Assembly (NCBI RefSeq): GCF_016887565.1
Contig: NZ_CP069396.1
Coordinates: forward strand, 9,592,001-9,656,000
Length of the DNA stretch: 64,000 nucleotides
Reading direction: 5' to 3'
DNA from: Archangium violaceum
GTDB lineage: Bacteria > Myxococcota > Myxococcia > Myxococcales > Myxococcaceae
Shown here: positions 1-64,000 of the stretch, piece after piece
Layout of the letters: each line of letters opens with the position of its first letter
Numbering within the stretch: the first letter of the stretch is position 1
The notes under the pieces: model-generated
Told to the model about the DNA's origin: nothing
Databases searched by the model: none
The model's input: only the letters and a program-made list of their open reading frames with translations
Made by a program: the position numbers and the translations under genes

Positions 1-797
1 TTGCCCACCACCACCACCCGGCCGCCCGGCGCCATCGCCTTGAGCGTCTGCCCGAAGGTGGCGCTACCGACGATCTCGATGGCCACGTTGACGCCCTCGC
101 CCCCCGTGCGCTTGCGCGCCTCGGACGCGAACTCCAGCCCGCGCGAGACGATGACCTCGTCCGCTCCCGCCTCGCGCAGGGCCGCCACCTTGGCCTCGCC
201 CGACGTCACCGCGATGACGCGCGCCCCGTCCAGCTTCGCCAGCTGCACCGCCGCGAGCCCCACGCCACCGCTGGCGCCGGTGATGAGCACCGTCTCGCCA
301 TCACGCACCCGGCCGCGCGTCCGCACCGTGTGCACGGCCGTGCCCAGGGTGCAGCACACCGTGGCCGCCACCGGCCAGGGCAGGTTCGCCGGCACCCGGC
401 CCAGGCCCGCCACCGGCGCCGTCATGTACTGCGCATAGCCGCCGGAGATCTCCTCTCCGAAAAAGCGGTTGTCCTTCTTGCACAGGCTGTTGCGGCCGCT
501 CTTGCACAGCGCGCACTCGCCGCACGAGAGCCGCTGGAGCGTGGCCACCCGGTCTCCCACCTTCCAGCCCGGCGTGTCCGGACCCACCTCCACCACCTCG
601 CCCGCGGCCTCGTGGCCGAGGATGGCAGGCACGTGCGTGCGCGGCAGGTTGCCCCGGCGGTTGATGACGTCGTGGTAGCAGACACCACAGGCATGGACTC
701 GGATGAGCACCTCGCCACGGCCCGGACGCGGGTCGGGCATGTTCTCCATGCGCAGATTGCTCGCCTCACCAAATTCACGCAGAACGACGGCCTTCAT
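1..797 (-). CDS. Zinc-dependent alcohol dehydrogenase / quinone oxidoreductase-type MDR enzyme (3' end cut by window edge)
   Basis: Medium-chain dehydrogenase/reductase that would oxidise an alcohol or reduce a carbonyl with NAD(P). The start ATG (795-797) gives MKAVVLREFG. Visible are the catalytic zinc site (C40 in CGVCYHDV, H62 in GHEAAG), the four-cysteine structural zinc lobe (C92, C95, C98, C106) and the Rossmann glycine motif GASGGVG at about residues 174-180. About 265 residues are present; the rest lies beyond position 1. It is the most downstream gene seen of the minus-strand set with the CoA-transferase pair and TetR regulator, so a role in the same catabolic route is plausible but inferred. 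Substrate unknown. Confidence 0.9.
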   Translation of the reverse strand, partial: MKAVVLREFGEASNLRMENMPDPRPGRGEVLIRVHACGVCYHDVINRRGNLPRTHVPAILGHEAAGEVVEVGPDTPGWKVGDRVATLQRLSCGECALCKSGRNSLCKKDNRFFGEEISGGYAQYMTAPVAGLGRVPANLPWPVAATVCCTLGTAVHTVRTRGRVRDGETVLITGASGGVGLAAVQLAKLDGARVIAVTSGEAKVAALREAGADEVIVSRGLEFASEARKRTGGEGVNVAIEIVGSATFGQTLKAMAPGGRVVVVG

Positions 798-848
798 CCG
801 GGAACTCCCAGGCTGGAACGACAGACAGAGAATGGAAAACGAAAGGGC

Positions 849-1589
849 TCAGGCCCCCACGAGCTGATCGCGGAGACCTCGGGAATCGATCGCCCGGATC
901 GCCGCGAGGGTGCGCGCGTCCGGAAGCGGGGTGACGGGCACCGACTCCTCCACCTGGAAGGAGAAGCCCGTGCGCTCGCTGATGGTGTCGAGCGTCGCCC
1001 AGGGGTGACGGGACAGCAGCCGGGCCCCGCCGGCCCCGACCTCGAAGACTCCGAGGTCCGAGATGATCTTCACCGGGCGGCTATCGTCGCGCGTGGTGGC
1101 CACCTGCACCTCGGGCACGAGGTTGCGCTTGGACTGGCGCGGCACCACCAGCACCGGCCGGCGCACCCAGCGCCGCAGCGTGGCCGCACCCGCCACACCG
1201 GGGAACTTGGTCCGGGGCTTCTCCAGGCTCCCCGAGGCGGTCATGTTCGTCCGCCCCAGGGCATCCACCTCGGCGGCACCGAAGAAGACGGTGTCCACCC
1301 TGCCCCGCCGCGCGTGGTCGAAGAGGTCCGGGATGGTGATCTCCGCCGAGCGCCCATCCAGGTAGCCCAGGTCCTCGGACGAGGGCAGCAGGCTGGGCAG
1401 GTCCGGATCCAACGAGCCGACACACGCCAGGTACGTCAGCCCCGGCGCGTGCGTGGCCCGGGCCACGGCGATGGCGAGGATGGCCAGCGGCGAGGCCACG
1501 CCCGTGGCCACCACGGCGTCGTCCTCGATCTCCTGGGCCAGCAGCGAGACCACCACCTCGGCGGGGGTCGCGGAAGTCTCGGCGCTCAT
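849..1589 (-). CDS. CoA-transferase beta subunit family protein (glutaconate CoA-transferase B / IpdB-like)
   Basis: 246 residues, the usual size for the beta subunit of two-subunit class I CoA-transferases. The C-terminal half (SNLGVFEVG-type strand, then RHPWATLD and LRDQLV near the end) resembles the IpdB branch, whose members act as CoA-ester ring hydrolases in steroid catabolism rather than transferases. I do not see a clear SENG-type catalytic glutamate motif, which also favours that branch, but this was judged by eye. Its start overlaps the stop of the alpha-subunit gene by 4 bp, so the two are translationally coupled and should form a heteromer. Confidence 0.82.
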   Translation of the reverse strand: MSAETSATPAEVVVSLLAQEIEDDAVVATGVASPLAILAIAVARATHAPGLTYLACVGSLDPDLPSLLPSSEDLGYLDGRSAEITIPDLFDHARRGRVDTVFFGAAEVDALGRTNMTASGSLEKPRTKFPGVAGAATLRRWVRRPVLVVPRQSKRNLVPEVQVATTRDDSRPVKIISDLGVFEVGAGGARLLSRHPWATLDTISERTGFSFQVEESVPVTPLPDARTLAAIRAIDSRGLRDQLVGA

Positions 1590-2386
1590 GCCGCGCTCCT
1601 GCGCTGGAGGATGGAGTTCAGGAACTCCTGCTCGCGTCCGGCCTCGGCCAGCGCGAGGTAGCTCGCCAGCATCTCGTCATCGTGCGGGTACAGCCCGACG
1701 CAGCCCGTGGGCAGCGCCCCCTGACGCGCCAGCGCGACGCGCTCCACCTGGAAGCCGGGGATCGTCACCCGGGGCAGCTTGGACACGCGCTCCTCGGCCG
1801 TCGCCAGCACCCGGCGGGCCGCACCCGCCACCAGCAGGTCCGTCGTGGGGTCCTCGATATAGAGGTTGCCCCGCTCGTCCGCGGCGCGCGCATGCACCAG
1901 CGCCACGTCCGGATAGAAGGCCGGCTCCACGGGGACCGGCTGCCCGGTGAACGGGTCCACGACCATCTGGAGCGGCTCGGCCCGGGACAGCTCGGACACG
2001 TCCGCGTCCGGCGCCGGGATGAAGGGCAGCCCCATGGACGCCGCGCGCAGCCGCTGCACGACGCGGTAGCCGTCATGCTCGCGCCAGGCGATACGGCCCT
2101 GCTCGATGGCCCGCTTGAGGCACGGCATGGGGCGCACCCGGCCCTCCAGGTTCAGCGCCCCGAATGGCAGTTCCACCCGCGACAGGCACCCGCCCGCCAC
2201 CAGGAACTCGGCCGGCAGCGGGTTGGGCAGCGAGATGAGCTTGAGGTCCTTGCGGCCCTGGGCGATCAGCTCCAGCACCATCGCCATGGGCGCGCGGCCC
2301 AGCATGAAGCCACCCATGGCCAGCCACGCCCCGTCCGGGATGGAGGCCACCACCTCCGACAGCGAGCCCCAACGCGCGGACTTCAT
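1586..2386 (-). CDS. CoA-transferase alpha subunit family protein (glutaconate CoA-transferase A / IpdA-like)
   Basis: 266 residues. The N-terminal glycine-rich stretch (LAMGGFMLGRAP, about residues 21-32), the central ALVHARAADERGN segment and the DPTTDLLVAGA region are typical of the alpha subunit of class I CoA-transferases. It pairs with the beta subunit immediately downstream (4-bp overlap) and itself overlaps the end of the TetR gene by 4 bp, so TetR, alpha and beta are read as one unit. Likely acts on a CoA thioester in the cytoplasm; the substrate cannot be read from the sequence. Confidence 0.82.
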   Translation of the reverse strand: MKSARWGSLSEVVASIPDGAWLAMGGFMLGRAPMAMVLELIAQGRKDLKLISLPNPLPAEFLVAGGCLSRVELPFGALNLEGRVRPMPCLKRAIEQGRIAWREHDGYRVVQRLRAASMGLPFIPAPDADVSELSRAEPLQMVVDPFTGQPVPVEPAFYPDVALVHARAADERGNLYIEDPTTDLLVAGAARRVLATAEERVSKLPRVTIPGFQVERVALARQGALPTGCVGLYPHDDEMLASYLALAEAGREQEFLNSILQRRSAA

Positions 2387-3057
2387 GACTCACCTCCCAC
2401 CACGGTGGGGGGCACGAGCGACAGCACGGGCGCCTCCCCCGGAGCCGGAACCGGCAGCGTCCCCGCGGGAGCCACCACCCCGTTGAAGAGCAGGTCCACC
2501 ATGCCCTCGGCGATCTGCTGCACCGACAGCCGCCCATCGGGCTGGAACCACTTGTAGATCCACAGCACCATCCCGAGGAACGCGAACGCGGCCACGGTGG
2601 GCTGCACGGGGCGGGCACGCCCCACGCGCACCGCCTCGGAGAACGAGTCCTCCAGGAACCGCACGTAGCGCTTCTTGCGGCCGTCGATGAAGGCCCGGGC
2701 CTCGCCGGTGAGCGTGGCGTGCTCGTGGAGGATGATGATAACCTCCTTGCTGAACCCGCACGTCACCAGCTCGATGTTCAGCCGCATGCACTCGCGCAGC
2801 CGCTCGATGGGATCCGGAATGTCGCGCACCTTCTCGAGCACCTGCCCCTCGAAGGCGTCCATCCCGTAGCTCATGATGTCGAAGAGCAGCTGCTCCTTGT
2901 TCTGCACGTGGTGGTAGAGCCCCGCCTTCGTCATCCGGCACGCGGCGGCGATCTCCTGCATGGAGGTGCCCTCGTAACCGCGCTCGCAGATGAGGCGCGC
3001 GGCCGTCTCCATGATGGCCCGGTAGCGCTCGTCCCGTTTCTGCCCCGAATGCGTCAC
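2383..3057 (-). CDS. TetR/AcrR family transcriptional regulator
   Basis: A 224-residue one-domain repressor. The N-terminal helix-turn-helix covers about residues 10-55 (IMETAARLICERGYEGTS, then AACRMTKAGLYHHVQNKEQL), followed by a helical ligand-binding domain. The GTG at 3055-3057 is chosen because it places the first TetR helix about 12 residues from the N-terminus; the longer upstream open frame would run through the operator palindrome. It leads the operon with the two CoA-transferase subunits, overlapping the first by 4 bp. The palindrome at 3106-3121 just upstream suggests autorepression, probably relieved by an acyl-CoA or related metabolite (inference). Confidence 0.9.
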   Translation of the reverse strand: MTHSGQKRDERYRAIMETAARLICERGYEGTSMQEIAAACRMTKAGLYHHVQNKEQLLFDIMSYGMDAFEGQVLEKVRDIPDPIERLRECMRLNIELVTCGFSKEVIIILHEHATLTGEARAFIDGRKKRYVRFLEDSFSEAVRVGRARPVQPTVAAFAFLGMVLWIYKWFQPDGRLSVQQIAEGMVDLLFNGVVAPAGTLPVPAPGEAPVLSLVPPTVVGGES

Positions 3058-3105
3058 GTGTCGTCCCTTCCGGCCGGTCACTCGGTTCCCTGTCGACCCT
3101 CGACC

Positions 3106-3121
3106 TACCGACCGGTCGGTA
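3106..3121. promoter_or_regulatory. 16-bp perfect palindrome, probable TetR operator
   Basis: The sequence TACCGACCGGTCGGTA is its own reverse complement. It lies 49 bp upstream of the TetR GTG and 155 bp upstream of the divergent small exported protein. Palindromes of the ACCGACCGGTCGGT type are common targets of TetR regulators that sit beside their own operon, so this is most simply the autoregulatory operator and may also affect the divergent gene. No promoter hexamers are called with confidence in this GC-rich stretch. Confidence 0.7.
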
Positions 3122-3276
3122 ACGTCGCCGAAGTGACACGGCGGGTCAAGGGAAAATCCGCTGTAAGGCGAAGTAGGAGCCCGCCTCCCCAGCGAGCGGA
3201 CCGGAGAGGGCCGGCTGCGGCGCGCACGAGCAGGTGCCCACCTTGGTGGCGCCACGTGCCCCTGAGGAGGCGGAAC

Positions 3277-3609
3277 ATGGTGCTCAACGTGAAGACCCGG
3301 CTCGTGCTGGCCGGTGCGGTGGTGGGGGTGTCGCTGCTGGCGCTGGCGAGCGCGAACGCGCAGTTCGATCCCAGTACGGGTGCACCGGTATCACCCGGGA
3401 CTCCGCAGACGTCGCCGGGCGTGTCGCCCACGACGCCCCAGCCGTTCCCGGACTACAACAGCATGAATGGCGATGGCGGCATGGGCGGCTCCGGACTCGA
3501 TCCGATGCCCTCCATCCCCTCGCTCTTCGGACAGGACGCGGGCACGGGCGGCTCCGGCGGGCTGCTCCCGCCGCCCACGCTGGAGCCGCTGGACGCGGGG
3601 CTCCGCTAG
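3277..3609 (+). CDS. Small exported Gly/Pro-rich protein of unknown function
   Basis: 110 residues. A signal peptide is clear: a basic start (VLNVKTR), a hydrophobic core LVLAGAVVGVSLLALA and an ANA-Q cleavage site near residues 25-27. The mature part is low-complexity, rich in Pro, Gly, Ser and Thr, with no domain I recognise. The ATG at 3277 follows a strong GAGGAGG ribosome site at 3264-3270, which fixes the start. It faces moaC tail to tail with a 4-bp overlap of stop regions. Probably a periplasmic or surface protein; function not assignable. Confidence 0.75.
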   Translation: MVLNVKTRLVLAGAVVGVSLLALASANAQFDPSTGAPVSPGTPQTSPGVSPTTPQPFPDYNSMNGDGGMGGSGLDPMPSIPSLFGQDAGTGGSGGLLPPPTLEPLDAGLR

Positions 3610-4046
3610 CCCTGCTCGCGGTCCCAGGTGCCGGAGCGGCCGCCGGACTTGTGGTCCAGCTGCACCTGCTCCAGCACCATGCCCCGGTCCACGCTCTTGC
3701 ACATGTCGTAGACCGTGAGGGCCGCCGCGCACGCGGCGGTGAGCGCCTCCATCTCCACGCCCGTGCGGTCCACCGTCCGGACCGTCACGCGGATCTCCAA
3801 CGCATCCGTCCGGGGCTCGAGGTGCACCTCCACTCCGGAGAGCGCGATGGGGTGGCACAGGGGGACGATGTCGGGGGTCTTCTTGGCCGCCATCACGCCC
3901 GCCAGGCGCGCGGCGGCCAGGACGTCCCCCTTCTCCACCTTCCCCTGGAGGATGCGCTCGAGGGTCTCGGGGAGCATGCGCAGGCGCGCGGTGGCCACCG
4001 CCACGCGCTCCGTCTTCTCCTTCCCTCCCACGTCGACCATCTTCAC
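3606..4046 (-). CDS. moaC: Cyclic pyranopterin monophosphate synthase MoaC
   Basis: Second step of molybdenum cofactor synthesis: conversion of 3',8-cyclo-7,8-dihydro-GTP (made by MoaA) to cyclic pyranopterin monophosphate, in the cytoplasm as a hexamer. 146 residues, slightly shorter than the usual ~160 because the N-terminus starts almost directly at MVDVGGK. Family signatures KKTPDIVPLCHPI (about residues 54-66) and KSVDRGM near the C-terminus, with the active-site Lys and Asp, are present. The start overlaps the stop of the upstream PLP enzyme by 4 bp. No other moa gene is nearby. Confidence 0.95.
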   Translation of the reverse strand: MKMVDVGGKEKTERVAVATARLRMLPETLERILQGKVEKGDVLAAARLAGVMAAKKTPDIVPLCHPIALSGVEVHLEPRTDALEIRVTVRTVDRTGVEMEALTAACAAALTVYDMCKSVDRGMVLEQVQLDHKSGGRSGTWDREQG

Positions 4047-5230
4047 CGCTTCACCGCCTTCGCCACCGCGGCGAGCAGGTCATCGGCGATGTCATCCGGA
4101 TCCTCCAGGCCCACCGAGACGCGGATGAGGCTCTCGCCGATGCCGGCCGCCTGCCGCTCCTCGGGGGTCATGCGCCGCGCGCTCGCGCTGGCCGCGTGCA
4201 TCACCAGCGTGCCCACGTCCCCGAGCGACGGAGCCGCCCGCGCCAGCTTCACCGCCTCCAGGAAGCGGAAGCACTCCGGCCGGCCGGCGCCCTGGATGTC
4301 GAAGGCCACCATGCCGCCGAAGCCGCCCTCCAGCATCCTCGCCGCCACCGCGTGGTCCGGGTGGCTCGCAAGGCCCGGGTAGTGGACACGGGCGACGAGC
4401 GGGGACTCGGAGAGCCGCTTCGCCACGTGCGCCGCGTGCTCGCAGTGGGCCTTCATGCGCACCGGCAGGGTGCGCACGCCGCGCAGGGTGAGCCACGCCT
4501 CGAAGGGCCCGAGCACATCACCCGCGAACAGGCGCGCGGCCCGCAGCGGCGCCATCTTCTCGCGGGTACCGCTCACCGTGCCCCCCAGCGCGTCGCTGTG
4601 GCCGTTGAGCCACTTCGTCGTGGACTGGACGGCATAGTCGGCGCCCAGCTCGTGCGCCCGATGCCCGTAGGGTGACGGGAAGGTGGCATCCACCGCGAAG
4701 GCCGCCCCCACCTCCCGGCACGCCCGCGACAGCGCCTGGATGTCCGGCACGCGCAGGAGCGGGTTGGTGACGCTCTCGGCCAGCACCAGCTTGGGGCGCA
4801 GCGCGACGATGCGCTCGGGCGCCGAGGCCTCGGAGAGCAGGAGCGCCTCGATGCGCACCCCGGAGCGCGCCGCCAGGCTCTTGAAGAGCGAGCGGGTGAC
4901 GCCGTAGCCATCCGCCGGCATCACCACCACGTCGCCGGCCTTCAGGTTCTGCACGTCGAAGACGGCCCGGAGCGCGGCCATGCCGCTCGAGTAGGCCACG
5001 CACGCCTCGGCGCCCTCCAGCGCCGCCACCGCCTCCTCCAGCAGCGCCGCGTTGGGGGCGGCGATCCGCGAGTAGACGTAGTCCTTGCCATCCAGCGCCG
5101 CGTCCAGCTCGTCGCTGTTGTCGAAGAAGCTCACCGCCGACACGTGGATGGGCGGCACCACGGGCTGGGACTTGCTGCCCGTCAACTGCGCGCCCGCGTG
5201 CACCGCCACCGTCTTGCGCTTCGTGCTCAT
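4043..5230 (-). CDS. Trans-sulfuration (Cys/Met metabolism) PLP-dependent enzyme
   Basis: 395-residue fold-type I PLP enzyme of the cystathionine gamma-synthase / beta- or gamma-lyase / O-acetylhomoserine sulfhydrylase family. The PLP lysine is K206 in STTKWLNGHSD, the pyridine-nitrogen aspartate is D181 (VDATFPSPYG), and the YSRIAAPN segment near residue 55 corresponds to the active-site Tyr/Arg contributed by the neighbouring subunit. Acts in cytoplasmic sulfur amino acid interconversion; which reaction cannot be decided by eye. It lies 39 bp downstream of trxB on the same strand and is coupled to moaC. Confidence 0.9.
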   Translation of the reverse strand: MSTKRKTVAVHAGAQLTGSKSQPVVPPIHVSAVSFFDNSDELDAALDGKDYVYSRIAAPNAALLEEAVAALEGAEACVAYSSGMAALRAVFDVQNLKAGDVVVMPADGYGVTRSLFKSLAARSGVRIEALLLSEASAPERIVALRPKLVLAESVTNPLLRVPDIQALSRACREVGAAFAVDATFPSPYGHRAHELGADYAVQSTTKWLNGHSDALGGTVSGTREKMAPLRAARLFAGDVLGPFEAWLTLRGVRTLPVRMKAHCEHAAHVAKRLSESPLVARVHYPGLASHPDHAVAARMLEGGFGGMVAFDIQGAGRPECFRFLEAVKLARAAPSLGDVGTLVMHAASASARRMTPEERQAAGIGESLIRVSVGLEDPDDIADDLLAAVAKAVKR

Positions 5231-5269
5231 GATGTCCTTGGGTTCTCCTGGAGGCCTCGAGGGGACGCG

Positions 5270-6229
5270 CTACTGGCCGTGCTCGATGAGCCAGCGCTCG
5301 GCGTCGATGGCCGCCATGCAGCCGGTGCCCGCCGCGGTGATGGCCTGCCGGTAGTAGCTGTCCTGCACGTCGCCGCAAGCGAACACGCCGGGGATGTTGG
5401 TGCGGGTGCTGCCCGGCTCCGTCTTGAGGTAGCCGTTCTGGTGCGTCTCCAGCACACCCTGGAACAGGCCCGTGTTGGGCGTGTGGCCGATGGCCACGAA
5501 CAGGCCCGTGGCCTCCACCAGCTTCGTGTCACCCGTCTTCAGGTTGCGCACCACCGCGCCCGTCATGCCGCGGTCGTTGCCCACCACCTCGTCGACGGCG
5601 CTGTCCCACATGAACTTGATCTTCGGGTTGTTGAGGGCCCGCTCCTGCATCACCTTCGAGGCGCGCAGGGTGTCGCGCCGGTGCACCAGGGTGACGCTGT
5701 TGACGATCTTCGCCAGGTAGGTGGCCTCCTCCATGGCGGTATCGCCACCGCCCACCACCAGCACGTCCTGCTTCTTGAAGAAGGCGCCGTCACAGGTGGC
5801 ACAGGCGGACACACCGCGGTTCTTGAAGGTGTCCTCGCCCTTCACGCCCAGCCACTTCGCCGTCGCGCCCGTGGCGATGATGACGGTGTCCGAGTAGCAG
5901 CTGGCGCTCTCGCCCTGGATGAAGAAGGGGCGCTTGGAGAAGTCCACCTTCACCACGTTCTCCATGTGGATGACGGTGCCGAAGCGCTCGGCCTGCTTCT
6001 GGAAGCGCTCCATCATCTCCGGGCCGGTGATGCCCTCGGGGAAGCCGGGGTAGTTCTCCACGTCGGTGGTGACCATGAGCTGGCCGCCGGGCACGCGCTG
6101 CGGGTCATCGAGCGTGGGGCCACCCGCGAACATGACGGGCTGCAGGTTGGCGCGCGCGGCGTAGATGGCCGCGGTGTAGCCCGCGGGCCCCGAGCCGATG
6201 ATGGTCACCTTGTTGATCTTCTCCGCCAC
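5270..6229 (-). CDS. trxB: Thioredoxin reductase (NADPH)
   Basis: 319 residues, the normal length for the low-Mr bacterial enzyme. It transfers electrons from NADPH through FAD to the redox pair C143-A-T-C146 and on to thioredoxin. FAD-binding motif GSGPAGYTAA near residues 12-21, NADPH-binding GGGDTAMEEA after the CATC, and the C-terminal FAD motif VFACGDVQD are all present. First gene of the trxB / trans-sulfuration enzyme / moaC minus-strand run, divergent from the cyclic-nucleotide-binding protein. Confidence 0.97.
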   Translation of the reverse strand: MAEKINKVTIIGSGPAGYTAAIYAARANLQPVMFAGGPTLDDPQRVPGGQLMVTTDVENYPGFPEGITGPEMMERFQKQAERFGTVIHMENVVKVDFSKRPFFIQGESASCYSDTVIIATGATAKWLGVKGEDTFKNRGVSACATCDGAFFKKQDVLVVGGGDTAMEEATYLAKIVNSVTLVHRRDTLRASKVMQERALNNPKIKFMWDSAVDEVVGNDRGMTGAVVRNLKTGDTKLVEATGLFVAIGHTPNTGLFQGVLETHQNGYLKTEPGSTRTNIPGVFACGDVQDSYYRQAITAAGTGCMAAIDAERWLIEHGQ

Positions 6230-6310
6230 GGGTCGTCGCTCCTGTTTCTCGAATGATGGGGCGCCACCGTACCAGAGCCCTCCGGGTCATGGTACGAACT
6301 GGCGCCACAC

Positions 6311-6769
6311 ATGGATGCCTCGCTCCTCAAGAAGGTTGCGCTCTTCGAGGGACTCACCCAGAGTCAGCTCCACCGCGTGGCGTCAATCGCCCGTCCCCGC
6401 GGCTACGAGGCGGGGGCCTGCCTGTTCCGCGAGGGAGAGGCCGGCCACGAGATGTTCATCATCTTGGAAGGCAAGGTGCGCATCTCCCAGCAGGTGCCCG
6501 GGATGGGCGAGGAGGCGCTCGCCATCCTGCAAAAAGGCCAGTATTTCGGGGAGATGGCCGTTATCGAGGACATTCCCCGTTCGGCGGATGCCTACGCCCA
6601 CACCGCGTGCACGCTGTGGGTCATCGAGCGCGAGCACCTCGACCAGCTGATGTTCACGGACAAGAACCTGGCCTACGTGCTGCTGTGGAGCTTCGTGCGC
6701 ACACTGTCCGTGCGCCTGCGCGAGACGAACGAGAAGATGAAGACGTTCCTCGCGCTGTCGCGGTTCTGA
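6311..6769 (+). CDS. Cyclic nucleotide-binding domain protein (CRP-like sensor domain only)
   Basis: 152 residues made almost entirely of one cNMP-binding beta-barrel (about residues 10-125). FREGEAGHEMFIILEGKVRI forms the early strands and GQYFGEMAVIEDIPRSADAYA is the phosphate-binding cassette, with the Glu and Arg that contact the cyclic nucleotide. There is no C-terminal HTH, so it is not a CRP transcription factor; it should act by protein-protein contact. Divergent from trxB with 81 bp between starts, and 144 bp before the sensor kinase that opens the signalling block. Confidence 0.85.
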   Translation: MDASLLKKVALFEGLTQSQLHRVASIARPRGYEAGACLFREGEAGHEMFIILEGKVRISQQVPGMGEEALAILQKGQYFGEMAVIEDIPRSADAYAHTACTLWVIEREHLDQLMFTDKNLAYVLLWSFVRTLSVRLRETNEKMKTFLALSRF

Positions 6770-6913
6770 CGGACGGGCCCGGCCCGCGTCCAGGGTGCCC
6801 TCGCCAGCCGGAAGGGGGCCCGAGGGAGCACCCGGGAGCCAGGTGCGACCTCGCGGGGATTCGCGCTGCTACACTGAGACTCCGAGGCTGTCCGCCCCGC
6901 TCGAGCCCCCCGC

Positions 6914-8896
6914 ATGATTCCACCGCCCCCGCCGGCCGACGAACCGAGGCGCCTCCGGGCCCTCCATCGGCTGTGCCTGCTGGACACCCCCGCCGAGGAG
7001 CGCTTCGACCGCATCGTCCGGACGGCGGCGCGGATGTTCCGCGTTCCCATCGCCCTCGTCTCCCTGGTGGATGAGTCCCGGCAGTGGTTCAAGGCGCGGG
7101 TCGGCCTGGATGACACCTCCACGGCGCGCAGCCTCTCCTTCTGCGGCCACGCCCTCCTCACCCCGGACACCTTCGTGGTGCCGGATGCGCTCGAGGACGT
7201 GCGCTTCTTCGACAACCCGCTCGTCACCGGTGCGCCCCACGTGCGCTTCTACGCGGGCCAGCCGATCCATGCGCCGGACGGCAGTCCCGTGGGGACGCTC
7301 TGCCTGATCGACCGCCGGGCGCGAGCCTTCAGCGGAGAGGAGCGCCAGCAGTTGGAGGACCTGGCCTCGTGGGTGGAGCTGGAGCTCAACGCCCTCACCG
7401 TCCAGGAGGCACGCACCGCGCTGGCCCGGCAGGAGCGCTTCTTCGAGCTGTCCGTGGACATGCTCTGCATCGCCGGGGTGGACGGCACCTTCCGGCAGCT
7501 CAGCCGGGCCTGGTCGCGCTCGCTCGGCCATTCCGAGGAGTCCCTGCGCGCCACGCCGCTGCTGGCCCTGGTGCACGAGGAGGATCGCGCCGCCACCACC
7601 GAGTGGCTGGCGCGGGGAGCCCGGGGCGAGCCCCTGCCCTGCTTCGAGCACCGCTGCCGCGACCGGGACGGTGCCTGGCACTGGCTCCAGTGGAACGCCG
7701 TCGTCAACCCGGAGGAGGGCATCCTCTACGGCGTGGCGCGCGACATCACCGAGCGAAAGCGCCTGGAGGCCGAGCGCCACCAGATGGAGCGGCTGAAGAA
7801 CGAGTTCGTCTCCACCGTCAGCCACGAGCTGCGCACGCCCCTCACCTCCATCCGCGGCTCGCTCGGCCTGCTGGAGGGTGGCGTCCTGGGCGAGCTTCCC
7901 TCCCAGGCCCAGGACATGGTGCGCATCGCTCGCACCAACACCGAGCGCCTCATCCGCCTCATCAACGACATCCTCGACCTGGAGAAAATGGAATCCGGCA
8001 AGCTGGACTTCCACCTGGAGCCGCTGGAGCTGAGGGTGCTGCTCGCCCAGGCCGCCGAGGCGCACCACGGTTACGCGGAGGAGTGCGGCGCCCGCGTGGA
8101 GCTGGCGGTGGAGGCCCCGGACGCCTGGGCGATGGTGGATGGGGACCGCTTCCTCCAGGTGCTGGCCAACCTGCTGTCCAACGCGCTCAAGTTCTCCCCG
8201 CGCGGGGAGCGCGTGACGCTGCGGCTGGCACGGGTGGGCACCCGGCTGCGGGTGAGCGTGGAGGACCGGGGGCCGGGCATCCCCGAGTCCTTCCGCGCAC
8301 GCATCTTCCAGAAGTTCGCCCAGGCGGACGGCTCCGACAGCCGGCGCAAGGGAGGCACGGGGCTGGGGCTCTCCATCACCCGGGCCCTGGTGGAGCGGAT
8401 GGGCGGCACGCTGGACTTCGTCACCCGCGAGGGGGCCGGTACCACCTTCCGGGTGGAGCTGCCCGAGTGGCGCGCGGAGACATGTGCCAGCACCCCGCCT
8501 CCGCGGCTTCCGGTGGAGTCGGCCGCGGAACCGGCACCGGGGCTCGTGCGCCCGCGCGTGCTGCACGTGGAGGCGGACCCGGACAACCGGCGCGTGGTGG
8601 CGGACGTGCTGCGGGACGTGGCGGACGTCGTCCCCGCGGGCAGCCCACCGGAGGCCGAGTCCGCCCTGCGCACCGGTCCCTTCCCGCTCGTCATCGCCGA
8701 GCCCGTCCTCCCCGAGGGAGGGCTGCTCCCGCTGGCGCCGCTGCTCGCCGCCGCCCCCGTGGTGCTCTTCTCCGTGCGCGAGGCGGAGCCCGAGGTGGCC
8801 CGCCAGGTCTCCGCCGTGCTGGTGAAGTCCCGCGCCTCCAACGCGGAGCTGCGCGCCGCCGTCCTCCGCTTCCTCCCCCTCCGAGGTTCCCCATGA
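6914..8896 (+). CDS. GAF-PAS hybrid sensor histidine kinase with a degenerate receiver domain
   Basis: 660 residues, no membrane segment, so cytoplasmic. Domains in order: GAF (about 20-165), PAS (about 170-290), HisKA with phospho-acceptor H304 in SHELRTPL, HATPase (about 400-515, N box NLLSNALKF, GTGLGLS), and a C-terminal receiver-like domain (about 545-655). In that last domain the usual phospho-aspartate position reads VIAEPVLP, with Glu in place of Asp, although the acidic pair and the conserved Lys remain, so it is probably a pseudo-receiver. The stop overlaps the start of the response-regulator gene (ATGA). Confidence 0.92.
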   Translation: MIPPPPPADEPRRLRALHRLCLLDTPAEERFDRIVRTAARMFRVPIALVSLVDESRQWFKARVGLDDTSTARSLSFCGHALLTPDTFVVPDALEDVRFFDNPLVTGAPHVRFYAGQPIHAPDGSPVGTLCLIDRRARAFSGEERQQLEDLASWVELELNALTVQEARTALARQERFFELSVDMLCIAGVDGTFRQLSRAWSRSLGHSEESLRATPLLALVHEEDRAATTEWLARGARGEPLPCFEHRCRDRDGAWHWLQWNAVVNPEEGILYGVARDITERKRLEAERHQMERLKNEFVSTVSHELRTPLTSIRGSLGLLEGGVLGELPSQAQDMVRIARTNTERLIRLINDILDLEKMESGKLDFHLEPLELRVLLAQAAEAHHGYAEECGARVELAVEAPDAWAMVDGDRFLQVLANLLSNALKFSPRGERVTLRLARVGTRLRVSVEDRGPGIPESFRARIFQKFAQADGSDSRRKGGTGLGLSITRALVERMGGTLDFVTREGAGTTFRVELPEWRAETCASTPPPRLPVESAAEPAPGLVRPRVLHVEADPDNRRVVADVLRDVADVVPAGSPPEAESALRTGPFPLVIAEPVLPEGGLLPLAPLLAAAPVVLFSVREAEPEVARQVSAVLVKSRASNAELRAAVLRFLPLRGSP

Positions 8897-9270
8897 CGAT
8901 TCGCAAGGTGATGCTCGTCGATGACGAAGACGACATCCGCACCATCGGCCAGCTGAGCCTCGGGCGCGTGGGAGGCTGGCAGACGGTGCTCGCCGCGTCG
9001 GGGGCCGAGGCCGTCACCAAGGCCGCCGCCGAGCAGCCGGACCTCATCCTCCTGGACGTGATGATGCCGGGCATGGACGGGCCCACCACCCTGGGCAAGC
9101 TGCGCGCCCAGGAGGCCACCGCGAAGACGCCCGTCATCTTCATGACGGCGAAGATCCAGAAGCAGGAGGTGGCGCGCTACCTGGAGCTGGGCGCCGTGGG
9201 CGTCATCGGCAAGCCGTTCGACCCCATGACGCTTCCGGCGGAGATCAAGCGGCTGCTGCCGCCCACCTGA
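8893..9270 (+). CDS. Single-domain response regulator (CheY-like)
   Basis: 125 residues, one receiver domain with no output. Canonical acidic pocket (DDEDD), phospho-aspartate in LILLDVMMPGMDG, Thr in IFMTAK and the conserved Lys in GKPFDP. It overlaps the upstream kinase gene by 4 bp and is followed 14 bp later by the second kinase. It probably shuttles phosphate between the two kinases or supplies the intact receiver that the upstream hybrid kinase lacks (inference from order and the Glu substitution there). Confidence 0.92.
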   Translation: MTIRKVMLVDDEDDIRTIGQLSLGRVGGWQTVLAASGAEAVTKAAAEQPDLILLDVMMPGMDGPTTLGKLRAQEATAKTPVIFMTAKIQKQEVARYLELGAVGVIGKPFDPMTLPAEIKRLLPPT

Positions 9271-9284
9271 GGCCGCGACACGCG

Positions 9285-12083
9285 ATGACGACACCCGCCG
9301 TGAAGACCCGTCTCTCCAGGCGCTCCGTGGTGCTCGCGGCGGGGGCGCTCGCGCTCCTGTGCGTGCTCTTCGCGCTCGGCCGTCCGCTGCGTGCCGCCGA
9401 GCACGACAACTACCGCACCCGGCTGCGAAAGCTCCGCGTCCAGAGCGCCGAGCTGGAGCAGGACATCCTCCGGGCCCACCTGGGGCTGCCGGAGGCGCAT
9501 GGCCCCTCCTCGGAGAAGCTCGCGGAGCTGCGCGCGCGGGCGGCGGATCTCCGCATCTTCCCGACCTTGCTGCCGGAGCAGGAGCAGCGGACGCTGGGCG
9601 CCGTGCTGGATGGCTATGTCCGGGCGCTGGTGGACGAGGAGATGCTGATGGGGCGCCTCCACGAGCAGGACACGCGGAGGGCCGAGCGCCGGGAGTCTCT
9701 CGAGCGGCGGGCCACCGCCCTGACGGAGCGGCTGCCTCCGGGCGAGCCACGCGGAAGGGCGGAGGCCCTGGCTGGCGCCGTGCTGGCCAGCGCGGACGCG
9801 GGCCGTGCCCCCCAGGTGGAGGCGGCACTCGCCTCCCTGGCGGTGCTGACGGACGGGAAGCCGGAGCTGGCGGAACCTCGCGCAAAGCTGGAGGCGGATG
9901 CGCGGGCCCTCCTCGGCCACGCCCGGGAGGCAGAGGCCACGTTCCGGCTCCTGATGGACCATCCCGCCAGCCCCGAGGCCGAGCGGCTCATCTCCACCTA
10001 CCTTCAGCTCTACGAGACGACGCTGGCGCGCACCGAGCGCTTCCGCATCACCCTCTTCGCCTTCTCGCTGTTGCTCGTCGCCTTCGTGCTGGTGGTGCTG
10101 CTGAGGCTGGCGCGCACGGGCGCCGCGCTCGACGCGCTCAACGCGGAGCTGGAGCGGCGCGTGGAGGAGCGCACCGCGGCCCTGTCCACCGCCAACGCGG
10201 AGCTGCGCGAGAGCGAGGCGCGCAAGGCGGCCATCCTGGAGAGCTCCTTCGACGGAATCATCTCCCTGGACGAGGCGGGCCGCATCCTGGAGTTCAATCC
10301 CGCCGCGGAGCACATCTTCCGATTGCCTCGGGCCCAGGCGATGGGCCGGGACTTCCTCTCCCTGGGGCTGGCCGCTTCCGTGAATGTCGGCCAGCGCGAG
10401 GCGGTGGCGCGCGCGCTCCGGGCCGACGCCGTGCCCGGCCGAGCCACCCGGCTGGAGCTGTCCGGCCTGCGCACCGACGGCGGCACCTTCCCCGCCGAGC
10501 TCACCCTCTCGCGGGTGCGCAGCGACGGTCCCGCGCGCTTCACCGCCTACGTGCGCGACATCACCGAGCGCAAGGAGGTGGAGCGGCTGAAGAACGAGTT
10601 CGTCTCCACCGTCAGCCACGAGCTGCGCACCCCCCTCACCTCCATCCGCGGCTCGCTGGGCCTGCTGGAGGGTGGCGTCCTGGGCGAGCTTCCCTCCCAG
10701 GCCCAGGACATGGTGCGCATCGCTCGCACCAACACCGAGCGCCTCATCCGCCTCATCAACGACATCCTCGACCTGGAGAAGATGGAGTCCGGCAAGCTGG
10801 AGCTGAAGCTGCAGCCGGTGGAGGTCTCCGAGGTGCTCGAGGCCACCTTCAGCGGCGTGCAGGCCATGGCGGACACGGCGCGGGTGAACCTGTGCGCGGA
10901 GGCCGCTGGGGCGGGCACGGTCCGCGCGGATCGGGACCGGCTCATCCAGGTGCTCACCAACCTCGTCTCCAACGCCATCAAGTTCTCCCCCGCGGACAGC
11001 CGGGTGGAGGTGCGGGCCGCCCGGGACGCGCGGGGCCTCGTGCGCTTCTCCGTGGTGGACCAGGGGCCGGGCATCCCTCCGGACAAGCGCGCCCGGCTCT
11101 TCGGCAAGTTCCAGCAGCTGGACAGCTCGGACACGCGCTCCAAGGGAGGCACGGGCCTGGGGCTGGCCATCTCCCAGGCCATCGTCGAGCAGCACGGCGG
11201 CCGCATCGAGGTGCTCTGCGAGCCGGGCCAGGGGGCCACCTTCACCTTCTCGCTGCCGGCGGTGCGCGTGGGCTCGGGCTCTGTCTCCCGTGTGATGGAC
11301 GAGTCGCGCTACACCATCCTGGCGGTGACGACGGACTCGGAGCTGTCCGGCCTGCTGCGGGGCCTGCTCACCCACGAGGGCTACCGCCTGCTCCGCACCC
11401 CCTCCCTGGAGGAGGCGGAGAAGCTCATCGAGGTGGGCGCGCCCGACGCGCTGGTGCTGGACGCCCAGTGGATGGACGGCAGCGGGCTGGACTTCGTCCG
11501 GAGGCTGCGCGAGGAGCCGCGCACGCGCGAGCTGCCGGTGCTGATGCTATCGGGGCGCTCATCCGAGGAGGAAGGGGTCGTCCAACCGCTGCTGGTGGAC
11601 TGGATGGTGAAGCCCTTCCAGGAGACGCGCTTCCTCCAGGCGCTGCGCCACGCCATCCGCCGGCCCGGGCAGGCCCGGGTGCTCATCGTGGAAGACGACG
11701 TGGCCACGCGCCAGGTGCTGCGCAACCAGTTGGAGCGGATGGGAGCGGCCTGCTACGAGGCGGGGGACGGGGAGAGCGCGGTGGCGCTGGCTCGCACGAC
11801 GCCTCCGGACCTCATCGTGCTGGACGTGGGGCTGCCCCGGCTGGATGGCTTCGAGGTGGTGGACATCCTCCGCCAGGGCAAGGGCCGAGGCACCCCGCTC
11901 ATCGTCTTCACCGGGAGGGATCTCTCCTCGATGGACCAGGGCCAGCTCACGCTGGGCCTCACCCGCCACCTCACCAAGGCGCGCACGTCCGAGGAAGAGC
12001 TGATGGCCTCCGTGAAGGAGCTGCTCGACGGGCTGCTGGCCCGCCGGGATGATGGCCAGCAACCGCGCAAGGAGGCTTCATGA
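9285..12083 (+). CDS. Membrane-anchored hybrid sensor histidine kinase with two receiver domains
   Basis: 932 residues. A transmembrane helix near residues 12-32, a helical extracytoplasmic sensor of about 220 residues, a second helix near 255-277, a short coiled coil, PAS (about 315-430), HisKA with H445 (SHELRTPL), HATPase (about 545-655), and two receivers (about 672-785 and 800-915) with phospho-Asp in LVLDAQWMDG and IVLDVGLPRLDG. A 220-bp block over its HisKA domain (10581-10800) is nearly identical to one in the kinase upstream. Its end overlaps the next gene by 4 bp, giving kinase-regulator-kinase-effector coupling. Confidence 0.93.
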   Translation: MTTPAVKTRLSRRSVVLAAGALALLCVLFALGRPLRAAEHDNYRTRLRKLRVQSAELEQDILRAHLGLPEAHGPSSEKLAELRARAADLRIFPTLLPEQEQRTLGAVLDGYVRALVDEEMLMGRLHEQDTRRAERRESLERRATALTERLPPGEPRGRAEALAGAVLASADAGRAPQVEAALASLAVLTDGKPELAEPRAKLEADARALLGHAREAEATFRLLMDHPASPEAERLISTYLQLYETTLARTERFRITLFAFSLLLVAFVLVVLLRLARTGAALDALNAELERRVEERTAALSTANAELRESEARKAAILESSFDGIISLDEAGRILEFNPAAEHIFRLPRAQAMGRDFLSLGLAASVNVGQREAVARALRADAVPGRATRLELSGLRTDGGTFPAELTLSRVRSDGPARFTAYVRDITERKEVERLKNEFVSTVSHELRTPLTSIRGSLGLLEGGVLGELPSQAQDMVRIARTNTERLIRLINDILDLEKMESGKLELKLQPVEVSEVLEATFSGVQAMADTARVNLCAEAAGAGTVRADRDRLIQVLTNLVSNAIKFSPADSRVEVRAARDARGLVRFSVVDQGPGIPPDKRARLFGKFQQLDSSDTRSKGGTGLGLAISQAIVEQHGGRIEVLCEPGQGATFTFSLPAVRVGSGSVSRVMDESRYTILAVTTDSELSGLLRGLLTHEGYRLLRTPSLEEAEKLIEVGAPDALVLDAQWMDGSGLDFVRRLREEPRTRELPVLMLSGRSSEEEGVVQPLLVDWMVKPFQETRFLQALRHAIRRPGQARVLIVEDDVATRQVLRNQLERMGAACYEAGDGESAVALARTTPPDLIVLDVGLPRLDGFEVVDILRQGKGRGTPLIVFTGRDLSSMDQGQLTLGLTRHLTKARTSEEELMASVKELLDGLLARRDDGQQPRKEAS

Positions 12084-14134
12084 GCCGGGGGACGCTGCTC
12101 TTCCTCGAGGATGACAAGGATCTGCAATCGCTCGTCTCCGCCTACCTGCGCGAGCGGGGCTACCACGTGGAGTCGGTCCGCACCGCGAGGGAGGCACTCG
12201 ACGTGCTGGTCCGGGTGCGGGTGGACGCGGCCATCGTGGACGGATTGCTGCCGGGGATGATGGGCACGGACTTCATCCAGGAGCTGCGCCGGACGGAGCC
12301 GCACCTGCCCATCCTCTTCGCCTCGGCCTTCTGGAAGGACCTCAAGAGCCACGAGCTGCTCACCCGGCAGCTCAAGGTGGCGCGCGTGCTCCACAAGCCC
12401 TACTCGCCCCAGGAGCTCTTCATCTGGGTGGAGCAGGTGGTGAAGGTGAAGCCCCAGCCACCCCCTCCGCCCCCGCCAGCGCGGGTGGCGGAGCCCGATG
12501 ACGATCTGGCCGCCGCCCTGGCGGCGCTGAGCGCCGAGTACGCGGCGGGCCTGGGCGAGAAGGTGCGGCAGCTGGAGCAGGAGCTGGAGCGGGCCCGGGC
12601 CGGAGATGCCGAGGCGTTGGAGGAGGCATACTCGATCGCCCACAAGCTGCACGGGACGGCGGGCACCTACGGCTTCCGCGCGGTGAGCATGGCGGCGGGG
12701 AGCCTGGAGGCACGGCTGCGCCAGGCTCGGGGCAAGGGAGAAGCGGCGGACTGGAGCGCCCCGCGGGCCGCGCTGCACGAGCTCTCCCAGGAGGCCTCGC
12801 GTGCCGTATCGCCCGCACCGCCTCCCGCGCCGGCACAGGGCCCGAGCACGCCAGCGGCGAGCACCGAGGGCGTGACGAAGTTCCTGGGCACGGTGCTGGT
12901 GGCGGACGACGACGCCGCGTGGCTGGCCGAGGTGGAGCGGATGGGGCGCGAGCAGTTGGTGCGCGTGGTGACGGCTCGTGATGCGGACGAGGCGGTGACG
13001 GCGGCGCGGCGGCAGTGGCTGGATGGGGCGCTGTTGAACGTGGACCTCGGGGGCCAGGAGGGCGGCTTCACCGCCGCGGCGCGGCTGCGGGGCGAGGACG
13101 GTTTGCAGTCACTGCCACTGGCCTTCTTTGGCACCCAGGGGGACGTCGCCTACCGGATGGCGGCCGTCCAGACGGGGGGTCTGCTCTACCTGCAGCGCCC
13201 CTTCACGGCGCAGGACCTGACGGAGGCGGTGGAGCGGATGGTGACCGCCCAGCGTCCCGAGCGCTCGCGCGTGCTGGTGCTGGACGACGATCCGGACGCG
13301 GTGCGCGCCCTCGGAGCCGCGCTGCTCGGCGAGCAGGTGGAGGTCGTGGGTCAGGGAGACCCCTATTGCCTGGTGGATGCGCTGGCCGAGCACCGGCCGG
13401 ATCTGCTGCTGTTGGACGTGGAGATGCCGGGACCGAGCGGGTTCGACCTGTGCCGCATCGTGCGCTCCATGCCCGAGTGGAGGGAGTTGCCGGTGCTCTT
13501 CGTCACGGCGCACTCGGGAGTGGACTTCCGGGTAGCGGCCTTCCAGGCGGGTGCGGACGACTATCTCACCAAACCGGTGCTGCGCGAGGAGCTGCGGGCG
13601 CGCGTGAGGTCGCGGCTGGAGCGGGCGCGGCTGACGCGCGAGCGGGCCGAGCGTGACGCCCTGACGGGACTGCTGCTGCGCCGGCCCTTCTTGGAGCGCC
13701 TGCGGATACGGATGGCCGAGGCGCAGCGGCAGGGCAAGCCGCTGGCGCTGGCGCTGCTGGACGTGGACCGGTTCAAACAGGTGAACGATGCGCACGGGCA
13801 CCTGGCGGGAGACCGCGTGCTGATGAGGATGGGACGACTGCTGGCGGCCCGCTTCCGTGAGGAGGACTTGCGGTGCCGGTGGGGCGGCGAGGAGTTCGTG
13901 GTGGCGCTGCTCGGAGAGAGGGCGGAGAGCGCGAGGGACATCCTGGCGCGCACGGCGGCGGAGCTGGGGCGGCTGGACTTCGAGGGCGACAAGGGAGAGT
14001 CCTTCCGGGTCACCTTCAGCGCGGGAATCGCGGTGGCCCCCCAGGACGGCACCGACGTGGAGGCCCTGCTGCGCCACGCGGACGAGCGGCTGTACCGGGC
14101 CAAGGCCAACGGCCGCAACCGCATCGAGAGCTGA
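12080..14134 (+). CDS. Multi-receiver / Hpt / GGDEF diguanylate cyclase response regulator
   Basis: 684 residues. Order: receiver 1 (about 1-115, phospho-Asp in AIVDGLLPGMMG), a Pro-rich linker, an Hpt-like helical domain (about 150-235, motif AHKLHGTAGTYG), receiver 2 (about 272-385), receiver 3 (about 395-510, LLLDVEMPGPSG) and a GGDEF domain (about 525-684). The GGDEF signature is RWGGEEF, an active-type site, and LALLDVDRFKQVNDAHGH is conserved, so it should make cyclic di-GMP. It is the likely output of the phosphorelay formed by the three genes upstream (4-bp overlap with the hybrid kinase). Confidence 0.93.
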   Translation: MSRGTLLFLEDDKDLQSLVSAYLRERGYHVESVRTAREALDVLVRVRVDAAIVDGLLPGMMGTDFIQELRRTEPHLPILFASAFWKDLKSHELLTRQLKVARVLHKPYSPQELFIWVEQVVKVKPQPPPPPPPARVAEPDDDLAAALAALSAEYAAGLGEKVRQLEQELERARAGDAEALEEAYSIAHKLHGTAGTYGFRAVSMAAGSLEARLRQARGKGEAADWSAPRAALHELSQEASRAVSPAPPPAPAQGPSTPAASTEGVTKFLGTVLVADDDAAWLAEVERMGREQLVRVVTARDADEAVTAARRQWLDGALLNVDLGGQEGGFTAAARLRGEDGLQSLPLAFFGTQGDVAYRMAAVQTGGLLYLQRPFTAQDLTEAVERMVTAQRPERSRVLVLDDDPDAVRALGAALLGEQVEVVGQGDPYCLVDALAEHRPDLLLLDVEMPGPSGFDLCRIVRSMPEWRELPVLFVTAHSGVDFRVAAFQAGADDYLTKPVLREELRARVRSRLERARLTRERAERDALTGLLLRRPFLERLRIRMAEAQRQGKPLALALLDVDRFKQVNDAHGHLAGDRVLMRMGRLLAARFREEDLRCRWGGEEFVVALLGERAESARDILARTAAELGRLDFEGDKGESFRVTFSAGIAVAPQDGTDVEALLRHADERLYRAKANGRNRIES

Positions 14135-14164
14135 AGAGTGGCCCTTCACGTATAATCCCGGCCC

Positions 14165-15751
14165 ATGCACGGGCTTCTCCGAAGGTCGCTGCTCGCGGTC
14201 CTGCTCCTGTGTCTGGGGAGCAGCTGTGGTCCCTCCCCTGAGGTGGACACCCAGGCTCCGTCCAACGTCCAGATCACCAACGTGGCGCCGGGAGAGCTCA
14301 TCACGGGCTCGAGAAAGCTCCAGGCCTCCGCCGAGGACGACTCCGGCCGTGTGATGCGGATGGAGTTCCGCGTCTCCGGCACCCTCGTTTGCACGGACGG
14401 CACGATGCGGGGCTCGGGGGCGATCTTCGTCTGCACCTGGAATTCGAGCTACACCCCAGAGGGAAGTTACCAGCTCATCGCCACGGCCTACGACGCGGCG
14501 GGCAATTCCACGGGCTCCGAGCCCGTCTCCTTCAGCGTCCCCCCTCCCCCACCCAATCAACAGCCCACCCTCTCCTCGGTGAAGGCCACGCCGGACACGC
14601 TCGACGAGGGCGCGAGCACCACCCTCGCGGTGACTGCCAGCGATCCGGATGGAGACACGCTCACCTACGCCTGGACGCAGACCCCGTCCACGCCCGCGGG
14701 CAAATTCAGCGACAGCACCGCGGCGAGCCCCACCTGGACCGCACCCGCACTCACCAGTGACCAGACCTTCACCCTCCAGGTCATCGTCTCGGATGGCAAG
14801 GGAGGCACGGACCAGGACAGCGTGGACGTGTCCGTGACGAACCTCCCCGAGAATCAAGTGCCCACGATCTCCGCGGTGAAGGCCACGCCGGACACGCTCG
14901 ACGAGGGCACGAGCACCACCCTCGCGGTGACTGCCAGCGATTTGGATGGAGATACACTCACCTACGCCTGGACGCAGACCCCGTCCACGCCCGCGGGCAA
15001 ATTCAGCGACAGCACCGCGGCGAGCCCCACCTGGACCGCACCCTTGCTCACCGGCGACGACCAGAGCTTCACCCTTCAGGTCACCGTCTCGGATGGCAAG
15101 GGAGGCACGGCCCAGGACGGCGTGAAGGTGCCGGTGACGAACGTCAACACCCCTCCCGACGTGGATGCGGCCATCACCGCGCTCGCCACGGTGGTCGCGG
15201 GGGACTCCCTGAATCTCTCCATCGGCGCCAGGGATCCGGACGGAGACCCCCTGACCTACGCCTGGACGACGACCCCCGAGAACGCGGGCACCTTCTTGCG
15301 CGACACGACCACCACCTCGACGAGGTGGCGTTCCCTGGACATCAGCGCCACCACGGTCGTCACCTTCCAGGTCACCGTGTCCGATGGAAGGAATTCCGTC
15401 ACGCGCTCGAAGGACGTGCAAGTCACCGTTCCCACCTACGCACAGGTTCAGCAGGTATGGGATGCCACGTGCACGGGCTGCCACAAGGACGGCAACGCCT
15501 CGGGTGGATTGAACCTGGCCGCGGCCAGCTCCTACGACGCACTCGTCGACACTCCTGGCACCAGCTCGGCCTGCACCGCCGCCAAGCGCGTGGCACCGGG
15601 GCTCCCGAACGCCTCGCTGCTCGTGCAGAAGATCAGTGGCACCACCTGTGGCACGCGGATGCCGAGCAACGCCCCCGCCTACTTCGACAGCAACCCCGGC
15701 CTCCTCATCCGCATCCGCTCGTGGATTCTGGCCGGGGCGCCCAGCGACTGA
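14165..15751 (+). CDS. Lipoprotein with Ig/PKD-like repeats and a C-terminal CxxCH motif
   Basis: 528 residues. Signal peptide with lipobox LGSSC, so an exported lipoprotein. After an Ig-like N-terminal domain come two near-identical modules of 99 residues (297-bp DNA repeat, see repeat entry) and a third diverged copy; each has the DxDGDxLTYAWTQ core typical of cadherin/PKD-like surface modules, with Asp residues suited to calcium. The C-terminal ~100 residues hold CTGCH at 436-440, a single haem c-type motif as in planctomycete-type cytochrome domains, or a Cys site. Starts 30 bp after the diguanylate cyclase; possibly an adhesin. Function unproven. Confidence 0.85.
   Translation: MHGLLRRSLLAVLLLCLGSSCGPSPEVDTQAPSNVQITNVAPGELITGSRKLQASAEDDSGRVMRMEFRVSGTLVCTDGTMRGSGAIFVCTWNSSYTPEGSYQLIATAYDAAGNSTGSEPVSFSVPPPPPNQQPTLSSVKATPDTLDEGASTTLAVTASDPDGDTLTYAWTQTPSTPAGKFSDSTAASPTWTAPALTSDQTFTLQVIVSDGKGGTDQDSVDVSVTNLPENQVPTISAVKATPDTLDEGTSTTLAVTASDLDGDTLTYAWTQTPSTPAGKFSDSTAASPTWTAPLLTGDDQSFTLQVTVSDGKGGTAQDGVKVPVTNVNTPPDVDAAITALATVVAGDSLNLSIGARDPDGDPLTYAWTTTPENAGTFLRDTTTTSTRWRSLDISATTVVTFQVTVSDGRNSVTRSKDVQVTVPTYAQVQQVWDATCTGCHKDGNASGGLNLAAASSYDALVDTPGTSSACTAAKRVAPGLPNASLLVQKISGTTCGTRMPSNAPAYFDSNPGLLIRIRSWILAGAPSD
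14579..15172 (+). repeat. 297-bp tandem duplication inside the lipoprotein gene
   Basis: The block beginning GTGAAGGCCACGCCGGACAC at 14579 recurs at 14876 with only scattered differences, in frame (99 codons). Conservation at DNA level, not only protein level, points to recent unequal crossing-over or gene conversion between modules. A third, more diverged module follows from about 15173. Confidence 0.85.
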
Positions 15752-15795
15752 CGCGCTCCGCCAGCCGCGCTGACCCACTTTGGGAGGTGCTCGCG

Positions 15796-16314
15796 ATGTC
15801 GTTTGACCCGTGGATGCCAGGCCAGGGCGTGTTGGCCGCTGCCTACTCCCCCTGGATGCCGTACTGCATGATGGTGCCCGGCCTGGCCATCCTGTCGTTC
15901 GTGGCCTACTACGGGATGAAGCTGGCGGGCTTCCTGCGCGGCGCTCGCAAGGTGACGGGCAAGGTGAGCTGGCTCCCAAGAGGGAAGGACTTCGCGCGCG
16001 TCCGCGAGAAGAAGGGCGGGATGGCGATGCTGCGCGACGAGGAGCTCATGCGCAGGTACAGGTTCATGCTCTGGGTGCGCATCCGTCCGCCCGACGGCGA
16101 AGAGCCCGTGGAGATCGGGCTCGTCACGAGCGGATACACCTTGTCCCGCGAGCTCGAGCATGGGGATGAGCTCGAGGTGCTCTACAACCCGGAGCGGCCC
16201 GAGGCCGTGTACCTGCCTGGGGAGAACAAGTGGATCGGCTTGATCCTCGTGGGGATCATGGGGCTCATCCTGACGGGCTTTGCCCTCGCCAACCTGGTGA
16301 GGACTCTTCGCTAG
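15796..16314 (+). CDS. DUF3592-like small membrane protein
   Basis: 172 residues with hydrophobic helices near residues 20-45 (MVPGLAILSFVAYYGMKLAGF) and 145-168 (WIGLILVGIMGLILTGFALA). The part between them is a small soluble beta domain, with LEHGDELEVLYNPERPEAVYL resembling the ending of DUF3592 proteins. The ATG at 15796 is chosen because it follows GGGAGGTG at about 15782-15789 and gives a compact two-helix protein. Converges with the secreted beta-propeller gene 22 bp away. Function unknown. Confidence 0.72.
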   Translation: MSFDPWMPGQGVLAAAYSPWMPYCMMVPGLAILSFVAYYGMKLAGFLRGARKVTGKVSWLPRGKDFARVREKKGGMAMLRDEELMRRYRFMLWVRIRPPDGEEPVEIGLVTSGYTLSRELEHGDELEVLYNPERPEAVYLPGENKWIGLILVGIMGLILTGFALANLVRTLR

Positions 16315-16335
16315 GGCCTGGCCACCCCCGTGGCG

Positions 16336-17733
16336 TTACTCCCCGGAGCAGCCCGTGGGCACCACCGCGTCCGCTCCTTGGAAGGCGACCCCATTCGAGA
16401 TGTGGCCCGTGAGCACGGCCGAGGTGCTGGCGCAGGAGAGCTGCGTGTCCTGGAGCTTGAACACCAGCACCGTGTCGAGCCGCCCATCGCCATTCACGTC
16501 CGCCCACCAGGAGCGTACCTGCCGCGCCTCGGTACCGGTGGCCCCGAAGCGGATCGTCTCCAGTGCCACCTGGGTGGCGTCGAGGGTGTCCGACGACAGG
16601 AGGGCCACCTTGAGCCTGCCGTGGCCGCGCGGGTTGAGCTCGTTCGTGGCATCACCCGGGCTGATGTCGATGACGGCCTGGAGCACCTGGGGGCCGAGCG
16701 TGTACTTGTAGATCTTCTTGCAGTCGAAGTTGTCCATCAGGAAGAGGTCGCCGTGGGCGTCGAAGACGGCGCCCCTGGGCGAGCCGAAGGCCGCCTTGTC
16801 GGGAGGTCCGGGCAGGAGCCCGAGGAGCTGGCCGCTCGGGGCATACTTCGCCATGCCGTCCGCCCGGCTCCAGTAGACGTTGCCCTGGGCGTCCACGGCG
16901 ACCGTGCCGTTGACCTGGAGGTCCGTCCCTTCGGCGAAGACGCTCGCCGTCCCGTCGGTGCCGATCCGGATGAGCTGGGGAAGGATGGTGGGATTGGAAG
17001 TGCTCACCACATACACGGTTCCGTCCGGAGCGCTGGCCATCGATCCCGGGACGACGATGAGCCCGCTGTCACTGAAGACTTCGAGTCCGGGCGGTGAGAG
17101 CGTCACCCGGTCGACCCGGGAGGTACCGTTCACGTTCGCCAGGAGGCTGTCCGCCAGCGGGCCTCGTCCCAGCGTGAGTTCATGGTAGGAAGTGCCGTTC
17201 CCCGGGACGAGCAGCGAGAAGGAGCTGCCCTCGGTGAAGGGCGCCTCGTAGACCCCTCCGACTTCCAGGCCGAAGAACCGGTTCCTGCTCTCATCCAGCA
17301 CGAAGGCGCTGAGGGTGCCGACCCCGCTGACGGAGCCGGTGGTGAAGAGATTCACGTCACCGACACCATTGACGAGCGTCCCATCGGGAAGGATCCGGTA
17401 GACGCCCATGGCGTTGATTGGATACAGGTTGCCCGCGCTGTCGATGTCCAGGTCCATCCAGCAGGACCCGAAGCCGGACTGCCCCCGCGTTGGATAGACG
17501 ATGTCGATGGTGGCTGGGATGCTCCCGGAAGTGGACGGCGGCTCCGTGCCAACCGGGAGCACGGCGGCCGTCTCGGGGCGGTAGACGAGCACGGGGGGCT
17601 GTCCAGGCGAGAGCACCTCGTATCGCTCTCCCGACTCCAGCCCGGCCGCCTGGCTCATCCGCGAACCCGCCAACACCACGAGGGCAGCCAGCACACACCA
17701 GACTCTCTTCGCGGTGAGTCTCTCAACGTTCAT
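16336..17733 (-). CDS. Secreted NHL/SMP-30-like beta-propeller protein
   Basis: 465 residues. Signal peptide MNVERLTAKRVWCVLAALVV with an SQAAG-type cleavage site near residue 30. The body has repeated strands of the DSAGNLYPI, APDGTVYVVS, DAQGNVYWS and DAHGDLFLMD kind, characteristic of NHL/SMP-30 propellers. The last ~90 residues hold an IDISPGD...LNPRGHG...DVNGDGRLD module seen at the ends of many secreted proteins and possibly calcium binding. The internal ATG at 17731-17733 is preferred over the longer frame because it begins the signal peptide. Isolated, convergent with the DUF3592-like gene. Confidence 0.8.
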   Translation of the reverse strand: MNVERLTAKRVWCVLAALVVLAGSRMSQAAGLESGERYEVLSPGQPPVLVYRPETAAVLPVGTEPPSTSGSIPATIDIVYPTRGQSGFGSCWMDLDIDSAGNLYPINAMGVYRILPDGTLVNGVGDVNLFTTGSVSGVGTLSAFVLDESRNRFFGLEVGGVYEAPFTEGSSFSLLVPGNGTSYHELTLGRGPLADSLLANVNGTSRVDRVTLSPPGLEVFSDSGLIVVPGSMASAPDGTVYVVSTSNPTILPQLIRIGTDGTASVFAEGTDLQVNGTVAVDAQGNVYWSRADGMAKYAPSGQLLGLLPGPPDKAAFGSPRGAVFDAHGDLFLMDNFDCKKIYKYTLGPQVLQAVIDISPGDATNELNPRGHGRLKVALLSSDTLDATQVALETIRFGATGTEARQVRSWWADVNGDGRLDTVLVFKLQDTQLSCASTSAVLTGHISNGVAFQGADAVVPTGCSGE

Positions 17734-18005
17734 GTTTTCCCTCTCTGTCCACACCCACAGCGGTGAGCACACCGGGCCGTATGTCTAAGGCGCGAGTCCG
17801 CATCCGGCCCTCCTGACGCATGGGAAGTTCCGAAACTTCGCACTCAGGATGGGCGGACCGGTTCGCGGCTGAACAGCCGACCCAGCACCGGGACCGGAGA
17901 GGGTGTCAAAGAAGGCGGACGTGCCCCGTGCTCGGGCCTCGGCATCCACCTGCTCCACCAGACCCAAGAACAGTCCTTCGAGGCCAGCAGTACCGGGTGG
18001 GAGAC
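17734..18005. other. Intergenic region, no gene supported
   Basis: Between the start of the beta-propeller gene and the end of the DUF2381 gene. Both strands can be translated for short stretches, but none has a convincing start, ribosome site or recognisable domain. It should contain the promoter of the propeller gene; no hexamers are clear. Confidence 0.5.
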
Positions 18006-18941
18006 TCACGGGAATGTCACACCACGAAGAGTGACTGTGCGTGGCCCGCTCGCCTCTCCCAATCGGAGCACATAGGCGCCCCGGGCCTGTTCCTCCGTGG
18101 CCTCCGCCTCCACCACCACGAGGCCTCGCTTCTTTCCGGGAAGAATGGGCTCCGGTTGCCACACGCGCAGCACCCGCAGCCGCGCGCCGCCCTTGCCCAC
18201 CAGCACCACGCCTTCCGCATCCACCGTCCAGGGCCGAGCGCTCGTGTTCTCCACCTCCAGCGCCACCGCCACCCGTCCCTCGGCCCGGTAGCTGTAAGTC
18301 GTTCTTCTCTTGAGGGCCTCACCGGGGGGCTGCTGGGTGGTGCTGTAAATGTCCTTCGCCGCAATGCCTCTTGGGCCCACCACCAGCCCGGAGTCGATGA
18401 GCTCGGCAATACCTCCGGGACTCTTCTCCTCTGTCTGGGTTTGTGCCAGCCGCGCCTCACACCGCTCGGCCCGTTCGTGCGCCTGTCTCGCCTCCAGTTG
18501 AAAGGTTTCGGCCGAGCGCGGCTGGCGGTACACATTCACCTGTGGCTCGGCCTGGGTGGGGTGCACCACCAGCCGAAAGGTAGCGCTCGCCGGCACCGCG
18601 CCATCGGCGAAGCGCACCGTGAGGAGCGGTTGCGTCCCCGGCGGCAGCGCACCCGAGGGGAGGAACATGACGATGCCCGTGGCCTCGTCCACTGTCATTG
18701 CCCGAAAGCGCTCGCGCTCCTCCAGCACCACGCCCCCGTGCAGCAGCGGCGCGTTGAACACCAGGGTGGTGGTGAGGCCGGGGCTGATGCGCACCTCGTG
18801 CACCTGCCCGGTGCTGTCCGCCGTCAGCTCCAGGTGGCGCGCTACCACCATGTCCCATTCTTCGGACGGGGGCTCGGCGAGGACGGGAGTCGTGGCGAGG
18901 AGCGCGAGCAGCAAGGGGGCAGTGGGCGGCGGGCTGGGCAT
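18006..18941 (-). CDS. DUF2381 family exported protein (myxobacterial)
   Basis: 311 residues from the ATG at 18939-18941. Signal peptide MPSPPPTAPLLLALLATTPV with VLAEPP cleavage. The rest matches what I recall of DUF2381 (TIGR02268), a family largely restricted to Myxococcales: an N-terminal beta domain with GLTTTLVFNAPL, a coiled segment near LEARQAHERAERCEARLAQ, and a C-terminal beta sandwich ending in VTLRGVTFP. Members usually lie next to a Ser/Thr kinase gene, as here: the kinase ends 89 bp upstream on the same strand. Molecular role unknown; the pairing suggests a shared envelope-sensing task. Confidence 0.8.
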   Translation of the reverse strand: MPSPPPTAPLLLALLATTPVLAEPPSEEWDMVVARHLELTADSTGQVHEVRISPGLTTTLVFNAPLLHGGVVLEERERFRAMTVDEATGIVMFLPSGALPPGTQPLLTVRFADGAVPASATFRLVVHPTQAEPQVNVYRQPRSAETFQLEARQAHERAERCEARLAQTQTEEKSPGGIAELIDSGLVVGPRGIAAKDIYSTTQQPPGEALKRRTTYSYRAEGRVAVALEVENTSARPWTVDAEGVVLVGKGGARLRVLRVWQPEPILPGKKRGLVVVEAEATEEQARGAYVLRLGEASGPRTVTLRGVTFP

Positions 18942-19030
18942 GGGCCGTACTACCTCCGGAGTGCTCAGGGAAACAAGCACCTCCTACGTCGCCCCTGCTC
19001 TTCGTCCACCCATGTCCGCAGCCGGACCCT

Positions 19031-21175
19031 CTACTCGAAACGCTCCACTGGAATGACGCCTTCTGAGTCTGAAATCAGCGCGGTACCCGGCTTCTCGCCC
19101 GGCTTCACGTCGTCGCCACCAACCCCTACGTAGCGGCCCCGGTCAACGAGCACCATGCAGATGGGGTACGTGTGCCCATCCGGCGTGTGGAGTTGGGTGA
19201 AGCGGCCGTAGATGCGGTCCGTGCCGAAGAAAAGCTCTCCGGAGATCATGGAATCTGCGGGCAGCTTCCCGATGGGCTCAATCTCCATCGTGGTGCCTGG
19301 CCCCTCGCGAACGGGAACGAAAGTCTCGCTCTCGTCCTGGTTGGGGAACATAGCCCACAGATTCCTTCCGATGCGCAGGCCCAGCTCCTCCATGGTCCGC
19401 AAGGAGCCAGGTGGGCACTCGGTGGGAGCGGGCAGAGGCCGCACCTGGACGGCTGTGGTGGAAGTGGGGCCGGGGCAGCCAGCGGCAAGGGTACAGCCGA
19501 GGAGGGCCGCCCCCGCCTTCGCGGCCGCGGAGCCCGTGCTCTTGGGTTGCTGCTGCGGGGTATCCTGGGGAGCCTTACGAAGTGTCCTCACGCGAATGTC
19601 CTGGGAGTGCGTCGCGCTGGCGACGGGCGCGGGGGTTGCCGCCCCTTCAGGCGCCGCGCCGCCGTCACCTTCCGGCCGGCGCCACGGGGGCGCCACTTCC
19701 TGGCCACCCGGCTCCAGGGTGATGGGGTGAAACTCCGGCGGTAGGACGGCTAGGGGTGTCCCTACTGGTGGGGTCACGAGACCGAAGGTGCGCGGAGGCG
19801 GGCGCGCGGCGAACCACACGCCCAGGCCCAGCACCAGCACCGCACTGGCCACCAGGAGCACCCGTCGCGCGCGCACGGAGGGCACGTCCGGGGTACGCGG
19901 TCGCTGCGACTGCTCGGCCTTGGCCAGTTCCGAGGCCGACGAACGCGCCGTGCCCTCGGACGAGGCTGGAGGCGAGGTCACCAGCGGAGCGGGCGGCACG
20001 GTCTCCCTCGTGGCCTCCTCGCCCGAGAGCGGAACCTCCAGTGCCTCGAGCCCGAGCGGCACTTCTTCAGGCTCGCCCTGGGTGGACACATCCTCCGGCG
20101 GACGCTGCTTGCCCCTCACGAGCCTCGGCTCGTAGGAGGCCAGGCGCGCATAGAGCGCCTGCAGGTCCGCACCTTCCCTCCACATGTCCTCCTGCCACGC
20201 GGTGGTGGCGTTGTCCGGGCCCCACGCCTCGCACAGCGGCACCTTCCATGCCTCGTCCGCCTGCTTCACTGCCTCCTCCAGCGCCGCCTCCACCGCCCGC
20301 GCGTCCGCGTACCTCTCCCCGGGCTGCTTGCGCAGCATGCGCCAGCACACCTCCCCCAGCGTCCTGGGCACCCGAGGGTTGAGCTCGTGCGGCACCCTCG
20401 GCTCCTCGTGCAGGATGGCGTGTACCAGCTCACCCTCGCTTCCCCGGAAGGGCAGCCCGCCGGTGAGCAGCTGGTAGAGCTCCACTCCCAGCGCCCAGAG
20501 GTCATCTCCTGGGCTGGCGCGGGAGTCCTCCTCACCGCGCCAGGAGCGCCACACCCGGGGGCTGAGATAGGGCCAGGTGCCTGGGGGCACGGGCCCCGTC
20601 ACCCTGGGCGCGTCCTCGTACGTGGCCACCCCGAAGTCCACCAGCACCAACTGGCGCTCGCCGTACACCAGCAGGTTGGACCCCTTCACATCGCGGTGGA
20701 CGACTCCGGCCGCGTGCACCGCTCCCAGCAACCGCGCGGCCTGGCGCACCAGGTCCGCCACCTCGAGCGCGTTGGGGTTGTGCTCCCGGGCCCAGGCGTC
20801 CAGCGACAGCCCGCGCACATAGGGCGTGACGAGGAAGAGGAAGCGGGGCTCGAGGGCGGGCCACTCGCCGTGTCCCACCAACGGCAACCCTCCCGCGCAC
20901 CACAGCTTCACCATGACGTCCAGCTCACGCCGGGCCCAGGACGCAGCATGGGGCCGGGAGATGAACTTCACCGCGAAGAGCTGGTCCTCGCGCCGGGCGC
21001 GGAACACGGTGCCCTGGCCGCCGCTGCCCAGGGTCGCCTCCAGCCGGTAGCCGGCCACCTCCATTCCCACCTGGGGCAGGTGCTGCTCCGGCGCGTCGTG
21101 CCGCCGAGGCGGATGCGGCGGCAGCTGCCGCCGGGCTCCCTCATGTCCTGGCCGGGAAGGCTGGGCTCCGTTCAT
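19031..21175 (-). CDS. Membrane-spanning Ser/Thr protein kinase (Hanks type)
   Basis: 714 residues. Kinase domain about 40-310: Gly loop LGSGGQGTVF, ATP-site Lys in AVKFIS, catalytic loop HRDVKGSN and DFGVAT are all intact, so it should be active. One transmembrane helix (VLLVASAVLVLGLGVWFAA, about residue 450) is followed by a Pro-rich, roughly 240-residue extracytoplasmic part with a Cys-containing segment (LLGCTLAAGCPGP) and a folded C-terminus. The start at 21173-21175 is chosen over one 11 codons earlier because it is closer to the usual start distance; either is possible. Followed by the DUF2381 gene in the same direction. Confidence 0.92.
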   Translation of the reverse strand: MNGAQPSRPGHEGARRQLPPHPPRRHDAPEQHLPQVGMEVAGYRLEATLGSGGQGTVFRARREDQLFAVKFISRPHAASWARRELDVMVKLWCAGGLPLVGHGEWPALEPRFLFLVTPYVRGLSLDAWAREHNPNALEVADLVRQAARLLGAVHAAGVVHRDVKGSNLLVYGERQLVLVDFGVATYEDAPRVTGPVPPGTWPYLSPRVWRSWRGEEDSRASPGDDLWALGVELYQLLTGGLPFRGSEGELVHAILHEEPRVPHELNPRVPRTLGEVCWRMLRKQPGERYADARAVEAALEEAVKQADEAWKVPLCEAWGPDNATTAWQEDMWREGADLQALYARLASYEPRLVRGKQRPPEDVSTQGEPEEVPLGLEALEVPLSGEEATRETVPPAPLVTSPPASSEGTARSSASELAKAEQSQRPRTPDVPSVRARRVLLVASAVLVLGLGVWFAARPPPRTFGLVTPPVGTPLAVLPPEFHPITLEPGGQEVAPPWRRPEGDGGAAPEGAATPAPVASATHSQDIRVRTLRKAPQDTPQQQPKSTGSAAAKAGAALLGCTLAAGCPGPTSTTAVQVRPLPAPTECPPGSLRTMEELGLRIGRNLWAMFPNQDESETFVPVREGPGTTMEIEPIGKLPADSMISGELFFGTDRIYGRFTQLHTPDGHTYPICMVLVDRGRYVGVGGDDVKPGEKPGTALISDSEGVIPVERFE

Positions 21176-21257
21176 GCACTGCACCTCCGAGGTGAGGCAG
21201 CGTAACATGACCGCTGGAGACCAGTAGCCATGCGCGGGTGCCTACCGGACGAAATGA

Positions 21258-21536
21258 GCGGAGCTGCTGTCGCTCGTCGACGGCATGGCCCGGAACGAGT
21301 CCGAGCGCGGCTACATCGAGCGCTACGCGGCGCGGACGCGCGAGCTGCTCGAAAGCACGGATGCCATTCACTCGTGCTTCGCCGACTACGGCGCCCAACA
21401 CGTCACCTCGAATGGCCCCGACATGGGCACGAGCACAACCCAGAGCACCGTCTTGCGCGATGCCATCGATGCCTTCTACCGGCGACCCTGCACACCTCAG
21501 CGGCGCATCGAGGCACCCATTGCCGGCGCGCCGTGA
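21258..21536 (+). pseudogene. Orphan coding-like fragment, not recognised
   Basis: An open stretch reading ELLSLVDGMARNESERGYIE and on to DAIDAFYRR has the amino-acid composition of a real helical protein but starts right after an in-frame stop (21255-21257) with no ribosome site, and ends where the IS21 remnant zone begins. I do not recognise the family. Best read as a truncated gene left between the kinase gene and the insertion-sequence scar; a small independent gene starting at ATG 21285 (83 residues) is the alternative. Confidence 0.4.
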
Positions 21537-21589
21537 GCCCGCGGATCCGGAGCGCCGCGCCGCCCTGCTGTACCAGAGGGCGTTGGCAT

Positions 21590-21745
21590 ACTCCCAAGGA
21601 CTGTCACGCTGTCATCGGCGACGCCACCCTGGCCGACGCCATCCTCGACCGGCTGGTGCACAACGCCCATCGCCTCAAGCTCACGGGCGACTCGGTGCGC
21701 CGTCCGGAAGGGAATTTGACCCGGGCCAAGAAGGGGGCGAAGTGA
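21590..21745 (+). pseudogene. IS21-family helper ATPase IstB, C-terminal remnant
   Basis: The frame ending at the TGA 21743-21745 reads AVIGDATLADAILDRLVHNA followed by HRLKLTGDSVRR, the characteristic C-terminus of IstB, the ATPase encoded downstream of the IS21 transposase. Nothing of the ATPase core or of the transposase IstA is present, so this is the right-hand stub of an insertion sequence. The IS terminal repeats follow directly (21775-21814). Confidence 0.75.
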
Positions 21746-21774
21746 ACCCCGGCCAACGTCGCTGACGCTCCGAC

Positions 21775-21814
21775 TGTTCCACATGGCCGGAACGGGTGTT
21801 CCACTTCGCCGGAA
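21775..21814. mobile_element. IS21-type terminal repeats (right end of a decayed insertion sequence)
   Basis: Two 18-bp direct repeats, TGTTCCACATGGCCGGAA (21775-21792) and TGTTCCACTTCGCCGGAA (21797-21814), spaced 22 bp start to start. Repeated TGTTCCA-type elements just after istB are characteristic of IS21-family ends, where they are transposase binding sites. With the istB stub this marks an IS end 110 bp upstream of the toxin gene. No matching left end is seen in the window. Confidence 0.65.
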
Positions 21815-21846
21815 TACGCATTCGGCACCTCACCAGACCAAACGGC

Positions 21847-21876
21847 TTGACCCAGCTATCAGCCGTTTTCTGTAAT
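21847..21876 (+). promoter_or_regulatory. Candidate sigma-70 promoter of the toxin-immunity pair with overlapping inverted repeat
   Basis: TTGACC (21847-21852) and TGTAAT (21871-21876) are separated by 18 bp, 50 bp upstream of the toxin ATG. The 7-bp inverted repeat AACGGCT (21841-21847) / AGCCGTT (21861-21867) straddles the -35 box and could be an operator. The stretch is more AT-rich than its surroundings. Confidence 0.45.
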
Positions 21877-21925
21877 CGGCGGGTTTGGCTTCCAACTCGG
21901 GCGGCTCGCCCGGAGAGGTGCGTAA

Positions 21926-23383
21926 ATGTCCAGGGATGCCGTCGATACTCGCCCCGTGGACACACGGCGGCCCTTGCGCATGGGGGCGCTGGCCCTGGCG
22001 GCGTTGATGCTGGTTACAGCGTGCGCCACAGGGGCCCCCTCCGGCGGAGGGCTGACGGCGTACCGTTCCAGCCTGCCCACTCCCGAGGGCTCCTCCGAGG
22101 CGTGGACGCTGGGGGCGGAAGCCGACGAAGAAGACACAGGCGACGGCGAAGCCATCTTTTCCACCCTGCCCACGGACTTTCAGCCGGTGAGGGTCAGTGA
22201 CTCCGAGCTTAGGGCCGCTCTGGCAACGTTTTGGCTCGAAGTCCCGCTGCGGGTGTCCACCTCATGCCCCCCGTTGTACGTCGGCCGGAAGCTGGCGCTA
22301 GCGTCCGCGCCTTTGAGCGGCGAAGCGTGGCAATCAGACCTGGCGCAGTCCTATGGACGATTTTGCGAGCGGCGCGGTACTCCTGGCAATTGTCTGACTT
22401 TGTTTGATGACGGACCCCGCCTGCAAGCTGACGATAAGCGCAGCATTGCCCTTGCCCTGGCGGTGGGGCCCGCCCTGGAAGGAGTGGACGCGGAAGTGCG
22501 GGCCATGCTCAACCCTACGCGGGTGCTGGCTACTCTCAGCTTCACGATCACAGCCTATATGGCTCTATTGCTTGCCCCCGAGCCCGTCACGAAAGGCGTT
22601 GCGCTCGCGTTCTCCGTGCTCATGTGGGGCTATCTCGGATGGGAATTCTTCGATCTGCTGCGAGCCTATGCGCAGCTTTACGAAGATGCGCCGCAAGCTT
22701 CTAGCTTTGCGGAATTGCGGGAGGTGGGTGACAGGTTCGGAAGAGTCATCGGCCCCAATAGCGTGCGAATTCTCGTCATGGTGGCGACGGCGGCGATAGG
22801 GGAAACGGCGGCGCTCATGTCGAAAGGGCCGAAGCTGCCGGGCTTCGGGCAAGCCTCGCGCACGGTCGAGGCAAACACCGGGCTTCGCCTGATGGATGCG
22901 GCAGCCGGTGCCGAGCGAGTCATTGTTTCCGTGAACGAGGGCACGATTCGCATTGTCCTACCAGTCAATGCCGTGTCCATGACTGCGCGGAACGGAGGAG
23001 GCGCGCGCCCTGCGCTCAAACCCAATGAGCCCACGAAAGGCGGCAGACTTCTCACAAGTGGTTATCGTGCCTTCAAGTCGTTCAGAGCCTTCAAACGTCA
23101 CATGGGCAAGGCAGGCAAAGGGCTGGAATGGCATCATCTTGTCGAAAAGCACAAATTCAACCTCAAGCGTTTCGGCGCCGAGGCTCTTCATAACACTGAG
23201 AATATTATTCCACTAAACAAGGATCTGCATACAGAGGTCAGTGCATTCTATTCCTCAAAGAGGCCCAATATCACAAGCTCATATGGCTTGACCGTACGAG
23301 AGTGGATAAGAACTCAAAGTCATGAGAAGCAGCGCTCGTTTGCGCTGCTTGTCATAGAAAAGATCAGAACTGGGGAGTGGTGA
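21926..23383 (+). CDS. sitA: SitA-type polymorphic lipoprotein toxin with C-terminal HNH-like nuclease domain
   Basis: 485 residues. A type II signal peptide ends in VTAC with lipid-bearing C33 and no Asp at +2, so outer-membrane sorting is expected. A long middle region includes two hydrophobic stretches (about 205-245). The C-terminal ~90 residues form a nuclease of the WHH/AHH type: W402-H403-H404 followed by LVEKHKFNLKRFG, then HNTENIIPLNKDLH and the tail of a treble-clef HNH fold. This is the plan of Myxococcus SitA toxins, which pass between kin by TraA-dependent outer membrane exchange and kill cells lacking the matching SitI; the nuclease class resembles SitA5. Strong GGAGAGG site at 21912-21918. 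Codon use is visibly more AT-rich over the last third. Family membership is my recognition, not a search. Confidence 0.75.
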   Translation: MSRDAVDTRPVDTRRPLRMGALALAALMLVTACATGAPSGGGLTAYRSSLPTPEGSSEAWTLGAEADEEDTGDGEAIFSTLPTDFQPVRVSDSELRAALATFWLEVPLRVSTSCPPLYVGRKLALASAPLSGEAWQSDLAQSYGRFCERRGTPGNCLTLFDDGPRLQADDKRSIALALAVGPALEGVDAEVRAMLNPTRVLATLSFTITAYMALLLAPEPVTKGVALAFSVLMWGYLGWEFFDLLRAYAQLYEDAPQASSFAELREVGDRFGRVIGPNSVRILVMVATAAIGETAALMSKGPKLPGFGQASRTVEANTGLRLMDAAAGAERVIVSVNEGTIRIVLPVNAVSMTARNGGGARPALKPNEPTKGGRLLTSGYRAFKSFRAFKRHMGKAGKGLEWHHLVEKHKFNLKRFGAEALHNTENIIPLNKDLHTEVSAFYSSKRPNITSSYGLTVREWIRTQSHEKQRSFALLVIEKIRTGEW

Positions 23384-23739
23384 TGGCGAAGGAGCTAGAA
23401 AGGATTGTGGAGGAATTTGCGGAGAACGTGGCCGCGCAGACGGAAGCGATAAGGAGAGGAGACGCAAAGACGGGCAACAAGCACGCTAGTCGTTATATAT
23501 CTGCGCTCAAGAAGCTGCGGTTGGAAGGTGATGCCGGACGTGATGCGCTCGCCGTTCTGCTCAAGCATCCTCGCGCGGATGTACGGGTCAGTGCTGCTGC
23601 GTTCTTGCTGCGTTATCGAACGGCAGAAGCAAAAGCAGTGCTGGAGGCAGCCGCCACCGGGGGCGGTGTTGCGGCCATTGATGCGATCATGGCCCTGAAA
23701 CATTGGGAGGAAGGCACCTGGAACTTGGATCCCGGGTGA
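23383..23739 (+). CDS. sitI: Probable SitI-type immunity protein (HEAT-like / DUF2019-like)
   Basis: 118 residues from the ATG at 23383, which overlaps the toxin stop by one base (TGATG), so translation is coupled; two in-frame GTGs lie just upstream. Entirely alpha-helical by composition, with a HEAT-like pair of helices (LLKHPRADVRVSAAAFLLRY, then AEAKAVLEAAAT). This is the usual form of DUF2019-like immunity proteins that follow HNH-type toxins in myxobacteria. No signal peptide, so it acts in the cytoplasm, where the nuclease would be delivered. Its task would be to bind and neutralise the upstream nuclease. Confidence 0.7.
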   Translation: MAKELERIVEEFAENVAAQTEAIRRGDAKTGNKHASRYISALKKLRLEGDAGRDALAVLLKHPRADVRVSAAAFLLRYRTAEAKAVLEAAATGGGVAAIDAIMALKHWEEGTWNLDPG

Positions 23740-24049
23740 TGCCCGAAGCACGGGCCGGTCGCGGACAGGGCCCGGCAGCAGAAGCTCGGGGCGATGGATG
23801 CTACCGGGGGGCCCGGCATTAGTGGCTAGGGGCATCGGCGCCAGAAGTTAGCCCGAGGGGCGGAGTGCTCGCCGCTCATCGCCCGGCGAGGGGTCCAAGG
23901 GGACCAAAGGGAGAATGGGTGGGTCCTCTGGGTCCCGACTGGAGGCGGAGCCACCCCTTGCGGCTTCGATTCCCGCCGCTTCCAACGATAGGCCGTGTAC
24001 GGTTGCACCAACCGTGGCCCCGGCAACGCGCGGTCACTCGGGAGGTCGT
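23740..24049. other. Intergenic region containing a tRNA-like scar
   Basis: No gene found. It holds the tRNA/tmRNA 3'-end-like sequence described at 23960-23984 and the leader of the serine hydrolase gene. A run of G-rich sequence (23760-23830) shows no stable terminator with a T tract. Confidence 0.5.
23960..23984 (+). repeat. tRNA/tmRNA 3'-end-like sequence, possible attachment-site scar (copy 1)
   Basis: The core TTCGATTCCCGCCGC (23965-23979) followed by TTCCA has the form of a T-loop, T-stem and acceptor 3' strand. It matches the sequence at 38537-38556 with one mismatch over the same 20 positions, in the same orientation. Read antisense, this sequence resembles the EAAGIEP peptide string that typically arises when tRNA or tmRNA tails are translated. 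No complete tRNA is attached. A GGAGGCG at 23941-23947 could pair with the acceptor strand but no cloverleaf forms. Confidence 0.5.
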
Positions 24050-25069
24050 ATGCGACGTCGAGACGTCTTGGCTGGAGCGGCGCTACTCGCGACGGGATTT
24101 GCACCGTCGCGTCTTCGTGCGAGTACCGCTTCGGGTCGGTTGCAATCGCTCCTCGAACGCTGGGATCAGGACGAGCATCCTGACCTGCACGGAGTCGTCG
24201 TTCGCGTCAATGGGGCCGTGGTGGCCGAACGGCACTATCACGGCGCGGACCCACAGGCGCTGCACGATATCCGGTCGGCTGGGAAGAGCATCACCTCGCT
24301 CCTGGTCGGTGCCGCGCGCGATCGCGGACTCCTGGGCGCACTGGATGAGCAGCTCGAACGCTACTGGCCACGGGCGCGTGGCAGCGCGCTCGGTCGGGCC
24401 TCGCTCGCGGCTCTGCTGACCATGCGCTCCGGCCTGGCTGCGAACGACCAGGAGCCCGACTCGCCCGGCAACGAAGACCGGATGGATGCGGCAAGCGATC
24501 CGGTTGCCTTCCTGCTCGGCATTCCCGCCGTCGACCGACCCGGCACGCGCTACGTCTACAACTCGCTGACGGCCTATGCGGTCGGGTTGCTGCTGGAACA
24601 CACGATGGGGAAAAGCCTGCTGGCATTCGCGCGCGAAGCGCTGTTCGAGCCGCTGGGAATCCAACGCGTCGACTGGGCCAGCGACGCAGCCGGCCATACC
24701 AAGGGACAGGGCAACCTGTCCTTGACCACTGGCGATCTCGCCCGGATCGGGCAGGCTCTTCTCGATGGCGGCCAATGGCAAGGGCGGCGGATTCTCTCCT
24801 CGAGCTGGATCAAGACGAGCATGCAAGCCCTCGTCCCAATCGGCCCGGTCGACCCATATGCCGACTCCTACGGCTATTTCTGGTACACGAAAACACACCA
24901 GCTGAAGCGCGGGACGGAGACAGTGCGGTTCGCGTCGGGCAATGGCGGCAACAAGCTCTATCTCGTCCCATCCCGGCGCATGGTCGTGGCGATCACCTCG
25001 CGTGCCTACGGGCACGGCTATGGACAACGCCGCTCCGAGGCGATTCTGAAGGCGCTCCTGTCCGCCTGA
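24050..25069 (+). CDS. Exported serine hydrolase (beta-lactamase class C / penicillin-binding fold)
   Basis: 339 residues from the ATG at 24050, which has a GGAGG site at 24041-24045. MRRRDVLAGAALLATGFAPS is a probable Tat-type signal peptide (twin arginine, then hydrophobic). Catalytic SxxK is S76-A-G-K79, the second motif is at VYNSLTAY, and SGNGGNKLYLVPSRRMVV corresponds to the third strand. Such enzymes are esterases, D-peptidases or beta-lactamases; substrate not readable. It sits just inside the tRNA-like scar at 23.96 kb and is unrelated to its neighbours, suggesting acquisition. Confidence 0.87.
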   Translation: MRRRDVLAGAALLATGFAPSRLRASTASGRLQSLLERWDQDEHPDLHGVVVRVNGAVVAERHYHGADPQALHDIRSAGKSITSLLVGAARDRGLLGALDEQLERYWPRARGSALGRASLAALLTMRSGLAANDQEPDSPGNEDRMDAASDPVAFLLGIPAVDRPGTRYVYNSLTAYAVGLLLEHTMGKSLLAFAREALFEPLGIQRVDWASDAAGHTKGQGNLSLTTGDLARIGQALLDGGQWQGRRILSSSWIKTSMQALVPIGPVDPYADSYGYFWYTKTHQLKRGTETVRFASGNGGNKLYLVPSRRMVVAITSRAYGHGYGQRRSEAILKALLSA

Positions 25070-25247
25070 GCCCGGACGTGCGCCCCCAAGCATCCGGTGC
25101 TCCTCTGCCATGGCGATGGCCTTTCCCCAGGTGCAACAGCCCTGAAGGATGAGATGCAGGGCGATCACCCAGACAAGGACCGGCCGCGCTCCTGCGAGCA
25201 AGCGAGCCCTCGTTGCTCCTGATCCTCGCGATGCGCATCTGTCACAC

Positions 25248-25949
25248 ATGCGCGACACCCACGCACCAGCCTCCCGGGGCTTGCGCAAGGTGCTCCAGGA
25301 GAATGGTCTGACCCTCGTCCTGTTCGGACTCTTCCTCCTGTGCTGGCTCGGCCAGAGTCTGTCGGGCCTATACGCCTACAACGAGGAGCAGCGCGAGCAC
25401 GGGCAGCCTCCGGTGAGCTACGGCCAGTTCCTCCGCTCCGGTGAGTTCATGGAGAGTACCTTCGAGAACTGGGAGAGCGAGTTCCTCCAGATGGCGGCCT
25501 ATGTCGCCCTCGTGGCTGTCTTCAAGCAGAAGGGCTCGGGTGAATCGAAGAAGCTCCCCAACGAGGGGGAGAACGAGGTGGACAAGGATCCGCGGGAAGA
25601 GCTCCGCCCGGACTCGCCCGGCCCCGTGCACCGTGGCGGGCTCGCGCTCAAGATCTACTCCAATTCCCTCAGCCTGGCGCTGGCCGGCCTCTTCCTCTTC
25701 TCCTTCGTCATGCACGCGGTGGGTGGGCTGCGGCTCTACAACGAGGAGCAGCTCCAGCACGGCCAGCCAGCCTTCACTTTCTGGGGCTACGTGACGAGCG
25801 CCCGCTTCTGGTTCGAGTCCTTCCAGAACTGGCAGAGCGAGTTCATGTCCATCGGCGTGCTCGTCCTCCTCTCCATCTTCCTGCGGCAGAAGGGCTCGCC
25901 CGAGTCGAAGCCTGTCCACGCGCCGCACCGCGAGAGCGGAGGAGCGTGA
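25248..25949 (+). CDS. DUF6766-like membrane protein
   Basis: 233 residues built as an internal duplication: two halves each with a helix pair and the motif YNEEQ..HGQP, then FENWESEF or FQNWQSEF and a second helix. About four transmembrane segments (near residues 20-40, 75-95, 145-165, 200-215). The ATG at 25248 is chosen because the first helix then starts near residue 15. Similar small proteins occur widely in bacteria without known function. Downstream neighbours are remnants, so no operon can be inferred. Confidence 0.72.
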   Translation: MRDTHAPASRGLRKVLQENGLTLVLFGLFLLCWLGQSLSGLYAYNEEQREHGQPPVSYGQFLRSGEFMESTFENWESEFLQMAAYVALVAVFKQKGSGESKKLPNEGENEVDKDPREELRPDSPGPVHRGGLALKIYSNSLSLALAGLFLFSFVMHAVGGLRLYNEEQLQHGQPAFTFWGYVTSARFWFESFQNWQSEFMSIGVLVLLSIFLRQKGSPESKPVHAPHRESGGA

Positions 25950-25984
25950 CGCATGGGAGGACGGGTGCGAGCCGTCCCGTTCTC

Positions 25985-26050
25985 CGACCCCCTCCTGTGA
26001 GCTCGATCGCCCACTCGCCCGGCTTCGTCTCGCCCGGCAGTACCCGTTGA
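25985..26050 (-). repeat. Short duplicate of part of the propeller-lipoprotein gene
   Basis: On the minus strand this stretch encodes LPGETKPGEWAIEL, nearly the same as LPGETKLGEWALAV encoded near 28090-28140 in the lipoprotein gene; the DNA also matches over about 45 bases. It is not part of an intact gene, so it looks like a leftover of a second copy of that gene, possibly marking a rearrangement endpoint. Confidence 0.5.
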
Positions 26051-26096
26051 GAGGTACAGACTGTTCCGTGACCGTGGTGCATCTTGCACATGGTCA

Positions 26097-27480
26097 ATGA
26101 CGAAGAAATCACTCCGCCAAGGCGGAAAAGCCAAGACCCGGCACCTGACCTTGCTGCTCATCCGCGAGGAGATCACGTCACCCGAGGCGGCGCTCAAGGA
26201 GCCCCAAACCTCGAGACGCTCGCGCTCCCGGCGGACTTCGAGTTCGCGGGCAGCCTTCATCTCTTGAAGCCGCCGCCCAAGGAGCCACGCTGGGCCCCCT
26301 TCCTCAGAGAGGGCTTCGCGGAGGACGTTCAGTTCGCCCTGAGCGCGACCGCAGCCGCGGTGCTCGTCGTCCAAGCGGGCGCACGGCTGTTCGCGGTGAC
26401 CTTCGGACAGGGGCGCCACCTGCTCCATCCCGATGCCTTCGAGATCGACTTCGGCTTGAAGGTCACGTTGAACTCGGTGGGCTGGCCAGGCGGCTCACGG
26501 GCCGTGACGCGCTCTCCTTCATTGGCCCCCTGGCGTTCTCGGACCTGGGGCGCAAGTGCGAGAGCCTCCTCGTGCAGTACGGGGGCGCTCAGTACAAGGA
26601 GCAATTCTCCTGGGTGGACAACATCCGCATGGTCCGGGACGGCAAGACCTTCGGTGAGCTCAACGAGAAGCTGGTGCACCAGCTCAACAACCGCGACACG
26701 GGGAAGATCCACCTCGCGCCCCCCGAGGTCATCGACTGGGAGACGGTGAGTTTCCTCTACCCGGGACAAGCCTCCCGTCCAGACGAGGCGCATCCGGATC
26801 TCCATGAAGACGGGTTCTTCCACCCCGAGCGATGGTCCATCTACAACTGCCTCGTCGCGGAGCTGGCGAAAACAGACGCGCTCTACATCCTGTCGGCGGG
26901 CCAATGGTTCAAGATCGAGAAGACCTTCGCCGCCCAGATCCTCGAGAATACGAAGACGCTCGTGAGGGAGATCGACCATCTCCCCGCCGCCCAGGCCGGT
27001 GAAGACGAAGGGACCTACAATACGAACGCCGCGAACGCCTCCAAGAACCTGGTCCTCCTGGACAGGGACAACAAGAAGGCCAAGGGAGCGCGCACGGCCA
27101 TCGAGCCCTGTGACCTGTTCTCCAACAGCTGTCAGTTCATCCACGTCAAACGCAAGCTGCGCTCGTCCTCGCTGAGCCACCTGTTCGCACAGGGAGTTGT
27201 CTCGGCGGAGACCTTCCTGAGCGACGAGAAGTTCAGGAAGGACGTCAAGAAGGCGGTCGAGAAGAAGAACCCGGCGCTGGCCCAACTCCTCGGGAATCCC
27301 AAAGACAGGCCAGACCCCAATCAGTATGAGGTCGTCTTCGCGGTCATCGCTCCGCCCACCAAGGAGAAGTGGCCCCAGGCCCTTCCGTTCTTCAGCCAGC
27401 TCAATCTCGATCGGACGGCCACCCGCCTGAAGCTCCTCGGGTTCCGAGTCGCTCTGCACCGGATCGACGAGAGAGCGTAG
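26097..27480 (+). pseudogene. TIGR04141-family (DUF6119-like) gene, disrupted by two frame breaks and an internal deletion
   Basis: The coding signal starts at ATG 26097 (MTKKSLRQGG, then RHLTLLLIREE), switches frame near 26205 to read LETLALPADFEFAGSLHLLK and on to the family core FGQGRHLLHPDAFEIDFGLK, then switches again near 26480 into LTGRDALSFIGPLAF. From there it is open to the stop at 27478-27480 (at least 302 codons). In intact members about 60-80 residues separate the LNSV and TGRDAL segments; here they are almost adjacent, so a deletion accompanies the second break. The family is sporadically distributed and often found near mobile or defence genes. Confidence 0.7.
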
Positions 27481-27504
27481 CGTGGACACCCTGCACGACC
27501 GACC

Positions 27505-27639
27505 TCACCGCTTCATCAGGACTCGGGCCATGATCGCTTTCCGCCCCTGGGTTTCCGCCTTGTCGTAGATGTTGCGCACGTGCACCTTCACCGTCCCTGG
27601 CGTACATCCGGCCAACTGCGCGATCTCCTTGTCCGACTT
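27505..27639 (-). pseudogene. LuxR/NarL-type HTH domain, C-terminal remnant
   Basis: Reading SDKEIAQLAGCTPGTVKVHV then RNIYDKAETQGRKAIMARVL to the stop at 27505-27507. This is a complete LuxR-type DNA-binding helix set. Two consecutive in-frame TGA codons (27640-27645) cut it off from any receiver or sensor domain, and no start codon or ribosome site precedes it. A leftover of a response regulator. Confidence 0.6.
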
Positions 27640-27688
27640 TCATCACCCGCTGAGCGATGCGGAGGCATGAGGCGGGCTTCGGCCTGTC

Positions 27689-27811
27689 TCACATCAGCTT
27701 GGGGATGGCGGGCTCGGCCTGCTCGGGCCCCATGACCGCACGGAGCACGCGGGCTCCGATGAGCGTGGCGCCTCCAGTGACGATGGCGACCTTGTCCTTC
27801 AGGCGGCCCGG
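27689..27811 (-). pseudogene. Short-chain dehydrogenase (SDR) N-terminal remnant
   Basis: The frame reads LKDKVAIVTGGATLIGARVL and then changes to an unrelated short tail ending at 27689. KVAIVTGG...IG is the NAD(P)-binding start of SDR enzymes, but the normal GxG spacing is already altered and no downstream catalytic Tyr-x-x-x-Lys exists. Possibly a deletion fusion of two SDR fragments. Confidence 0.4.
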
Positions 27812-27970
27812 CGGGCGCAGTCTGCCCCGGCATGCGGCATGGGAGAAGCCACCCAACACCGCGCCGCACCCGACCCGCACGGATAGGATCTGGCGGTTCG
27901 TCGTGAAGCTTCATGGTCCCGAGATCGCCGAGGAGGCGCGGGGCTTCGGCTCCTACCCGGAAGTGCTGGG

Positions 27971-29353
27971 TCACTGGAAGCGCCAGACGTGAACCTGGGT
28001 CTCGCCCCAGTCCACCGGACCCACCTTCCCAGGCGAGAACGGGTTGCGGGAATACTCGACCCAAGCCACCACGGGCAGCCCGCGCGGGTCCACGGCGAGC
28101 GCCCACTCGCCCAGCTTCGTCTCGCCCGGCAGCGCCTGAAGTGGCCCGCCCACGAGCTGCCATGCCTGTCCATCCCAGGTGTGAATCTCGAGCCGGTCTT
28201 CCCGCGCGAAGAGCAGGAAGACGCGGGACCCGAGCGCCGCGAGCACCGGCTCGCTCCTGGGTCCAGCCTCGAGGATACCCTCCCACCGCGCCCCCGAGGG
28301 GCGCCGGACCTGATTCAGCACGCGGGAGTCCTCCCCCTCGTACTGGGTCCACGTGAGGTAGGGGACATCCGCACCATCGAGCACGAGCGCGGGCGAATAG
28401 GAGTCGCCCTTCGAGGGCATGTCCTCGCTGGCGACGCCTCCTCCCACCGGCAGCCACCGGGTGCCATCCCACTGCCGCACGTGGATGCGGCTGATGAACT
28501 CCCGCATGGCCGACTCCTCCCAGGCCACGACGGGCAAGCCCCGGGAGTCCACGGCGAGGCTGGGACGAATTCCATTGGAGCCATCCCCGCGCACCCCATC
28601 CGGGTACGCGCTGAGCCGCTCCCCCACCCGCTGCCAGGACTGTCCATCCCACTGGCTCACGTGGATGCCAAGGGAGGGCTCGTCCGGGCCGATCTCGCCC
28701 CATGCCACCACGGGCTCTCCGGAACAGTTGAAGGCGAGGGACGCGCTGCTGACCTCCGTCAGCCGATTGTTGGCCGCCTGGAGTCCGAGCCCCAGAACCG
28801 ACCAGAATCGACCCTCCCAGCGGCGGAGCCGGACCGTGCTCGTCGAGTGCCCGGTCGCCTCGATCAGGGCCATCACCGGACGGCCCTGGGGATCGACCGC
28901 GAAGACGGGGCGGCCAGGCGGGCTGAAGGTCGACGCGGGCAAGGGGAACACGGAAGTCGCCGCCTGCGACCACACGTTGCCCTCCGCGCGCCGGAAGAAG
29001 TAGCCCCACACCGCGCCATTGTCCTCGCCCCACGAGACGATGGGCGCTCCCGTTGGATCCACCGCCAGCCCCAGCCGGGCCTGCGGCGTATTGGGCTCGG
29101 GATTGGCCTCCAGCGCGGGGCCCACGGGCACCCAGGAGCGGGGTTGCCCCTGCTCATTGGTGAACAGGGGCGCGGGCTGTGCCGGCCGTGGCATGCAGCC
29201 AGCCGACTGTGGCGGCGGCTGTGGCGGTGGGGGTTCACCCAGTGAAGAGGGAGGCGACGCCTCCAATCGCGTGGGAGACACCTCCGTCCCACCGCCGCAT
29301 GCCGCCAGAATGAAAAGAGCCGCCCACCCACTCCGTCCGCCAACGCACCTCAT
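27971..29353 (-). CDS. Lipoprotein with beta-propeller-like repeats
   Basis: 460 residues. Signal peptide with lipobox LAAC at about residues 16-19 followed by Gly-Gly-Gly, then a Pro-rich linker (EPPPPQPPPQ) that would span away from the membrane. The rest has at least six repeats of a WDG..W..VG..L strand pair followed by A.DP.G.PVVAW, typical of myxobacterial propeller lipoproteins whose function is unknown. No catalytic residues recognised. A short duplicate of this gene lies at 25985-26050. Upstream is a long region with only remnants. Confidence 0.8.
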   Translation of the reverse strand: MRCVGGRSGWAALFILAACGGGTEVSPTRLEASPPSSLGEPPPPQPPPQSAGCMPRPAQPAPLFTNEQGQPRSWVPVGPALEANPEPNTPQARLGLAVDPTGAPIVSWGEDNGAVWGYFFRRAEGNVWSQAATSVFPLPASTFSPPGRPVFAVDPQGRPVMALIEATGHSTSTVRLRRWEGRFWSVLGLGLQAANNRLTEVSSASLAFNCSGEPVVAWGEIGPDEPSLGIHVSQWDGQSWQRVGERLSAYPDGVRGDGSNGIRPSLAVDSRGLPVVAWEESAMREFISRIHVRQWDGTRWLPVGGGVASEDMPSKGDSYSPALVLDGADVPYLTWTQYEGEDSRVLNQVRRPSGARWEGILEAGPRSEPVLAALGSRVFLLFAREDRLEIHTWDGQAWQLVGGPLQALPGETKLGEWALAVDPRGLPVVAWVEYSRNPFSPGKVGPVDWGETQVHVWRFQ

Positions 29354-29903
29354 CCCGTCCCCCAGAGCGCCCGCCGCGCCAAAGGTAGAGATGAAAACGC
29401 TGCGAGCAAGGCCGGCACCAGAACGCCTGGGAGGTTTACGTTCATGAGCGCACCTCTTGAAGCGGTACTTTCTCGCTGCTCGTGCGAGCCCGCGCCCGGT
29501 GAAGTGGCAGGCCCCTCATGCGTTCCTCTTCGGGTTCGCCATCACCTCCCGGGCGGTGTCCATGAAGGCCCGGAAGGCGGGGCCTCTCGGGTGTGCCCAA
29601 CGGAGTACCTGATGCCGAAGACTTCCGCGTATGCGGCTCCTTCCGCGACGACATGGTCGACTCCTGCCGCGACTGAGCTTCGTGCCGGGACAACGTCGAG
29701 CAGTTCTGCGAGAAGGGCACCGCCTTCACCTACAACGGCACCGAGATGGCGGATGATGCGGGGTGACGTCTGATCTCGACGGGCGTTGCCTCGGAGGGCA
29801 CGTCGAGGCGCCAGAGCGTGCCCTGAGGCCATGCCCGCGGACGCAGGAGAGCCGTATCCTTCGACTCTTGAGGTAGCATCATGGCCGCACGGAGGGGTGA
29901 GCC
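29354..29903. other. Long intergenic region with decayed coding signal
   Basis: No intact gene. On the minus strand 29516-29611 reads FRAFMDTAREVMANPK before a stop and could be the tail of a LysR-type regulator (weak). On the plus strand 29640-29766 reads a Cys-containing stretch, RDNVEQFCEKGTAFTYNG, interrupted by an in-frame TGA. The last ~80 bases carry the leader of the ATPase gene, with GGAGGGG at about 29891-29897. Confidence 0.4.
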
Positions 29904-31589
29904 ATGATCGAATCCCTGGAGCTCCAGTTCGGAAACAGCCCCGATTCCGAACCCCTTCGGTTCGAACCCGGGCCAGTGACTGTCTTCATCGGACCGAACA
30001 ACTCGGGCAAAAGCCTGCTGCTCCGCGAGCTCACTCAGTTTCTGGGCGTCCTTCCGAGGTTCCAGTCCCGACAAGCCCCCAAGGTACTCAAGAACCTGTC
30101 CATCAAGAGCCCAGGCTCCGCCCAGGCACTCAGAACGGCTTTGATGGCACTGGGCGGCTACGAGGAGCAAGGTCATATCATCCTGCCCTTTCGCCTCGAA
30201 CACGATCACCAGCTGCGTTCGAGTGTCGGCAAGGATCCGCGGGTCATCGGTCCACAACTCCTCGACGAGAAGCATGCCGATCCCAGCTTCCTCCTGGACG
30301 TACTCGGCTCCACATCCTTCGTCGCGCTCGATGGCGTGAAGCGTCTGTCGCTCGTGGAGCCCCAACGCACCGAGGATCTCTCACAACCACCACAGAGCGC
30401 GGTCCAGGCCCTCTTCGTCGACGACACTTCTCGCGAGCGGTTACGCAAGCTGACGCACGAGGCATTCGGCCTCCATGCCGTGATCGACCCGACGGCGATG
30501 CGGCATTTCCATATTCGCCTCTCGAAGAGAGCCCCCTCGGATGCGGATGAGGAGACAGCCCTGGGCGTCCGCGCCAGGGAGTTCTACCGGGACGCCATCG
30601 ACATCCAGGACATGAGCGATGGAGTCAAAGCGTATACCGGGCTCCTGGTGGCGTTATTGAGCCGTCAGTATCGCATCATCACCATTGACGAGCCGGAGGC
30701 ATTCCTCCACCCGGCCCTCTCCAGGCGTTTGGGGGTCGAGCTCTCGCGCCTGGCCGCGGAACGGCAAGCCAATGTCTTCGTTTCCACGCACAGCGCGGAC
30801 TTCCTGATGGGCTGCATCGAGTCCGGACATCCTGTTCAGATCGTACGGCTGACCTACCAGGGTGGACTCGCGACGGCCATGCACCTCCCGAGCAGTACGC
30901 TCTCGAGTTTGATGAGGAATCCGCTCCTCAGGACCACCCATGTGCTCTCCGCGCTGTTTCACGTGGGAGCAGTCGTGACCGAGTCCGAAGCGGACCGGGC
31001 CTTCTACGACGAGATCAATCACCGCCTGTGGAGCACGGATGGTTCAGGCATCTCCGGCGCGAGCTTCCTCTTCGCGCAGAACAAGCAGACGGCCCACATG
31101 ATCGTCCGCCCTCTTCGACAGCTCGGCATTCCCGCTGTGGCGATCGTCGACATGGACTTCATCAAGGACGGGGGAAGGAACTTCACCCAACTCCTCGAAG
31201 CAGCAGGCGTCCCCACCGATTGGCATCAGCCACTGGGAAGCGCACGCGTCAAGATCAAGAACGCCTTGGACGCGGCCAATCCCTCCTGGAAGACTCAAGG
31301 TGGCCTCTCCGTCCTGAGTGGCGCCGAGGCGCGGACGTGCCGGGACTTCCTGGAGCATCTGGCGGAATATGGCCTCTTCATCGTCCCGGGTGGTGAGCTC
31401 GAAAGCTGGCTCCCCCAACTGGGTGCCAATCGGTCGAAGCATTCATGGCTCTATGAGATCTTCGAAGAGATGGGCTCGGATCCCACGCAACCCGCTTACG
31501 TCAAACCCTCGGAGGGAGATGTCTGGACCTTCATGCGCGGGATCGCCAGCTGGCTCCAGAATCCCCATCGAAAAGGAATGTCCTCCTGA
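29904..31589 (+). CDS. AAA ATPase with C-terminal TOPRIM-like domain (OLD-family-like nuclease)
   Basis: 561 residues. ABC/SMC-type ATPase in the N-terminal ~330 residues: Walker A GPNNSGKS at 30-37, Walker B IITIDEPEAFLHP, and the switch region NVFVSTHSADFL. The C-terminal part starts with TESEADRAFYDEI (E360) and contains VDMDF (D416, D418), the acidic triad arrangement of a TOPRIM metal site. This architecture is that of OLD-family exonucleases and related AAA_21 proteins, some of which act in phage defence (Gabija GajA, retron and PARIS partners). No UvrD-like helicase (GajB) or other partner is adjacent, so it is a solitary OLD-like gene. Lies between remnants, consistent with acquisition. 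Confidence 0.85.
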   Translation: MIESLELQFGNSPDSEPLRFEPGPVTVFIGPNNSGKSLLLRELTQFLGVLPRFQSRQAPKVLKNLSIKSPGSAQALRTALMALGGYEEQGHIILPFRLEHDHQLRSSVGKDPRVIGPQLLDEKHADPSFLLDVLGSTSFVALDGVKRLSLVEPQRTEDLSQPPQSAVQALFVDDTSRERLRKLTHEAFGLHAVIDPTAMRHFHIRLSKRAPSDADEETALGVRAREFYRDAIDIQDMSDGVKAYTGLLVALLSRQYRIITIDEPEAFLHPALSRRLGVELSRLAAERQANVFVSTHSADFLMGCIESGHPVQIVRLTYQGGLATAMHLPSSTLSSLMRNPLLRTTHVLSALFHVGAVVTESEADRAFYDEINHRLWSTDGSGISGASFLFAQNKQTAHMIVRPLRQLGIPAVAIVDMDFIKDGGRNFTQLLEAAGVPTDWHQPLGSARVKIKNALDAANPSWKTQGGLSVLSGAEARTCRDFLEHLAEYGLFIVPGGELESWLPQLGANRSKHSWLYEIFEEMGSDPTQPAYVKPSEGDVWTFMRGIASWLQNPHRKGMSS

Positions 31590-31645
31590 AGCAGGTGGAG
31601 GACGGGAGACGGATGAGCCATGGAAACGCGTGAGGTAGTGTGGAG

Positions 31646-31885
31646 ATGTCGACGGCCTCCACCCGGGCCGTCACCACCTATGGGACCCGGAGGGTCGAGG
31701 TGCTCGGCCCCACCTCCGCCCGCCTCGTCTTCCGGCGCGAGCTGATGGGTCCGCTGTGGATTCGCGGCATCTTCACGAAGAGCTTCCAGGCGCTCTCCGG
31801 GCTCGCCTCCGTGTCGGCCACGGTGGAGCGCTACCGCGAGCCTGGCGTGGACTTCGACCTCGTCTTCACCTGGCGGTTGCTCTGA
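31646..31885 (+). pseudogene. C-terminal fragment resembling DUF2378 (TIGR02265) protein
   Basis: About 79 codons reading TTYGTRRVEVLGPTSARLVF and on to DFDLVFTWRLL. The pattern of a short basic strand, LGP..ARLVF, a helix and a terminal W resembles the C-terminal third of DUF2378 proteins, a large myxobacterial paralogous family of about 180-200 residues. The N-terminal two-thirds are missing, so this is a truncated gene, although an independent short ORF from ATG 31646 cannot be excluded. Confidence 0.45.
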
Positions 31886-32140
31886 CTCGACGACACGCCC
31901 GATTCAGGCTTCGCGGGTCGCGCACATGCGCATACCTGTCCACGCGAGAGTCCATGGTCGGGCGCGCAGATGCGCGATGAAGCGCCAGTTCCGCTTTCAG
32001 CTGATCGCCGACTTGCCGTTCGGAATCGATGACAAGCGTCCTGCTTCCCGTGGGGTCCGGGTTGGAGCTCAGTCGGTTCGAGCCGAACTGACATCCCCGT
32101 CCCGGACGTGTCGGAGGTGCGTGCGACAGTCCGGGGCACC

Positions 32141-32998
32141 ATGAATGAAAGGGATGCTGCCTATACGGAGGGCCCCACTGTCATGGGGCTCTACGTCTTC
32201 TGTTTCGCGCGAGCGGACGCCGCCGGGTCGACATCGGGCCGGGGACTCGCGGAAGACTCGCCGCTCCTCGCGCGAGTGCACGAGGACATCGCGGCCATCT
32301 GCTGTGAGGTGCCGCTCCACGAATGGACGGGCGAGGCGGGCGAGGACCACCTGAAGGACTTGGGCTGGCTCGGGCCTCGCGCCATGCGTCACGAGGAGGT
32401 CATCGAGCAGACGATGCGCGCCTCGCCGGTGCTGCCGTTGCGCTTCGGCTGCCTGTTCTCATCGGCGGAGCGGCTCGAGGAGCTGCTGCGGCGGGAACGG
32501 ACACGAATCAAGGCCTTCATCGAGAAGGCGGAGCACGAGGAGGAGTGGTCGCTCCAGGGCTCCGTGCATCTCCAGGCCTGCGAAGAAGTCCTGTTCACCG
32601 CCGATCCGCGCACGGCGAAGCTGCCGGCATCGCCCGGGGCACGCTATCTGCTGGAGCAGAAGCTGCGAAAAGACGCGGCCCGAGCGGCGCAGGTCTGGCT
32701 CCAGGAGGCCCAGACGACGATCGCGCAAGCGCTCGCGGGGCTGGTGCTCGCGCGGCGCGTCCTGCGGCCTCCTTCGCACGGCCCGCGGGAGCCCGCGTTG
32801 GAAGGGGCTTTTCATTGGGCACTCCTTGTCCCGCGCGGCGCGGAGGAGGAGCTCGTCAGGCGCCTCGGACCGCTGGCGGAGCAACTGTCCGCGCACGGCC
32901 TGCACCTGTCCGCGCGAGGGCCCTGGCCGGCCTACAACTTCGCGCCACGCCTCGGGGAGGAGCCGGGCGGCACGCCCGAGGAACAGACGCATGGCTGA
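32141..32998 (+). CDS. gvpF: GvpF/GvpL-family gas vesicle protein (first copy)
   Basis: 285 residues from ATG 32141; ATG 32180 (MGLYVFCFAR) is an equally plausible start with a GGAGGG 12 bases upstream and gives a start more like other GvpF proteins. Family features: N-terminal strand LYVFCF, ASPVLPLRFGCLFSS (the V-L-P-x-R-F-G core), a long helical region and the terminal GPWPAYNFAP. GvpF/L proteins are accessory factors that bind GvpA and help nucleate gas vesicles. Opens the gvp cluster; the next gene overlaps its end by 8 bp. Confidence 0.88.
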   Translation: MNERDAAYTEGPTVMGLYVFCFARADAAGSTSGRGLAEDSPLLARVHEDIAAICCEVPLHEWTGEAGEDHLKDLGWLGPRAMRHEEVIEQTMRASPVLPLRFGCLFSSAERLEELLRRERTRIKAFIEKAEHEEEWSLQGSVHLQACEEVLFTADPRTAKLPASPGARYLLEQKLRKDAARAAQVWLQEAQTTIAQALAGLVLARRVLRPPSHGPREPALEGAFHWALLVPRGAEEELVRRLGPLAEQLSAHGLHLSARGPWPAYNFAPRLGEEPGGTPEEQTHG

Positions 32999-33707
32999 GA
33001 GCGACGCGGGGCTGCTGCTCTATTGCATCACGGGCGCGTCCTCGACGTCGCCGGTCGAAGGGACTGGGGTGCGAGGCGGTGGGCTCCGGAACATCGTGCA
33101 CGGCGGGCTCGCGGCCGTGGTCTCGCCCCTCGAGGAGCGCGAGTGGGTCGCGACCCCCACCACGGCGGAGCTGCTCGAGTACGAACGCATCATCCATTCG
33201 TGGCACGCCATCGCCGATGTCCTGCCGATGCGCTTCGGGAGCGTGCTCCCGGACGAAGCGGCGGTGCGAGCGCACCTCGACGAGCACCGGGCCACCTATC
33301 CGCGCGCGCTCGAGCGTGTCTCCGGCTGCGTGGAGATGGGAGTACGGGCACTGCTCCCCACGCCTCCCCCGCCCTCCGCGCCAGTGGAGCCCGTCAAGCC
33401 GATGAGCCGCTCGGGCGCCAGTTACCTCGAGGCCCTGCGGCACCGCTATTCCGCCGAGAATCGGCTGAAAGACGACTGCGCGGCACTGGAACGGGCCGTA
33501 CTCACGAAGGTGGCGCCGCTGTGCAGGGAGCACCGTGCGGAGCTCTCGCGCCCGCGCCCGGGTGAGCCCGCGCTCTGCTCGCTGTACTTCCTCGTGCCGC
33601 GCGACCGGGTGCCCGCGTTTCGCGCCGCGTTGTCACCGGACTCCGGCGAGTTGCCCGCGAAGCTCGCGCTGAGCGGGCCATGGCCTCCCTTCAATTTCGT
33701 GGCATGA
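32991..33707 (+). CDS. gvpF: GvpF/GvpL-family gas vesicle protein (second copy)
   Basis: 238 residues. LLLYCITG at the N-terminus, DVLPMRFGSVLPDE in the middle, and the family ending SGPWPPFNFV. The start overlaps the previous gvpF by 8 bp, so the two are translationally coupled. A Pro-rich loop (PTPPPPSAP) separates the two subdomains. Probably interacts with GvpA during early assembly; whether it is functionally distinct from the other two GvpF/L proteins in the cluster cannot be judged by eye. Confidence 0.9.
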   Translation: MAESDAGLLLYCITGASSTSPVEGTGVRGGGLRNIVHGGLAAVVSPLEEREWVATPTTAELLEYERIIHSWHAIADVLPMRFGSVLPDEAAVRAHLDEHRATYPRALERVSGCVEMGVRALLPTPPPPSAPVEPVKPMSRSGASYLEALRHRYSAENRLKDDCAALERAVLTKVAPLCREHRAELSRPRPGEPALCSLYFLVPRDRVPAFRAALSPDSGELPAKLALSGPWPPFNFVA

Positions 33708-33716
33708 GGCCGGAGT

Positions 33717-33756
33717 ACATGTCGGACTGTTCTGTTCAATGACAAACATGTCGGAC
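33717..33756. promoter_or_regulatory. Direct repeat ACATGTCGGAC upstream of gvpA
   Basis: Two exact 11-bp copies at 33717-33727 and 33746-33756, 29 bp start to start (close to three helical turns), in the 159-bp gap between the second gvpF and gvpA. Each copy contains the small palindrome ACATGT. Position and phasing suggest a regulator binding site in the gvpA leader. No sigma-70 hexamers are clear. Confidence 0.4.
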
Positions 33757-33866
33757 ACTCCTGCTACTCGTGAAGGCAAGCATGGACGGGAAAGCCAGAC
33801 AGGCGCGCCGCGCTTGCGAAAGCTCCACCTGGACAGGCTCAACCGAGGTGACACGAGGAGGCAGCA

Positions 33867-34169
33867 ATGGCGAACATTCAGAAATCGACGGATTCGTCCA
33901 GCCTGGCGGAAGTGGTCAGCATCATCCTCGACAAGGGAATCGTCATCGATGTGTGGGCCACGGTGTCGCTGGTCGGCATCCAGCTGCTGGCGGTGGAAGC
34001 GCGTGTCGTCATCGCCTCGGTCGAGACGTACCTGAAGTACGCGGCGGCGATCGGTCTGACCGGCGGCAGCCAGGCGGCCCAGTCGCTCAAGAACGCGGCC
34101 CTGCCGGTGGCGACGGGCGTGGCCATGCCGGCCATGCCGGGCGCGGCGATTCCCGCGCCCGCCCTGTAA
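33867..34169 (+). CDS. gvpA: Gas vesicle major structural protein GvpA
   Basis: 100 residues. The hydrophobic rib-forming core is clear: [20 protein letters not shown], then [20 protein letters not shown] and [12 protein letters not shown], matching the alpha-beta-beta-alpha plan of GvpA, which polymerises into the gas-filled shell. The tail after residue 68 is an Ala/Pro/Met-rich extension ([14 protein letters not shown]), longer than in classical 70-residue GvpA. GAGGAGG ribosome site just upstream. The strongest-looking leader in the cluster precedes it, consistent with a highly expressed shell protein. Confidence 0.95.
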
Positions 34170-34208
34170 CCAGACGAGCCTGAGCACGACACACGAGGAG
34201 CCAGGGAC

Positions 34209-34976
34209 ATGACGAACGTTCAGGCAGGGGGCACGTATCTCTATGCCGTTCTCGCCGGCCCGGAGGGACTCGGCCAGGCTGGGGCGATCGGCATCGAGGG
34301 CGGCGAGGTCTACTGCGTCACCGTGGGGGACATCGCCGCGGCGGTGAGCCGGGTGAGCCGTGCACGCCTCCGGCCTGAGCGCAAGCACCTCCTCACGCAT
34401 CAGGCCGTCCTGCGGCACTTGATGGAGCGAGGCACCGTGCTGCCGGCCGCGTTCGGACTCGTCGCCCGGAACGACGAGGACGTGCGCGGCCGGCTGCTCG
34501 AGAACCATGCGGTGTTCAAGGAGCAGCTCGAGCACGTCGCGGGCAAGGTGGAGATGGGGCTCAAGGTGAGCTGGAGCGCTCCGGACCTCTTCGGCTACTT
34601 CGTCGAGACCCACCCGGAGCTCGGCGCCATCCGCGACCGGATGAAGGGCCGTCACGACCTCCACCGCGAGGAGCTGCTCGCCGTGGGGAAGCTGTTCGAG
34701 GACATCCGCGAGACGGATCGGCAGGCACACTCCGAGCGCGTGATGGCGGTGCTCGGGGAGCACGGCATCGAGCTGAAGTGGAACCCGCCCCGAGGAGATC
34801 GCGAGGTGATGAATCTCTCGTGTCTCGTGCCGCGCGAGGGATTGGGTGCCTTCGAGAAGGTGATCGAAACCGCCGCGGTGGGCTTCGATGACCATTTCAC
34901 GTTCGAGTTCCACGGACCGTGGGCTCCCCACAGCTTCACGGAGCTGAAGCCCACGCATGGCTCCACGGGGGAGTGA
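34209..34976 (+). CDS. gvpF: GvpF/GvpL-family gas vesicle protein (third copy)
   Basis: 255 residues, the closest of the three to the classical GvpF/L form: GTYLYAVLAGPEG at the start, RGTVLPAAFGLVARNDEDVR in the core, KVEMGLKVSW, and the ending EFHGPWAPHSF. Ribosome site AGGAGCC upstream. Placed directly between gvpA and gvpG, the usual position of the gvpF that belongs with gvpA. The gap to gvpG is 2 bp. Confidence 0.94.
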   Translation: MTNVQAGGTYLYAVLAGPEGLGQAGAIGIEGGEVYCVTVGDIAAAVSRVSRARLRPERKHLLTHQAVLRHLMERGTVLPAAFGLVARNDEDVRGRLLENHAVFKEQLEHVAGKVEMGLKVSWSAPDLFGYFVETHPELGAIRDRMKGRHDLHREELLAVGKLFEDIRETDRQAHSERVMAVLGEHGIELKWNPPRGDREVMNLSCLVPREGLGAFEKVIETAAVGFDDHFTFEFHGPWAPHSFTELKPTHGSTGE

Positions 34977-34978
34977 CG

Positions 34979-35221
34979 ATGCTGCTCATCGACGACATCC
35001 TGCTCGCGCCGCTCCATGGCCTGCTCTGGGTCGCCAGGAAGGTCGACGACGCCCTGGGTCAGGAGCAGGAGAAGGAAAAAGTGGAGCTCGAGACGCGGCT
35101 GCGGGAGCTGTATCTGCGGCTCGAATCCGGACAGCTCGGGGAGCAGGAGTTCGAGGCCCAGGAAGCGGAGCTGCTGGATCGGCTCGACGCCATCCTCGCG
35201 CCCGACGAGGAGGAGCGGTGA
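34979..35221 (+). CDS. gvpG: Gas vesicle protein GvpG
   Basis: 80 residues: hydrophobic N-terminus LLIDDILLAPLHGLLWVARK followed by a strongly charged helix (QEQEKEKVELETRLRELYLR), the hallmark of GvpG. An accessory protein thought to act with GvpF/L at the nucleation stage. ATG at 34979 lies 2 bp after the gvpF stop and the gene ends 2 bp before the next ATG. Confidence 0.9.
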   Translation: MLLIDDILLAPLHGLLWVARKVDDALGQEQEKEKVELETRLRELYLRLESGQLGEQEFEAQEAELLDRLDAILAPDEEER

Positions 35222-35223
35222 CG

Positions 35224-35442
35224 ATGGAACGGGAATCCGAGTCCATTTCGCTCTGTGAGGCGCTCGACCGGGTGCTCCACAAGGGCGTGGCGCTGCGAGG
35301 TGACATCGTGTTGTCGGTGGCGGATGTGGACCTCGTCTACCTCGGCCTGCAGCTCATCTTGTGCTCGACGGATACGGCGCGGCGGGTGGGGCTCGTTCCC
35401 CCCTCACCTCTCAAACCCCTCTTCGGTGGAGGAGGGAAATGA
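35224..35442 (+). CDS. gvpJ: GvpJ/GvpM-type minor gas vesicle protein
   Basis: 72 residues of the GvpA superfamily: SISLCEALDRVLHKGVALRG, then DIVLSVADVDLVYLGLQLIL. The DxVDLVYLxL variant and the Leu/Cys-rich second strand are those of GvpJ/M/S minor shell proteins rather than GvpA, which has the VEARVV strand. Such proteins are thought to shape the conical tips or start the shell. Ends with an ATGA overlap into gvpK. Confidence 0.88.
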   Translation: MERESESISLCEALDRVLHKGVALRGDIVLSVADVDLVYLGLQLILCSTDTARRVGLVPPSPLKPLFGGGGK

Positions 35443-35759
35443 CCGGCGAGGAAAGGGAGCTCGAGACGGCGCTGCGCGGGCAGCTCACCCGGCCCGCGCG
35501 GCGGCTCTCGCTCGACGAAGGCACGCTGAAGAACGGGCTCGGGCAGCTGGTGCTCACCCTGGTCAAGCTGCTGCACGAGCTGCTGGAGAAGCAGGCCATC
35601 CGCCGCATGGAGGGCAACACCCTGAGTGACGAGGAGATCGAGCGCCTCGGGACGGCGCTGATGCGTCAGGCGGAGGAGATCGAGCGGCTCCGGGTGGAGT
35701 TCGGGCTCACGGAGGAGGACCTGAACCTCGACCTGGGCCCGCTCGGCAAGCTGCTGTGA
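35439..35759 (+). CDS. gvpK: Gas vesicle protein GvpK
   Basis: 106 residues with the family core LKNGLGQLVLTLVKLLHELL followed by EKQAIRRMEGNTLSDEEIER and a leucine-rich C-terminal helix ending DLNLDLGPLGKLL. GvpK is one of the conserved accessory proteins required for vesicle formation in most species. Overlaps the upstream gvpJ by 4 bp and lies 9 bp before the last gvp gene. Confidence 0.93.
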   Translation: MTGEERELETALRGQLTRPARRLSLDEGTLKNGLGQLVLTLVKLLHELLEKQAIRRMEGNTLSDEEIERLGTALMRQAEEIERLRVEFGLTEEDLNLDLGPLGKLL

Positions 35760-35768
35760 GGAGGAGAC

Positions 35769-36083
35769 ATGTCGACTCAGCACATCGTCCAGAGCCCCCG
35801 GAGCGCGACGCTCGCGGACGTATTGGATCGCGTCCTCGACAAGGGACTGGTGGTCGCGGGTGATATCAAGATCAAGCTGCTGGACATCGAGCTGCTCACC
35901 ATCCAGGTGCGTCTGGTGGTGTGCTCGGTGGACAAGGCCGCCGCGATGGGGATGGATTTCTGGAGGAACGATCCGCATCTGTCGCCCCGGTTGGCCGCGA
36001 CGAGCGAGCCCGAGGGACTCGCTCGCCGGGTGGCGGAGCTGGAAGCGGTGGTGGCGAAGCTGGACGGGGGACGGGACCCGTAG
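35769..36083 (+). CDS. gvpJ: GvpJ-type gas vesicle protein (second copy)
   Basis: 104 residues. GvpA-superfamily core ATLADVLDRVLDKGLVVAGD followed by IKIKLLDIELLTIQVRLVVC, then a variable tail with a predicted helix (LARRVAELEAVVAKLDG). The DIELLTI...RLVV strand fits GvpJ. GGAGGAG ribosome site just upstream. Last gene of the gvp run; the next gene is on the opposite strand, ending 37 bp away. No gvpN, gvpO, gvpR or gvpT follows. Confidence 0.9.
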   Translation: MSTQHIVQSPRSATLADVLDRVLDKGLVVAGDIKIKLLDIELLTIQVRLVVCSVDKAAAMGMDFWRNDPHLSPRLAATSEPEGLARRVAELEAVVAKLDGGRDP

Positions 36084-36119
36084 CGCCCGTTGCCTTGCCG
36101 CCGGAGTTGCCTGGCTCGA

Positions 36120-37133
36120 CTACCGAGGGGTGCAGGTGGCGTCGGGCGTGGAGGCCACGACCGAGAGCAGGTGCTGGAGGTAGTCGTCGCGGAGGGGCAT
36201 GGTGCCCTCGGCGCCCGCGTTCTCGCCGATGATATAGGTTTCGGACTTGGGCAGGCCCACGGCCGCATAGGCGCCGATGTCCGTGGTCGCGTTCCCGTAC
36301 ACGCGGACGATGTCGAGCCCGACATCCTCGAGCAGGTAGGTGAGGTAGTCGGTCTTGTACTGCTCGGTGTCCGGGGGGATGGGACCCTCCCCGTAGGGGT
36401 TGGTGTGCACGTGCCCGTCGACAAGGCCCTGGTAGTCGATCCACTGGCGCGTGTCCTTGCCAACCCAGTAGGGGCGGCCCGTGAGATAGATGATCTGGTA
36501 GCCCTTGTCGGCGTAGCTGTTCACCACGTCGACCGCATGCGGATAGGCCTGGGCCGTGCTGCAGCCGAGGTAGTCGCCGACCATCTCGAAGTCATTGAGG
36601 GTCAAGGTGCCGTCGATGTCGAACAGGACGGTCTGGCGGCCCGGCTCGACCACGGAGACGAAGCCGGTGGCGGAGCTGAGATCGCCCTCGACGATCATCG
36701 TCACCCGGTACTCGCCCACCGGGCGGGTGATGGGGACGAAGATCTTGCCATCGGAATCCGTGCGGAACTCACCGACATACTGCCAGCCCGGCGAATTCGT
36801 TCCCATGATGTAGACGTGGACGTCCTCATCCTCGAGGTCCTTGTGCAGGACGCTGCTGTAGTCGAACTTGCCCACGACGATGGCCTGGGTCCCCACGGGC
36901 ACGATCTGATCATGCACCATGTGGTAGGGCGGATAGGACCAGGAGAGGATCTGGCTACCCGTGTGTCGGAAGCTCCGACGCGCCGGTCCCTGGAGCGTGG
37001 GTGGATTCGCGACCGAGCCATAATCCGGGCACGTCAGCTGCGCGAAGGCGGACGCGGGAACCGCACACAGAATCAAGACTGACAGCGCGACGAGTCGAGC
37101 AACGGTCCGTATCAAGGTGGCCTCCTTGGCCAA
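36120..37133 (-). CDS. Exported LNS2 (lipin-like) HAD phosphatase-domain protein
   Basis: 337 residues. Signal peptide ARLVALSVLILCAVPASAFA. The N-terminal ~110 residues form a beta-rich domain (YVGEFRTDSDGKIFVPI). The C-terminal ~165 residues are an LNS2 domain: nucleophile motif D172-I-D174-G-T-L-T, then YLTGRPYWVGKDTRQWI and the late Asp region YGNATTDIGAYAAVGL. LNS2 is the catalytic domain of lipin phosphatidate phosphatases and occurs in phosphatidylinositol transfer proteins; here it is exported, so any substrate would be in the envelope or outside. Faces the gvp cluster tail to tail. Unusual family for a bacterium but intact. Confidence 0.82.
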   Translation of the reverse strand: MAKEATLIRTVARLVALSVLILCAVPASAFAQLTCPDYGSVANPPTLQGPARRSFRHTGSQILSWSYPPYHMVHDQIVPVGTQAIVVGKFDYSSVLHKDLEDEDVHVYIMGTNSPGWQYVGEFRTDSDGKIFVPITRPVGEYRVTMIVEGDLSSATGFVSVVEPGRQTVLFDIDGTLTLNDFEMVGDYLGCSTAQAYPHAVDVVNSYADKGYQIIYLTGRPYWVGKDTRQWIDYQGLVDGHVHTNPYGEGPIPPDTEQYKTDYLTYLLEDVGLDIVRVYGNATTDIGAYAAVGLPKSETYIIGENAGAEGTMPLRDDYLQHLLSVVASTPDATCTPR

Positions 37134-37187
37134 GGGGGGACCGCCTTATATAGCATCTCCTTCATCGGCGCCTTCCTTGCCGCTGTC

Positions 37188-37380
37188 TCAGGCGCTGCGC
37201 TCACCTCCTCCGCTCCCGCTTGCGGGAACTGCGTTGCTCTTCTGCCCTGTCGAAGAACGTGCCCAATGTTCGCGAAGCCGGAGGAAGGGTCGCTCAATCG
37301 TGAGGTGCAGCAACGCAGAAGCCCCAAGGAGGCAGGCAACAAAAGCAAGCACTGTCGTCAGATACATGCAGTAAGTGATT
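37188..37380 (-). pseudogene. Acyltransferase 3 (OafA/YrhL-type) C-terminal remnant
   Basis: The frame reads YLTTVLAFVACLLGASALLH and then LTIERPFLRLREHW before a polar tail and stop at 37188. A last transmembrane helix ending in the ERPF/L-x-L-R motif is the signature of the C-terminus of membrane O-acyltransferases of the OafA type. Everything upstream (about 300 residues) is missing; the sequence changes to a GST-coding stretch on the other strand. Confidence 0.6.
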
Positions 37381-37449
37381 GCCGCGAGCCAACGCGCGCC
37401 CGGCAATCGCCCGATTGATCGCGCTCCGGTGTTCGAGGCCGCGAAAACA

Positions 37450-37696
37450 ATTGACCCCCCGGAGGGCGCGCGGCGCCGCCGACCTGGCCCAGGCCGCCAC
37501 GGTGCTGGACAAGCACCTGGCCAACCGCCGTTGGCTGGTGGGCGAAGCCGTGACCCTGGCCGACTACGCGGTGGCGGCGCCGCTGATGTACCGCGAGCGG
37601 ACGCGCCTGCCGCTGGACGACTACCCGCATCTGCTGGCGTGGTTCGACCGTGTGCGAGAACTGCCGGCGTGGCGCAACAGCGAAGCGGTCTGGTGA
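37450..37696 (+). pseudogene. Glutathione S-transferase C-terminal domain remnant
   Basis: About 80 codons reading LDKHLANRRWLVGEAVTLAD then YAVAAPLMY and DDYPHLLAWFDRVRELPAWR, the helical C-terminal half of a GST. The thioredoxin-like N-terminal domain that holds glutathione is absent, and upstream sequence (37380-37450) does not code for it. The protein frame has no native start. It abuts the acyltransferase remnant, so a junction lies near 37380-37450. Confidence 0.65.
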
Positions 37697-37807
37697 GCGC
37701 CATCGCAGCGAAAATCTTTTTTCGCGCGCTTGTCGATTTCATGCGTCATCATTCGTCGTCCGGATGCAGGACCCGTTATTCAACTCACCTTTCGACATGG
37801 GGACGTC

Positions 37808-38206
37808 ATGAACAAGCAGATCATCTTCAACCTGCCGGTCAAGGACCTGGACAAATCCAAGGCCTTCTTTTCCGCTCTCGGCTTCAGCTTCAATCCAAAA
37901 TTCAGCAACGAGAGCGCGGCATTCATGGTCATCGTGGATGGCAGCATTCATGCCATGCTGACGACCGAAGCGTTCTTCAAGACCCTCATCGACAAGCCCA
38001 TCGTGCAGGCGAAGGAGGCCAACGAGGTCGTCATCTGCCTGAGCTGCGAGAGCCGGGAAGAAGTGGACAGACTGATCGCCAAGGCCGTCGCCGCCGGCGG
38101 CCGTACTCCGCATCCGCCCGAGGACAGCGGCTTCATGTATGACCAGGGCTTCGAGGACCTCGACGGCCACCTGTGGAACCTGGTCTGGAGCGCGCCGCAG
38201 GCCTGA
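37808..38206 (+). CDS. VOC-superfamily (glyoxalase/bleomycin-resistance fold) protein
   Basis: 132 residues with paired beta-alpha-beta modules: NLPVKDLDKSKAFFSALGFS at the start and DSGFMYDQGFEDLDGHLWNL near the end, giving a putative metal ligand set (His/Asp/Glu positions) as in the YaeR/glyoxalase-like branch. The catalytic function cannot be told from the sequence. ATG 37808 follows CGACATGGGGACGTC with only a weak ribosome site. Convergent with the GNAT fragment 18 bp away; a hairpin lies between and over their ends. Confidence 0.8.
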   Translation: MNKQIIFNLPVKDLDKSKAFFSALGFSFNPKFSNESAAFMVIVDGSIHAMLTTEAFFKTLIDKPIVQAKEANEVVICLSCESREEVDRLIAKAVAAGGRTPHPPEDSGFMYDQGFEDLDGHLWNLVWSAPQA

Positions 38207-38217
38207 TGCGGCCGGCC

Positions 38218-38257
38218 GGGCTGCTCAGCGCTCGTCCCAGGAGCGCCTGAGCAGCCC
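38218..38257. terminator. Hairpin between convergent genes
   Basis: GGGCTGCTCAGCGCTC (38218-38233) can pair with GAGCGCCTGAGCAGCCC (38241-38257) with one bulged base and a 7-base loop. It covers the last codons of the GNAT fragment and lies just after the VOC gene stop, so it could end transcription from both sides. No T tract. Confidence 0.45.
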
Positions 38258-38535
38258 GTAGTTCACGGTGTCGGCCATCTCGCCGTGCACGATCCAGCGC
38301 TCGGGCATATAGCCTTCCTTCCTGAACCCCAGCTTTTCCAGCACCCGCGCCGAGCCGATGTCGCGCGGGTCGATGTCGGCCTCGATGCGGTTCAGGTTCA
38401 GGGCGTCGAAGCCATGGCGGATCGCCGCGCGCAGCGCTTCGGTCGCACAACCTTCACCCCAGTGGCGGCTGGCGAGCGCGTAGCCGATCTCGCAGCGGCG
38501 GTTCTGCTCGAAGAAATCCATCGCCCTGCCCACGG
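38225..38535 (-). pseudogene. GNAT acetyltransferase (RimJ-like), N-terminally truncated
   Basis: About 100 codons: CEIGYALASRHWGEGCATEA, then LRAAIRHGFDALNLNRIEAD and SARVLEKLGFRKEGYMPERW, the acetyl-CoA binding core and C-terminal half of a GNAT enzyme acting on protein or small-molecule amines. The first ~70-80 residues are missing: upstream the frame runs straight into the tRNA-like 3'-end sequence at 38532-38556, so the gene was cut at that junction. Confidence 0.75.
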
Positions 38536-38556
38536 GTTCGATTCCCGCCGCCTCCA
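38532..38556 (+). repeat. tRNA/tmRNA 3'-end-like sequence, possible attachment-site scar (copy 2)
   Basis: TTCGATTCCCGCCGC (38537-38551) followed by CTCCA, preceded by GGG: T-arm plus acceptor 3' strand of a tRNA or tmRNA ending ...CCGCCTCCA. Same orientation as copy 1 at 23960-23984 (one difference in the 20-base core) and opposite to copy 3 at 61638. No 5' part of an RNA gene is present. It forms the exact boundary of the truncated GNAT gene, which supports a recombination junction. Confidence 0.55.
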
Positions 38557-38573
38557 CGCCTCAGAGCCCGGTC

Positions 38574-40220
38574 TTAGTAGATGTCGACGGCATCGTAGGC
38601 ATAGCCAGCACTGAGGAAGCCGGTGCTGCCGGAGCCGCTGGCGACGGAGATCGTCATCGTGTTCGTCCCCGTGACGAAGGCGCTCGCGGGCACATTGAAC
38701 GTGTAGGTGGTGTTGTTGCCGCGGTAGGTGCCTACGGTGAGCGTGCGGGTCGTGGGCTGCGTGGAGATCGCGGGGATGGATGAGCTCCAATTGTTGACGG
38801 TGAGAATGGGGCGGGCTCCGCTGTAGGCGACGGTGAGGCCGACGCGCACGGTGCGGTTGGCGATCTGATTCGAGGCGAGGTTGAACCGGATGGTCGTCGG
38901 GTTGTTCACGCCCTTCCACTGGTAGGCGGGGAACGCGCTCGTGGCGCTGTTGCCCACGGTGAACGTGACCAGACCCCAGCTGCTCATGCGCGCATCAGAG
39001 GGGTGCATGGTGGTGATCTTGTCCGCGTTGAGGAAACCGGCGGGGGTGCCGTCCCACTCGCCAACCCTCCAGAGATAGGCGGGCGTGGTCTCGGTGGAGG
39101 TGATGGACTTCGTCGTGGTGATGCCGGCCGTCACGGTCACGGTCTGGGAAGCCACGGCCAGCTCGCCCTTGTAGAGGGTCTGGGTGTAGGTGCCGGGAAT
39201 CATCGCGGGACTGTAGAAGTTGCTGTTCACCACGGTGCTCCAGTATTGGGCCGTGCTGTTGGCGAAGCCGACGACGCCCTGGAAGCCGCTCGGAATGCCG
39301 TTGGCCTTGCCGTTCACGTAGCCGCGACCGGAGGCGGGGACGTAGCCGGTCAGGCCCATGTTGGAGAGCCACGAGGTGTCGATCGCGGGCGGATTCCCGC
39401 CGTTGGTGAAGGCGAGGATGTAGGGGCCGTTGAGGACGTTGGTGCGGAAGGCCTCGGTCTGGGCCTCGCCGTAGTTGACGATCTCATAGAGTTCCTGATC
39501 GTCACCGCACTGGTTGATGAGGGAGCGATAGAAGGGGCCGCCGGAGCCCCCCTCATGATTGCTACGAATCATGAACACGCCGACGCCGTTGCCAGTAGCA
39601 CCGGTGTAGGAATAGTCGATGATGCGCTGGTTGGAGTAGTGCTTGGAGCGGGTGGTGCGGTCGCTCATGCCAAAGACATCCGAGGATTCGATGGCCCCGG
39701 TGTTGTTACGGATGTCCGACGGCCTCGGGCCGTTGGGGAGGAGCCTGGAGGGGATGCGGACCACATAGCGGACCTGGCCGTGTACATCCGGCTCGGCGGT
39801 GAAGTAGGTCGCCATGTAGATGTTCGGATGGCCGTTGCGCGCCAGGTAGTAATGGGTCAGGGAACCGGCCTGCACGGTGACCTTGACGTAGTTACCGTCG
39901 ATGACCGAGGCGCTGACGGAGACGGACGACACGCCGTTATACAACCAGTCGAAGCCCGAGTTGATCTGAGAGCCGCGCGACTGGTTCTGGTACTCGACGC
40001 CGTTGTAGACCAGGCTCATGATGTCACCTGGCGACTGTGTGCTCACTCCGTTGTCCGTCCGTCGGACCTTGAAGGCGAGCCCGGCACCCGTATCCACCGT
40101 GTAGTAATCGGTGCTGATGGTCAGACCAAAGGCCGCGAAGGCGGTGGCCGGAGAGCTCAACACGACAGCGAGCAAGAGCAACGCGCAGCGGAACGGGGGG
40201 TTTTTGAAGGGAGGATTCAT
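38574..40220 (-). CDS. Rhamnogalacturonan endolyase (polysaccharide lyase family 4), secreted
   Basis: 548 residues from ATG 40218-40220 (MNPPFKNPPFRCALLLLAVV, signal peptide ending AFA-A). Cleaves the rhamnose-galacturonic acid backbone of pectin by beta-elimination outside the cell. The three-part plan of PL4 fits: N-terminal beta-sandwich catalytic domain with YNGVEYQNQSRGSQINSG and YYLARNGHPNIYMATY, a small FnIII-like domain (PGTYTQTLYKGELAVAS) and a C-terminal CBM-like domain (WRVGEWDGTPAGFLNAD to the end). A strong GAAGGGAGG site precedes the start. Divergent from the isochorismatase-like gene. Fits a saprophytic predator feeding on plant matter. Confidence 0.88.
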   Translation of the reverse strand: MNPPFKNPPFRCALLLLAVVLSSPATAFAAFGLTISTDYYTVDTGAGLAFKVRRTDNGVSTQSPGDIMSLVYNGVEYQNQSRGSQINSGFDWLYNGVSSVSVSASVIDGNYVKVTVQAGSLTHYYLARNGHPNIYMATYFTAEPDVHGQVRYVVRIPSRLLPNGPRPSDIRNNTGAIESSDVFGMSDRTTRSKHYSNQRIIDYSYTGATGNGVGVFMIRSNHEGGSGGPFYRSLINQCGDDQELYEIVNYGEAQTEAFRTNVLNGPYILAFTNGGNPPAIDTSWLSNMGLTGYVPASGRGYVNGKANGIPSGFQGVVGFANSTAQYWSTVVNSNFYSPAMIPGTYTQTLYKGELAVASQTVTVTAGITTTKSITSTETTPAYLWRVGEWDGTPAGFLNADKITTMHPSDARMSSWGLVTFTVGNSATSAFPAYQWKGVNNPTTIRFNLASNQIANRTVRVGLTVAYSGARPILTVNNWSSSIPAISTQPTTRTLTVGTYRGNNTTYTFNVPASAFVTGTNTMTISVASGSGSTGFLSAGYAYDAVDIY

Positions 40221-40443
40221 GGGAGAGGTGTTGGGGGTCCCTCGAGAAGAGTCATGGCTGGTACCGTATGCCTGGGTCGGAACCAGGACAAATTTAAAAA
40301 CAAGAAAAATCCGCAATAGCGGGCCGTGAGTGTTCGCTCCCTCTTTCGGGGGAAGCGTCTCAGGCGCTTTCGGGTGATTTCCACCAAGGCCTGACGCGCT
40401 ACCTTGCTCAACCGAAGAACCCAACCCGAAGAGGAGCAACACC
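40221..40443. other. Divergent promoter region
   Basis: 223 bp between the rhamnogalacturonan lyase and the isochorismatase-like operon; contains an AT-rich patch (about 40285-40320) unusual for this genome and a GAAGAGGAG ribosome site at 40428-40436 for the rightward gene. No clear operator palindromes. Confidence 0.45.
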
Positions 40444-41100
40444 ATGCCCAAAGCCACCCCGACGCCCGGAAAGGGCCTCCTGTCGCCCACCGACCATGCC
40501 CTGATCCTGATCGACCACCAGTCGCAGATGACCTTCGCGACTCATTCGATCGACATCGCGTTGCTGCGCAACAACACCGCGCTGATCTCCAGGGCCGCCG
40601 CCGGATTCCGCGTGCCGACCCTGCTGACCACGGTCGCCGAAAAGAGCTTCTCGGGGCCGTTGTTCCCGGAGATCACCGCGGCGTTTCCCGAGTCGAAGGT
40701 CTACGACCGCACCAGCATGAATGCCTGGGAAGATGGGCAGGTGATCGCGCAGATCAACGCATTCGACAAGGAGCGACTGGTGTTCGCGGGACTCTGGACC
40801 GGCGTGTGCATCGTCGGCCCCGTTCTGTCCGCGATCGACCAGGGCTTCAAGACGTACGTCATCACCGATGCCTGTGGTGATGTGTCCGACGAGGCGCATG
40901 AGCGCGCGGTGCAGCGCATGATCCAGGCCGGTGCGGTTCCGATGACCAGCCTGCAGTACCTGCTCGAGCTGCAGCGCGACTGGGCGCGGAGCGCCACGTA
41001 CGCCCTGACCACCGGCATCGCCGCGACCCACGGCGGCGGATACGGAATCGGCCTGCAGTACGCCAAGAAGATGTTCGGTGCTTCCGAGGGCGGTCACTGA
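40444..41100 (+). CDS. Isochorismatase-family cysteine hydrolase (YcaC-like)
   Basis: 218 residues. Catalytic triad positions visible: Asp in LILIDHQSQM, Lys in VAEKSFSG and Cys in GLWTGVCIVG, with the conserved cis-peptide region just before the Cys. Family members hydrolyse amides or ureido groups. First gene of a three-gene run with a YtcJ-type amidohydrolase and an MFS transporter, so it probably acts on the same small molecule. Codon use and gene content here resemble gammaproteobacterial clusters more than the surrounding myxobacterial genes (impression only). Confidence 0.87.
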   Translation: MPKATPTPGKGLLSPTDHALILIDHQSQMTFATHSIDIALLRNNTALISRAAAGFRVPTLLTTVAEKSFSGPLFPEITAAFPESKVYDRTSMNAWEDGQVIAQINAFDKERLVFAGLWTGVCIVGPVLSAIDQGFKTYVITDACGDVSDEAHERAVQRMIQAGAVPMTSLQYLLELQRDWARSATYALTTGIAATHGGGYGIGLQYAKKMFGASEGGH

Positions 41101-41187
41101 CGACCCCGCGGCCATGCGGCCATCGGACGTCGTAGGCGCTAATGATTGTCTCCGGCTCGAATCGCCGGACCTGAGAGGACCACACCG

Positions 41188-43053
41188 ATGGCCGACATGA
41201 TCGTACGAAACGCCAGGATCACCACCCTGGACCGGAGCAACCCGTCGGCGACGGCATTGGCCGTTGCCGACGGCAACCTGCTGGCGGTAGGCAACGATGC
41301 CGAGGTCATGGCTCATGCCACCCCCAAGACCCGGATCATCGATGCCGGGGGCCGACGCCTGATCCCCGGCCTCAACGACAGCCACCTCCACCTGATCCGC
41401 GGTGGCTTGAACTACAACATGGAGCTGCGCTGGGACGGCGTGCGCACGCTGGCCGATGCGATGGCGATGCTGAAGGCGCAGGTGGCGCGTACGCCGGCGC
41501 CGCAATGGGTGCGCGTGGTGGGCGGCTTCACCGAACACCAGTTCGCCGAGAAGCGCCTGCCGACGCTGCGGGAGCTCAACGAGGCCGCGCCGGAGACCCC
41601 GGTCTTCATCCTGCATCTGTACGACCGTGCACTCCTCAATCGCGCCGCACTGCGCGCTGTCGGCTATACCAAGGACAGTCCGAATCCACCCGGCGGCCAG
41701 CTCGAGCGCGACAAGGCGGGCAATCCCACCGGACTGCTGCTGGCCAAGCCCAATGCGCTGATCCTCTACGCGACCCTGGCGATGGCGCCGAAGCTGCCGC
41801 CGGAGTTCCAGCTCAACTCCACCCGCCACTTCATGCGCGAGCTGAACCGGCTGGGCATCACCTCGGTGATCGATGCCGGCGGCGGCTTCCAGAACTATCC
41901 GGAAGACTACGAGATCATCCAGAAGCTGCACGCCGACGGCGAGCTGACGGTGCGTATCGCCTACAACCTGTTCACCCAGAAGAAGGGTGGCGAGCTCGCG
42001 GACTTCGACCGCTGGACGAAGACGCTGAAGCCGCTCGAGGGTGACGGCATGCTGCGCCACAACGGCGCTGGCGAGATGCTCGTCTTCTCGGCGGCGGACT
42101 TCGAGGATTTCCGTGAACCGCGCCCGGAGCTGCCGCAAGGCATGGAGGGCGAGCTGGAAGACGTGGTGCGCCTGCTGGCGGAACGTCGCTGGCCGTTCCG
42201 CATCCATGCCACCTACGACGAGAGCATCAGCCGCGTGCTCGATGTCTACGAGAAGGTGAACCGCGAGGTGCCATTCGACGGGCTGCACTGGTTCATCGAC
42301 CACGCCGAGACCATTTCCGAGCGCAATATCGAACGCGTGCGCGACCTGCGGGGCGGTATCGCCATCCAGCATCGCATGGCGTACCAGGGCGAGTACTTCG
42401 CGGAGCGCTACGGCAGTGCGGCGCTCCAGCGCACGCCGCCGGTGCGCAGGATGCTGGACGCGGGCGTACCGGTCGGCGCCGGCACCGACGCGACGCGTGT
42501 GGCCAGTTACAACCCGTGGGTGGCGTTGTACTGGCTGGTCAGCGGCCGCACACTGGGCGGTCTGTCGATGTACGGCAATGACAACCGGCTGGAACGAGAA
42601 GAAGCGCTGCGCCTGTGGACGCATGGCAGCGCATGGTTCTCACACGAGCAGGCGGTCAAGGGCCGTCTGAAGGTGGGCCAATACGCCGACTTCGCATTGC
42701 TGTCCTCGGACTTCTTCAGCGTGCCGGAAGAGGCGATCAAGGACATCTCCAGCGTGCTGACGGTGGTGGGCGGCAAGGTGGTGCATGGCACCGGCGATTT
42801 CGGCCCACTCGCTCCTGTGTTGCCCGACCCCATGCCGGACTGGTCGCCAGTGAGCCGGTTCGGTGGCTACCAGGGCGGTCCAAGCGCGCGGGCCGGTGCA
42901 GTGGTCTCTCACGCGCAACGGCATTCGCACCCGCATGGGACGTCGTGTGGCGTGCACGGTTACGGCAAGGATCATGCAGCACACCACCACACGCCTGGTG
43001 GAGATCCGCGCGGCTTCTGGGGCGCATTGGGGTGCTTGTGCTATGCCTTCTGA
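41188..43053 (+). CDS. YtcJ-like metal-dependent amidohydrolase
   Basis: 621 residues from ATG 41188. Amidohydrolase-superfamily barrel: the N-terminal beta domain (MIVRNARITTLD) leads into IPGLNDSHLHLIRGG, the HxH-type metal site; later metal ligands are expected at HATYDE, HAE (FIDHAETIS) and D in GAGTDATRV. The C-terminal beta domain reads GRLKVGQYADFALLSSDFFS. An extra ~70-residue tail rich in His (HSHPHGTSCGVHGYGKDHAA) is unusual and could bind metal. Its 3' end overlaps the MFS gene by 11 bp. Cytoplasmic or periplasmic; no signal peptide from this start. Confidence 0.87.
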   Translation: MADMIVRNARITTLDRSNPSATALAVADGNLLAVGNDAEVMAHATPKTRIIDAGGRRLIPGLNDSHLHLIRGGLNYNMELRWDGVRTLADAMAMLKAQVARTPAPQWVRVVGGFTEHQFAEKRLPTLRELNEAAPETPVFILHLYDRALLNRAALRAVGYTKDSPNPPGGQLERDKAGNPTGLLLAKPNALILYATLAMAPKLPPEFQLNSTRHFMRELNRLGITSVIDAGGGFQNYPEDYEIIQKLHADGELTVRIAYNLFTQKKGGELADFDRWTKTLKPLEGDGMLRHNGAGEMLVFSAADFEDFREPRPELPQGMEGELEDVVRLLAERRWPFRIHATYDESISRVLDVYEKVNREVPFDGLHWFIDHAETISERNIERVRDLRGGIAIQHRMAYQGEYFAERYGSAALQRTPPVRRMLDAGVPVGAGTDATRVASYNPWVALYWLVSGRTLGGLSMYGNDNRLEREEALRLWTHGSAWFSHEQAVKGRLKVGQYADFALLSSDFFSVPEEAIKDISSVLTVVGGKVVHGTGDFGPLAPVLPDPMPDWSPVSRFGGYQGGPSARAGAVVSHAQRHSHPHGTSCGVHGYGKDHAAHHHTPGGDPRGFWGALGCLCYAF

Positions 43054-44695
43054 AGCGAGCGTGACCGCGGCTGCGCCCCCTGCTCAGGTGATTGGCGCAT
43101 GGACACCGCTTCGCCATCCCAGCTTCCGTGCGCTATGGCTGGCGATGCTGACCAGCAACATCGGGACCTGGGTGCAGGATGTGGCCGCCGCCTGGTTCAT
43201 GTCGGAGCGTACCGGCTCACCGCTCATGGTCGCGGCGGTGCAATCCGCGACGACGCTGCCGGTCGTGGCGTTCGCGCTCGTTGCCGGCACGCTGGCGGAC
43301 ATCGTTGATCGTCGGCGTTATCTGCTCGGGGTGCAGTTGTGGATGTTCTTCGTGGCCACGGTGGTCGCGCTGCAGGCACACGCCGGCCGGCTCGATGCAT
43401 GGTCACTGTTGTGCCTGACCTTCGCGCTCGGCGCGGGGGCGGCCATGGCGATGCCGGCGCAGGCCGCGACCACCGCCGACCTGGTCCCACGCCCGATGCT
43501 GGCGCCGGCAGTGGCCATGGGCGCCATCGGCATGAACATCGCGAGATCCATTGGCCCCGCCCTCGGTGGGCTGATCGTGGCGCGATTCGGCGCGGCCTGG
43601 GCGTTTTCACTCAATGCGCTTTCATTCCTGGGCGTGGTGTTCGTCCTGTGGCGCTGGCGGCCGTCGAAGTCCGTCTCGGCCTTGCCCGCCGAGTCCTTCG
43701 GCGGAGCACTGCGCGCCGGGTTGCGCTATGCGGCACGAGCCAGCGAATTCCGGTCGGTGCTGATCAAGTCGGCCTGCTTCTTCGTGTTCGCCAGCGCCCT
43801 GCCCTCGCAGTTGGCGATCGTGGTTCGACAGCGGCTTTCCGCGGGAGCGGGCACCTATGGAATGTTGCTGACGTTCATCGGTGCGGGTGCGATCGGTGGC
43901 GCCATCGCATTGCCAAAGCTCCGGAAGCGGTTCGATGCCGACACACTGGTGCCAGCCGCGACCCTGCTCTATTCCCTCACCATGCTGGCCCTGGCGGGCC
44001 TGCGCGACCTGCGGCTCCTGTGCGTGGCGATGCTGGTCAACGGCGTGTCGTGGATCACCGTGCTGTCATCGCTCCAGACAGCCGCTCACGTCTCGGTCCC
44101 CGCATGGGTACGTGCCCGAGCGCTGTCGCTCTACATCGTGGTCTTCTCGGCGGGCATGGCGGGTGGCAGCCTGCTCTGGGGCACGATCGCGCAGCAAGCC
44201 GGCACGGGATGGGCGCTGACATCCGCGGCGGTATTGGCGGTACTCGCGGGTATCTTCTCGCTGCGTTTCCGGCTGAGCGTGGCCATGGCTCGGGATACCA
44301 CCCCGTCCGCGCATTGGACGCAGCCGACCCCCGCCGCGAAGTTCGACCCCGAGCGCGGTCCGGTGCTGGTGACGGTGGAATACCTCATCGAGCCAGCGGA
44401 CCGCGAAGAGTTCCTGCATCACATCCACCTGCTCGGAGGAACCCGCCGGCGCGACGGTGCGGTGCAGTGGGGTGTGATGGAAGACGTAGGACAGCCGGGT
44501 CGCTTTCTCGAATACTTCATCGTCGATTCCTGGCTGGAGCATCTTCGCCAGCACGAGCGAGTCACCCACGAGGAGAAACACCTGCAGGACAGGCTCCTCG
44601 CCCTGCATCGCGACGCGCGGCCACCGTCAGTACGCCACTTCGTCGGTGCCTCGCCCTCGAGCTCGCACTTCGTCCCCCTGGAGAACATTCCTTGA
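43043..44695 (+). CDS. MFS exporter with C-terminal antibiotic-monooxygenase-like domain
   Basis: 550 residues. Residues about 20-420 are a 12-helix major facilitator of the enterobactin-exporter (EntS/MFS_3) branch, with WVQDVAAAWFM in helix 1-2, the loop motif GTLADIVDRRRYL and LYIVVFSAGMAGGSLLWG. The last ~110 residues form a soluble ABM-like ferredoxin fold (VTVEYLIEPADREEFLHHIH, then EYFIVDSWLEHLRQHERVTH). Transporter-ABM fusions of this kind are known in proteobacteria; the domain may bind the cargo. Overlaps the amidohydrolase gene, so coupled. Confidence 0.87.
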   Translation: MPSEASVTAAAPPAQVIGAWTPLRHPSFRALWLAMLTSNIGTWVQDVAAAWFMSERTGSPLMVAAVQSATTLPVVAFALVAGTLADIVDRRRYLLGVQLWMFFVATVVALQAHAGRLDAWSLLCLTFALGAGAAMAMPAQAATTADLVPRPMLAPAVAMGAIGMNIARSIGPALGGLIVARFGAAWAFSLNALSFLGVVFVLWRWRPSKSVSALPAESFGGALRAGLRYAARASEFRSVLIKSACFFVFASALPSQLAIVVRQRLSAGAGTYGMLLTFIGAGAIGGAIALPKLRKRFDADTLVPAATLLYSLTMLALAGLRDLRLLCVAMLVNGVSWITVLSSLQTAAHVSVPAWVRARALSLYIVVFSAGMAGGSLLWGTIAQQAGTGWALTSAAVLAVLAGIFSLRFRLSVAMARDTTPSAHWTQPTPAAKFDPERGPVLVTVEYLIEPADREEFLHHIHLLGGTRRRDGAVQWGVMEDVGQPGRFLEYFIVDSWLEHLRQHERVTHEEKHLQDRLLALHRDARPPSVRHFVGASPSSSHFVPLENIP

Positions 44696-44703
44696 GCTGA
44701 AAA

Positions 44704-45339
44704 TCAGGCGCTGCGCCACCCCTCCAGGGCGGTCAGAACAGCGGCGAACATCAGAAGACCGCCGACGAGCCGAGCGGCGGTGACATTGGCGGCGGGATTG
44801 GACTCGAGCCAACCGCGGGCCCCATCCGCGACCAGCGCGATGACGCCATACACGGCGGCCTGGATGAACGCGATGATGGCGCCGAGCACGAGTGCCTGGA
44901 TCCAGAGGGGCCCATACTCCGGCCGCACGAACTGAGGGAACACGGCGAGCATGAAGAGGTAGGCCTTCGGATTGAGGAGGCAGGTCAGCACGCCGCGGCG
45001 GAACGTGACCGCGGGCGGGTGCTTTTCCCCGAGGGGAGCCGCGGAGAAGGCGGCGCCGCTCCTGAACAGGGAGATACCGATCCACGCCACATACAGGGCG
45101 CCGATCCACAGCAACACGTTGAAAGCGGAAGGGACGACCTTCAGCAACACGGCCACGCCGGTGGCACCGGCGGCCACGTGACAGGCACCACCGGCGATGA
45201 TCCCCGCCACGGCCGACAGACCCGCTTTGCGGCCGCCCGTCAGGGAGCTGGCGAGGACGAACGCCATGTCGAGGCCGGGAAGGATGACGACCCCGAACAC
45301 CAGGACGAAGAACAGCCACAGATGAGCGGTCTGCTGCAT
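44704..45339 (-). CDS. LysE/RhtB-family amino acid (or metabolite) exporter
   Basis: 211 residues with about six membrane helices. The LysE signature appears as PGLDMAFVLASSLTGGRKAG near residues 20-40 and the middle NPKAYLFMLAVFPQFV, where NPK/PKA is the family marker. Exports amino acids or related compounds across the inner membrane. ATG 45337-45339 starts just before helix 1. Converges with the MFS gene 8 bp away; no regulator of the LysG type is adjacent. Confidence 0.88.
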   Translation of the reverse strand: MQQTAHLWLFFVLVFGVVILPGLDMAFVLASSLTGGRKAGLSAVAGIIAGGACHVAAGATGVAVLLKVVPSAFNVLLWIGALYVAWIGISLFRSGAAFSAAPLGEKHPPAVTFRRGVLTCLLNPKAYLFMLAVFPQFVRPEYGPLWIQALVLGAIIAFIQAAVYGVIALVADGARGWLESNPAANVTAARLVGGLLMFAAVLTALEGWRSA

Positions 45340-45613
45340 GAAGAAGGACTCCCGGCAATGAGCTGACCCGCCCCCACGCGGACGCGGCGGGTCAGATGAC
45401 GGAAGCACGGTGGGGGGAATATAGGACGGAATCTGTCCTCATTCGACCCAGGCCCCCTCCCCTGTCCCGTCTCGAGATGTACGGCAGGGTCCTCGCGCGC
45501 GTCGCATCGACCGCCACGGATACGGGAACAGGGCCCCGCTGAGCCTGCCCCCCACAGCGGGGGCAGGCTCACACGTCAGTCCAATCGCGGCGTCGGTTCG
45601 TCCGTCAGGTGGC
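45340..45613. other. Intergenic region with terminator, no gene
   Basis: Holds the leader of the LysE gene and the strong hairpin at 45541-45570. The rest contains nothing recognisable. Confidence 0.55.
45541..45570 (-). terminator. Perfect 12-bp stem hairpin after the protease gene
   Basis: GAGCCTGCCCCC (45541-45552) and GGGGGCAGGCTC (45559-45570) are exact inverted repeats around a 6-base loop. It lies 43 bp past the protease stop on the side where its transcript would end. The T tract is absent, as is common in this GC range. Confidence 0.6.
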
Positions 45614-47269
45614 TCAATAGATGACGTAGGCGGCCGTGCCGCTGCAGCTGGTGCTGCGGAAGCAGCCGACTCGGATTTGATACGGCACGTTTTCGGCCCC
45701 TCCATTCACGCGGTAGACGACGTGCGAGAGGCTGCCGCAGGTGCCGAAGGCGTCGTCGTTCTCGGCCGCCACCAGGCCCGACGAGTCGTGCACCCGCAGG
45801 ATGGTGTCACCGATGCCAGAGGCGCCCTCCACGCCACAGGTGCCCACATCGAGGACCTGGCCTGGCGACAGCGTCACGTCCCGGTTGGCGGTGTTGCGCG
45901 TACCGCTGCTGGTGTTGGTGAGGTTGAAGGAGAACGAGCCTCGGGTGAGGTCCGCATTCAAGGTCACCTTCCACACCACGGTGGCGCTGCAGCTCTCCGC
46001 ACTGCCGCAGCCGGCGCGGAGGGTGTAGTCGCCGGAAGCCGACACCCTGAGCTTGAAGCCACACCCATCGTAGCTGGTGGCGACCTCGGTGCCCCGTGGG
46101 TCGAAGAGGCGCAGCTTGGGGTAACCGGTGGGGGGGAAGTCCTTCAGGCCACAGGTGCTCACCTGCAACACGTCGCCCGAGGAGAGCGTGAAGACCTTGT
46201 CCACCGTGTTCTGACGGGCGTCGTTGGTGTCGGCCGTGGTGTAGACGTACGAGTTCGCCGGGCGGGTCGGGGGCGGCGGCATACCGGCGCATAGCCGCGT
46301 GCTGCCGTTGTTGAGCTCGGTGCACAAGCCCTTGAGGGCCGGGTAGACGTAGGTGCTCTCCTGGCCGATGCAGCCCGTCTCGCTGCACGTGTTCACCACG
46401 TTGCAGCTGCCGTTGGCGACGTAGTCCTGACCCATACCGCGCACGAGGATGCCCGCCACGGTGTAGTTGCTCGTCTCGTACACGGCCGAGCCCGAGTTGC
46501 CAGGGAAGGTGTCCGAGTTGGACACGAAGTAGTCCAGGGTGCCCGAGCGCGCGTCACGCACCGAGCCACCGGAGTCGATCTTGAAGGGGATGCCGCTGCT
46601 GCTGCCGATGACGGCCACGTTCTGCCCGGCGCTCAGCGCGGTGTTGCCCGTGCGCACCGGTGCCGGGGCGAAGCGAGGCGTGGCCGGCCGGTCCAGGCGC
46701 ACGATGGCGTAGTCCAGGAACTGCCCGTTCGACGTGCCATACTGGTGCGCCACGATGGAGGCGCACTTGAAGACGTCCTGCGTGGTGACCCGCTGCAGTA
46801 CGCCCTCCGCGGTCCGGTAGAAATTGAAGACGATGTGGGTGTTGGCGCACTCCGCGACGTTTCCGACGCAGTGCCCCGCGGTGAGCACCAGGTCGTCGTC
46901 GATGAGCGTGCCGGTGCAGAAGGCCGCCCGCGGGTCATTCAGGAAGCGCTCGGTGGAGCAGAGATTGAGTCCGGCGCCCAGCGTCGGACCTGGGAAGGTG
47001 ACGTTGTTGGGGTCCGTCGTATCGAGGAACTGTGGGTGCACCAACCCCACCGTGGCCTGTTGAGCCCGCGCGCGCAGCGTGGCGTCCGGGTGCGCATAGA
47101 CGTCCTGACGGTCGTCCGTGCCATAGACGACCTCGCTCTTCGTGTTGCCAATGGCGGAGGACTTCTCGTCCTGCTCGTTCGCCGGGCCGCAGCCGGCCGT
47201 GAGCGAGAGAGTACACATCAGCGCGCCGATGAGGGGGCGTACCGGCGGGCCGAACCTGAAGTGTTTCAT
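45614..47269 (-). CDS. Trypsin-like serine protease lipoprotein with C-terminal PPC-like domains
   Basis: 551 residues from ATG 47267-47269. Lipoprotein signal with LTAGC at about residues 23-27. S1 protease domain with a complete triad: H133 (TAGHC), D186 (LDYAIVRLD) and S259 (GNSGS). The C-terminal ~240 residues contain two similar beta-sandwich modules (SSGDVLQVSTCGLKDFPPTG and SPGQVLDVGTCGVEGASGIG), each Cys-rich, as in pre-peptidase C-terminal domains. Probably on the outer membrane, digesting prey or matrix protein. Divergent from the small lipoprotein gene 400 bp away; a hairpin terminator follows it. Confidence 0.9.
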   Translation of the reverse strand: MKHFRFGPPVRPLIGALMCTLSLTAGCGPANEQDEKSSAIGNTKSEVVYGTDDRQDVYAHPDATLRARAQQATVGLVHPQFLDTTDPNNVTFPGPTLGAGLNLCSTERFLNDPRAAFCTGTLIDDDLVLTAGHCVGNVAECANTHIVFNFYRTAEGVLQRVTTQDVFKCASIVAHQYGTSNGQFLDYAIVRLDRPATPRFAPAPVRTGNTALSAGQNVAVIGSSSGIPFKIDSGGSVRDARSGTLDYFVSNSDTFPGNSGSAVYETSNYTVAGILVRGMGQDYVANGSCNVVNTCSETGCIGQESTYVYPALKGLCTELNNGSTRLCAGMPPPPTRPANSYVYTTADTNDARQNTVDKVFTLSSGDVLQVSTCGLKDFPPTGYPKLRLFDPRGTEVATSYDGCGFKLRVSASGDYTLRAGCGSAESCSATVVWKVTLNADLTRGSFSFNLTNTSSGTRNTANRDVTLSPGQVLDVGTCGVEGASGIGDTILRVHDSSGLVAAENDDAFGTCGSLSHVVYRVNGGAENVPYQIRVGCFRSTSCSGTAAYVIY

Positions 47270-47672
47270 GGGAATTGATTCCTGTCTTCTTGGGGGGCGA
47301 GAAAACACGACAAAGACGACAGTGAAGCAAAACCAGGATACGCCCTTGAAGCCATACAGGAACCAATATCTGGGTGCCGCCTCCGAGCTGGAGCTGGCGT
47401 GGAAAGGCTGTCTCAACGCACCCGTAAGCGCGGCGGTTGGATGAGCCAGACGGCCCGGTCCTCCTGGAACGGGGCAAGGCCTGACGACTCACGGGCGCGA
47501 AGAGCCGGTTCACGGCACCAGCGGAGCGCCTCACTGCATGGCCAGGGCACGCACGTGCGCGGCTCCGTAGAAGTGGCCTCGCAACCCGGACGAACCGGTG
47601 TGCCCGTGGCACCGCCCCAGGCGGCCCCGGCCCTTCTCACACATTCCGAAATTCCCACGACAGGAGAAATCC
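47270..47672. other. Long divergent intergenic region, no gene seen
   Basis: 403 bp separating the protease and small lipoprotein genes. Short frames exist but lack starts with ribosome sites and recognisable composition. It should hold both promoters; an AT-richer patch at about 47290-47345 beside the protease start is the best candidate. No RNA gene or repeat recognised. Confidence 0.5.
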
Positions 47673-48257
47673 ATGTTCCGAAAGCTCGTTTCCCTCGCAC
47701 TGCCCGCTGTCGCGCTGGGCCTCGCCGGCTGTGGCACCGACATGATGGAGCAGGAGCCCACCGCCCAGGCCGCCGAGCCGGTGGCCACCCAGGGGCAGGC
47801 GCTCACCTCGGTTGTCCTCAACAAGCCGTACCTGCCCTTCTTCGTGCCGCCGCTGCGCTCGGGCGACGCCGAGTTCGGCGGAAACGGTCCCGACATGGAC
47901 ATCGACTTCGAGATGGAGCTGCGCAACAACAACACCGAGCTGTGGGTGGGAATGGCCATCTGGGCGCGCGAGGTGGGGGGTGACACGTACGCCCAGGGCG
48001 ATGTCTGGTACAAAGTCTTCACGGCCCCCAGCCCCATCCAGAGCATCACCCCGGTGGGCGTGAAGCCCGAGGGGCCGGAGTTCCACTTCGGCTACAGGGA
48101 TTACGGCCACGCCACCGACACCTTCCAGTTCCCCCAGACAATCCCCGCCAGCCGGCTGGTGTGGCAGCTCTCCTGCGTGGGCGACACGGACGACAAGGAG
48201 GCTGGCTCGCGGACCGGCTGCTCGGCCATCCTCCACGACATGACCATCACCTACTGA
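47673..48257 (+). CDS. Small exported lipoprotein of unknown function
   Basis: 194 residues. Signal peptide MFRKLVSLALPAVALGLAGC with lipobox LAGC at 17-20, then an acidic linker and a compact beta-rich domain containing DMDIDFEMELRNNNTELWVG and two Cys near the end (SCVGD, GCSAI) that may form a disulfide. Strong AGGAGAAA site before ATG 47673. Not recognised as a named family. Converges with the thi operon 57 bp away. Confidence 0.78.
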   Translation: MFRKLVSLALPAVALGLAGCGTDMMEQEPTAQAAEPVATQGQALTSVVLNKPYLPFFVPPLRSGDAEFGGNGPDMDIDFEMELRNNNTELWVGMAIWAREVGGDTYAQGDVWYKVFTAPSPIQSITPVGVKPEGPEFHFGYRDYGHATDTFQFPQTIPASRLVWQLSCVGDTDDKEAGSRTGCSAILHDMTITY

Positions 48258-48313
48258 GGTCCGCCTCCTCCAGCGGCGGCGCGACACGTGGCGCCGTCGC
48301 CGGGCCTTTCCCG

Positions 48314-49279
48314 TCACGCCTCCATCACCCCCGCGGCGACGAGGGCGATGTCTCCGGGCCAGATCGCGGCGAGGCGTTCCGCCGCCCTCCAGGCGCGGAG
48401 GCCGGAGCGGCAGACGAGCACGGCGCGCTGGCCGGGTTCGGGCAGCTCCATGCCGGGGCCGACCTCCGCCACGCTCAGGCGCCGCGCGGCGGGGTGGATC
48501 AGCGGGGCCTCATCCGCCCCGCGCAGATCGATGGTCAGGTCTCCTGGTTTGATCTCCGAGGGGGAGACGAATCGCGGCGCATGCGCGGGCTCCTCCGCCC
48601 CGTCGAAGCGGAAGCCGCCCGCGCGGAAGGTCGCGCCGTCGAAGGTGACGAGGCGCCCGAGGACGCCCGGCTCCCCCGCCAGCAACGCCAGAGCCATCTG
48701 CGCCTGCAGCGCACCGATCACCCCCACGACAGGGCCGAGCACGCCGGTTTCGGCACAGCTGCCCATCCGCTGCGGCAGGTCGGGGAAGACCGCACGCAGG
48801 CTCGGCGCACCGCCGCAGAAGCCGCCCGCATAGCCCTCCCGCCCCGTGACGGAGGCGGAGAGGAACGGAAGGCCCCGCTCGAGGCACACGTCCGAGAGGA
48901 TGTAGCTGACCGCGAAGCTGTCGGCGCAGTCGAGGATCAGGTCGCAACCCTCGATGAGCCTTGGGGCGTTGGCGGGCTCCAGCGCGGCCACCACGGGCTC
49001 CACCACGCTCTCCGGGTTGAGCCCGGCCAGGTGACGGGCGCAGGCCTCGGCCTTGGGCTGGCCGAGGTCGCCCATGCGGAAGAGCGTCTGGCGGTGCAGG
49101 TTGCTCTCCTCCACCCGGTCGGGCTCGACGAGGCGGATGTGCCCCACTCCAGCCCCGACGAGATATTGCAGCACCGGCGCACCGAGGCCCCCCGCCCCCA
49201 CGACGAGGAGCCGCGCCGCCCGGAGCCGCTCCTGAGCACCCTCCCCCAGCACGGCCGTCTGACGGGCATAGCGGCTCAC
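48314..49279 (-). CDS. thiF: ThiF-type sulfur-carrier adenylyltransferase with rhodanese domain
   Basis: 321 residues. Adenylates the C-terminus of ThiS. E1-like domain: nucleotide motif VVGAGGLGAPVLQYLVGAGV (about residues 24-43), then EPDRVEESNLHRQTLF and DCADSF. A C-terminal rhodanese domain carries the Cys in VCRSGLRAW and could donate sulfur. The GTG at 49277-49279 overlaps the thiE stop; other starts would be inside thiE. Last gene of the thiOSGEF operon. Lacks two of the zinc-binding CxxC pairs typical of E. coli ThiF, as in MoeB/rhodanese fusions. Confidence 0.88.
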   Translation of the reverse strand: MSRYARQTAVLGEGAQERLRAARLLVVGAGGLGAPVLQYLVGAGVGHIRLVEPDRVEESNLHRQTLFRMGDLGQPKAEACARHLAGLNPESVVEPVVAALEPANAPRLIEGCDLILDCADSFAVSYILSDVCLERGLPFLSASVTGREGYAGGFCGGAPSLRAVFPDLPQRMGSCAETGVLGPVVGVIGALQAQMALALLAGEPGVLGRLVTFDGATFRAGGFRFDGAEEPAHAPRFVSPSEIKPGDLTIDLRGADEAPLIHPAARRLSVAEVGPGMELPEPGQRAVLVCRSGLRAWRAAERLAAIWPGDIALVAAGVMEA

Positions 49280-49872
49280 CGCGTCACCTCCATCCATTCG
49301 GCGATCCGCGCCTCGGGGTCGGGGTTCAGCGTGATGTCGGTCACGACCGAGACGATGTCTGCCCCCGCCGCGAAGACGCCCGGAGCACGGGCGGTGCTCA
49401 TGCCGCCGATGGCGACGAGGGGGAGGTCGCCGATCCGGCGTTTCCATTCCGTCACCCGCTCCAGCCCCTGCTGGTGCCATTTCATCTGCTTGAGGACGGT
49501 GGGATAGACCGGCCCCAGCGCGACGTAGTCGGGCTCGAGCGCGAGGGCCCGGTCGAGCTCGGCATGGTCGTGGGTGCTGATACCGAGGCGCAGCCCCGCG
49601 CGGCGGATGGCGGGCAGGTCGGCACCATCCAGATCCTCCTGCCCCAGATGCAGCCAGTCGCAGCCCTCCTCGATGGCGAGCCGCCAGTGATCGTTGACCA
49701 CCAGCACGGCGCCGGCCTCGCGGCAGAGGTCGCGGGCGGCGGCGATCTGGCGGCGCAGCTCATCCGGCGCGCGGTCCTTGAGGCGGAGCTGGACGAGCTT
49801 CACGCCCAGGGGGAGCGCCCGGGGCAGCCAGCCCACGTCGTCGAAGATCGGGTAGAAGCGGTCGAGCGTCAC
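49276..49872 (-). CDS. thiE: Thiamine phosphate synthase
   Basis: 198 residues, slightly shorter than the E. coli enzyme. Joins hydroxymethylpyrimidine diphosphate and carboxythiazole phosphate into thiamine phosphate. TIM-barrel motifs visible: VQLRLKDR near residue 28, [20 protein letters not shown], and GQEDLDG; glycine phosphate loop [14 protein letters not shown]. Overlaps thiG upstream by 4 bp and thiF downstream. Confidence 0.92.
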
Positions 49873-50639
49873 AGGAAGGCCTTTCCAATCACGGGAGTGG
49901 AGGGTGCGGCCATGTCGCGCGGCGGCATCGGGCCGGCGCCGTGGGCGAGGCGCCCGGCCTCCAGTGCCTTCGCGAAGCCCTCGGCCATCGCCGCGGGATC
50001 GCCCGCCTTGGCGACGGCGGTGTTCAGGAGCACCGCGTCGAAGCCCATCTCCATCGCCGCGGCCGCCTGGCTCGGCAGGCCCAGCCCCGCGTCGATCACC
50101 ATCGGCACGTCGGGGAAGTGCGCGCGCAGGCTGCGCAGGCCGTAGGGATTGAGCAGCCCCAGCCCCGTCCCGATCGGCGCGCCCCAGGGCATCAGCACCT
50201 CACAGCCCGCCTGCAAGAGGCGGTCGGCGAGCACCAGATCCTCCGTCATGTAGGGGAAGACCTTGAAGCCCTCGGTCACGAGGAGCCGCGCTGCCTCGAC
50301 CAGGCCGAAGGGATCGGGCTGGAGCGTGTCGGCATTGCCGATCACCTCGAGCTTGATCCAGTCGGTCTCGAAGAGCTCGCGCGCCATCCGGGCGGTGGTG
50401 ACCGCCTCGCGGGCGCTGTGGCAGCCGGCGGTGTTGGGGAGCACCCGCACGCCGAGCCCCGAGATCAGGCGCCAGAAATCCCGCCCCGCCCGCTCGCCCC
50501 CCGCCTCGCGGCGGACCGAGACGGTGGCGACGCCCGCGCCCGAACGGCGGAAGGCCTCGGCCAGCACGGCGGGCGAGGGATATTGCGCGGTGCCGAGCAT
50601 CAGGGGCGAGGCGACTTCGGTTCCGTAGAAGACCGGCAT
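49869..50639 (-). CDS. thiG: Thiazole synthase
   Basis: 256 residues. Makes the thiazole phosphate from deoxyxylulose phosphate, dehydroglycine (from ThiO) and ThiS-thiocarboxylate. Barrel features: the Schiff-base Lys in [48 protein letters not shown] and the phosphate site [16 protein letters not shown]. Starts with [17 protein letters not shown], also typical. Separated from thiS by 4 bp. Confidence 0.96.
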
Positions 50640-50643
50640 CGGC

Positions 50644-50841
50644 TCAGCCCCCCTGCCGGGGCGTCACGATCTCCACCCGGTCGCCCGCGGCGAGGCGCAG
50701 CCCGTCGCGCGCGGCGGCGGGCACGAAGGCCTCGTTCACAGCGGTCGCGACCCTGGCTTCGCCATGGCCCAGTTCGAGGAGGAGCGCGCCGAGCGTCTCG
50801 CTCGCCGTCTCGCGCGTCTCGCCATTCACGGTGATCTTCAT
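50644..50841 (-). CDS. thiS: Sulfur carrier protein ThiS
   Basis: 65 residues with a ubiquitin-like fold: [17 protein letters not shown] at the start, [10 protein letters not shown] in the middle, and the essential C-terminal Gly-Gly (PRQGG) that is adenylated by ThiF and converted to the thiocarboxylate. Its start overlaps the thiO stop by 4 bp, keeping oxidase and carrier coupled. Confidence 0.95.
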
Positions 50842-51809
50842 CGCAGGAGCTCCACTTGTTTGCCGGACAGAAGGTGGTCGGCCGCCATCCGCGCCAGAAC
50901 CGGTGCCATCAGGTAGCCGTGGCGGTAGAGGCCGTTGAGGAAGAGCGTGCCGTCGCGCCGGATGAGGCGCGGGACGTTGTCGGGGAAGGCGGGCCGCGCA
51001 TCGGCGCCAATCTCGAGGATCTCCGCCTCGCCGAAGGCCGGGTGCAGCGCATAGGCGGCGCTGAGGAGCTCCAGGACCGAGCGGACGCTCGCGCGCCCGC
51101 GCTCGGCGCTTTCGATCATCGTGGCGCCGAGCATGTAGATGCCGTCGCCGCGGGGGACGAGGTAGATGGGGATCCGCGGGTGGAGGAGCCGGATCGGGCG
51201 CGAGAGGGCCAGGTCGGGGAGGCGCAGCACCAGCATCTCTCCCTTCACGCCCCGGAGCTCGGGGAGCGCATCGCGCGCGGCGAGGCCCCGGCAGTCGATG
51301 CGCTGGCCCTCGGGCGCGGTCTCCGCGAAGGTGACGCCGAGCGCCGCGGCACGGGCGCGCAGGGTGGAGAGGGCCACGCGCGGCGTCAGATGCGCCTCGG
51401 TCGGGAAGAAGAGCCCGCGGTGGAAGCGGCCGTCGAGCCCGGGTTCGAGCGCGGCGAGCGCCTCGCCGCCCATCCACTGGTGCTCCCGCGTCCGGGCGGC
51501 GAAGCGGTCGAGCTCGGCCCGGTCGCGGCCCAGGGCGAGGACCAGCGTGCCGCGGCGGATGACATCCACCCCCTGCGCCACCCACCAGTCGGCGGCGGTC
51601 TGGCCAAGCCGGATCACCGGCTCTTCGGCCGTCTCGCCCTCGCAGAAGGGGGCGAGCATCCCGCCCGCCCACCAGGAACAGGCATGGGGACCCGGTGCGG
51701 GCCGGGGCTCGACCAGCGTCACCCGCCCACCGCGGCTCGCGAGCTCGACGGCGGTGCAGAGGCCCATGACCCCTGCGCCGAGGATGGAGAAGGCCGTGGG
51801 CGTCCGCAT
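50838..51809 (-). CDS. thiO: Glycine oxidase ThiO
   Basis: 323 residues. FAD enzyme that oxidises glycine to dehydroglycine for thiazole synthesis (replaces ThiH of anaerobes). FAD motif ILGAGVMGLCTAVELASRGG near residues 7-26, then VEPRPAPGPHACSWWAGGML with the conserved AGGML, and a DAO-like C-terminus PRLIRRDGTLFLNGLYRHGY. The ATG at 51807-51809 fits a short leader after the TPP riboswitch. First gene of the operon. Confidence 0.92.
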   Translation of the reverse strand: MRTPTAFSILGAGVMGLCTAVELASRGGRVTLVEPRPAPGPHACSWWAGGMLAPFCEGETAEEPVIRLGQTAADWWVAQGVDVIRRGTLVLALGRDRAELDRFAARTREHQWMGGEALAALEPGLDGRFHRGLFFPTEAHLTPRVALSTLRARAAALGVTFAETAPEGQRIDCRGLAARDALPELRGVKGEMLVLRLPDLALSRPIRLLHPRIPIYLVPRGDGIYMLGATMIESAERGRASVRSVLELLSAAYALHPAFGEAEILEIGADARPAFPDNVPRLIRRDGTLFLNGLYRHGYLMAPVLARMAADHLLSGKQVELLR

Positions 51810-51894
51810 CGCGCTTCCTCTCTTCGCCACCGGCGGGGGTTCAGAGGGAAGCTCCGGGGCCACGACCGGGAGATCGCGCGCGCCCTTGCTGCTC

Positions 51895-51985
51895 TCCGTT
51901 CCCTACGCCGGTCCTAGCCGGATCAGGTTCGATGGGTTGGCGCCTGGCCTCTCAGCCCCGGGAAGGGGCACCCCAACGGAATGAC
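51895..51985 (-). promoter_or_regulatory. TPP (THI element) riboswitch
   Basis: On the minus strand the conserved parts appear in order: GGGGTGC near 51967-51973, CTGAG at about 51951-51955, then GAACCTGATC (51922-51931) and GCGTAGGGA (51899-51907), the core of the thi-box aptamer. It lies about 90 bp upstream of thiO and reads toward it, so thiamine pyrophosphate should repress the whole thiOSGEF operon by transcription or translation control. Confidence 0.92.
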
Positions 51986-52089
51986 TCATGGCTAGCAGCC
52001 GGGCGACGCAACGGCAAGTCTGGCGCGCGGGCGACCCTGGCCGCCAACGCTCCGCCGGGGCTCGGGCGTCCAGCGGCTGGGCTGGAGGG

Positions 52090-53094
52090 CTATACGGACT
52101 TCTGGGCCACGAGCCGGTTGAGCGGGTACTTGCTCCAGATCTGGATGGTGCGGGACTTCTCGTCGTACTTGAACACCAGCTTGCCGTACTTGCTCTTGGT
52201 CTCGGGATCCTTGATGAGGTTGACCTTGGTCTGCTGGTGTTGGAAGTCGATGGCCGCCTGTTGCAGGGGCTGCTGATGGGTCTGCTTCAACTGCATGGCC
52301 TTGGATTCCAGAGTGGGGAGCAGCTCCTCGCTGGCCTGGGCGGCCGAGAAAAGCTCTTCCAGGTACTCGGAGAAGTCCACTGAGCCCATGGCGGCCTCCT
52401 CATCGTTGCCCAGGGCCTTGCGCCGCAGGTCGCGCTCGATGATGTCGAAGACCAGGCGTTCGGACTCGACCTTCGAGTGCCCCGAGATGTCATCGAAGGA
52501 GAGGGCTCCGGTGCGAGCGGTCATCGTCACCTTCATCTGCTTGCACAAGAGGCTGTAGAACTGGAAGGCGAAGCTCGTGGTGAGGTCCGGACCGGAGCGC
52601 GTACCCAGATTCTCGGGGGCGTGGGACTTGAGGTAGTCCCGAGCCCGTCCGCCGTAACACATCACCAGCGTGAGCTTCAGGGGGCTGGCCTTGTAGCGAT
52701 CCTCCACGAGCATCATGAAGAGCTCGTAGAGTTGGAGGTAGGAGATCTTCACCGTCCCCGACAGCAGCTTGCAGGAGCCGTGGGTGACGTCATCGTAGTT
52801 GCCGTGAACGCTGAGCATGATCTTGTCGATGCCGGCATTCATCGCGGTGTCGACCTGCTGCTTGATGCGATTGAACTCGGGCGTCCCCGTCTGGAAGTCC
52901 GGATTCTCGCTGGACAGGAAGTGGCGTACCTCACCGTAGCAGCGCCACACGTCCACCACGGTCACCGTGGACGGGCCGTAGACGAGCTTGGAGAGGAAGG
53001 TGTCCTTCGCCGGGTACTTCTTCCGCAGCGCCTTGAGCGCGGTCTCGTTCGCGGTTTCCTTCTCTCCAGCCAGGTTGAGGAAGAGGATCTTCAT
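52090..53094 (-). CDS. Hypothetical protein with candidate caspase-fold His-Cys dyad
   Basis: 334 residues, no signal peptide. Not a family I can name. Residues about 85-165 have the order seen in caspase/gingipain-fold (C14/C80-like) peptidases: strand KIMLSVH97G, a helix pair, then LTLVMC146YGGRARDY, followed by a helix and a strand (KVTMTARTG). This suggests a cysteine-protease-like core with H97/C146. The C-terminal ~110 residues are helical and Gln/Lys-rich (QTHQQPLQQAAIDFQHQQ). Solitary gene between the thi operon and a DUF3089 gene. The function call is inference. Confidence 0.55.
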   Translation of the reverse strand: MKILFLNLAGEKETANETALKALRKKYPAKDTFLSKLVYGPSTVTVVDVWRCYGEVRHFLSSENPDFQTGTPEFNRIKQQVDTAMNAGIDKIMLSVHGNYDDVTHGSCKLLSGTVKISYLQLYELFMMLVEDRYKASPLKLTLVMCYGGRARDYLKSHAPENLGTRSGPDLTTSFAFQFYSLLCKQMKVTMTARTGALSFDDISGHSKVESERLVFDIIERDLRRKALGNDEEAAMGSVDFSEYLEELFSAAQASEELLPTLESKAMQLKQTHQQPLQQAAIDFQHQQTKVNLIKDPETKSKYGKLVFKYDEKSRTIQIWSKYPLNRLVAQKSV

Positions 53095-53218
53095 GGGCGG
53101 GCCTTCCAGGGGTTGGAGTATACCCTGACTGGGCGAGAAGCGTGGAGGCCGCGGACCCCTCCCGGCCTGCCCTCCCGTGACTTTGACAGGCTCCGTCCAG
53201 CCTCCCTATCGTTCCACG

Positions 53219-54373
53219 ATGCGGAACAGGTTCAGGCGCTTCCTCATCACCACGCTCTCGGCATGCATCCTGCTGGGCGTGCTGCTGGTGATGAACTTCG
53301 CGTCCATCTTCTTCTGGTCCATCACCCCCGGCACTCCGTTCAGCGAAGCACGTCCCCCCGCTCCGCCCGACTACACCCAGGCCTCCGCCTGGAGCGCACT
53401 TCCCGAGCTCCACGATCTCGCGGACACGCTCCCGCCGTCGAGCCCGGGGGTCGATCAGTCCCAGGCGCTCGTGGACGTCTTCTACATCCATCCCACCACC
53501 TATGTCGGCGCCGAGTGGAATGGCCCCATCGATGACCCTTCTCTCAACGCGGCGACCGACCGGGTGGCGACGCTCCTTCAAGCGAGCGCCTTCAATGCCT
53601 GTTGCGCCATCTATGCGCCTCGCTACCGGCAGGCGAACCTCACCGCCCTCACCGGACAAGGTGAGGAGAACCTGGCCGCGGTGGACCTCGCCTATCAAGA
53701 CGTCGCCGCGGCGTTCCGCTACTGGCGGGAGAAATACAATCACGGACGGCCCTTCATCCTCGCGTCACACAGCCAGGGGACCGTGCATGCCAGACGCCTC
53801 CTGCGCGAAGCCGTGAGCGGGACTCCACTCCGGAACCAGCTCGTCGCCGCGTATCTCATTGGGATTCCCATGCCAGAGGGTGCGCTCCGGCAGAGCCTTC
53901 CCGACATTCCCATTTGCGCATCACCCGAGCAGACCGGCTGTCTCATCAGCTGGAACGCACGCGGCGCTGGCTACACGGAGCGCATCCAGGTGCGGGAGCC
54001 CGTGACGGACACGACCTCCGCGTCGGGCCCCTTCCTCTGCGTGAATCCCCTCACCTGGCGGCATGACACGCAACCGGCCCCGCGGGGGAGAAACGAAGGA
54101 GCCGTGTTCCTCGAAACGACCCCACCCCGGGTGATGCCAGGACTCACCGGCGCGCAATGCAAGGAGGGGAAGCTGGAGGTCCTCCTCGGCGAAGACCCGC
54201 CGCGCGACTTCATGAGCCGGCTGCTCGACCACACGCTGGGCCAGGGCAACTACCATCCCGTGGAGTTCCAACTCTTCTACATGAACATCCGCCGCAATGC
54301 GTCCGAGCGCGTGGCGGCGTTCCCGCGCACGGGAGCCACCGCGAACACCCAACGTGACCTCGCCCGTGAATGA
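53219..54373 (+). CDS. DUF3089 family protein (alpha/beta-hydrolase-like, membrane-anchored)
   Basis: 384 residues from ATG 53219. One N-terminal transmembrane helix (LITTLSACILLGVLLVMNFA, about residues 8-28), so anchored with the bulk outside. DUF3089 features: VDVFYIHPTTYVG, CAIYAPRYRQ, and the nucleophile elbow ILASHSQGT with Ser between two glycine-like small residues. Probably a lipase/esterase-type serine hydrolase. Ends 19 bp before the P450 start, same strand, so co-transcription is likely. Confidence 0.85.
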   Translation: MRNRFRRFLITTLSACILLGVLLVMNFASIFFWSITPGTPFSEARPPAPPDYTQASAWSALPELHDLADTLPPSSPGVDQSQALVDVFYIHPTTYVGAEWNGPIDDPSLNAATDRVATLLQASAFNACCAIYAPRYRQANLTALTGQGEENLAAVDLAYQDVAAAFRYWREKYNHGRPFILASHSQGTVHARRLLREAVSGTPLRNQLVAAYLIGIPMPEGALRQSLPDIPICASPEQTGCLISWNARGAGYTERIQVREPVTDTTSASGPFLCVNPLTWRHDTQPAPRGRNEGAVFLETTPPRVMPGLTGAQCKEGKLEVLLGEDPPRDFMSRLLDHTLGQGNYHPVEFQLFYMNIRRNASERVAAFPRTGATANTQRDLARE

Positions 54374-54392
54374 TCGTCCACAAGGCCCCGAC

Positions 54393-55640
54393 ATGAATGA
54401 CCTCTCCGCCCACTTCAACCCGATGGCCCCCGACCAGCTCGCCAATCCCTATCCGCTCTATGCGCGGCTGCGGCGAGAACGGCCCGTCTTCTACAGTCCC
54501 ACGTTCGACCTGTGGGTCGTCACCCGTTACGCGGACATCTCCGAGGTCGAGAAGGACACCGCGCGCTTCTCCTCGGTGGGAGCGCTCGATGCCAGGGCCG
54601 AGCCACACCCCGAGGTGCGCGCCGTTCTCGCGCAGGCGTACCCTCGATTCCTCTCACTCGTCCAGAGCGACCTCCCGGACCACACCCGCGTCCGAGCCGT
54701 GTTCGGCAAGGCCTTGAGCGCCCAGCGCATCGCGGCGATGGAGTCCACCATCCGAGCAACGGCGGACGCGCTCATCGACGGCTTCCTCCGCGAGGGCAAG
54801 GCGGACCTCATCCAACAGTTCGCCTACGCGCTGCCGGGCTTCATCATCTGCGACCTGCTCGGCGTGCCGCGCTCCGACATGGAGCAGCTCAAGCGCTGGT
54901 CCGATGACAAGACGCTGTTGATGTCAGCGACCGCCCCCATCGAGCAGCAGGTCCAGAGCGCACACGGCTTCATCGCGATGGAGCGCTACTTCCAGGAGCA
55001 GCTCCACGAGCGGCGGCGCCACCCGCGCGAGGATCTGCTGACGCTCCTCGTGCCCCAGTCGTTGGGTGGCACCGCGCCCCTGAGCGAGCAGGAGGCGGTG
55101 TGCAACGCCATGGACCTGTTCGCCGCTGGCCACGAAACGACGACGGGACTCATCGGCAACGGCATGTGGTTGCTGTTCAATGCCCCGGAGCAATTGGAGG
55201 CCGTGCGGAAGGACCCCAGCCTCCTGCCCAACGCACTCGAGGAGGTGCTGCGAATGGAATCACCCATCCGCGGCTTCTTCCGGACGGTGATGGCCGACAC
55301 CCCGTTGAGTGGAGTCACCCTCCCGAAGGGCTCGCGGGCGTTCATCCTGTACGCGTCCGGCAACCGCGACGAGACGCAGTTCACCGAGCCGGACCGCTTC
55401 GACATCCACCGCGCCGATGCGAAGAAGCACCTGGCGTTCGGCAAGGGCATCCACTTCTGCGTCGGCGCCCCGCTGGCGAAGCTGGAAGGGCGGATCGCCT
55501 TCGAGCAGTTGCTGCGGCGGTTGCCCGGCCTGCGGCTGCGGACGGACGAGGCCCCGGTGTTCCGGCCCTACTTCATGTTGCGCGGCTTCGAGCACCTGCC
55601 CATCGCCTGGGACGTGAGCCCGCCGGGAGGGGGCACCTAG
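54393..55640 (+). CDS. Cytochrome P450 (bacterial class I, CYP107/109-like)
   Basis: 415 residues, a normal bacterial length. Haem-thiolate Cys is C356 in FGKGIHFCVGAPLA; oxygen-activation helix motif AGHETTTG, and the ExxR motif in LEEVLRMES are all intact. Soluble monooxygenase that would need ferredoxin and reductase encoded elsewhere. ATG 54393 gives the typical NPMAPDQLANPYPLYARLR start. Follows the DUF3089 gene by 19 bp. Substrate unknown; secondary-metabolite tailoring or detoxification are both possible. Confidence 0.95.
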   Translation: MNDLSAHFNPMAPDQLANPYPLYARLRRERPVFYSPTFDLWVVTRYADISEVEKDTARFSSVGALDARAEPHPEVRAVLAQAYPRFLSLVQSDLPDHTRVRAVFGKALSAQRIAAMESTIRATADALIDGFLREGKADLIQQFAYALPGFIICDLLGVPRSDMEQLKRWSDDKTLLMSATAPIEQQVQSAHGFIAMERYFQEQLHERRRHPREDLLTLLVPQSLGGTAPLSEQEAVCNAMDLFAAGHETTTGLIGNGMWLLFNAPEQLEAVRKDPSLLPNALEEVLRMESPIRGFFRTVMADTPLSGVTLPKGSRAFILYASGNRDETQFTEPDRFDIHRADAKKHLAFGKGIHFCVGAPLAKLEGRIAFEQLLRRLPGLRLRTDEAPVFRPYFMLRGFEHLPIAWDVSPPGGGT

Positions 55641-55644
55641 ATCG

Positions 55645-56040
55645 CTACCGGTCGAAGAACGACACCTGCTGGAATCGCAGGCCGGCCAGAATCTGCTCCA
55701 CCCGCGCGTCGGACAGCGACCCGATCCGTTCACCCAGGCGGGTCTTGTCGACCGAGGAGATCTGCGACACGACCACGACGCTCTGCTTGGGAAGGTTCCC
55801 CTCGCCCACCTCGAGCAGGACATTCCCCGGCTCGTTCGCCCGGTGGAGGTTCGACGTCAAGGCGCACACGACCGTGGTCGTGATGCGCGAGTGGTTGAAG
55901 ACGTCATCCTGAACCACCACGTGGGGATGGGAGTAGCTCGGGACAGGCCCTCGCGAGTCATCTGGCCCCATCCAGAACACGTCACCGCGGTTGATCTTCA
56001 CTGAGCGTGTGCCCGTGGGTTCCCCTGCGTTCATCTTCAT
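55645..56040 (-). CDS. MazF/PemK-like toxin (orphan)
   Basis: 131 residues from ATG 56038-56040 (56034 also possible). The MazF/PemK beta-barrel is recognisable: VKINRGDVFWMGPD (usual KRGEVWWV start), the Pro/Val strand HPHVVVQDDVFN, TTTVVCALTSNLH and GNLPKQSVVVVSQISSVDK. Usual MazF toxins cleave mRNA and follow an antitoxin gene. Here none is seen: upstream is 128 bp and then a divergent methyltransferase gene. The N-terminal extension of about 13 residues is unusual. Either an orphan toxin, an antitoxin too short to spot, or a non-toxic member. Confidence 0.78.
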   Translation of the reverse strand: MKMNAGEPTGTRSVKINRGDVFWMGPDDSRGPVPSYSHPHVVVQDDVFNHSRITTTVVCALTSNLHRANEPGNVLLEVGEGNLPKQSVVVVSQISSVDKTRLGERIGSLSDARVEQILAGLRFQQVSFFDR

Positions 56041-56168
56041 CCGCCTCATTACGCCACGGGGTCTGCGTGAATTCCACGAGCCAAGGACGTGGTGCCGGCC
56101 ACCCTGGTGCGTGGGCGCGCCAGGATCGCGGGGGGCAGGAGTCACGAGCCGGCGTTATCCTCCTCCCC

Positions 56169-56936
56169 ATGCCCCTGCTTCCCCGCATCCACCTCTTCGA
56201 GTTCCTCGACCAGCCGTGGCTACCCAAGCTGTTGCGCCGTGGCGAGGTCGACTACCTGCACGTCGTGCTCGACCGCCTGCGGTCCTACGACAGCGTGGCG
56301 CCGCAACTGGCGGAGCTGCTCCGAACGGCGGGCACGGACCGGGTCGTCGACCTCTGCTCCGGCACGGGGGGCCCGTGGCGCACCCTGCTCCCGGCGCTAC
56401 AGGCGGTGCACGGCCGGGCCGAGGTGGTGCTCACCGACCTCCATCCCACCCCGGAGCAGGAGCTGCCTCCCGGCGCGCATTACCGCGACACCCCGGTCGA
56501 CGCCACTCGCATCCCCGAGGAGCTGACGGGGGTGCGGACCCTCTTCGATGGGCTGCACCACTTCCCCCCGGAGCAGGCCCGTGCCCTCCTCGGGGACGCC
56601 GCCGCGCGCAAGGTCCCCATCGCCGCCTTCGAGCTCACCCAGCGCTCGCTGCCGTACATCCTCTCCCAGATCCTGCTCGTCGTGCCCCTCGTGTGGGGCT
56701 TCACCCCGCTCATCCGCCCGATGCGCTGGTGGCGCCTGGCCCTCACCTACCTGGTGCCCATCCTTCCCCTGCTCATCCTCTGGGATGGCGTGGTGTCGTC
56801 GCTGCGGACCTATGCTCCGGCGGACCTCGAAAAGCTGACAACGGGGCTCGGCTCCGACGGGTACCGCTGGAGCAGCGGGGTCCATCGCGCGAAGGGGATG
56901 GCCATCACCTACCTCATCGGGCAGCCGCGTGCGTGA
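56169..56936 (+). CDS. SAM-dependent methyltransferase with a membrane segment
   Basis: 255 residues. Class I SAM-binding fold: motif I VVDLCSGTGGPW near residue 57, VVLTDLHP (ribose-binding acid), and FDGLHHFPPEQARALL. A hydrophobic stretch (LALTYLVPILPLLILWDGVV, about 195-215) suggests membrane association. Divergent from the MazF-like gene. Substrate not readable; resembles methyltransferases acting on lipids or small metabolites. Confidence 0.82.
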   Translation: MPLLPRIHLFEFLDQPWLPKLLRRGEVDYLHVVLDRLRSYDSVAPQLAELLRTAGTDRVVDLCSGTGGPWRTLLPALQAVHGRAEVVLTDLHPTPEQELPPGAHYRDTPVDATRIPEELTGVRTLFDGLHHFPPEQARALLGDAAARKVPIAAFELTQRSLPYILSQILLVVPLVWGFTPLIRPMRWWRLALTYLVPILPLLILWDGVVSSLRTYAPADLEKLTTGLGSDGYRWSSGVHRAKGMAITYLIGQPRA

Positions 56937-57385
56937 GGTGTGGGGGCAGGCGCGAAGGCTTCGGCCGAGACGCCCATCGCCGCCGCGATGGTGCGCAGGT
57001 CCTCCAGGCTGACTTCGAAGTGCCCGCGGCGGGCCAGCATGCCCCAGTGGGGGTTGCTCCTGATGAAGTCGAGGCTCTGGCCAAGCGTCGCCAGGGGCAC
57101 CTCGCGCGCGGTGCGCTCGAAGCGCACGTCCCGGCGGTAGGGCACGAAGCCGCCTCCCATGTCGAAGGGCACCGTGCGTGCTCCGTGGACGCGGCCCAGC
57201 GCGGTGAACGCCCGGAGCGGCTCGCCTCCGCGCATTTCCGTTCTCGGCGAGTAGTACACGAGCCAGTCCCCCACGCTCATCTTCTCCAGCTGCAGGCGCT
57301 TGCCGTGGCAGAGCTGGGCGAAGCCGCCCTCCACTCCGCGCAGGACGTGCGCCCTCGAGACGACCCCCACCCAGGCGCGCGTCAT
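56909..57385 (-). CDS. EVE-domain (PUA-like) protein
   Basis: 158 residues from ATG 57383-57385, which gives TRAWVGVVSRAHV, the usual EVE start (a longer frame reaches ATG 57463). Features: LQLEKMSVGDWLVYYSPRT, AFTALGRV and the C-terminal FIRSNPHWGMLARRGHFEVS, where the aromatic cage that binds modified bases would sit. EVE domains bind modified cytosine or adenine in nucleic acids and often occur next to restriction or defence genes. Its 3' end overlaps the methyltransferase 3' end by 28 bp. Confidence 0.85.
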   Translation of the reverse strand: MTRAWVGVVSRAHVLRGVEGGFAQLCHGKRLQLEKMSVGDWLVYYSPRTEMRGGEPLRAFTALGRVHGARTVPFDMGGGFVPYRRDVRFERTAREVPLATLGQSLDFIRSNPHWGMLARRGHFEVSLEDLRTIAAAMGVSAEAFAPAPTPHARGCPMR

Positions 57386-57954
57386 GTGCGCTGCTCCGTG
57401 TGACGCACGGAAGAGTGCCTCGGGGGGCGTGGAGACGACGGGCTCATGGACGTGGCGGCGCATGGGGGGCTCCTTCGAGGTCGGCGGCGTGCCGACGAAG
57501 GACACCGTCTCACAGGGTGCTGCCAGTTTCTGTCAGGAGCCGCTCACCCGGGCCGTGGCTCGGGGATGGCCTCGCGCGCGCGCCACGGCGCACGAGGGCA
57601 AGGTCCACACCGTCCGGTGGGCGCTCCCGCGCGGGGCCGGCCAGGAGCGACACGTCATCCACGAGGGAGTGCAAGTCCCTGGGCAGCACGGCGCGCAGCT
57701 TGGCGGCCACGTCCACGCAGGCCCGGCCGAGCCCGCCATCCCCGTGCTCGGTGACCAGCCGCAGGCCGAGCACCAGGGCTTCGAGCTCCTCGTCGCTGAA
57801 CATCAGCGGAGGCAGGAGGAAGCCCGGGCGCAGCAGGTATCCCACCCCGGCCTCGCGCGGGACATGCGCCCCATGCTGCCAGAAAATGGCGGGAGCCGGA
57901 CATCCCCCAGGAGCCCTGGCCCGCTGGGGGATAGGCGTTCGCCACAGATGGCGG
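57386..57954. other. Intergenic region with a WYL-regulator remnant
   Basis: No intact gene. About 57510-57870 on the minus strand holds the regulator fragment described separately; the rest is the leader of the EVE gene. Confidence 0.45.
57600..57875 (-). pseudogene. YafY/WYL-type transcriptional regulator, internal fragment
   Basis: The frame reads GVGYLLRPGFLLPPLMFSDE then ELEALVLGLRLV and CVDVAAKLRAVLPRDLHSLV, the segment joining the HTH and WYL domains of YafY-type regulators. The DNA-binding N-terminus and the whole WYL ligand domain are missing; after about 57600 the frame becomes meaningless and ends at 57510. A dead regulator gene. Confidence 0.6.
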
Positions 57955-58335
57955 TCAGTCGCTGACCGCCCGCACGAGCCGGATGCCGACCCAGACCAGC
58001 CCCGCGGCCCCGACCATCGAGCCCAAGGTGACCCCCGGGTGGTCAGCCAGGGACCCGAGCTGAAGCCCTGTCACGGCGCAGAGCACGAACAAGGGAATCC
58101 CCGGGAGGCCCAACAGCACGAGCCATCCCCACCCCAGCCGCTGGGAGTTGGCCTGCGATGTCACCACCAGTCCCACGATGATCAGCAGGTACGCGGGAGG
58201 CAGCAGCAGCCGCCCAATCAGTGGGGTCGGGTCACTCGCGTAAGCGTCCCAAGGAAGAAGACCGAGCGCGAGCAGAAGCGCCCACGGGAACGAACCTCCC
58301 CTGCGCGCGGACGAAGTGGCCGATGCGGTGTTCAT
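57955..58335 (-). CDS. Small four-helix membrane protein
   Basis: 126 residues with hydrophobic segments near residues 14-30, 38-58, 64-88 and 96-120 (LLLPPAYLLIIVGLVVTSQA is the clearest). Not recognised as a family. ATG 58333-58335 is chosen because it precedes the first helix; a start 11 codons earlier is possible. Same strand as the kinase upstream, 166 bp apart. Confidence 0.65.
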   Translation of the reverse strand: MNTASATSSARRGGSFPWALLLALGLLPWDAYASDPTPLIGRLLLPPAYLLIIVGLVVTSQANSQRLGWGWLVLLGLPGIPLFVLCAVTGLQLGSLADHPGVTLGSMVGAAGLVWVGIRLVRAVSD

Positions 58336-58501
58336 GGGCGCATTGTCAACGCGCCCCCTGCACATGCAACGGCAATCTCTTCCACCGGCTGTTCTGGCGC
58401 TCACGGGCGCGGCGCAAGTCGCGGAGCAGCGGCACCTCGGGGCGGTAGAGCGCGAGGACACCAGCGACAGCCGAAGCTCGGGGCCGGTGGATACGGCGGG
58501 G
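58336..58501. other. Intergenic gap, nothing seen
   Basis: 166 bp between the kinase stop and the small membrane protein start; no hairpin with T tract and no ORF with a ribosome site. Confidence 0.5.
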
Positions 58502-60037
58502 TCATACCGACAAACCGGCTTTGGGAAGCCGCAGGTGGAAGGTCGTGCCCTGCCCCTCGGTGCTCTCCACCCAGAGAGATCCTCCATGGGCATGGACGAT
58601 CTGCCGCGCAATCCACAGCCCCAGCCCGAGACCCCCGTAGTGTCTCTCCGGCACGGCCCGCTCGAACCGCTCGAAGATCCGGGACTGGGCCTCAGGGGAG
58701 ATGCCGATGCCCTGATCTCTCACGTCCAGCATCGCCAGCTCCGCGTCGGCATCCACCTTCACCTCGATGGGTTTGCCCTCGCCGAACTTGATGGCGTTGG
58801 ATAGGAGGTTGAGGAGGACCTGCTCCAATCGCGACGTGTCCCACCACCCCTCCACCGGCCCTCGCGTTTCCAGAACGAGCTTCGATCCCAACCGGGCCGC
58901 CCTGGCCTCCTCCCGCCTCACCACCTCCCGCGCGAGCTCCGCCAGGTCGACCCGCTCCAGGTTCAGCTCGGGCCCGCGGGTGGCGAGCTGGGAGACGTCC
59001 AGGAGCTCGTTGATGAGCGCTCCCAACCTCCTGGCCTGCTGCTCCGCGAGGCCCAGATGGGTGAGCTCCCGGCCATACCGGGTGCTGACGAGCTCCTGGT
59101 GACGCAAGCCGCGCAGGCCCTGTTGGAGGGAAAGCTGGAGCGAGGTCAGCGGGGTCTTCAGCTCATGGGAGGCCACTGAGAGGAAGACATCACGGGCCCG
59201 GATCGCCTCCTGGGCCTCCCGGTAGAGTCGGTTCCGTTCCTCCTCGGCCCGCTTGTGCTCGGTGATGTCCTGGAGCACGGAAATGAAACACTCGATCCGG
59301 CCGGCCGGATTGTGCATCGCGACCGAGGAGAGGTTGGCCCAGACCACGGCTCCATCCTTGCGGATGTAGCGCTTCTCCCACCTCCTGGAGGGCGTTCCGG
59401 GCTCCTCCAGCAGTTGCCGCTGGGCCAGACTGGCAGGCAGATCCTCGGGGTAGGTGATGCCAGCCCAGGTCAGCTCCCGGAGCTCTTCGGCGGTGTAGCC
59501 AAGGATGTCGCACAGCTTCGGGTTGACCAGCACGAACCGCCCTTCTCGCGACACCTGGGCGATGCCGACGCCGGCCTGCTCGAAGATGATCCGGAACCGC
59601 TCTTCACTCTCCCGCAGCGAGTCCTCCGCGCGTTGTCGTTCCGCGAGCAGTCGGGCGAAGGAGCGCGCCAGCCGGCCGATCTCATCCCCGCGCTCCAGGT
59701 CGATGCGAGCCTGCTTCCCAGCCAGGAGGGACTCGGCATATTGCTGAAGGTCGCTCAAGGGCCGGATGAGCAACCTGGCGAGCCCTCCGGCGCACAGCAA
59801 CGCGAGGACGAGCTCGATGCTCAAGAGCAGGGACGGAAGGCTCATTTCCGTGGACTTCAGACCGCCGTGCCGGGCGATCTCCGTCGAGGACAGGGCAATC
59901 ACCGGGAGCAGCCCGACGAGGGACAGCCCGAGGAGCAGCTTGAGCCGGATGGGCATGTTCTCGAACCGCCGCAACACACCCGACCAGGAGGAGCGAGCGC
60001 GATGCTTGAAGCCCGCGAGTGGGTGCTCCTCTCTCAT
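58502..60037 (-). CDS. Membrane sensor histidine kinase (HAMP-PAS-HisKA-HATPase)
   Basis: 511 residues. Two N-terminal membrane helices (about 30-50 and 68-90) with only a ~20-residue outside loop, then a HAMP-like linker (LIRPLSDLQQYAESLLAGKQ), PAS (about 145-265), HisKA with the His in SVASHELKTPL and HATPase (NLLSNAIKF, DQGIGIS, LGLGLWI). With such a short outside loop it probably senses membrane or cytoplasmic signals, or through the membrane protein encoded just upstream, whose stop overlaps this start by 4 bp. No response regulator is adjacent. Confidence 0.93.
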   Translation of the reverse strand: MREEHPLAGFKHRARSSWSGVLRRFENMPIRLKLLLGLSLVGLLPVIALSSTEIARHGGLKSTEMSLPSLLLSIELVLALLCAGGLARLLIRPLSDLQQYAESLLAGKQARIDLERGDEIGRLARSFARLLAERQRAEDSLRESEERFRIIFEQAGVGIAQVSREGRFVLVNPKLCDILGYTAEELRELTWAGITYPEDLPASLAQRQLLEEPGTPSRRWEKRYIRKDGAVVWANLSSVAMHNPAGRIECFISVLQDITEHKRAEEERNRLYREAQEAIRARDVFLSVASHELKTPLTSLQLSLQQGLRGLRHQELVSTRYGRELTHLGLAEQQARRLGALINELLDVSQLATRGPELNLERVDLAELAREVVRREEARAARLGSKLVLETRGPVEGWWDTSRLEQVLLNLLSNAIKFGEGKPIEVKVDADAELAMLDVRDQGIGISPEAQSRIFERFERAVPERHYGGLGLGLWIARQIVHAHGGSLWVESTEGQGTTFHLRLPKAGLSV

Positions 60038-60594
60038 GGCCAGCGGTCACGGACCAGGAGATCCGCCTCCTCCCATAGAGGCGTGAGCACCCGGAGTGTT
60101 GGCACTCCCAAGAGCAGAGCGGCGAGCGTGTTGGACATGGCCCAGGTGCCTGCCAGCCGAGGGAACTCCCGGAGGAAGTCCACCTCTCCGAAGGCCCCCA
60201 ATGCCGCTACGCCCAACACGGCTCCAACAGTGCTCGGCACGACAGCCCCCCAGAGACCATAGAAGGCCAGCCCCCTCCACCCCGGGATGCGAGGTGACAT
60301 GTGGAAGCGGTGAAAGGCCAGCGCGGGGATGAGCCCCTGGGCGATGTTGGCGGGGATGAAGCCGATGACGGTCGCCGTGCCGCCTCCGGCGAGCAGGTTG
60401 TTGAAGATGGGGAATATGGCACCCGCCAGCACCCCCCAGCCTCCGAACCAGATGCCGCCAGCGACCTGCACCACCATGCCTGGCCAGAATTGGCTGATGC
60501 CAGAGCCGATGGGCAGTGAGAACGTGCCCAGGGTTCCGAGAAGAGTGCCCGCCAGGATCAGCCCCAGCGTGATGGCGAGGAACCTCGTTTTCAT
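60034..60594 (-). CDS. Integral membrane protein (ECF S-component / MASE-like), kinase partner
   Basis: 186 residues, about five to six hydrophobic segments, from ATG 60592-60594. GSGISQFWPGMVVQVAGGIWFG followed by GWGVLAGAIFPIFNN has the small-residue pattern of substrate-binding S components or 5TM sensor modules. It is translationally coupled (4 bp) to the sensor kinase that has almost no periplasmic domain, so it may be the sensing subunit (inference). No ATPase of a transporter is nearby. Confidence 0.7.
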   Translation of the reverse strand: MKTRFLAITLGLILAGTLLGTLGTFSLPIGSGISQFWPGMVVQVAGGIWFGGWGVLAGAIFPIFNNLLAGGGTATVIGFIPANIAQGLIPALAFHRFHMSPRIPGWRGLAFYGLWGAVVPSTVGAVLGVAALGAFGEVDFLREFPRLAGTWAMSNTLAALLLGVPTLRVLTPLWEEADLLVRDRWP

Positions 60595-61418
60595 CGCACC
60601 CGTAGTGATGGGGACCCCCCGCGAGGATTCCAATCGACCCCCGTGAAGGAGCCTTGCGGAGCGACCCGATGGGCAAGCGGTCCGCCGACGTGCCTGTCCC
60701 CCATACCCTTCCCCTGCGCAGGCGACCGGTCGCCTTGGGCTCCGAGAGAGAGTGCATCCCTCAGCCGTGCGTCACTCCCACAGCGCCTGCTGCGGTGGCC
60801 CCTTGGCAGGTGCCTGGTCGGCTCTACCCCCGCTTGGGGGAGCAGAAATGGCTGGAGTTTCGCGCCCGGAGCGAAGATGCCGTGGAATCTCGTGAGGTTT
60901 GCTCGTACAAGATGAAACGAACTGCGGGTGCGCGAGGAGCGAATCGCTGAGATGCACCTCGCGCTCCTCCGTCTCGGATGCTGCCTCATCCTCTACCGAG
61001 AGTTGGAGCGCCACTTGCGAGATGGGCCCTGAGCAGGCAGGGCATGTTACCTGCCCTCTCTGGTCCATTTTTGAAACGAGTTCTTATCTGCCGGCTTCAG
61101 CAGTACCGAGGAGCGCGAAGACATCCACGGCCAGAAGGTCTGGTACCTGGCCAACTACTTCTGGTCATTGGAATGCCGCCGCTTCGTCGTCGACCCGGTG
61201 GACGAGGCGGCCCGCCGCTGAGCCAATGGGGTTGTCGCGAGAAGCCGGTGGAAATCATCGCATTCTTGGAAAACGACTCTCCTCCTCTCATCAGGGCCGC
61301 TGCGCGCCCCTGGGCTCCGCCCGATTCGCAACGGACACGCTATTGAAATGCCGTTGCTGATGCATTGACGCTTCCTTCGGGAATGGAGAATCCTCTAGAC
61401 CTCAACTGGAGGAACGCA
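60595..61418. other. Long non-coding or decayed region
   Basis: 824 bp. Only one coding-like remnant is supported (61075-61221). The minus-strand frame 60772-61068 begins with QVTCPACSG but loses any sensible composition after ~50 codons and has no ribosome site. The upstream ~150 bp should hold the promoter of the small lipoprotein and of the membrane-protein/kinase operon. Confidence 0.45.
61075..61221 (+). pseudogene. Short coding-like fragment, family unknown
   Basis: Reads STEEREDIHGQKVWYLANYF then WSLECRRFVVDPVDEAARR to a TGA at 61219-61221. Composition is protein-like but a stop at 61072-61074 precedes it and no start or ribosome site exists. Probably the C-terminal end of a lost gene. 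Confidence 0.35.
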
Positions 61419-61622
61419 ATGCTGCGAGACATGTTGCTCAAGAGCCTGGGGTTCGTTGCGGTCATCGCGCTGGTGGGCTGTGGCGGCCCGGTGGACGAGG
61501 CCACGGAGTCCCACCTGACCAGCCAGGAGCAGGAGCTGTTGCCCATGTGCAAGGTGGATGAGCCCCAGCCCTGTCCGGATGGGTACTACTGTGACGGCAA
61601 GACGTGCCGTCCGAACCTCTGA
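61419..61622 (+). CDS. Very small Cys-rich lipoprotein
   Basis: 67 residues from ATG 61419, preceded by a strong ACTGGAGGA ribosome site. Signal peptide LKSLGFVAVIALVGC with lipobox ALVGC near residue 17-21, so the mature lipoprotein has only about 47 residues. Four Cys in MCKVDEPQPCPDGYYCDGKTC form an EGF- or dickkopf-like spacing common in myxobacterial lipoproteins. Function unknown. Confidence 0.72.
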   Translation: MLRDMLLKSLGFVAVIALVGCGGPVDEATESHLTSQEQELLPMCKVDEPQPCPDGYYCDGKTCRPNL

Positions 61623-61637
61623 GCTGAACCTACGGAG

Positions 61638-61665
61638 TGGAGGCGGCGGGACTCGAACCCGCCGC
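61638..61665 (-). repeat. tRNA/tmRNA 3'-end-like sequence (copy 3, inverted)
   Basis: On the minus strand GCGGCGGGTTCGAGTCCC continues into GCCGCCTCCA: a complete T stem-loop (GCGGG TTCGAGT CCCGC) and acceptor 3' strand. It differs from copy 2 by T/G in the loop. The 5' part of an RNA gene should lie at higher coordinates, but that DNA is the end of the GH92 gene, so only the tail is present. It sits exactly between the small lipoprotein and the mannosidase gene. Confidence 0.6.
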
Positions 61666-61681
61666 TTCGTCACGCTTCGAG

Positions 61682-64000
61682 CTACGGCCTGGCGAGGAGC
61701 TCGAACTCGGCGAGCGACGTGCCCGCCGCGCCAGTCAGCTCGAGACGGTAGTACGTGTAGGAGCCAGGGCTCGCGACCTTGAAGGCGCGCGTCTGCGTGC
61801 GCCAACGGAACGTCTGGGCGCTGCGCTGATCAAGGGTCGTGAAGGTCACTCCATCGTTCGAGCCGCTCAGCGTCCAGCCGGTCGGGTCTGCCTCGGTGGT
61901 GCTCGACGTCAGCGTGTAGAAGGTGACCTGCTGCGCGCCCGATGCGAAGTGGTACAGCACCTTGGGGTTCTCCCCGGTGAAGCTCACGCTCGTGGCCGAG
62001 GTGTCGTCGAAGAGCGCGCTCGTATTCGTGCCGTCACTCGACGTGGCCTCGCCGCCCTTCGCGGTATCGCGCAGTGGCCGCGGGACATCGCCATCGGTGG
62101 TGATCGAGGGCGGTGCGTCCCCGGCGCCGGTCCCCCACGCGGAGGGCGAAGGGCCCATGTCGAAGTCGAGCGTGGCGCCAGCGGTGAGCAGCGCATGCGG
62201 CAGCCAGGTCTTCGTATACGCCTGCCCATTGACCTTCAGCGCCTGCACGTAGACGTTCCTCGGGCTGTTGTTCGGCGCGTTGATCGTGATGTCCTTGCCG
62301 TTCTCGAGGTGGATGATCGCCCGCGTGAAGAGCGGTGAGCCGATGGCGTAGTTCTCGCTCCCCACCCCGAGCGGATAGAAGCCGAGCGCACTGAAGAGCT
62401 GCCACGCCGACATCGCGCCGTTGTCCTCATCGCCGATGTAGCCCTGGCCGATGTTGCTCCCGACCCAGAGGCGCGCGAGCGCGTCACGCACCTTCTCCTG
62501 CGTCTTCGCCGGCTGCCCGGCGTGGAGGTACATGTACGGGATGTGGAACGAGGGCTGGTTGCTCAGGCCAAGCTGGCCCATGCGCACATCTCGCGCCTCG
62601 CGCATCTCGTGGATCACTCCGCCGTAGGAGCCGCCGAGGCTCGCGGTCTCCGGCGTGGCGAAGAACTGGTCGAGCTTCATGCCGAGCTGCGCCCTGCCAC
62701 CGTACAGGTTGGCCAGGCCGAGGCCATCGTACGGCGCGTCGAAGGTGGTGTTCCAGCCGTTGGTCTCGGTGTAGTCGTGGCCCCAGATGCGCGGGTCGTA
62801 CTCGTCCGCCGGCGTCGCGAACACGCCCCCCTCCGTCTTGCCCTGGAAGAACTGGATCGACGGGTCGAACAGGTTCACGTAGTTCCGCGCGCGATCGAGG
62901 AAGTACTCCGCGTTCTCGACGTACTCCTGGTGACGCGGGTTGCTCGTGTCCGAGGCCAGCGCGCTCGCCATGTTCGCGATGCCGAAGTCGTTCAGATAGC
63001 CGGCCATCGCCCACGACAGGCCGTAGCCAGTCGAGGTCGGCGTATAGCCGAGGAAGATCGACGACTCGAGCCCCTTGCGCCCGACGCCACTGTTGGTCGG
63101 CAGGACCATCGCGTTGCGCAGGGCCGCGTCGTAGATCGCCTCCGCGTCGAAGTTCCGGACGCCCTTCACGTAGGCGTCGGCGAAGGCGACATCGGAGCTC
63201 GTGCCGGTCATGAGATCGGCATAGCCGGGCGAGGACCAGCGCGCGATCCAGCCGCCTTCCTTGTAGTGCTGCGCGAAGCCGTCGATCAGCTCGCCCGCGG
63301 TACCCGGCGTGAACAGTGCATAGGCCGGCCAGGTCGCCCGGTAGGTGTCCCAGAAGCCATTGTTCACGTAGATCTTGCCGCTCACGACCTTGGCGCCCGT
63401 CTGCGTGGGCGTGCTGTTGCCGACCGGCGCCGCCACCGGGCTCGCGTGCGCGTAGACGGGCGCGTCCGCCGTGCCGGTGTTCTCGAATCCCGAGTTCGGA
63501 TAGAGGAACAGCCGATACAGGTTGGAATAGATCGTGGTGAGCTGATCCTCATTGGCGCCCTGGACCTCGATGATGCCGAGCTTCTTGTCCCAGAGCTTCC
63601 GCGCGCGCGCCTTCACGTCGTCGAAGCCGTCGGCGTCCGCGATCTCGAGCGCGAGGTTCTTCCTGGCCTGCTCGACGCTGATGAGAGAGGTGGCGATGCG
63701 CATGGTCACGGTGCGGTCGTCCGCCGGGACGGTGAAGCGGAAGTAGCCGGTCACGTTCGCGCCCCCACCGTCGGGGAGCATGCCGCTCGCGGCCACCGGC
63801 CTGTCGAACGTGGCGTAGATGAAGATCCGCGTGGCCCCCACCGAGAACCCGCTGCGCGCGTCGGAGTAGCCCGTCACCACACGCGCGGCGGCGTCGAGGG
63901 TGAGCCCACCGTTGTTGTTGATGTTGTCGAAGATGAGGCTCGCGTCGTCGCCGGGGAACGTGAAGCGGAAGACAGCGGCGTGATCGGTGGGCGTCAGCTC
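61682..64000 (-). CDS. GH92-type alpha-mannosidase with C-terminal discoidin/CBM32-like domain (5' end cut by window edge)
   Basis: 773 codons visible, the N-terminus lies beyond 64000. GH92 enzymes are calcium-dependent exo-alpha-mannosidases acting outside the cell or in the periplasm. Family landmarks: GFWDTYRATWPAYALFTP, GWIARWSSPGYADLMTGTSS, IWGHDYTETNGWNTTFDAPYD and GYIGDEDNGAMSAWQLFSALG with the catalytic-region Glu/Asp, then GFYPLGVGSENYAIGSPLF. The last ~140 residues are a separate beta-sandwich (FASGAQQVTFYTLTSS, YYRLELTGAAGTSLAEFELL) of the F5/8 type C kind, for carbohydrate binding. Ends next to the inverted tRNA-like tail. Confidence 0.93.
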   Translation of the reverse strand, partial: ELTPTDHAAVFRFTFPGDDASLIFDNINNNGGLTLDAAARVVTGYSDARSGFSVGATRIFIYATFDRPVAASGMLPDGGGANVTGYFRFTVPADDRTVTMRIATSLISVEQARKNLALEIADADGFDDVKARARKLWDKKLGIIEVQGANEDQLTTIYSNLYRLFLYPNSGFENTGTADAPVYAHASPVAAPVGNSTPTQTGAKVVSGKIYVNNGFWDTYRATWPAYALFTPGTAGELIDGFAQHYKEGGWIARWSSPGYADLMTGTSSDVAFADAYVKGVRNFDAEAIYDAALRNAMVLPTNSGVGRKGLESSIFLGYTPTSTGYGLSWAMAGYLNDFGIANMASALASDTSNPRHQEYVENAEYFLDRARNYVNLFDPSIQFFQGKTEGGVFATPADEYDPRIWGHDYTETNGWNTTFDAPYDGLGLANLYGGRAQLGMKLDQFFATPETASLGGSYGGVIHEMREARDVRMGQLGLSNQPSFHIPYMYLHAGQPAKTQEKVRDALARLWVGSNIGQGYIGDEDNGAMSAWQLFSALGFYPLGVGSENYAIGSPLFTRAIIHLENGKDITINAPNNSPRNVYVQALKVNGQAYTKTWLPHALLTAGATLDFDMGPSPSAWGTGAGDAPPSITTDGDVPRPLRDTAKGGEATSSDGTNTSALFDDTSATSVSFTGENPKVLYHFASGAQQVTFYTLTSSTTEADPTGWTLSGSNDGVTFTTLDQRSAQTFRWRTQTRAFKVASPGSYTYYRLELTGAAGTSLAEFELLARP

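Follow-up and report, generated by a model that had tools for sequence, protein, structure and literature searches.

A compact eight-gene gas vesicle operon with no gvpN and an altered GvpA in Archangium violaceum

An intact operon of eight gvp genes

The window analyzed here is a 64,000-nucleotide stretch of the Archangium violaceum genome. A survey of its open reading frames (ORFs) together with a Pfam profile search revealed that positions 32141-36083 are filled by eight intact gvp genes, all on the forward strand and arranged in the order F1-F2-A-F3-G-J1-K-J2. The first two are gvpF/L genes, F1 (32141..32998; 285 aa; PF06386 GvpL_GvpF, 151 bits) and F2 (32991..33707; 238 aa; PF06386, 155 bits), which overlap by 8 bp and precede gvpA, the sole shell protein gene (33867..34169; 100 aa; PF00741, 42 bits). 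Downstream of gvpA are a further gvpF gene, F3 (34209..34976; 255 aa; PF06386, 200 bits), gvpG (34979..35221; 80 aa; PF05120, 53 bits), the gvpJ/S-type minor GvpA homologue J1 (35224..35442; 72 aa; PF00741, 57 bits), gvpK (35439..35759; 106 aa; PF05121, 108 bits), and the gvpJ-type minor GvpA homologue J2 (35769..36083; 104 aa; PF00741, 59 bits). Each ORF exceeds its Pfam cut-off and none of the eight translations contains an internal stop. The gvpA product also scored 110.7 bits against PRK09371 (cut-off 100) and matched only 8gbs and 7r1c in the PDB at E 0.001, while F3 matches two gas vesicle proteins of known structure, 6l5d and 4qsg. The presence of a real and intact gas vesicle operon is confirmed, and the arrangement is not due to chance, since 11 further genomes in the family share this gene order.

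The genes are separated by gaps of 2-39 bp or overlap by 4 and 8 bp, the one exception being a 159-bp gap before gvpA. A promoter-like element precedes gvpA (33739..33767, forward strand; ATGACA - 17 bp - TGCTAC) and forms a noncoding block conserved in three species, with TGTTAC in genome G004 and both TTGACA and TGTTAA in genome G002. A strict consensus promoter scan found no promoter, and this element scored under its threshold; it probably serves the reading of gvpA and the genes downstream. A recurring ATGTCGGAS-like motif upstream of F1 and of gvpA was also considered; it has 5 matches in the window, a number reached by 32/100 shuffles, and is therefore not significant.

With GvpA, GvpF/L, GvpG, GvpK, and minor GvpA homologues (J/S type) all present above the Pfam cut-offs, the operon comprises three GvpA-family, three GvpF-family, one GvpG, and one GvpK gene, which is the proteobacterial three-GvpA, three-GvpF type with G and K. 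The initial annotation had described this same packed set (three GvpF/L, GvpA, GvpG, GvpK, and two GvpJ-type proteins), and the Pfam matches bear it out. Its view of three GvpF/L proteins as a rich set does not hold, however, as three is the usual number in proteobacterial clusters: three GvpF are reported to be conserved across gamma- and deltaproteobacteria with gvp clusters, and Serratia sp. ATCC 39006 is reported to require each of eight gvp genes, three GvpF included, for its vesicles (PMC4982088). These eight types are the same as those of the window, as matched by family, whereas the Serratia cluster as a whole is described as spanning 16.6 kb with 19 genes, gvpN, gvpV, gvpC, and gvrABC among them (PMC4982088), and the window operon has the eight only.

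The operon is a precise travelling unit

Three of six congeners carry the operon. In three congeners it occupies three separate genomic locations, and nothing else is shared across the 6-10 kb compared on each side. The shared block spans 32096..36088 (forward strand) with G004 at 91% and 32109-36065 with G002 at 77%; tblastx of the flanks yielded short, scattered pieces, which were unused in setting this extent. The operon is a precise travelling unit of ~4 kb. As for mobile-element terminal repeats, the only candidate was an 8-bp CCCGTCCC/GGGACGGG pair located where the block terminates in the window and in G004, which was rejected, there being none at the ends of the G002 block. A search of congeners for an empty site at the position that the operon has in the window found none, with only weak matches to the upstream neighbor and the downstream gene in other contexts.

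Helper genes absent from the complete genome

The initial annotation had pointed out that gvpN and gvpO are missing from the window, and a check of the complete genome (13.2 Mb, one contig, completeness 100) finds neither. The best match to the GvpN profile TIGR02640 reached 34 bits against a cut-off of 266.8 and sits in a long AAA frame, so that a hidden gvpN elsewhere in the genome was rejected. The best match to GvpO had E 0.8, and this lack of GvpO sets the genome apart from the actinobacterial gvpO-A-F-G-J-L-S-K type. There is no second GvpA, as the complete genome has three PF00741 matches only, all inside the cluster, and gvpC is absent from the operon, which has no space for one.

Serratia gvpN mutants are reported to form small bicones and not to float, with the regulators gvrA and gvrB also needed in that strain (PMC4982088); elongation in B. 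megaterium is reported to need GvpN (PMC11223475); and Haloferax without gvpN is said to form tiny vesicles only (PMC9501494). The last of these sources, a review, states that GvpN and GvpC are conserved in all gvp clusters, and the same review tabulates Streptomyces coelicolor without gvpN (PMC9501494); an absent gvpN is therefore no bar to gvp cluster membership. As tabulated there, the S. coelicolor gvpOAFG-JLSK genes are likewise a small cluster of a soil bacterium with no gvpN, but they include gvpO and have a gene order other than that of the window (PMC9501494). Since clusters of the Streptomyces type also lack gvpN, N-less clusters need not act like the Serratia mutant.

Distribution and phylogeny

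The compact N-less operon of the initial annotation stands, although the lack of gvpN is not unique to it. The N-less eight-gene order was found in 12/15 GvpK-bearing genomes of the family, and a GvpN match at E 1e-12 was lacking in 24/29 GvpK-bearing genomes of the phylum, some of which are incomplete. Beyond the phylum, the census rests on the best 80 of the scan matches, from which the named loci are also drawn. Clusters of Acidobacteriota, Thiodictyon, Desulfomonile, and others (L040, L044, L055, L072 etc.) are arranged as F-F-A-N-F-G-J-K-J and have the eight genes in the window's order, but with gvpN between A and F in 13/13 such clusters outside the family among these best 80 loci, whereas the window has none.

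Closer to the window, nine genomes (g5/g19; L025-L033) have the same eight genes in the same order and are likewise N-less, but they form a separate clade, their GvpA is charged at all five positions discussed below, and GvpH and a CDC48 ATPase adjoin the operon just upstream. Both of these genes are missing in the window's clade. The idea that CDC48 stands in for GvpN fits only the g5/g19 genomes and was rejected for the window's genome, since no match to a CDC48-type ATPase was found in the complete genome. A wide tree was built from 91/109 cluster loci, the other 18 being left out for having under five of six genes, and a careful tree from 37 hand-chosen loci of the 91, including 6/9 g5/g19 rows. 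The window's clade was split from the nine-genome clade by the tree and by an AU test (p = 0.0008). A single N-less ancestor of both clades was rejected by this test, which was run after a quick tree had been inspected and in which the g5/g19 branch is long. The separation suggests that gvpN was probably lost twice in the family. Actinobacterial and soil acidobacterial clusters are distant from the window's cluster in the tree.

An altered GvpA

Five highly conserved charges are gone from the window GvpA (D18S, R19I, K/R32T, E/D39Q, and E60A in window numbering), which nearly all other GvpAs compared retain and which also sets it apart from the Serratia system. The comparison consists of 75 rows, with GvpA in view for 49/59 N-bearing loci. 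Three species have the same five changes in fixed form, while the GvpA core is otherwise largely retained. Two of the lost charges are part of the rib salt-bridge network known from the literature and one lies at a modeled GvpC contact; the source describes Glu43-Arg31-Glu38 rib salt bridges and a modeled Glu59-GvpC contact (PMC9994262). In B. megaterium numbering, Glu43 is kept, whereas Thr replaces Arg31 and Gln replaces Glu38 in the window and in loci L035 and L036, such that two of the three bridge residues are gone. R28A in haloarchaeal GvpA, the same residue as Arg31, is reported to give mini gas vesicles, R15A to weaken the GvpF contact, and most changes that weaken this contact to abolish vesicles (PMC7688916), and vesicles may thus be lacking altogether with the altered GvpA. 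It should be noted that Arg15 is also missing in 3/15 other N-less rows and its loss is not unique to the window.

A rather unlikely explanation is that ordinary full-size vesicles are made, the changed GvpA having rendered GvpN needless, and that they give the cells buoyancy in pools, rain films, or soil saturated with water. The N-less clusters widespread in the phylum and the constraint on all eight genes described below are consistent with this, and as GvpF touches GvpA via residues altered here (PMC7688916), the change could be compensatory. However, the near-invariant columns of F1, F2, and F3 are unchanged, so no compensation is visible there, and the Haloferax, B. megaterium, and Serratia reports cited above describe small vesicles or none at all once GvpN is lost.

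Far less probable still is that the altered GvpA has lost the ability to enclose gas and instead assembles into a different polymer, such as an amyloid-like rib. The 55-residue GvpA core has 8 charged residues vs 13 in 68/75 GvpAs, its C-terminal tail is long and Ala/Pro-rich, and the operon has no GvpC gene, all of which would suit such a polymer. Against it, the hydrophobic pattern is retained, every gvp type required for Serratia vesicles is kept in the operon, and an AlphaFold model predicts helix-strand-strand-helix at low confidence (mean pLDDT 52.6, pTM 0.20); given these scores, only the order of the elements was used.

Purifying selection and possible function

Codon comparisons indicate that all eight gvp genes are under purifying selection, with dN/dS of 0.09-0.48 for the window vs G004 and 0.20-0.52 for the window vs G002. 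The values were lowest for J2 (0.09 and 0.20), while F2 (0.46 and 0.52) is among the least constrained of the eight; F1 (0.25 and 0.36) shares 92% and 71% identity with its counterparts in two congeners. Rows for A, F3, and J1 against L034 were left out as paralogue matches, those genes being deleted in L034. Such selection makes a silent operon, as raised by the initial annotation, less likely. We similarly regard as unlikely a cryptic or decaying operon heading for loss, as proposed for Streptomyces coelicolor. In its favor are the patchy presence among congeners, the five charges lost from GvpA, and a gvpA-less relic in the related genome G042, which is without gvpA, F3, G, and J1 and from which it follows that function loss does occur near the window's clade. 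On the other hand, neither comparison gives a dN/dS above 0.52 for any of the eight genes, the GvpA changes are fixed alike in three species, and the element before gvpA is conserved.

By analogy with the characterized systems, we put at roughly even the prospect that the operon is a working minimal cassette that produces small spindle-shaped vesicles, whose size and role we infer. On the Serratia and Haloferax model, nucleation would fall to F1-F3, G, K, and the pair of GvpJ-type proteins, which would also supply GvpA to the ribbed shell; with no GvpN and two of the three rib salt-bridge residues lost, assembly would halt at small spindle-shaped (bicone) vesicles. The gas in these would not suffice to float a cell, and they would therefore have a use other than buoyancy, for which our guesses include gas or pressure sensing, light scattering, and packing in resting cells. 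More tentatively, the unit may encode a non-floating organelle derived from gas vesicles, a mobile eight-gene cassette whose vesicles always stay small and serve some function within gliding or resting cells. On that reading, the cassette would have been stripped of GvpN and CDC48, and GvpA would have shed its rib-stiffening salt bridges and the charge that meets GvpC. If so, the parallel gvpN loss in the second clade of the family would make small vesicles a selected end state.

Gas vesicles are not expected of a probable soil-dwelling, gliding bacterium, and gvp genes in myxobacteria (Myxococcus, Corallococcus, and Anaeromyxobacter included) do not appear in the titles and abstract openings of the papers listed by literature searches on gas vesicles in these groups. 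The operon thus poses the question of how gas vesicles might be used by bacteria not expected in open water. It also makes testable both the dispensability of GvpN and the need of the GvpA salt-bridge network for any shell, and with eight genes in about 4 kb and no GvpN, it is a natural candidate minimal set for gas vesicle tool engineering.

A minimal gvp operon and its missing genes

Eight consecutive genes occupy the forward strand at 32141-36083 and encode two GvpF/L proteins (F1 and F2), GvpA, GvpF (F3), GvpG, a GvpJ/S-type protein (J1), GvpK, and a GvpJ-type protein (J2). All eight are intact and pass their Pfam cut-offs, which confirms the compact gas vesicle operon described in the initial annotation. 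The lack of gvpN and gvpO that was reported for the window also holds for the complete genome, in which the window spans positions 9,592,001-9,656,000 of one 13.2 Mb contig (completeness 100). In this genome, GvpN was not found (best match 34 bits, cut-off 266.8), GvpO yielded no match, no CDC48-family ATPase was detected at E 1e-100, and there were no further GvpA-family genes outside of the operon. However, the proposal that three GvpF/L proteins constitute a rich set was not sustained. In Serratia 39006, GvpA and GvpF are each represented by three proteins, and vesicles are reported to require each of gvpA1, F1, G, A2, K, A3, F2, and F3, as well as the regulators gvrA and gvrB (PMC4982088). 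The window operon comprises exactly these eight required gvp types with no additional gvp genes, and is a minimal set rather than a rich one.

Two lineages without gvpN

GvpK was found in 15 of 96 family genomes, while GvpN was found in one. Twelve of the 15, the window included, have the eight-gene order without gvpN. Among the others, G039 carries a different cluster in which gvpN is present, the G044 cluster is cut by a contig end (two GvpA-family matches lie on another contig), and G042 retains a relic of the window's cassette type (L034, G042:C28 9496-11594). This relic consists of F1, F2, a GvpK without its ~29 first residues, and J2, with gvpA, F3, G, and J1 deleted and no GvpA elsewhere in the G042 genome. 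Across the phylum, 29 of 195 genomes encode GvpK and 5 of these 29 encode GvpN, some of the remaining 24 being incomplete. Outside of the family, all 13 clusters of the order F-F-A-(N)-F-G-J-K-J among the best 80 named loci contain gvpN, so it was probably lost within this family. A second arrangement lacking gvpN, J-A-F-G-F-J-F-K, was observed in families f2, f4, and f6 of the same order (L139, L141, L143, L147, and L148; partial at contig ends in L137, L138, L140, and L142), and it groups with clusters from soil Acidobacteriota.

In a tree built from the eight concatenated proteins (37 rows picked by us, with a long g5/g19 branch), the gvpN-bearing Polyangia cluster L063 groups with the window and its congeners G004 and G002 (support 99/98), apart from the gvpN-less clade of genera g5 and g19. 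The two gvpN-less groups were united in 0 of 200 bootstrap trees, and the AU test rejected a single clade for both (p = 0.0008, lnL lower by 57.7). As judged from these sequences, gvpN was probably lost twice in the family. Directly upstream of F1 in the g5/g19 operons (L025-L033; e.g. L031 13446-16102, reverse strand) are a GvpH/Hsp20-like gene (PF05455, 31.8 bits) and a CDC48/p97-type AAA ATPase gene (TIGR01243, 917 bits). CDC48 was present in 11 of 25 genomes searched, namely the nine g5/g19 gvp carriers, G039, and G141. Searches of seven gvp-negative genomes (G003, G005, G006, G027, G033, G060, and G062) did not recover it, nor did those of G000, G002, G004, G042, G044, G116, or G118. The g5/g19 clusters thus retained another ATPase, whereas the window's clade retained neither. 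CDC48 commonly adjoins gvp genes in other lineages as well (27 of the 59 gvpN-bearing loci in view).

An altered GvpA shell protein

Of the eight proteins, GvpA shows the strongest conservation, with 54 near-invariant columns among gvpN-bearing rows versus 6-25 for the others. Eight of these 54 are changed in the window's clade, compared with 0/12 in F1, 0/10 in F2, 0/21 in F3, 0/6 in G, 1/8 in J1, 0/20 in K, and 3/25 in J2. In the g5/g19 clade, 7/54 are changed in GvpA and a single column in each of F3 and K; one GvpA column, Glu56, is altered in both clades, to a charge-retaining Asp in g5/g19. By alignment to Halobacterium numbering, the window's clade carries Asp14 to Ser, Arg15 to Ile, Lys/Arg28 to Thr, Glu/Asp35 to Gln, and Glu56 to Ala, each of which removes one charge from the ordered core. 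The residues replaced here are kept in 48/48, 48/48, 49/49, 49/49, and 49/49 gvpN-bearing rows, respectively. Of 15 other gvpN-less rows, three have lost Arg15 and one has Gln at 56, while all 15 retain the charge at 14, 28, and 35. Thus, the loss of Arg15 sets this clade apart least, and the changes at 28 and 35 do so most. Overall, charged residues in the 55-residue core number 8 in the clade's three GvpAs versus 13 in 68 of 75 rows (the remaining four have 11, 12, 14, and 14).

In the B. megaterium structure, Glu43-Arg31-Glu38 salt bridges are described as reinforcing the rib, and a docking model of Anabaena GvpA and GvpC places Glu52 and Glu59 in contact with GvpC (PMC9994262). Arg31 (haloarchaeal R28), Glu38, and Glu59 are changed in the window's clade, while Glu43 and an acidic residue at 52 are retained. 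Haloarchaeal R28A is reported to yield mini gas vesicles, and R15A to weaken the interaction with GvpF; most changes of this kind give a vesicle-negative phenotype (PMC7688916). A helix-strand-strand-helix fold is still predicted for the window GvpA with low confidence; a rival explanation is that it forms a polymer without gas.

The assembly factors, almost unchanged at conserved positions, probably nucleate a shell. Serratia 39006 mutated in gvpN or gvpV is reported to form small bicones and not to float (PMC4982088), Haloferax without gvpN only tiny vesicles (PMC9501494), and B. megaterium to depend upon GvpN for elongation, with vesicles absent from the first microscopy of a GvpN stop mutant (PMC11223475). 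By analogy with other organisms, two separate features, the missing GvpN and the position-28 substitution, would point to small vesicles. Compensation could instead permit normal, floating vesicles. If small spindles are formed, they would not float a cell, and a use other than flotation is likely.

A cryptic operon is a further rival, against which purifying selection speaks. Nei-Gojobori dN/dS (own script) for the eight genes was 0.09-0.48 against G004 and 0.20-0.52 against G002, with the weakest constraint in F2 and G. The 159-bp gap before gvpA contains a block that three species conserve; its -35/-10-like pair, spaced by 17 bp, falls short of a strict consensus scan.

A travelling unit and its surroundings

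The window shares 32096-36088 with G004 (91%) and 32109-36065 with G002 (77%). Beyond this unit, no other common DNA was found in 6-10 kb per side; relaxed settings yielded no more than short matches (best E 0.003), and 0 of 96 flank ORFs matched at E 1e-6. No convincing terminal repeat was seen. The surroundings of the G004 unit are collinear in G002, G003, and G005, which have 1.2-2.1 kb of other DNA in its place, and similarly in G006, with about 4 kb; in the window's own genome, one side alone matches. Between G004 and G002, flanking pieces are 84-93% identical but the unit just 77%, suggesting that the unit arrived separately or changed faster. For G004 compared with the window's genome, identity is 94% on the single side that matches and 91% across the unit. 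At one site, represented by L035 9617-13649 and by collinear positions in L179, L180, and L182, different congeners carry different inserts. This site, a possible insertion hotspot, is <1 kb from a translation-factor gene, which we take to be release factor 3.

Upstream of the cassette, the window encodes a 561-residue AAA_21-type ATPase (29904-31589), with only weak matches in the five congeners (E 2.8e-7 or worse), and then an 81-residue piece (31640-31885) that matches only the last part of DUF2378 and looks like a truncated gene. Downstream, on the reverse strand (36120-37133), lies a gene for a protein with PITM beta-sandwich and LNS2 domains, which are typical of eukaryotic lipid-transfer proteins. 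The gene recurs by itself in G006 and G004, as a one-gene block with different surroundings.
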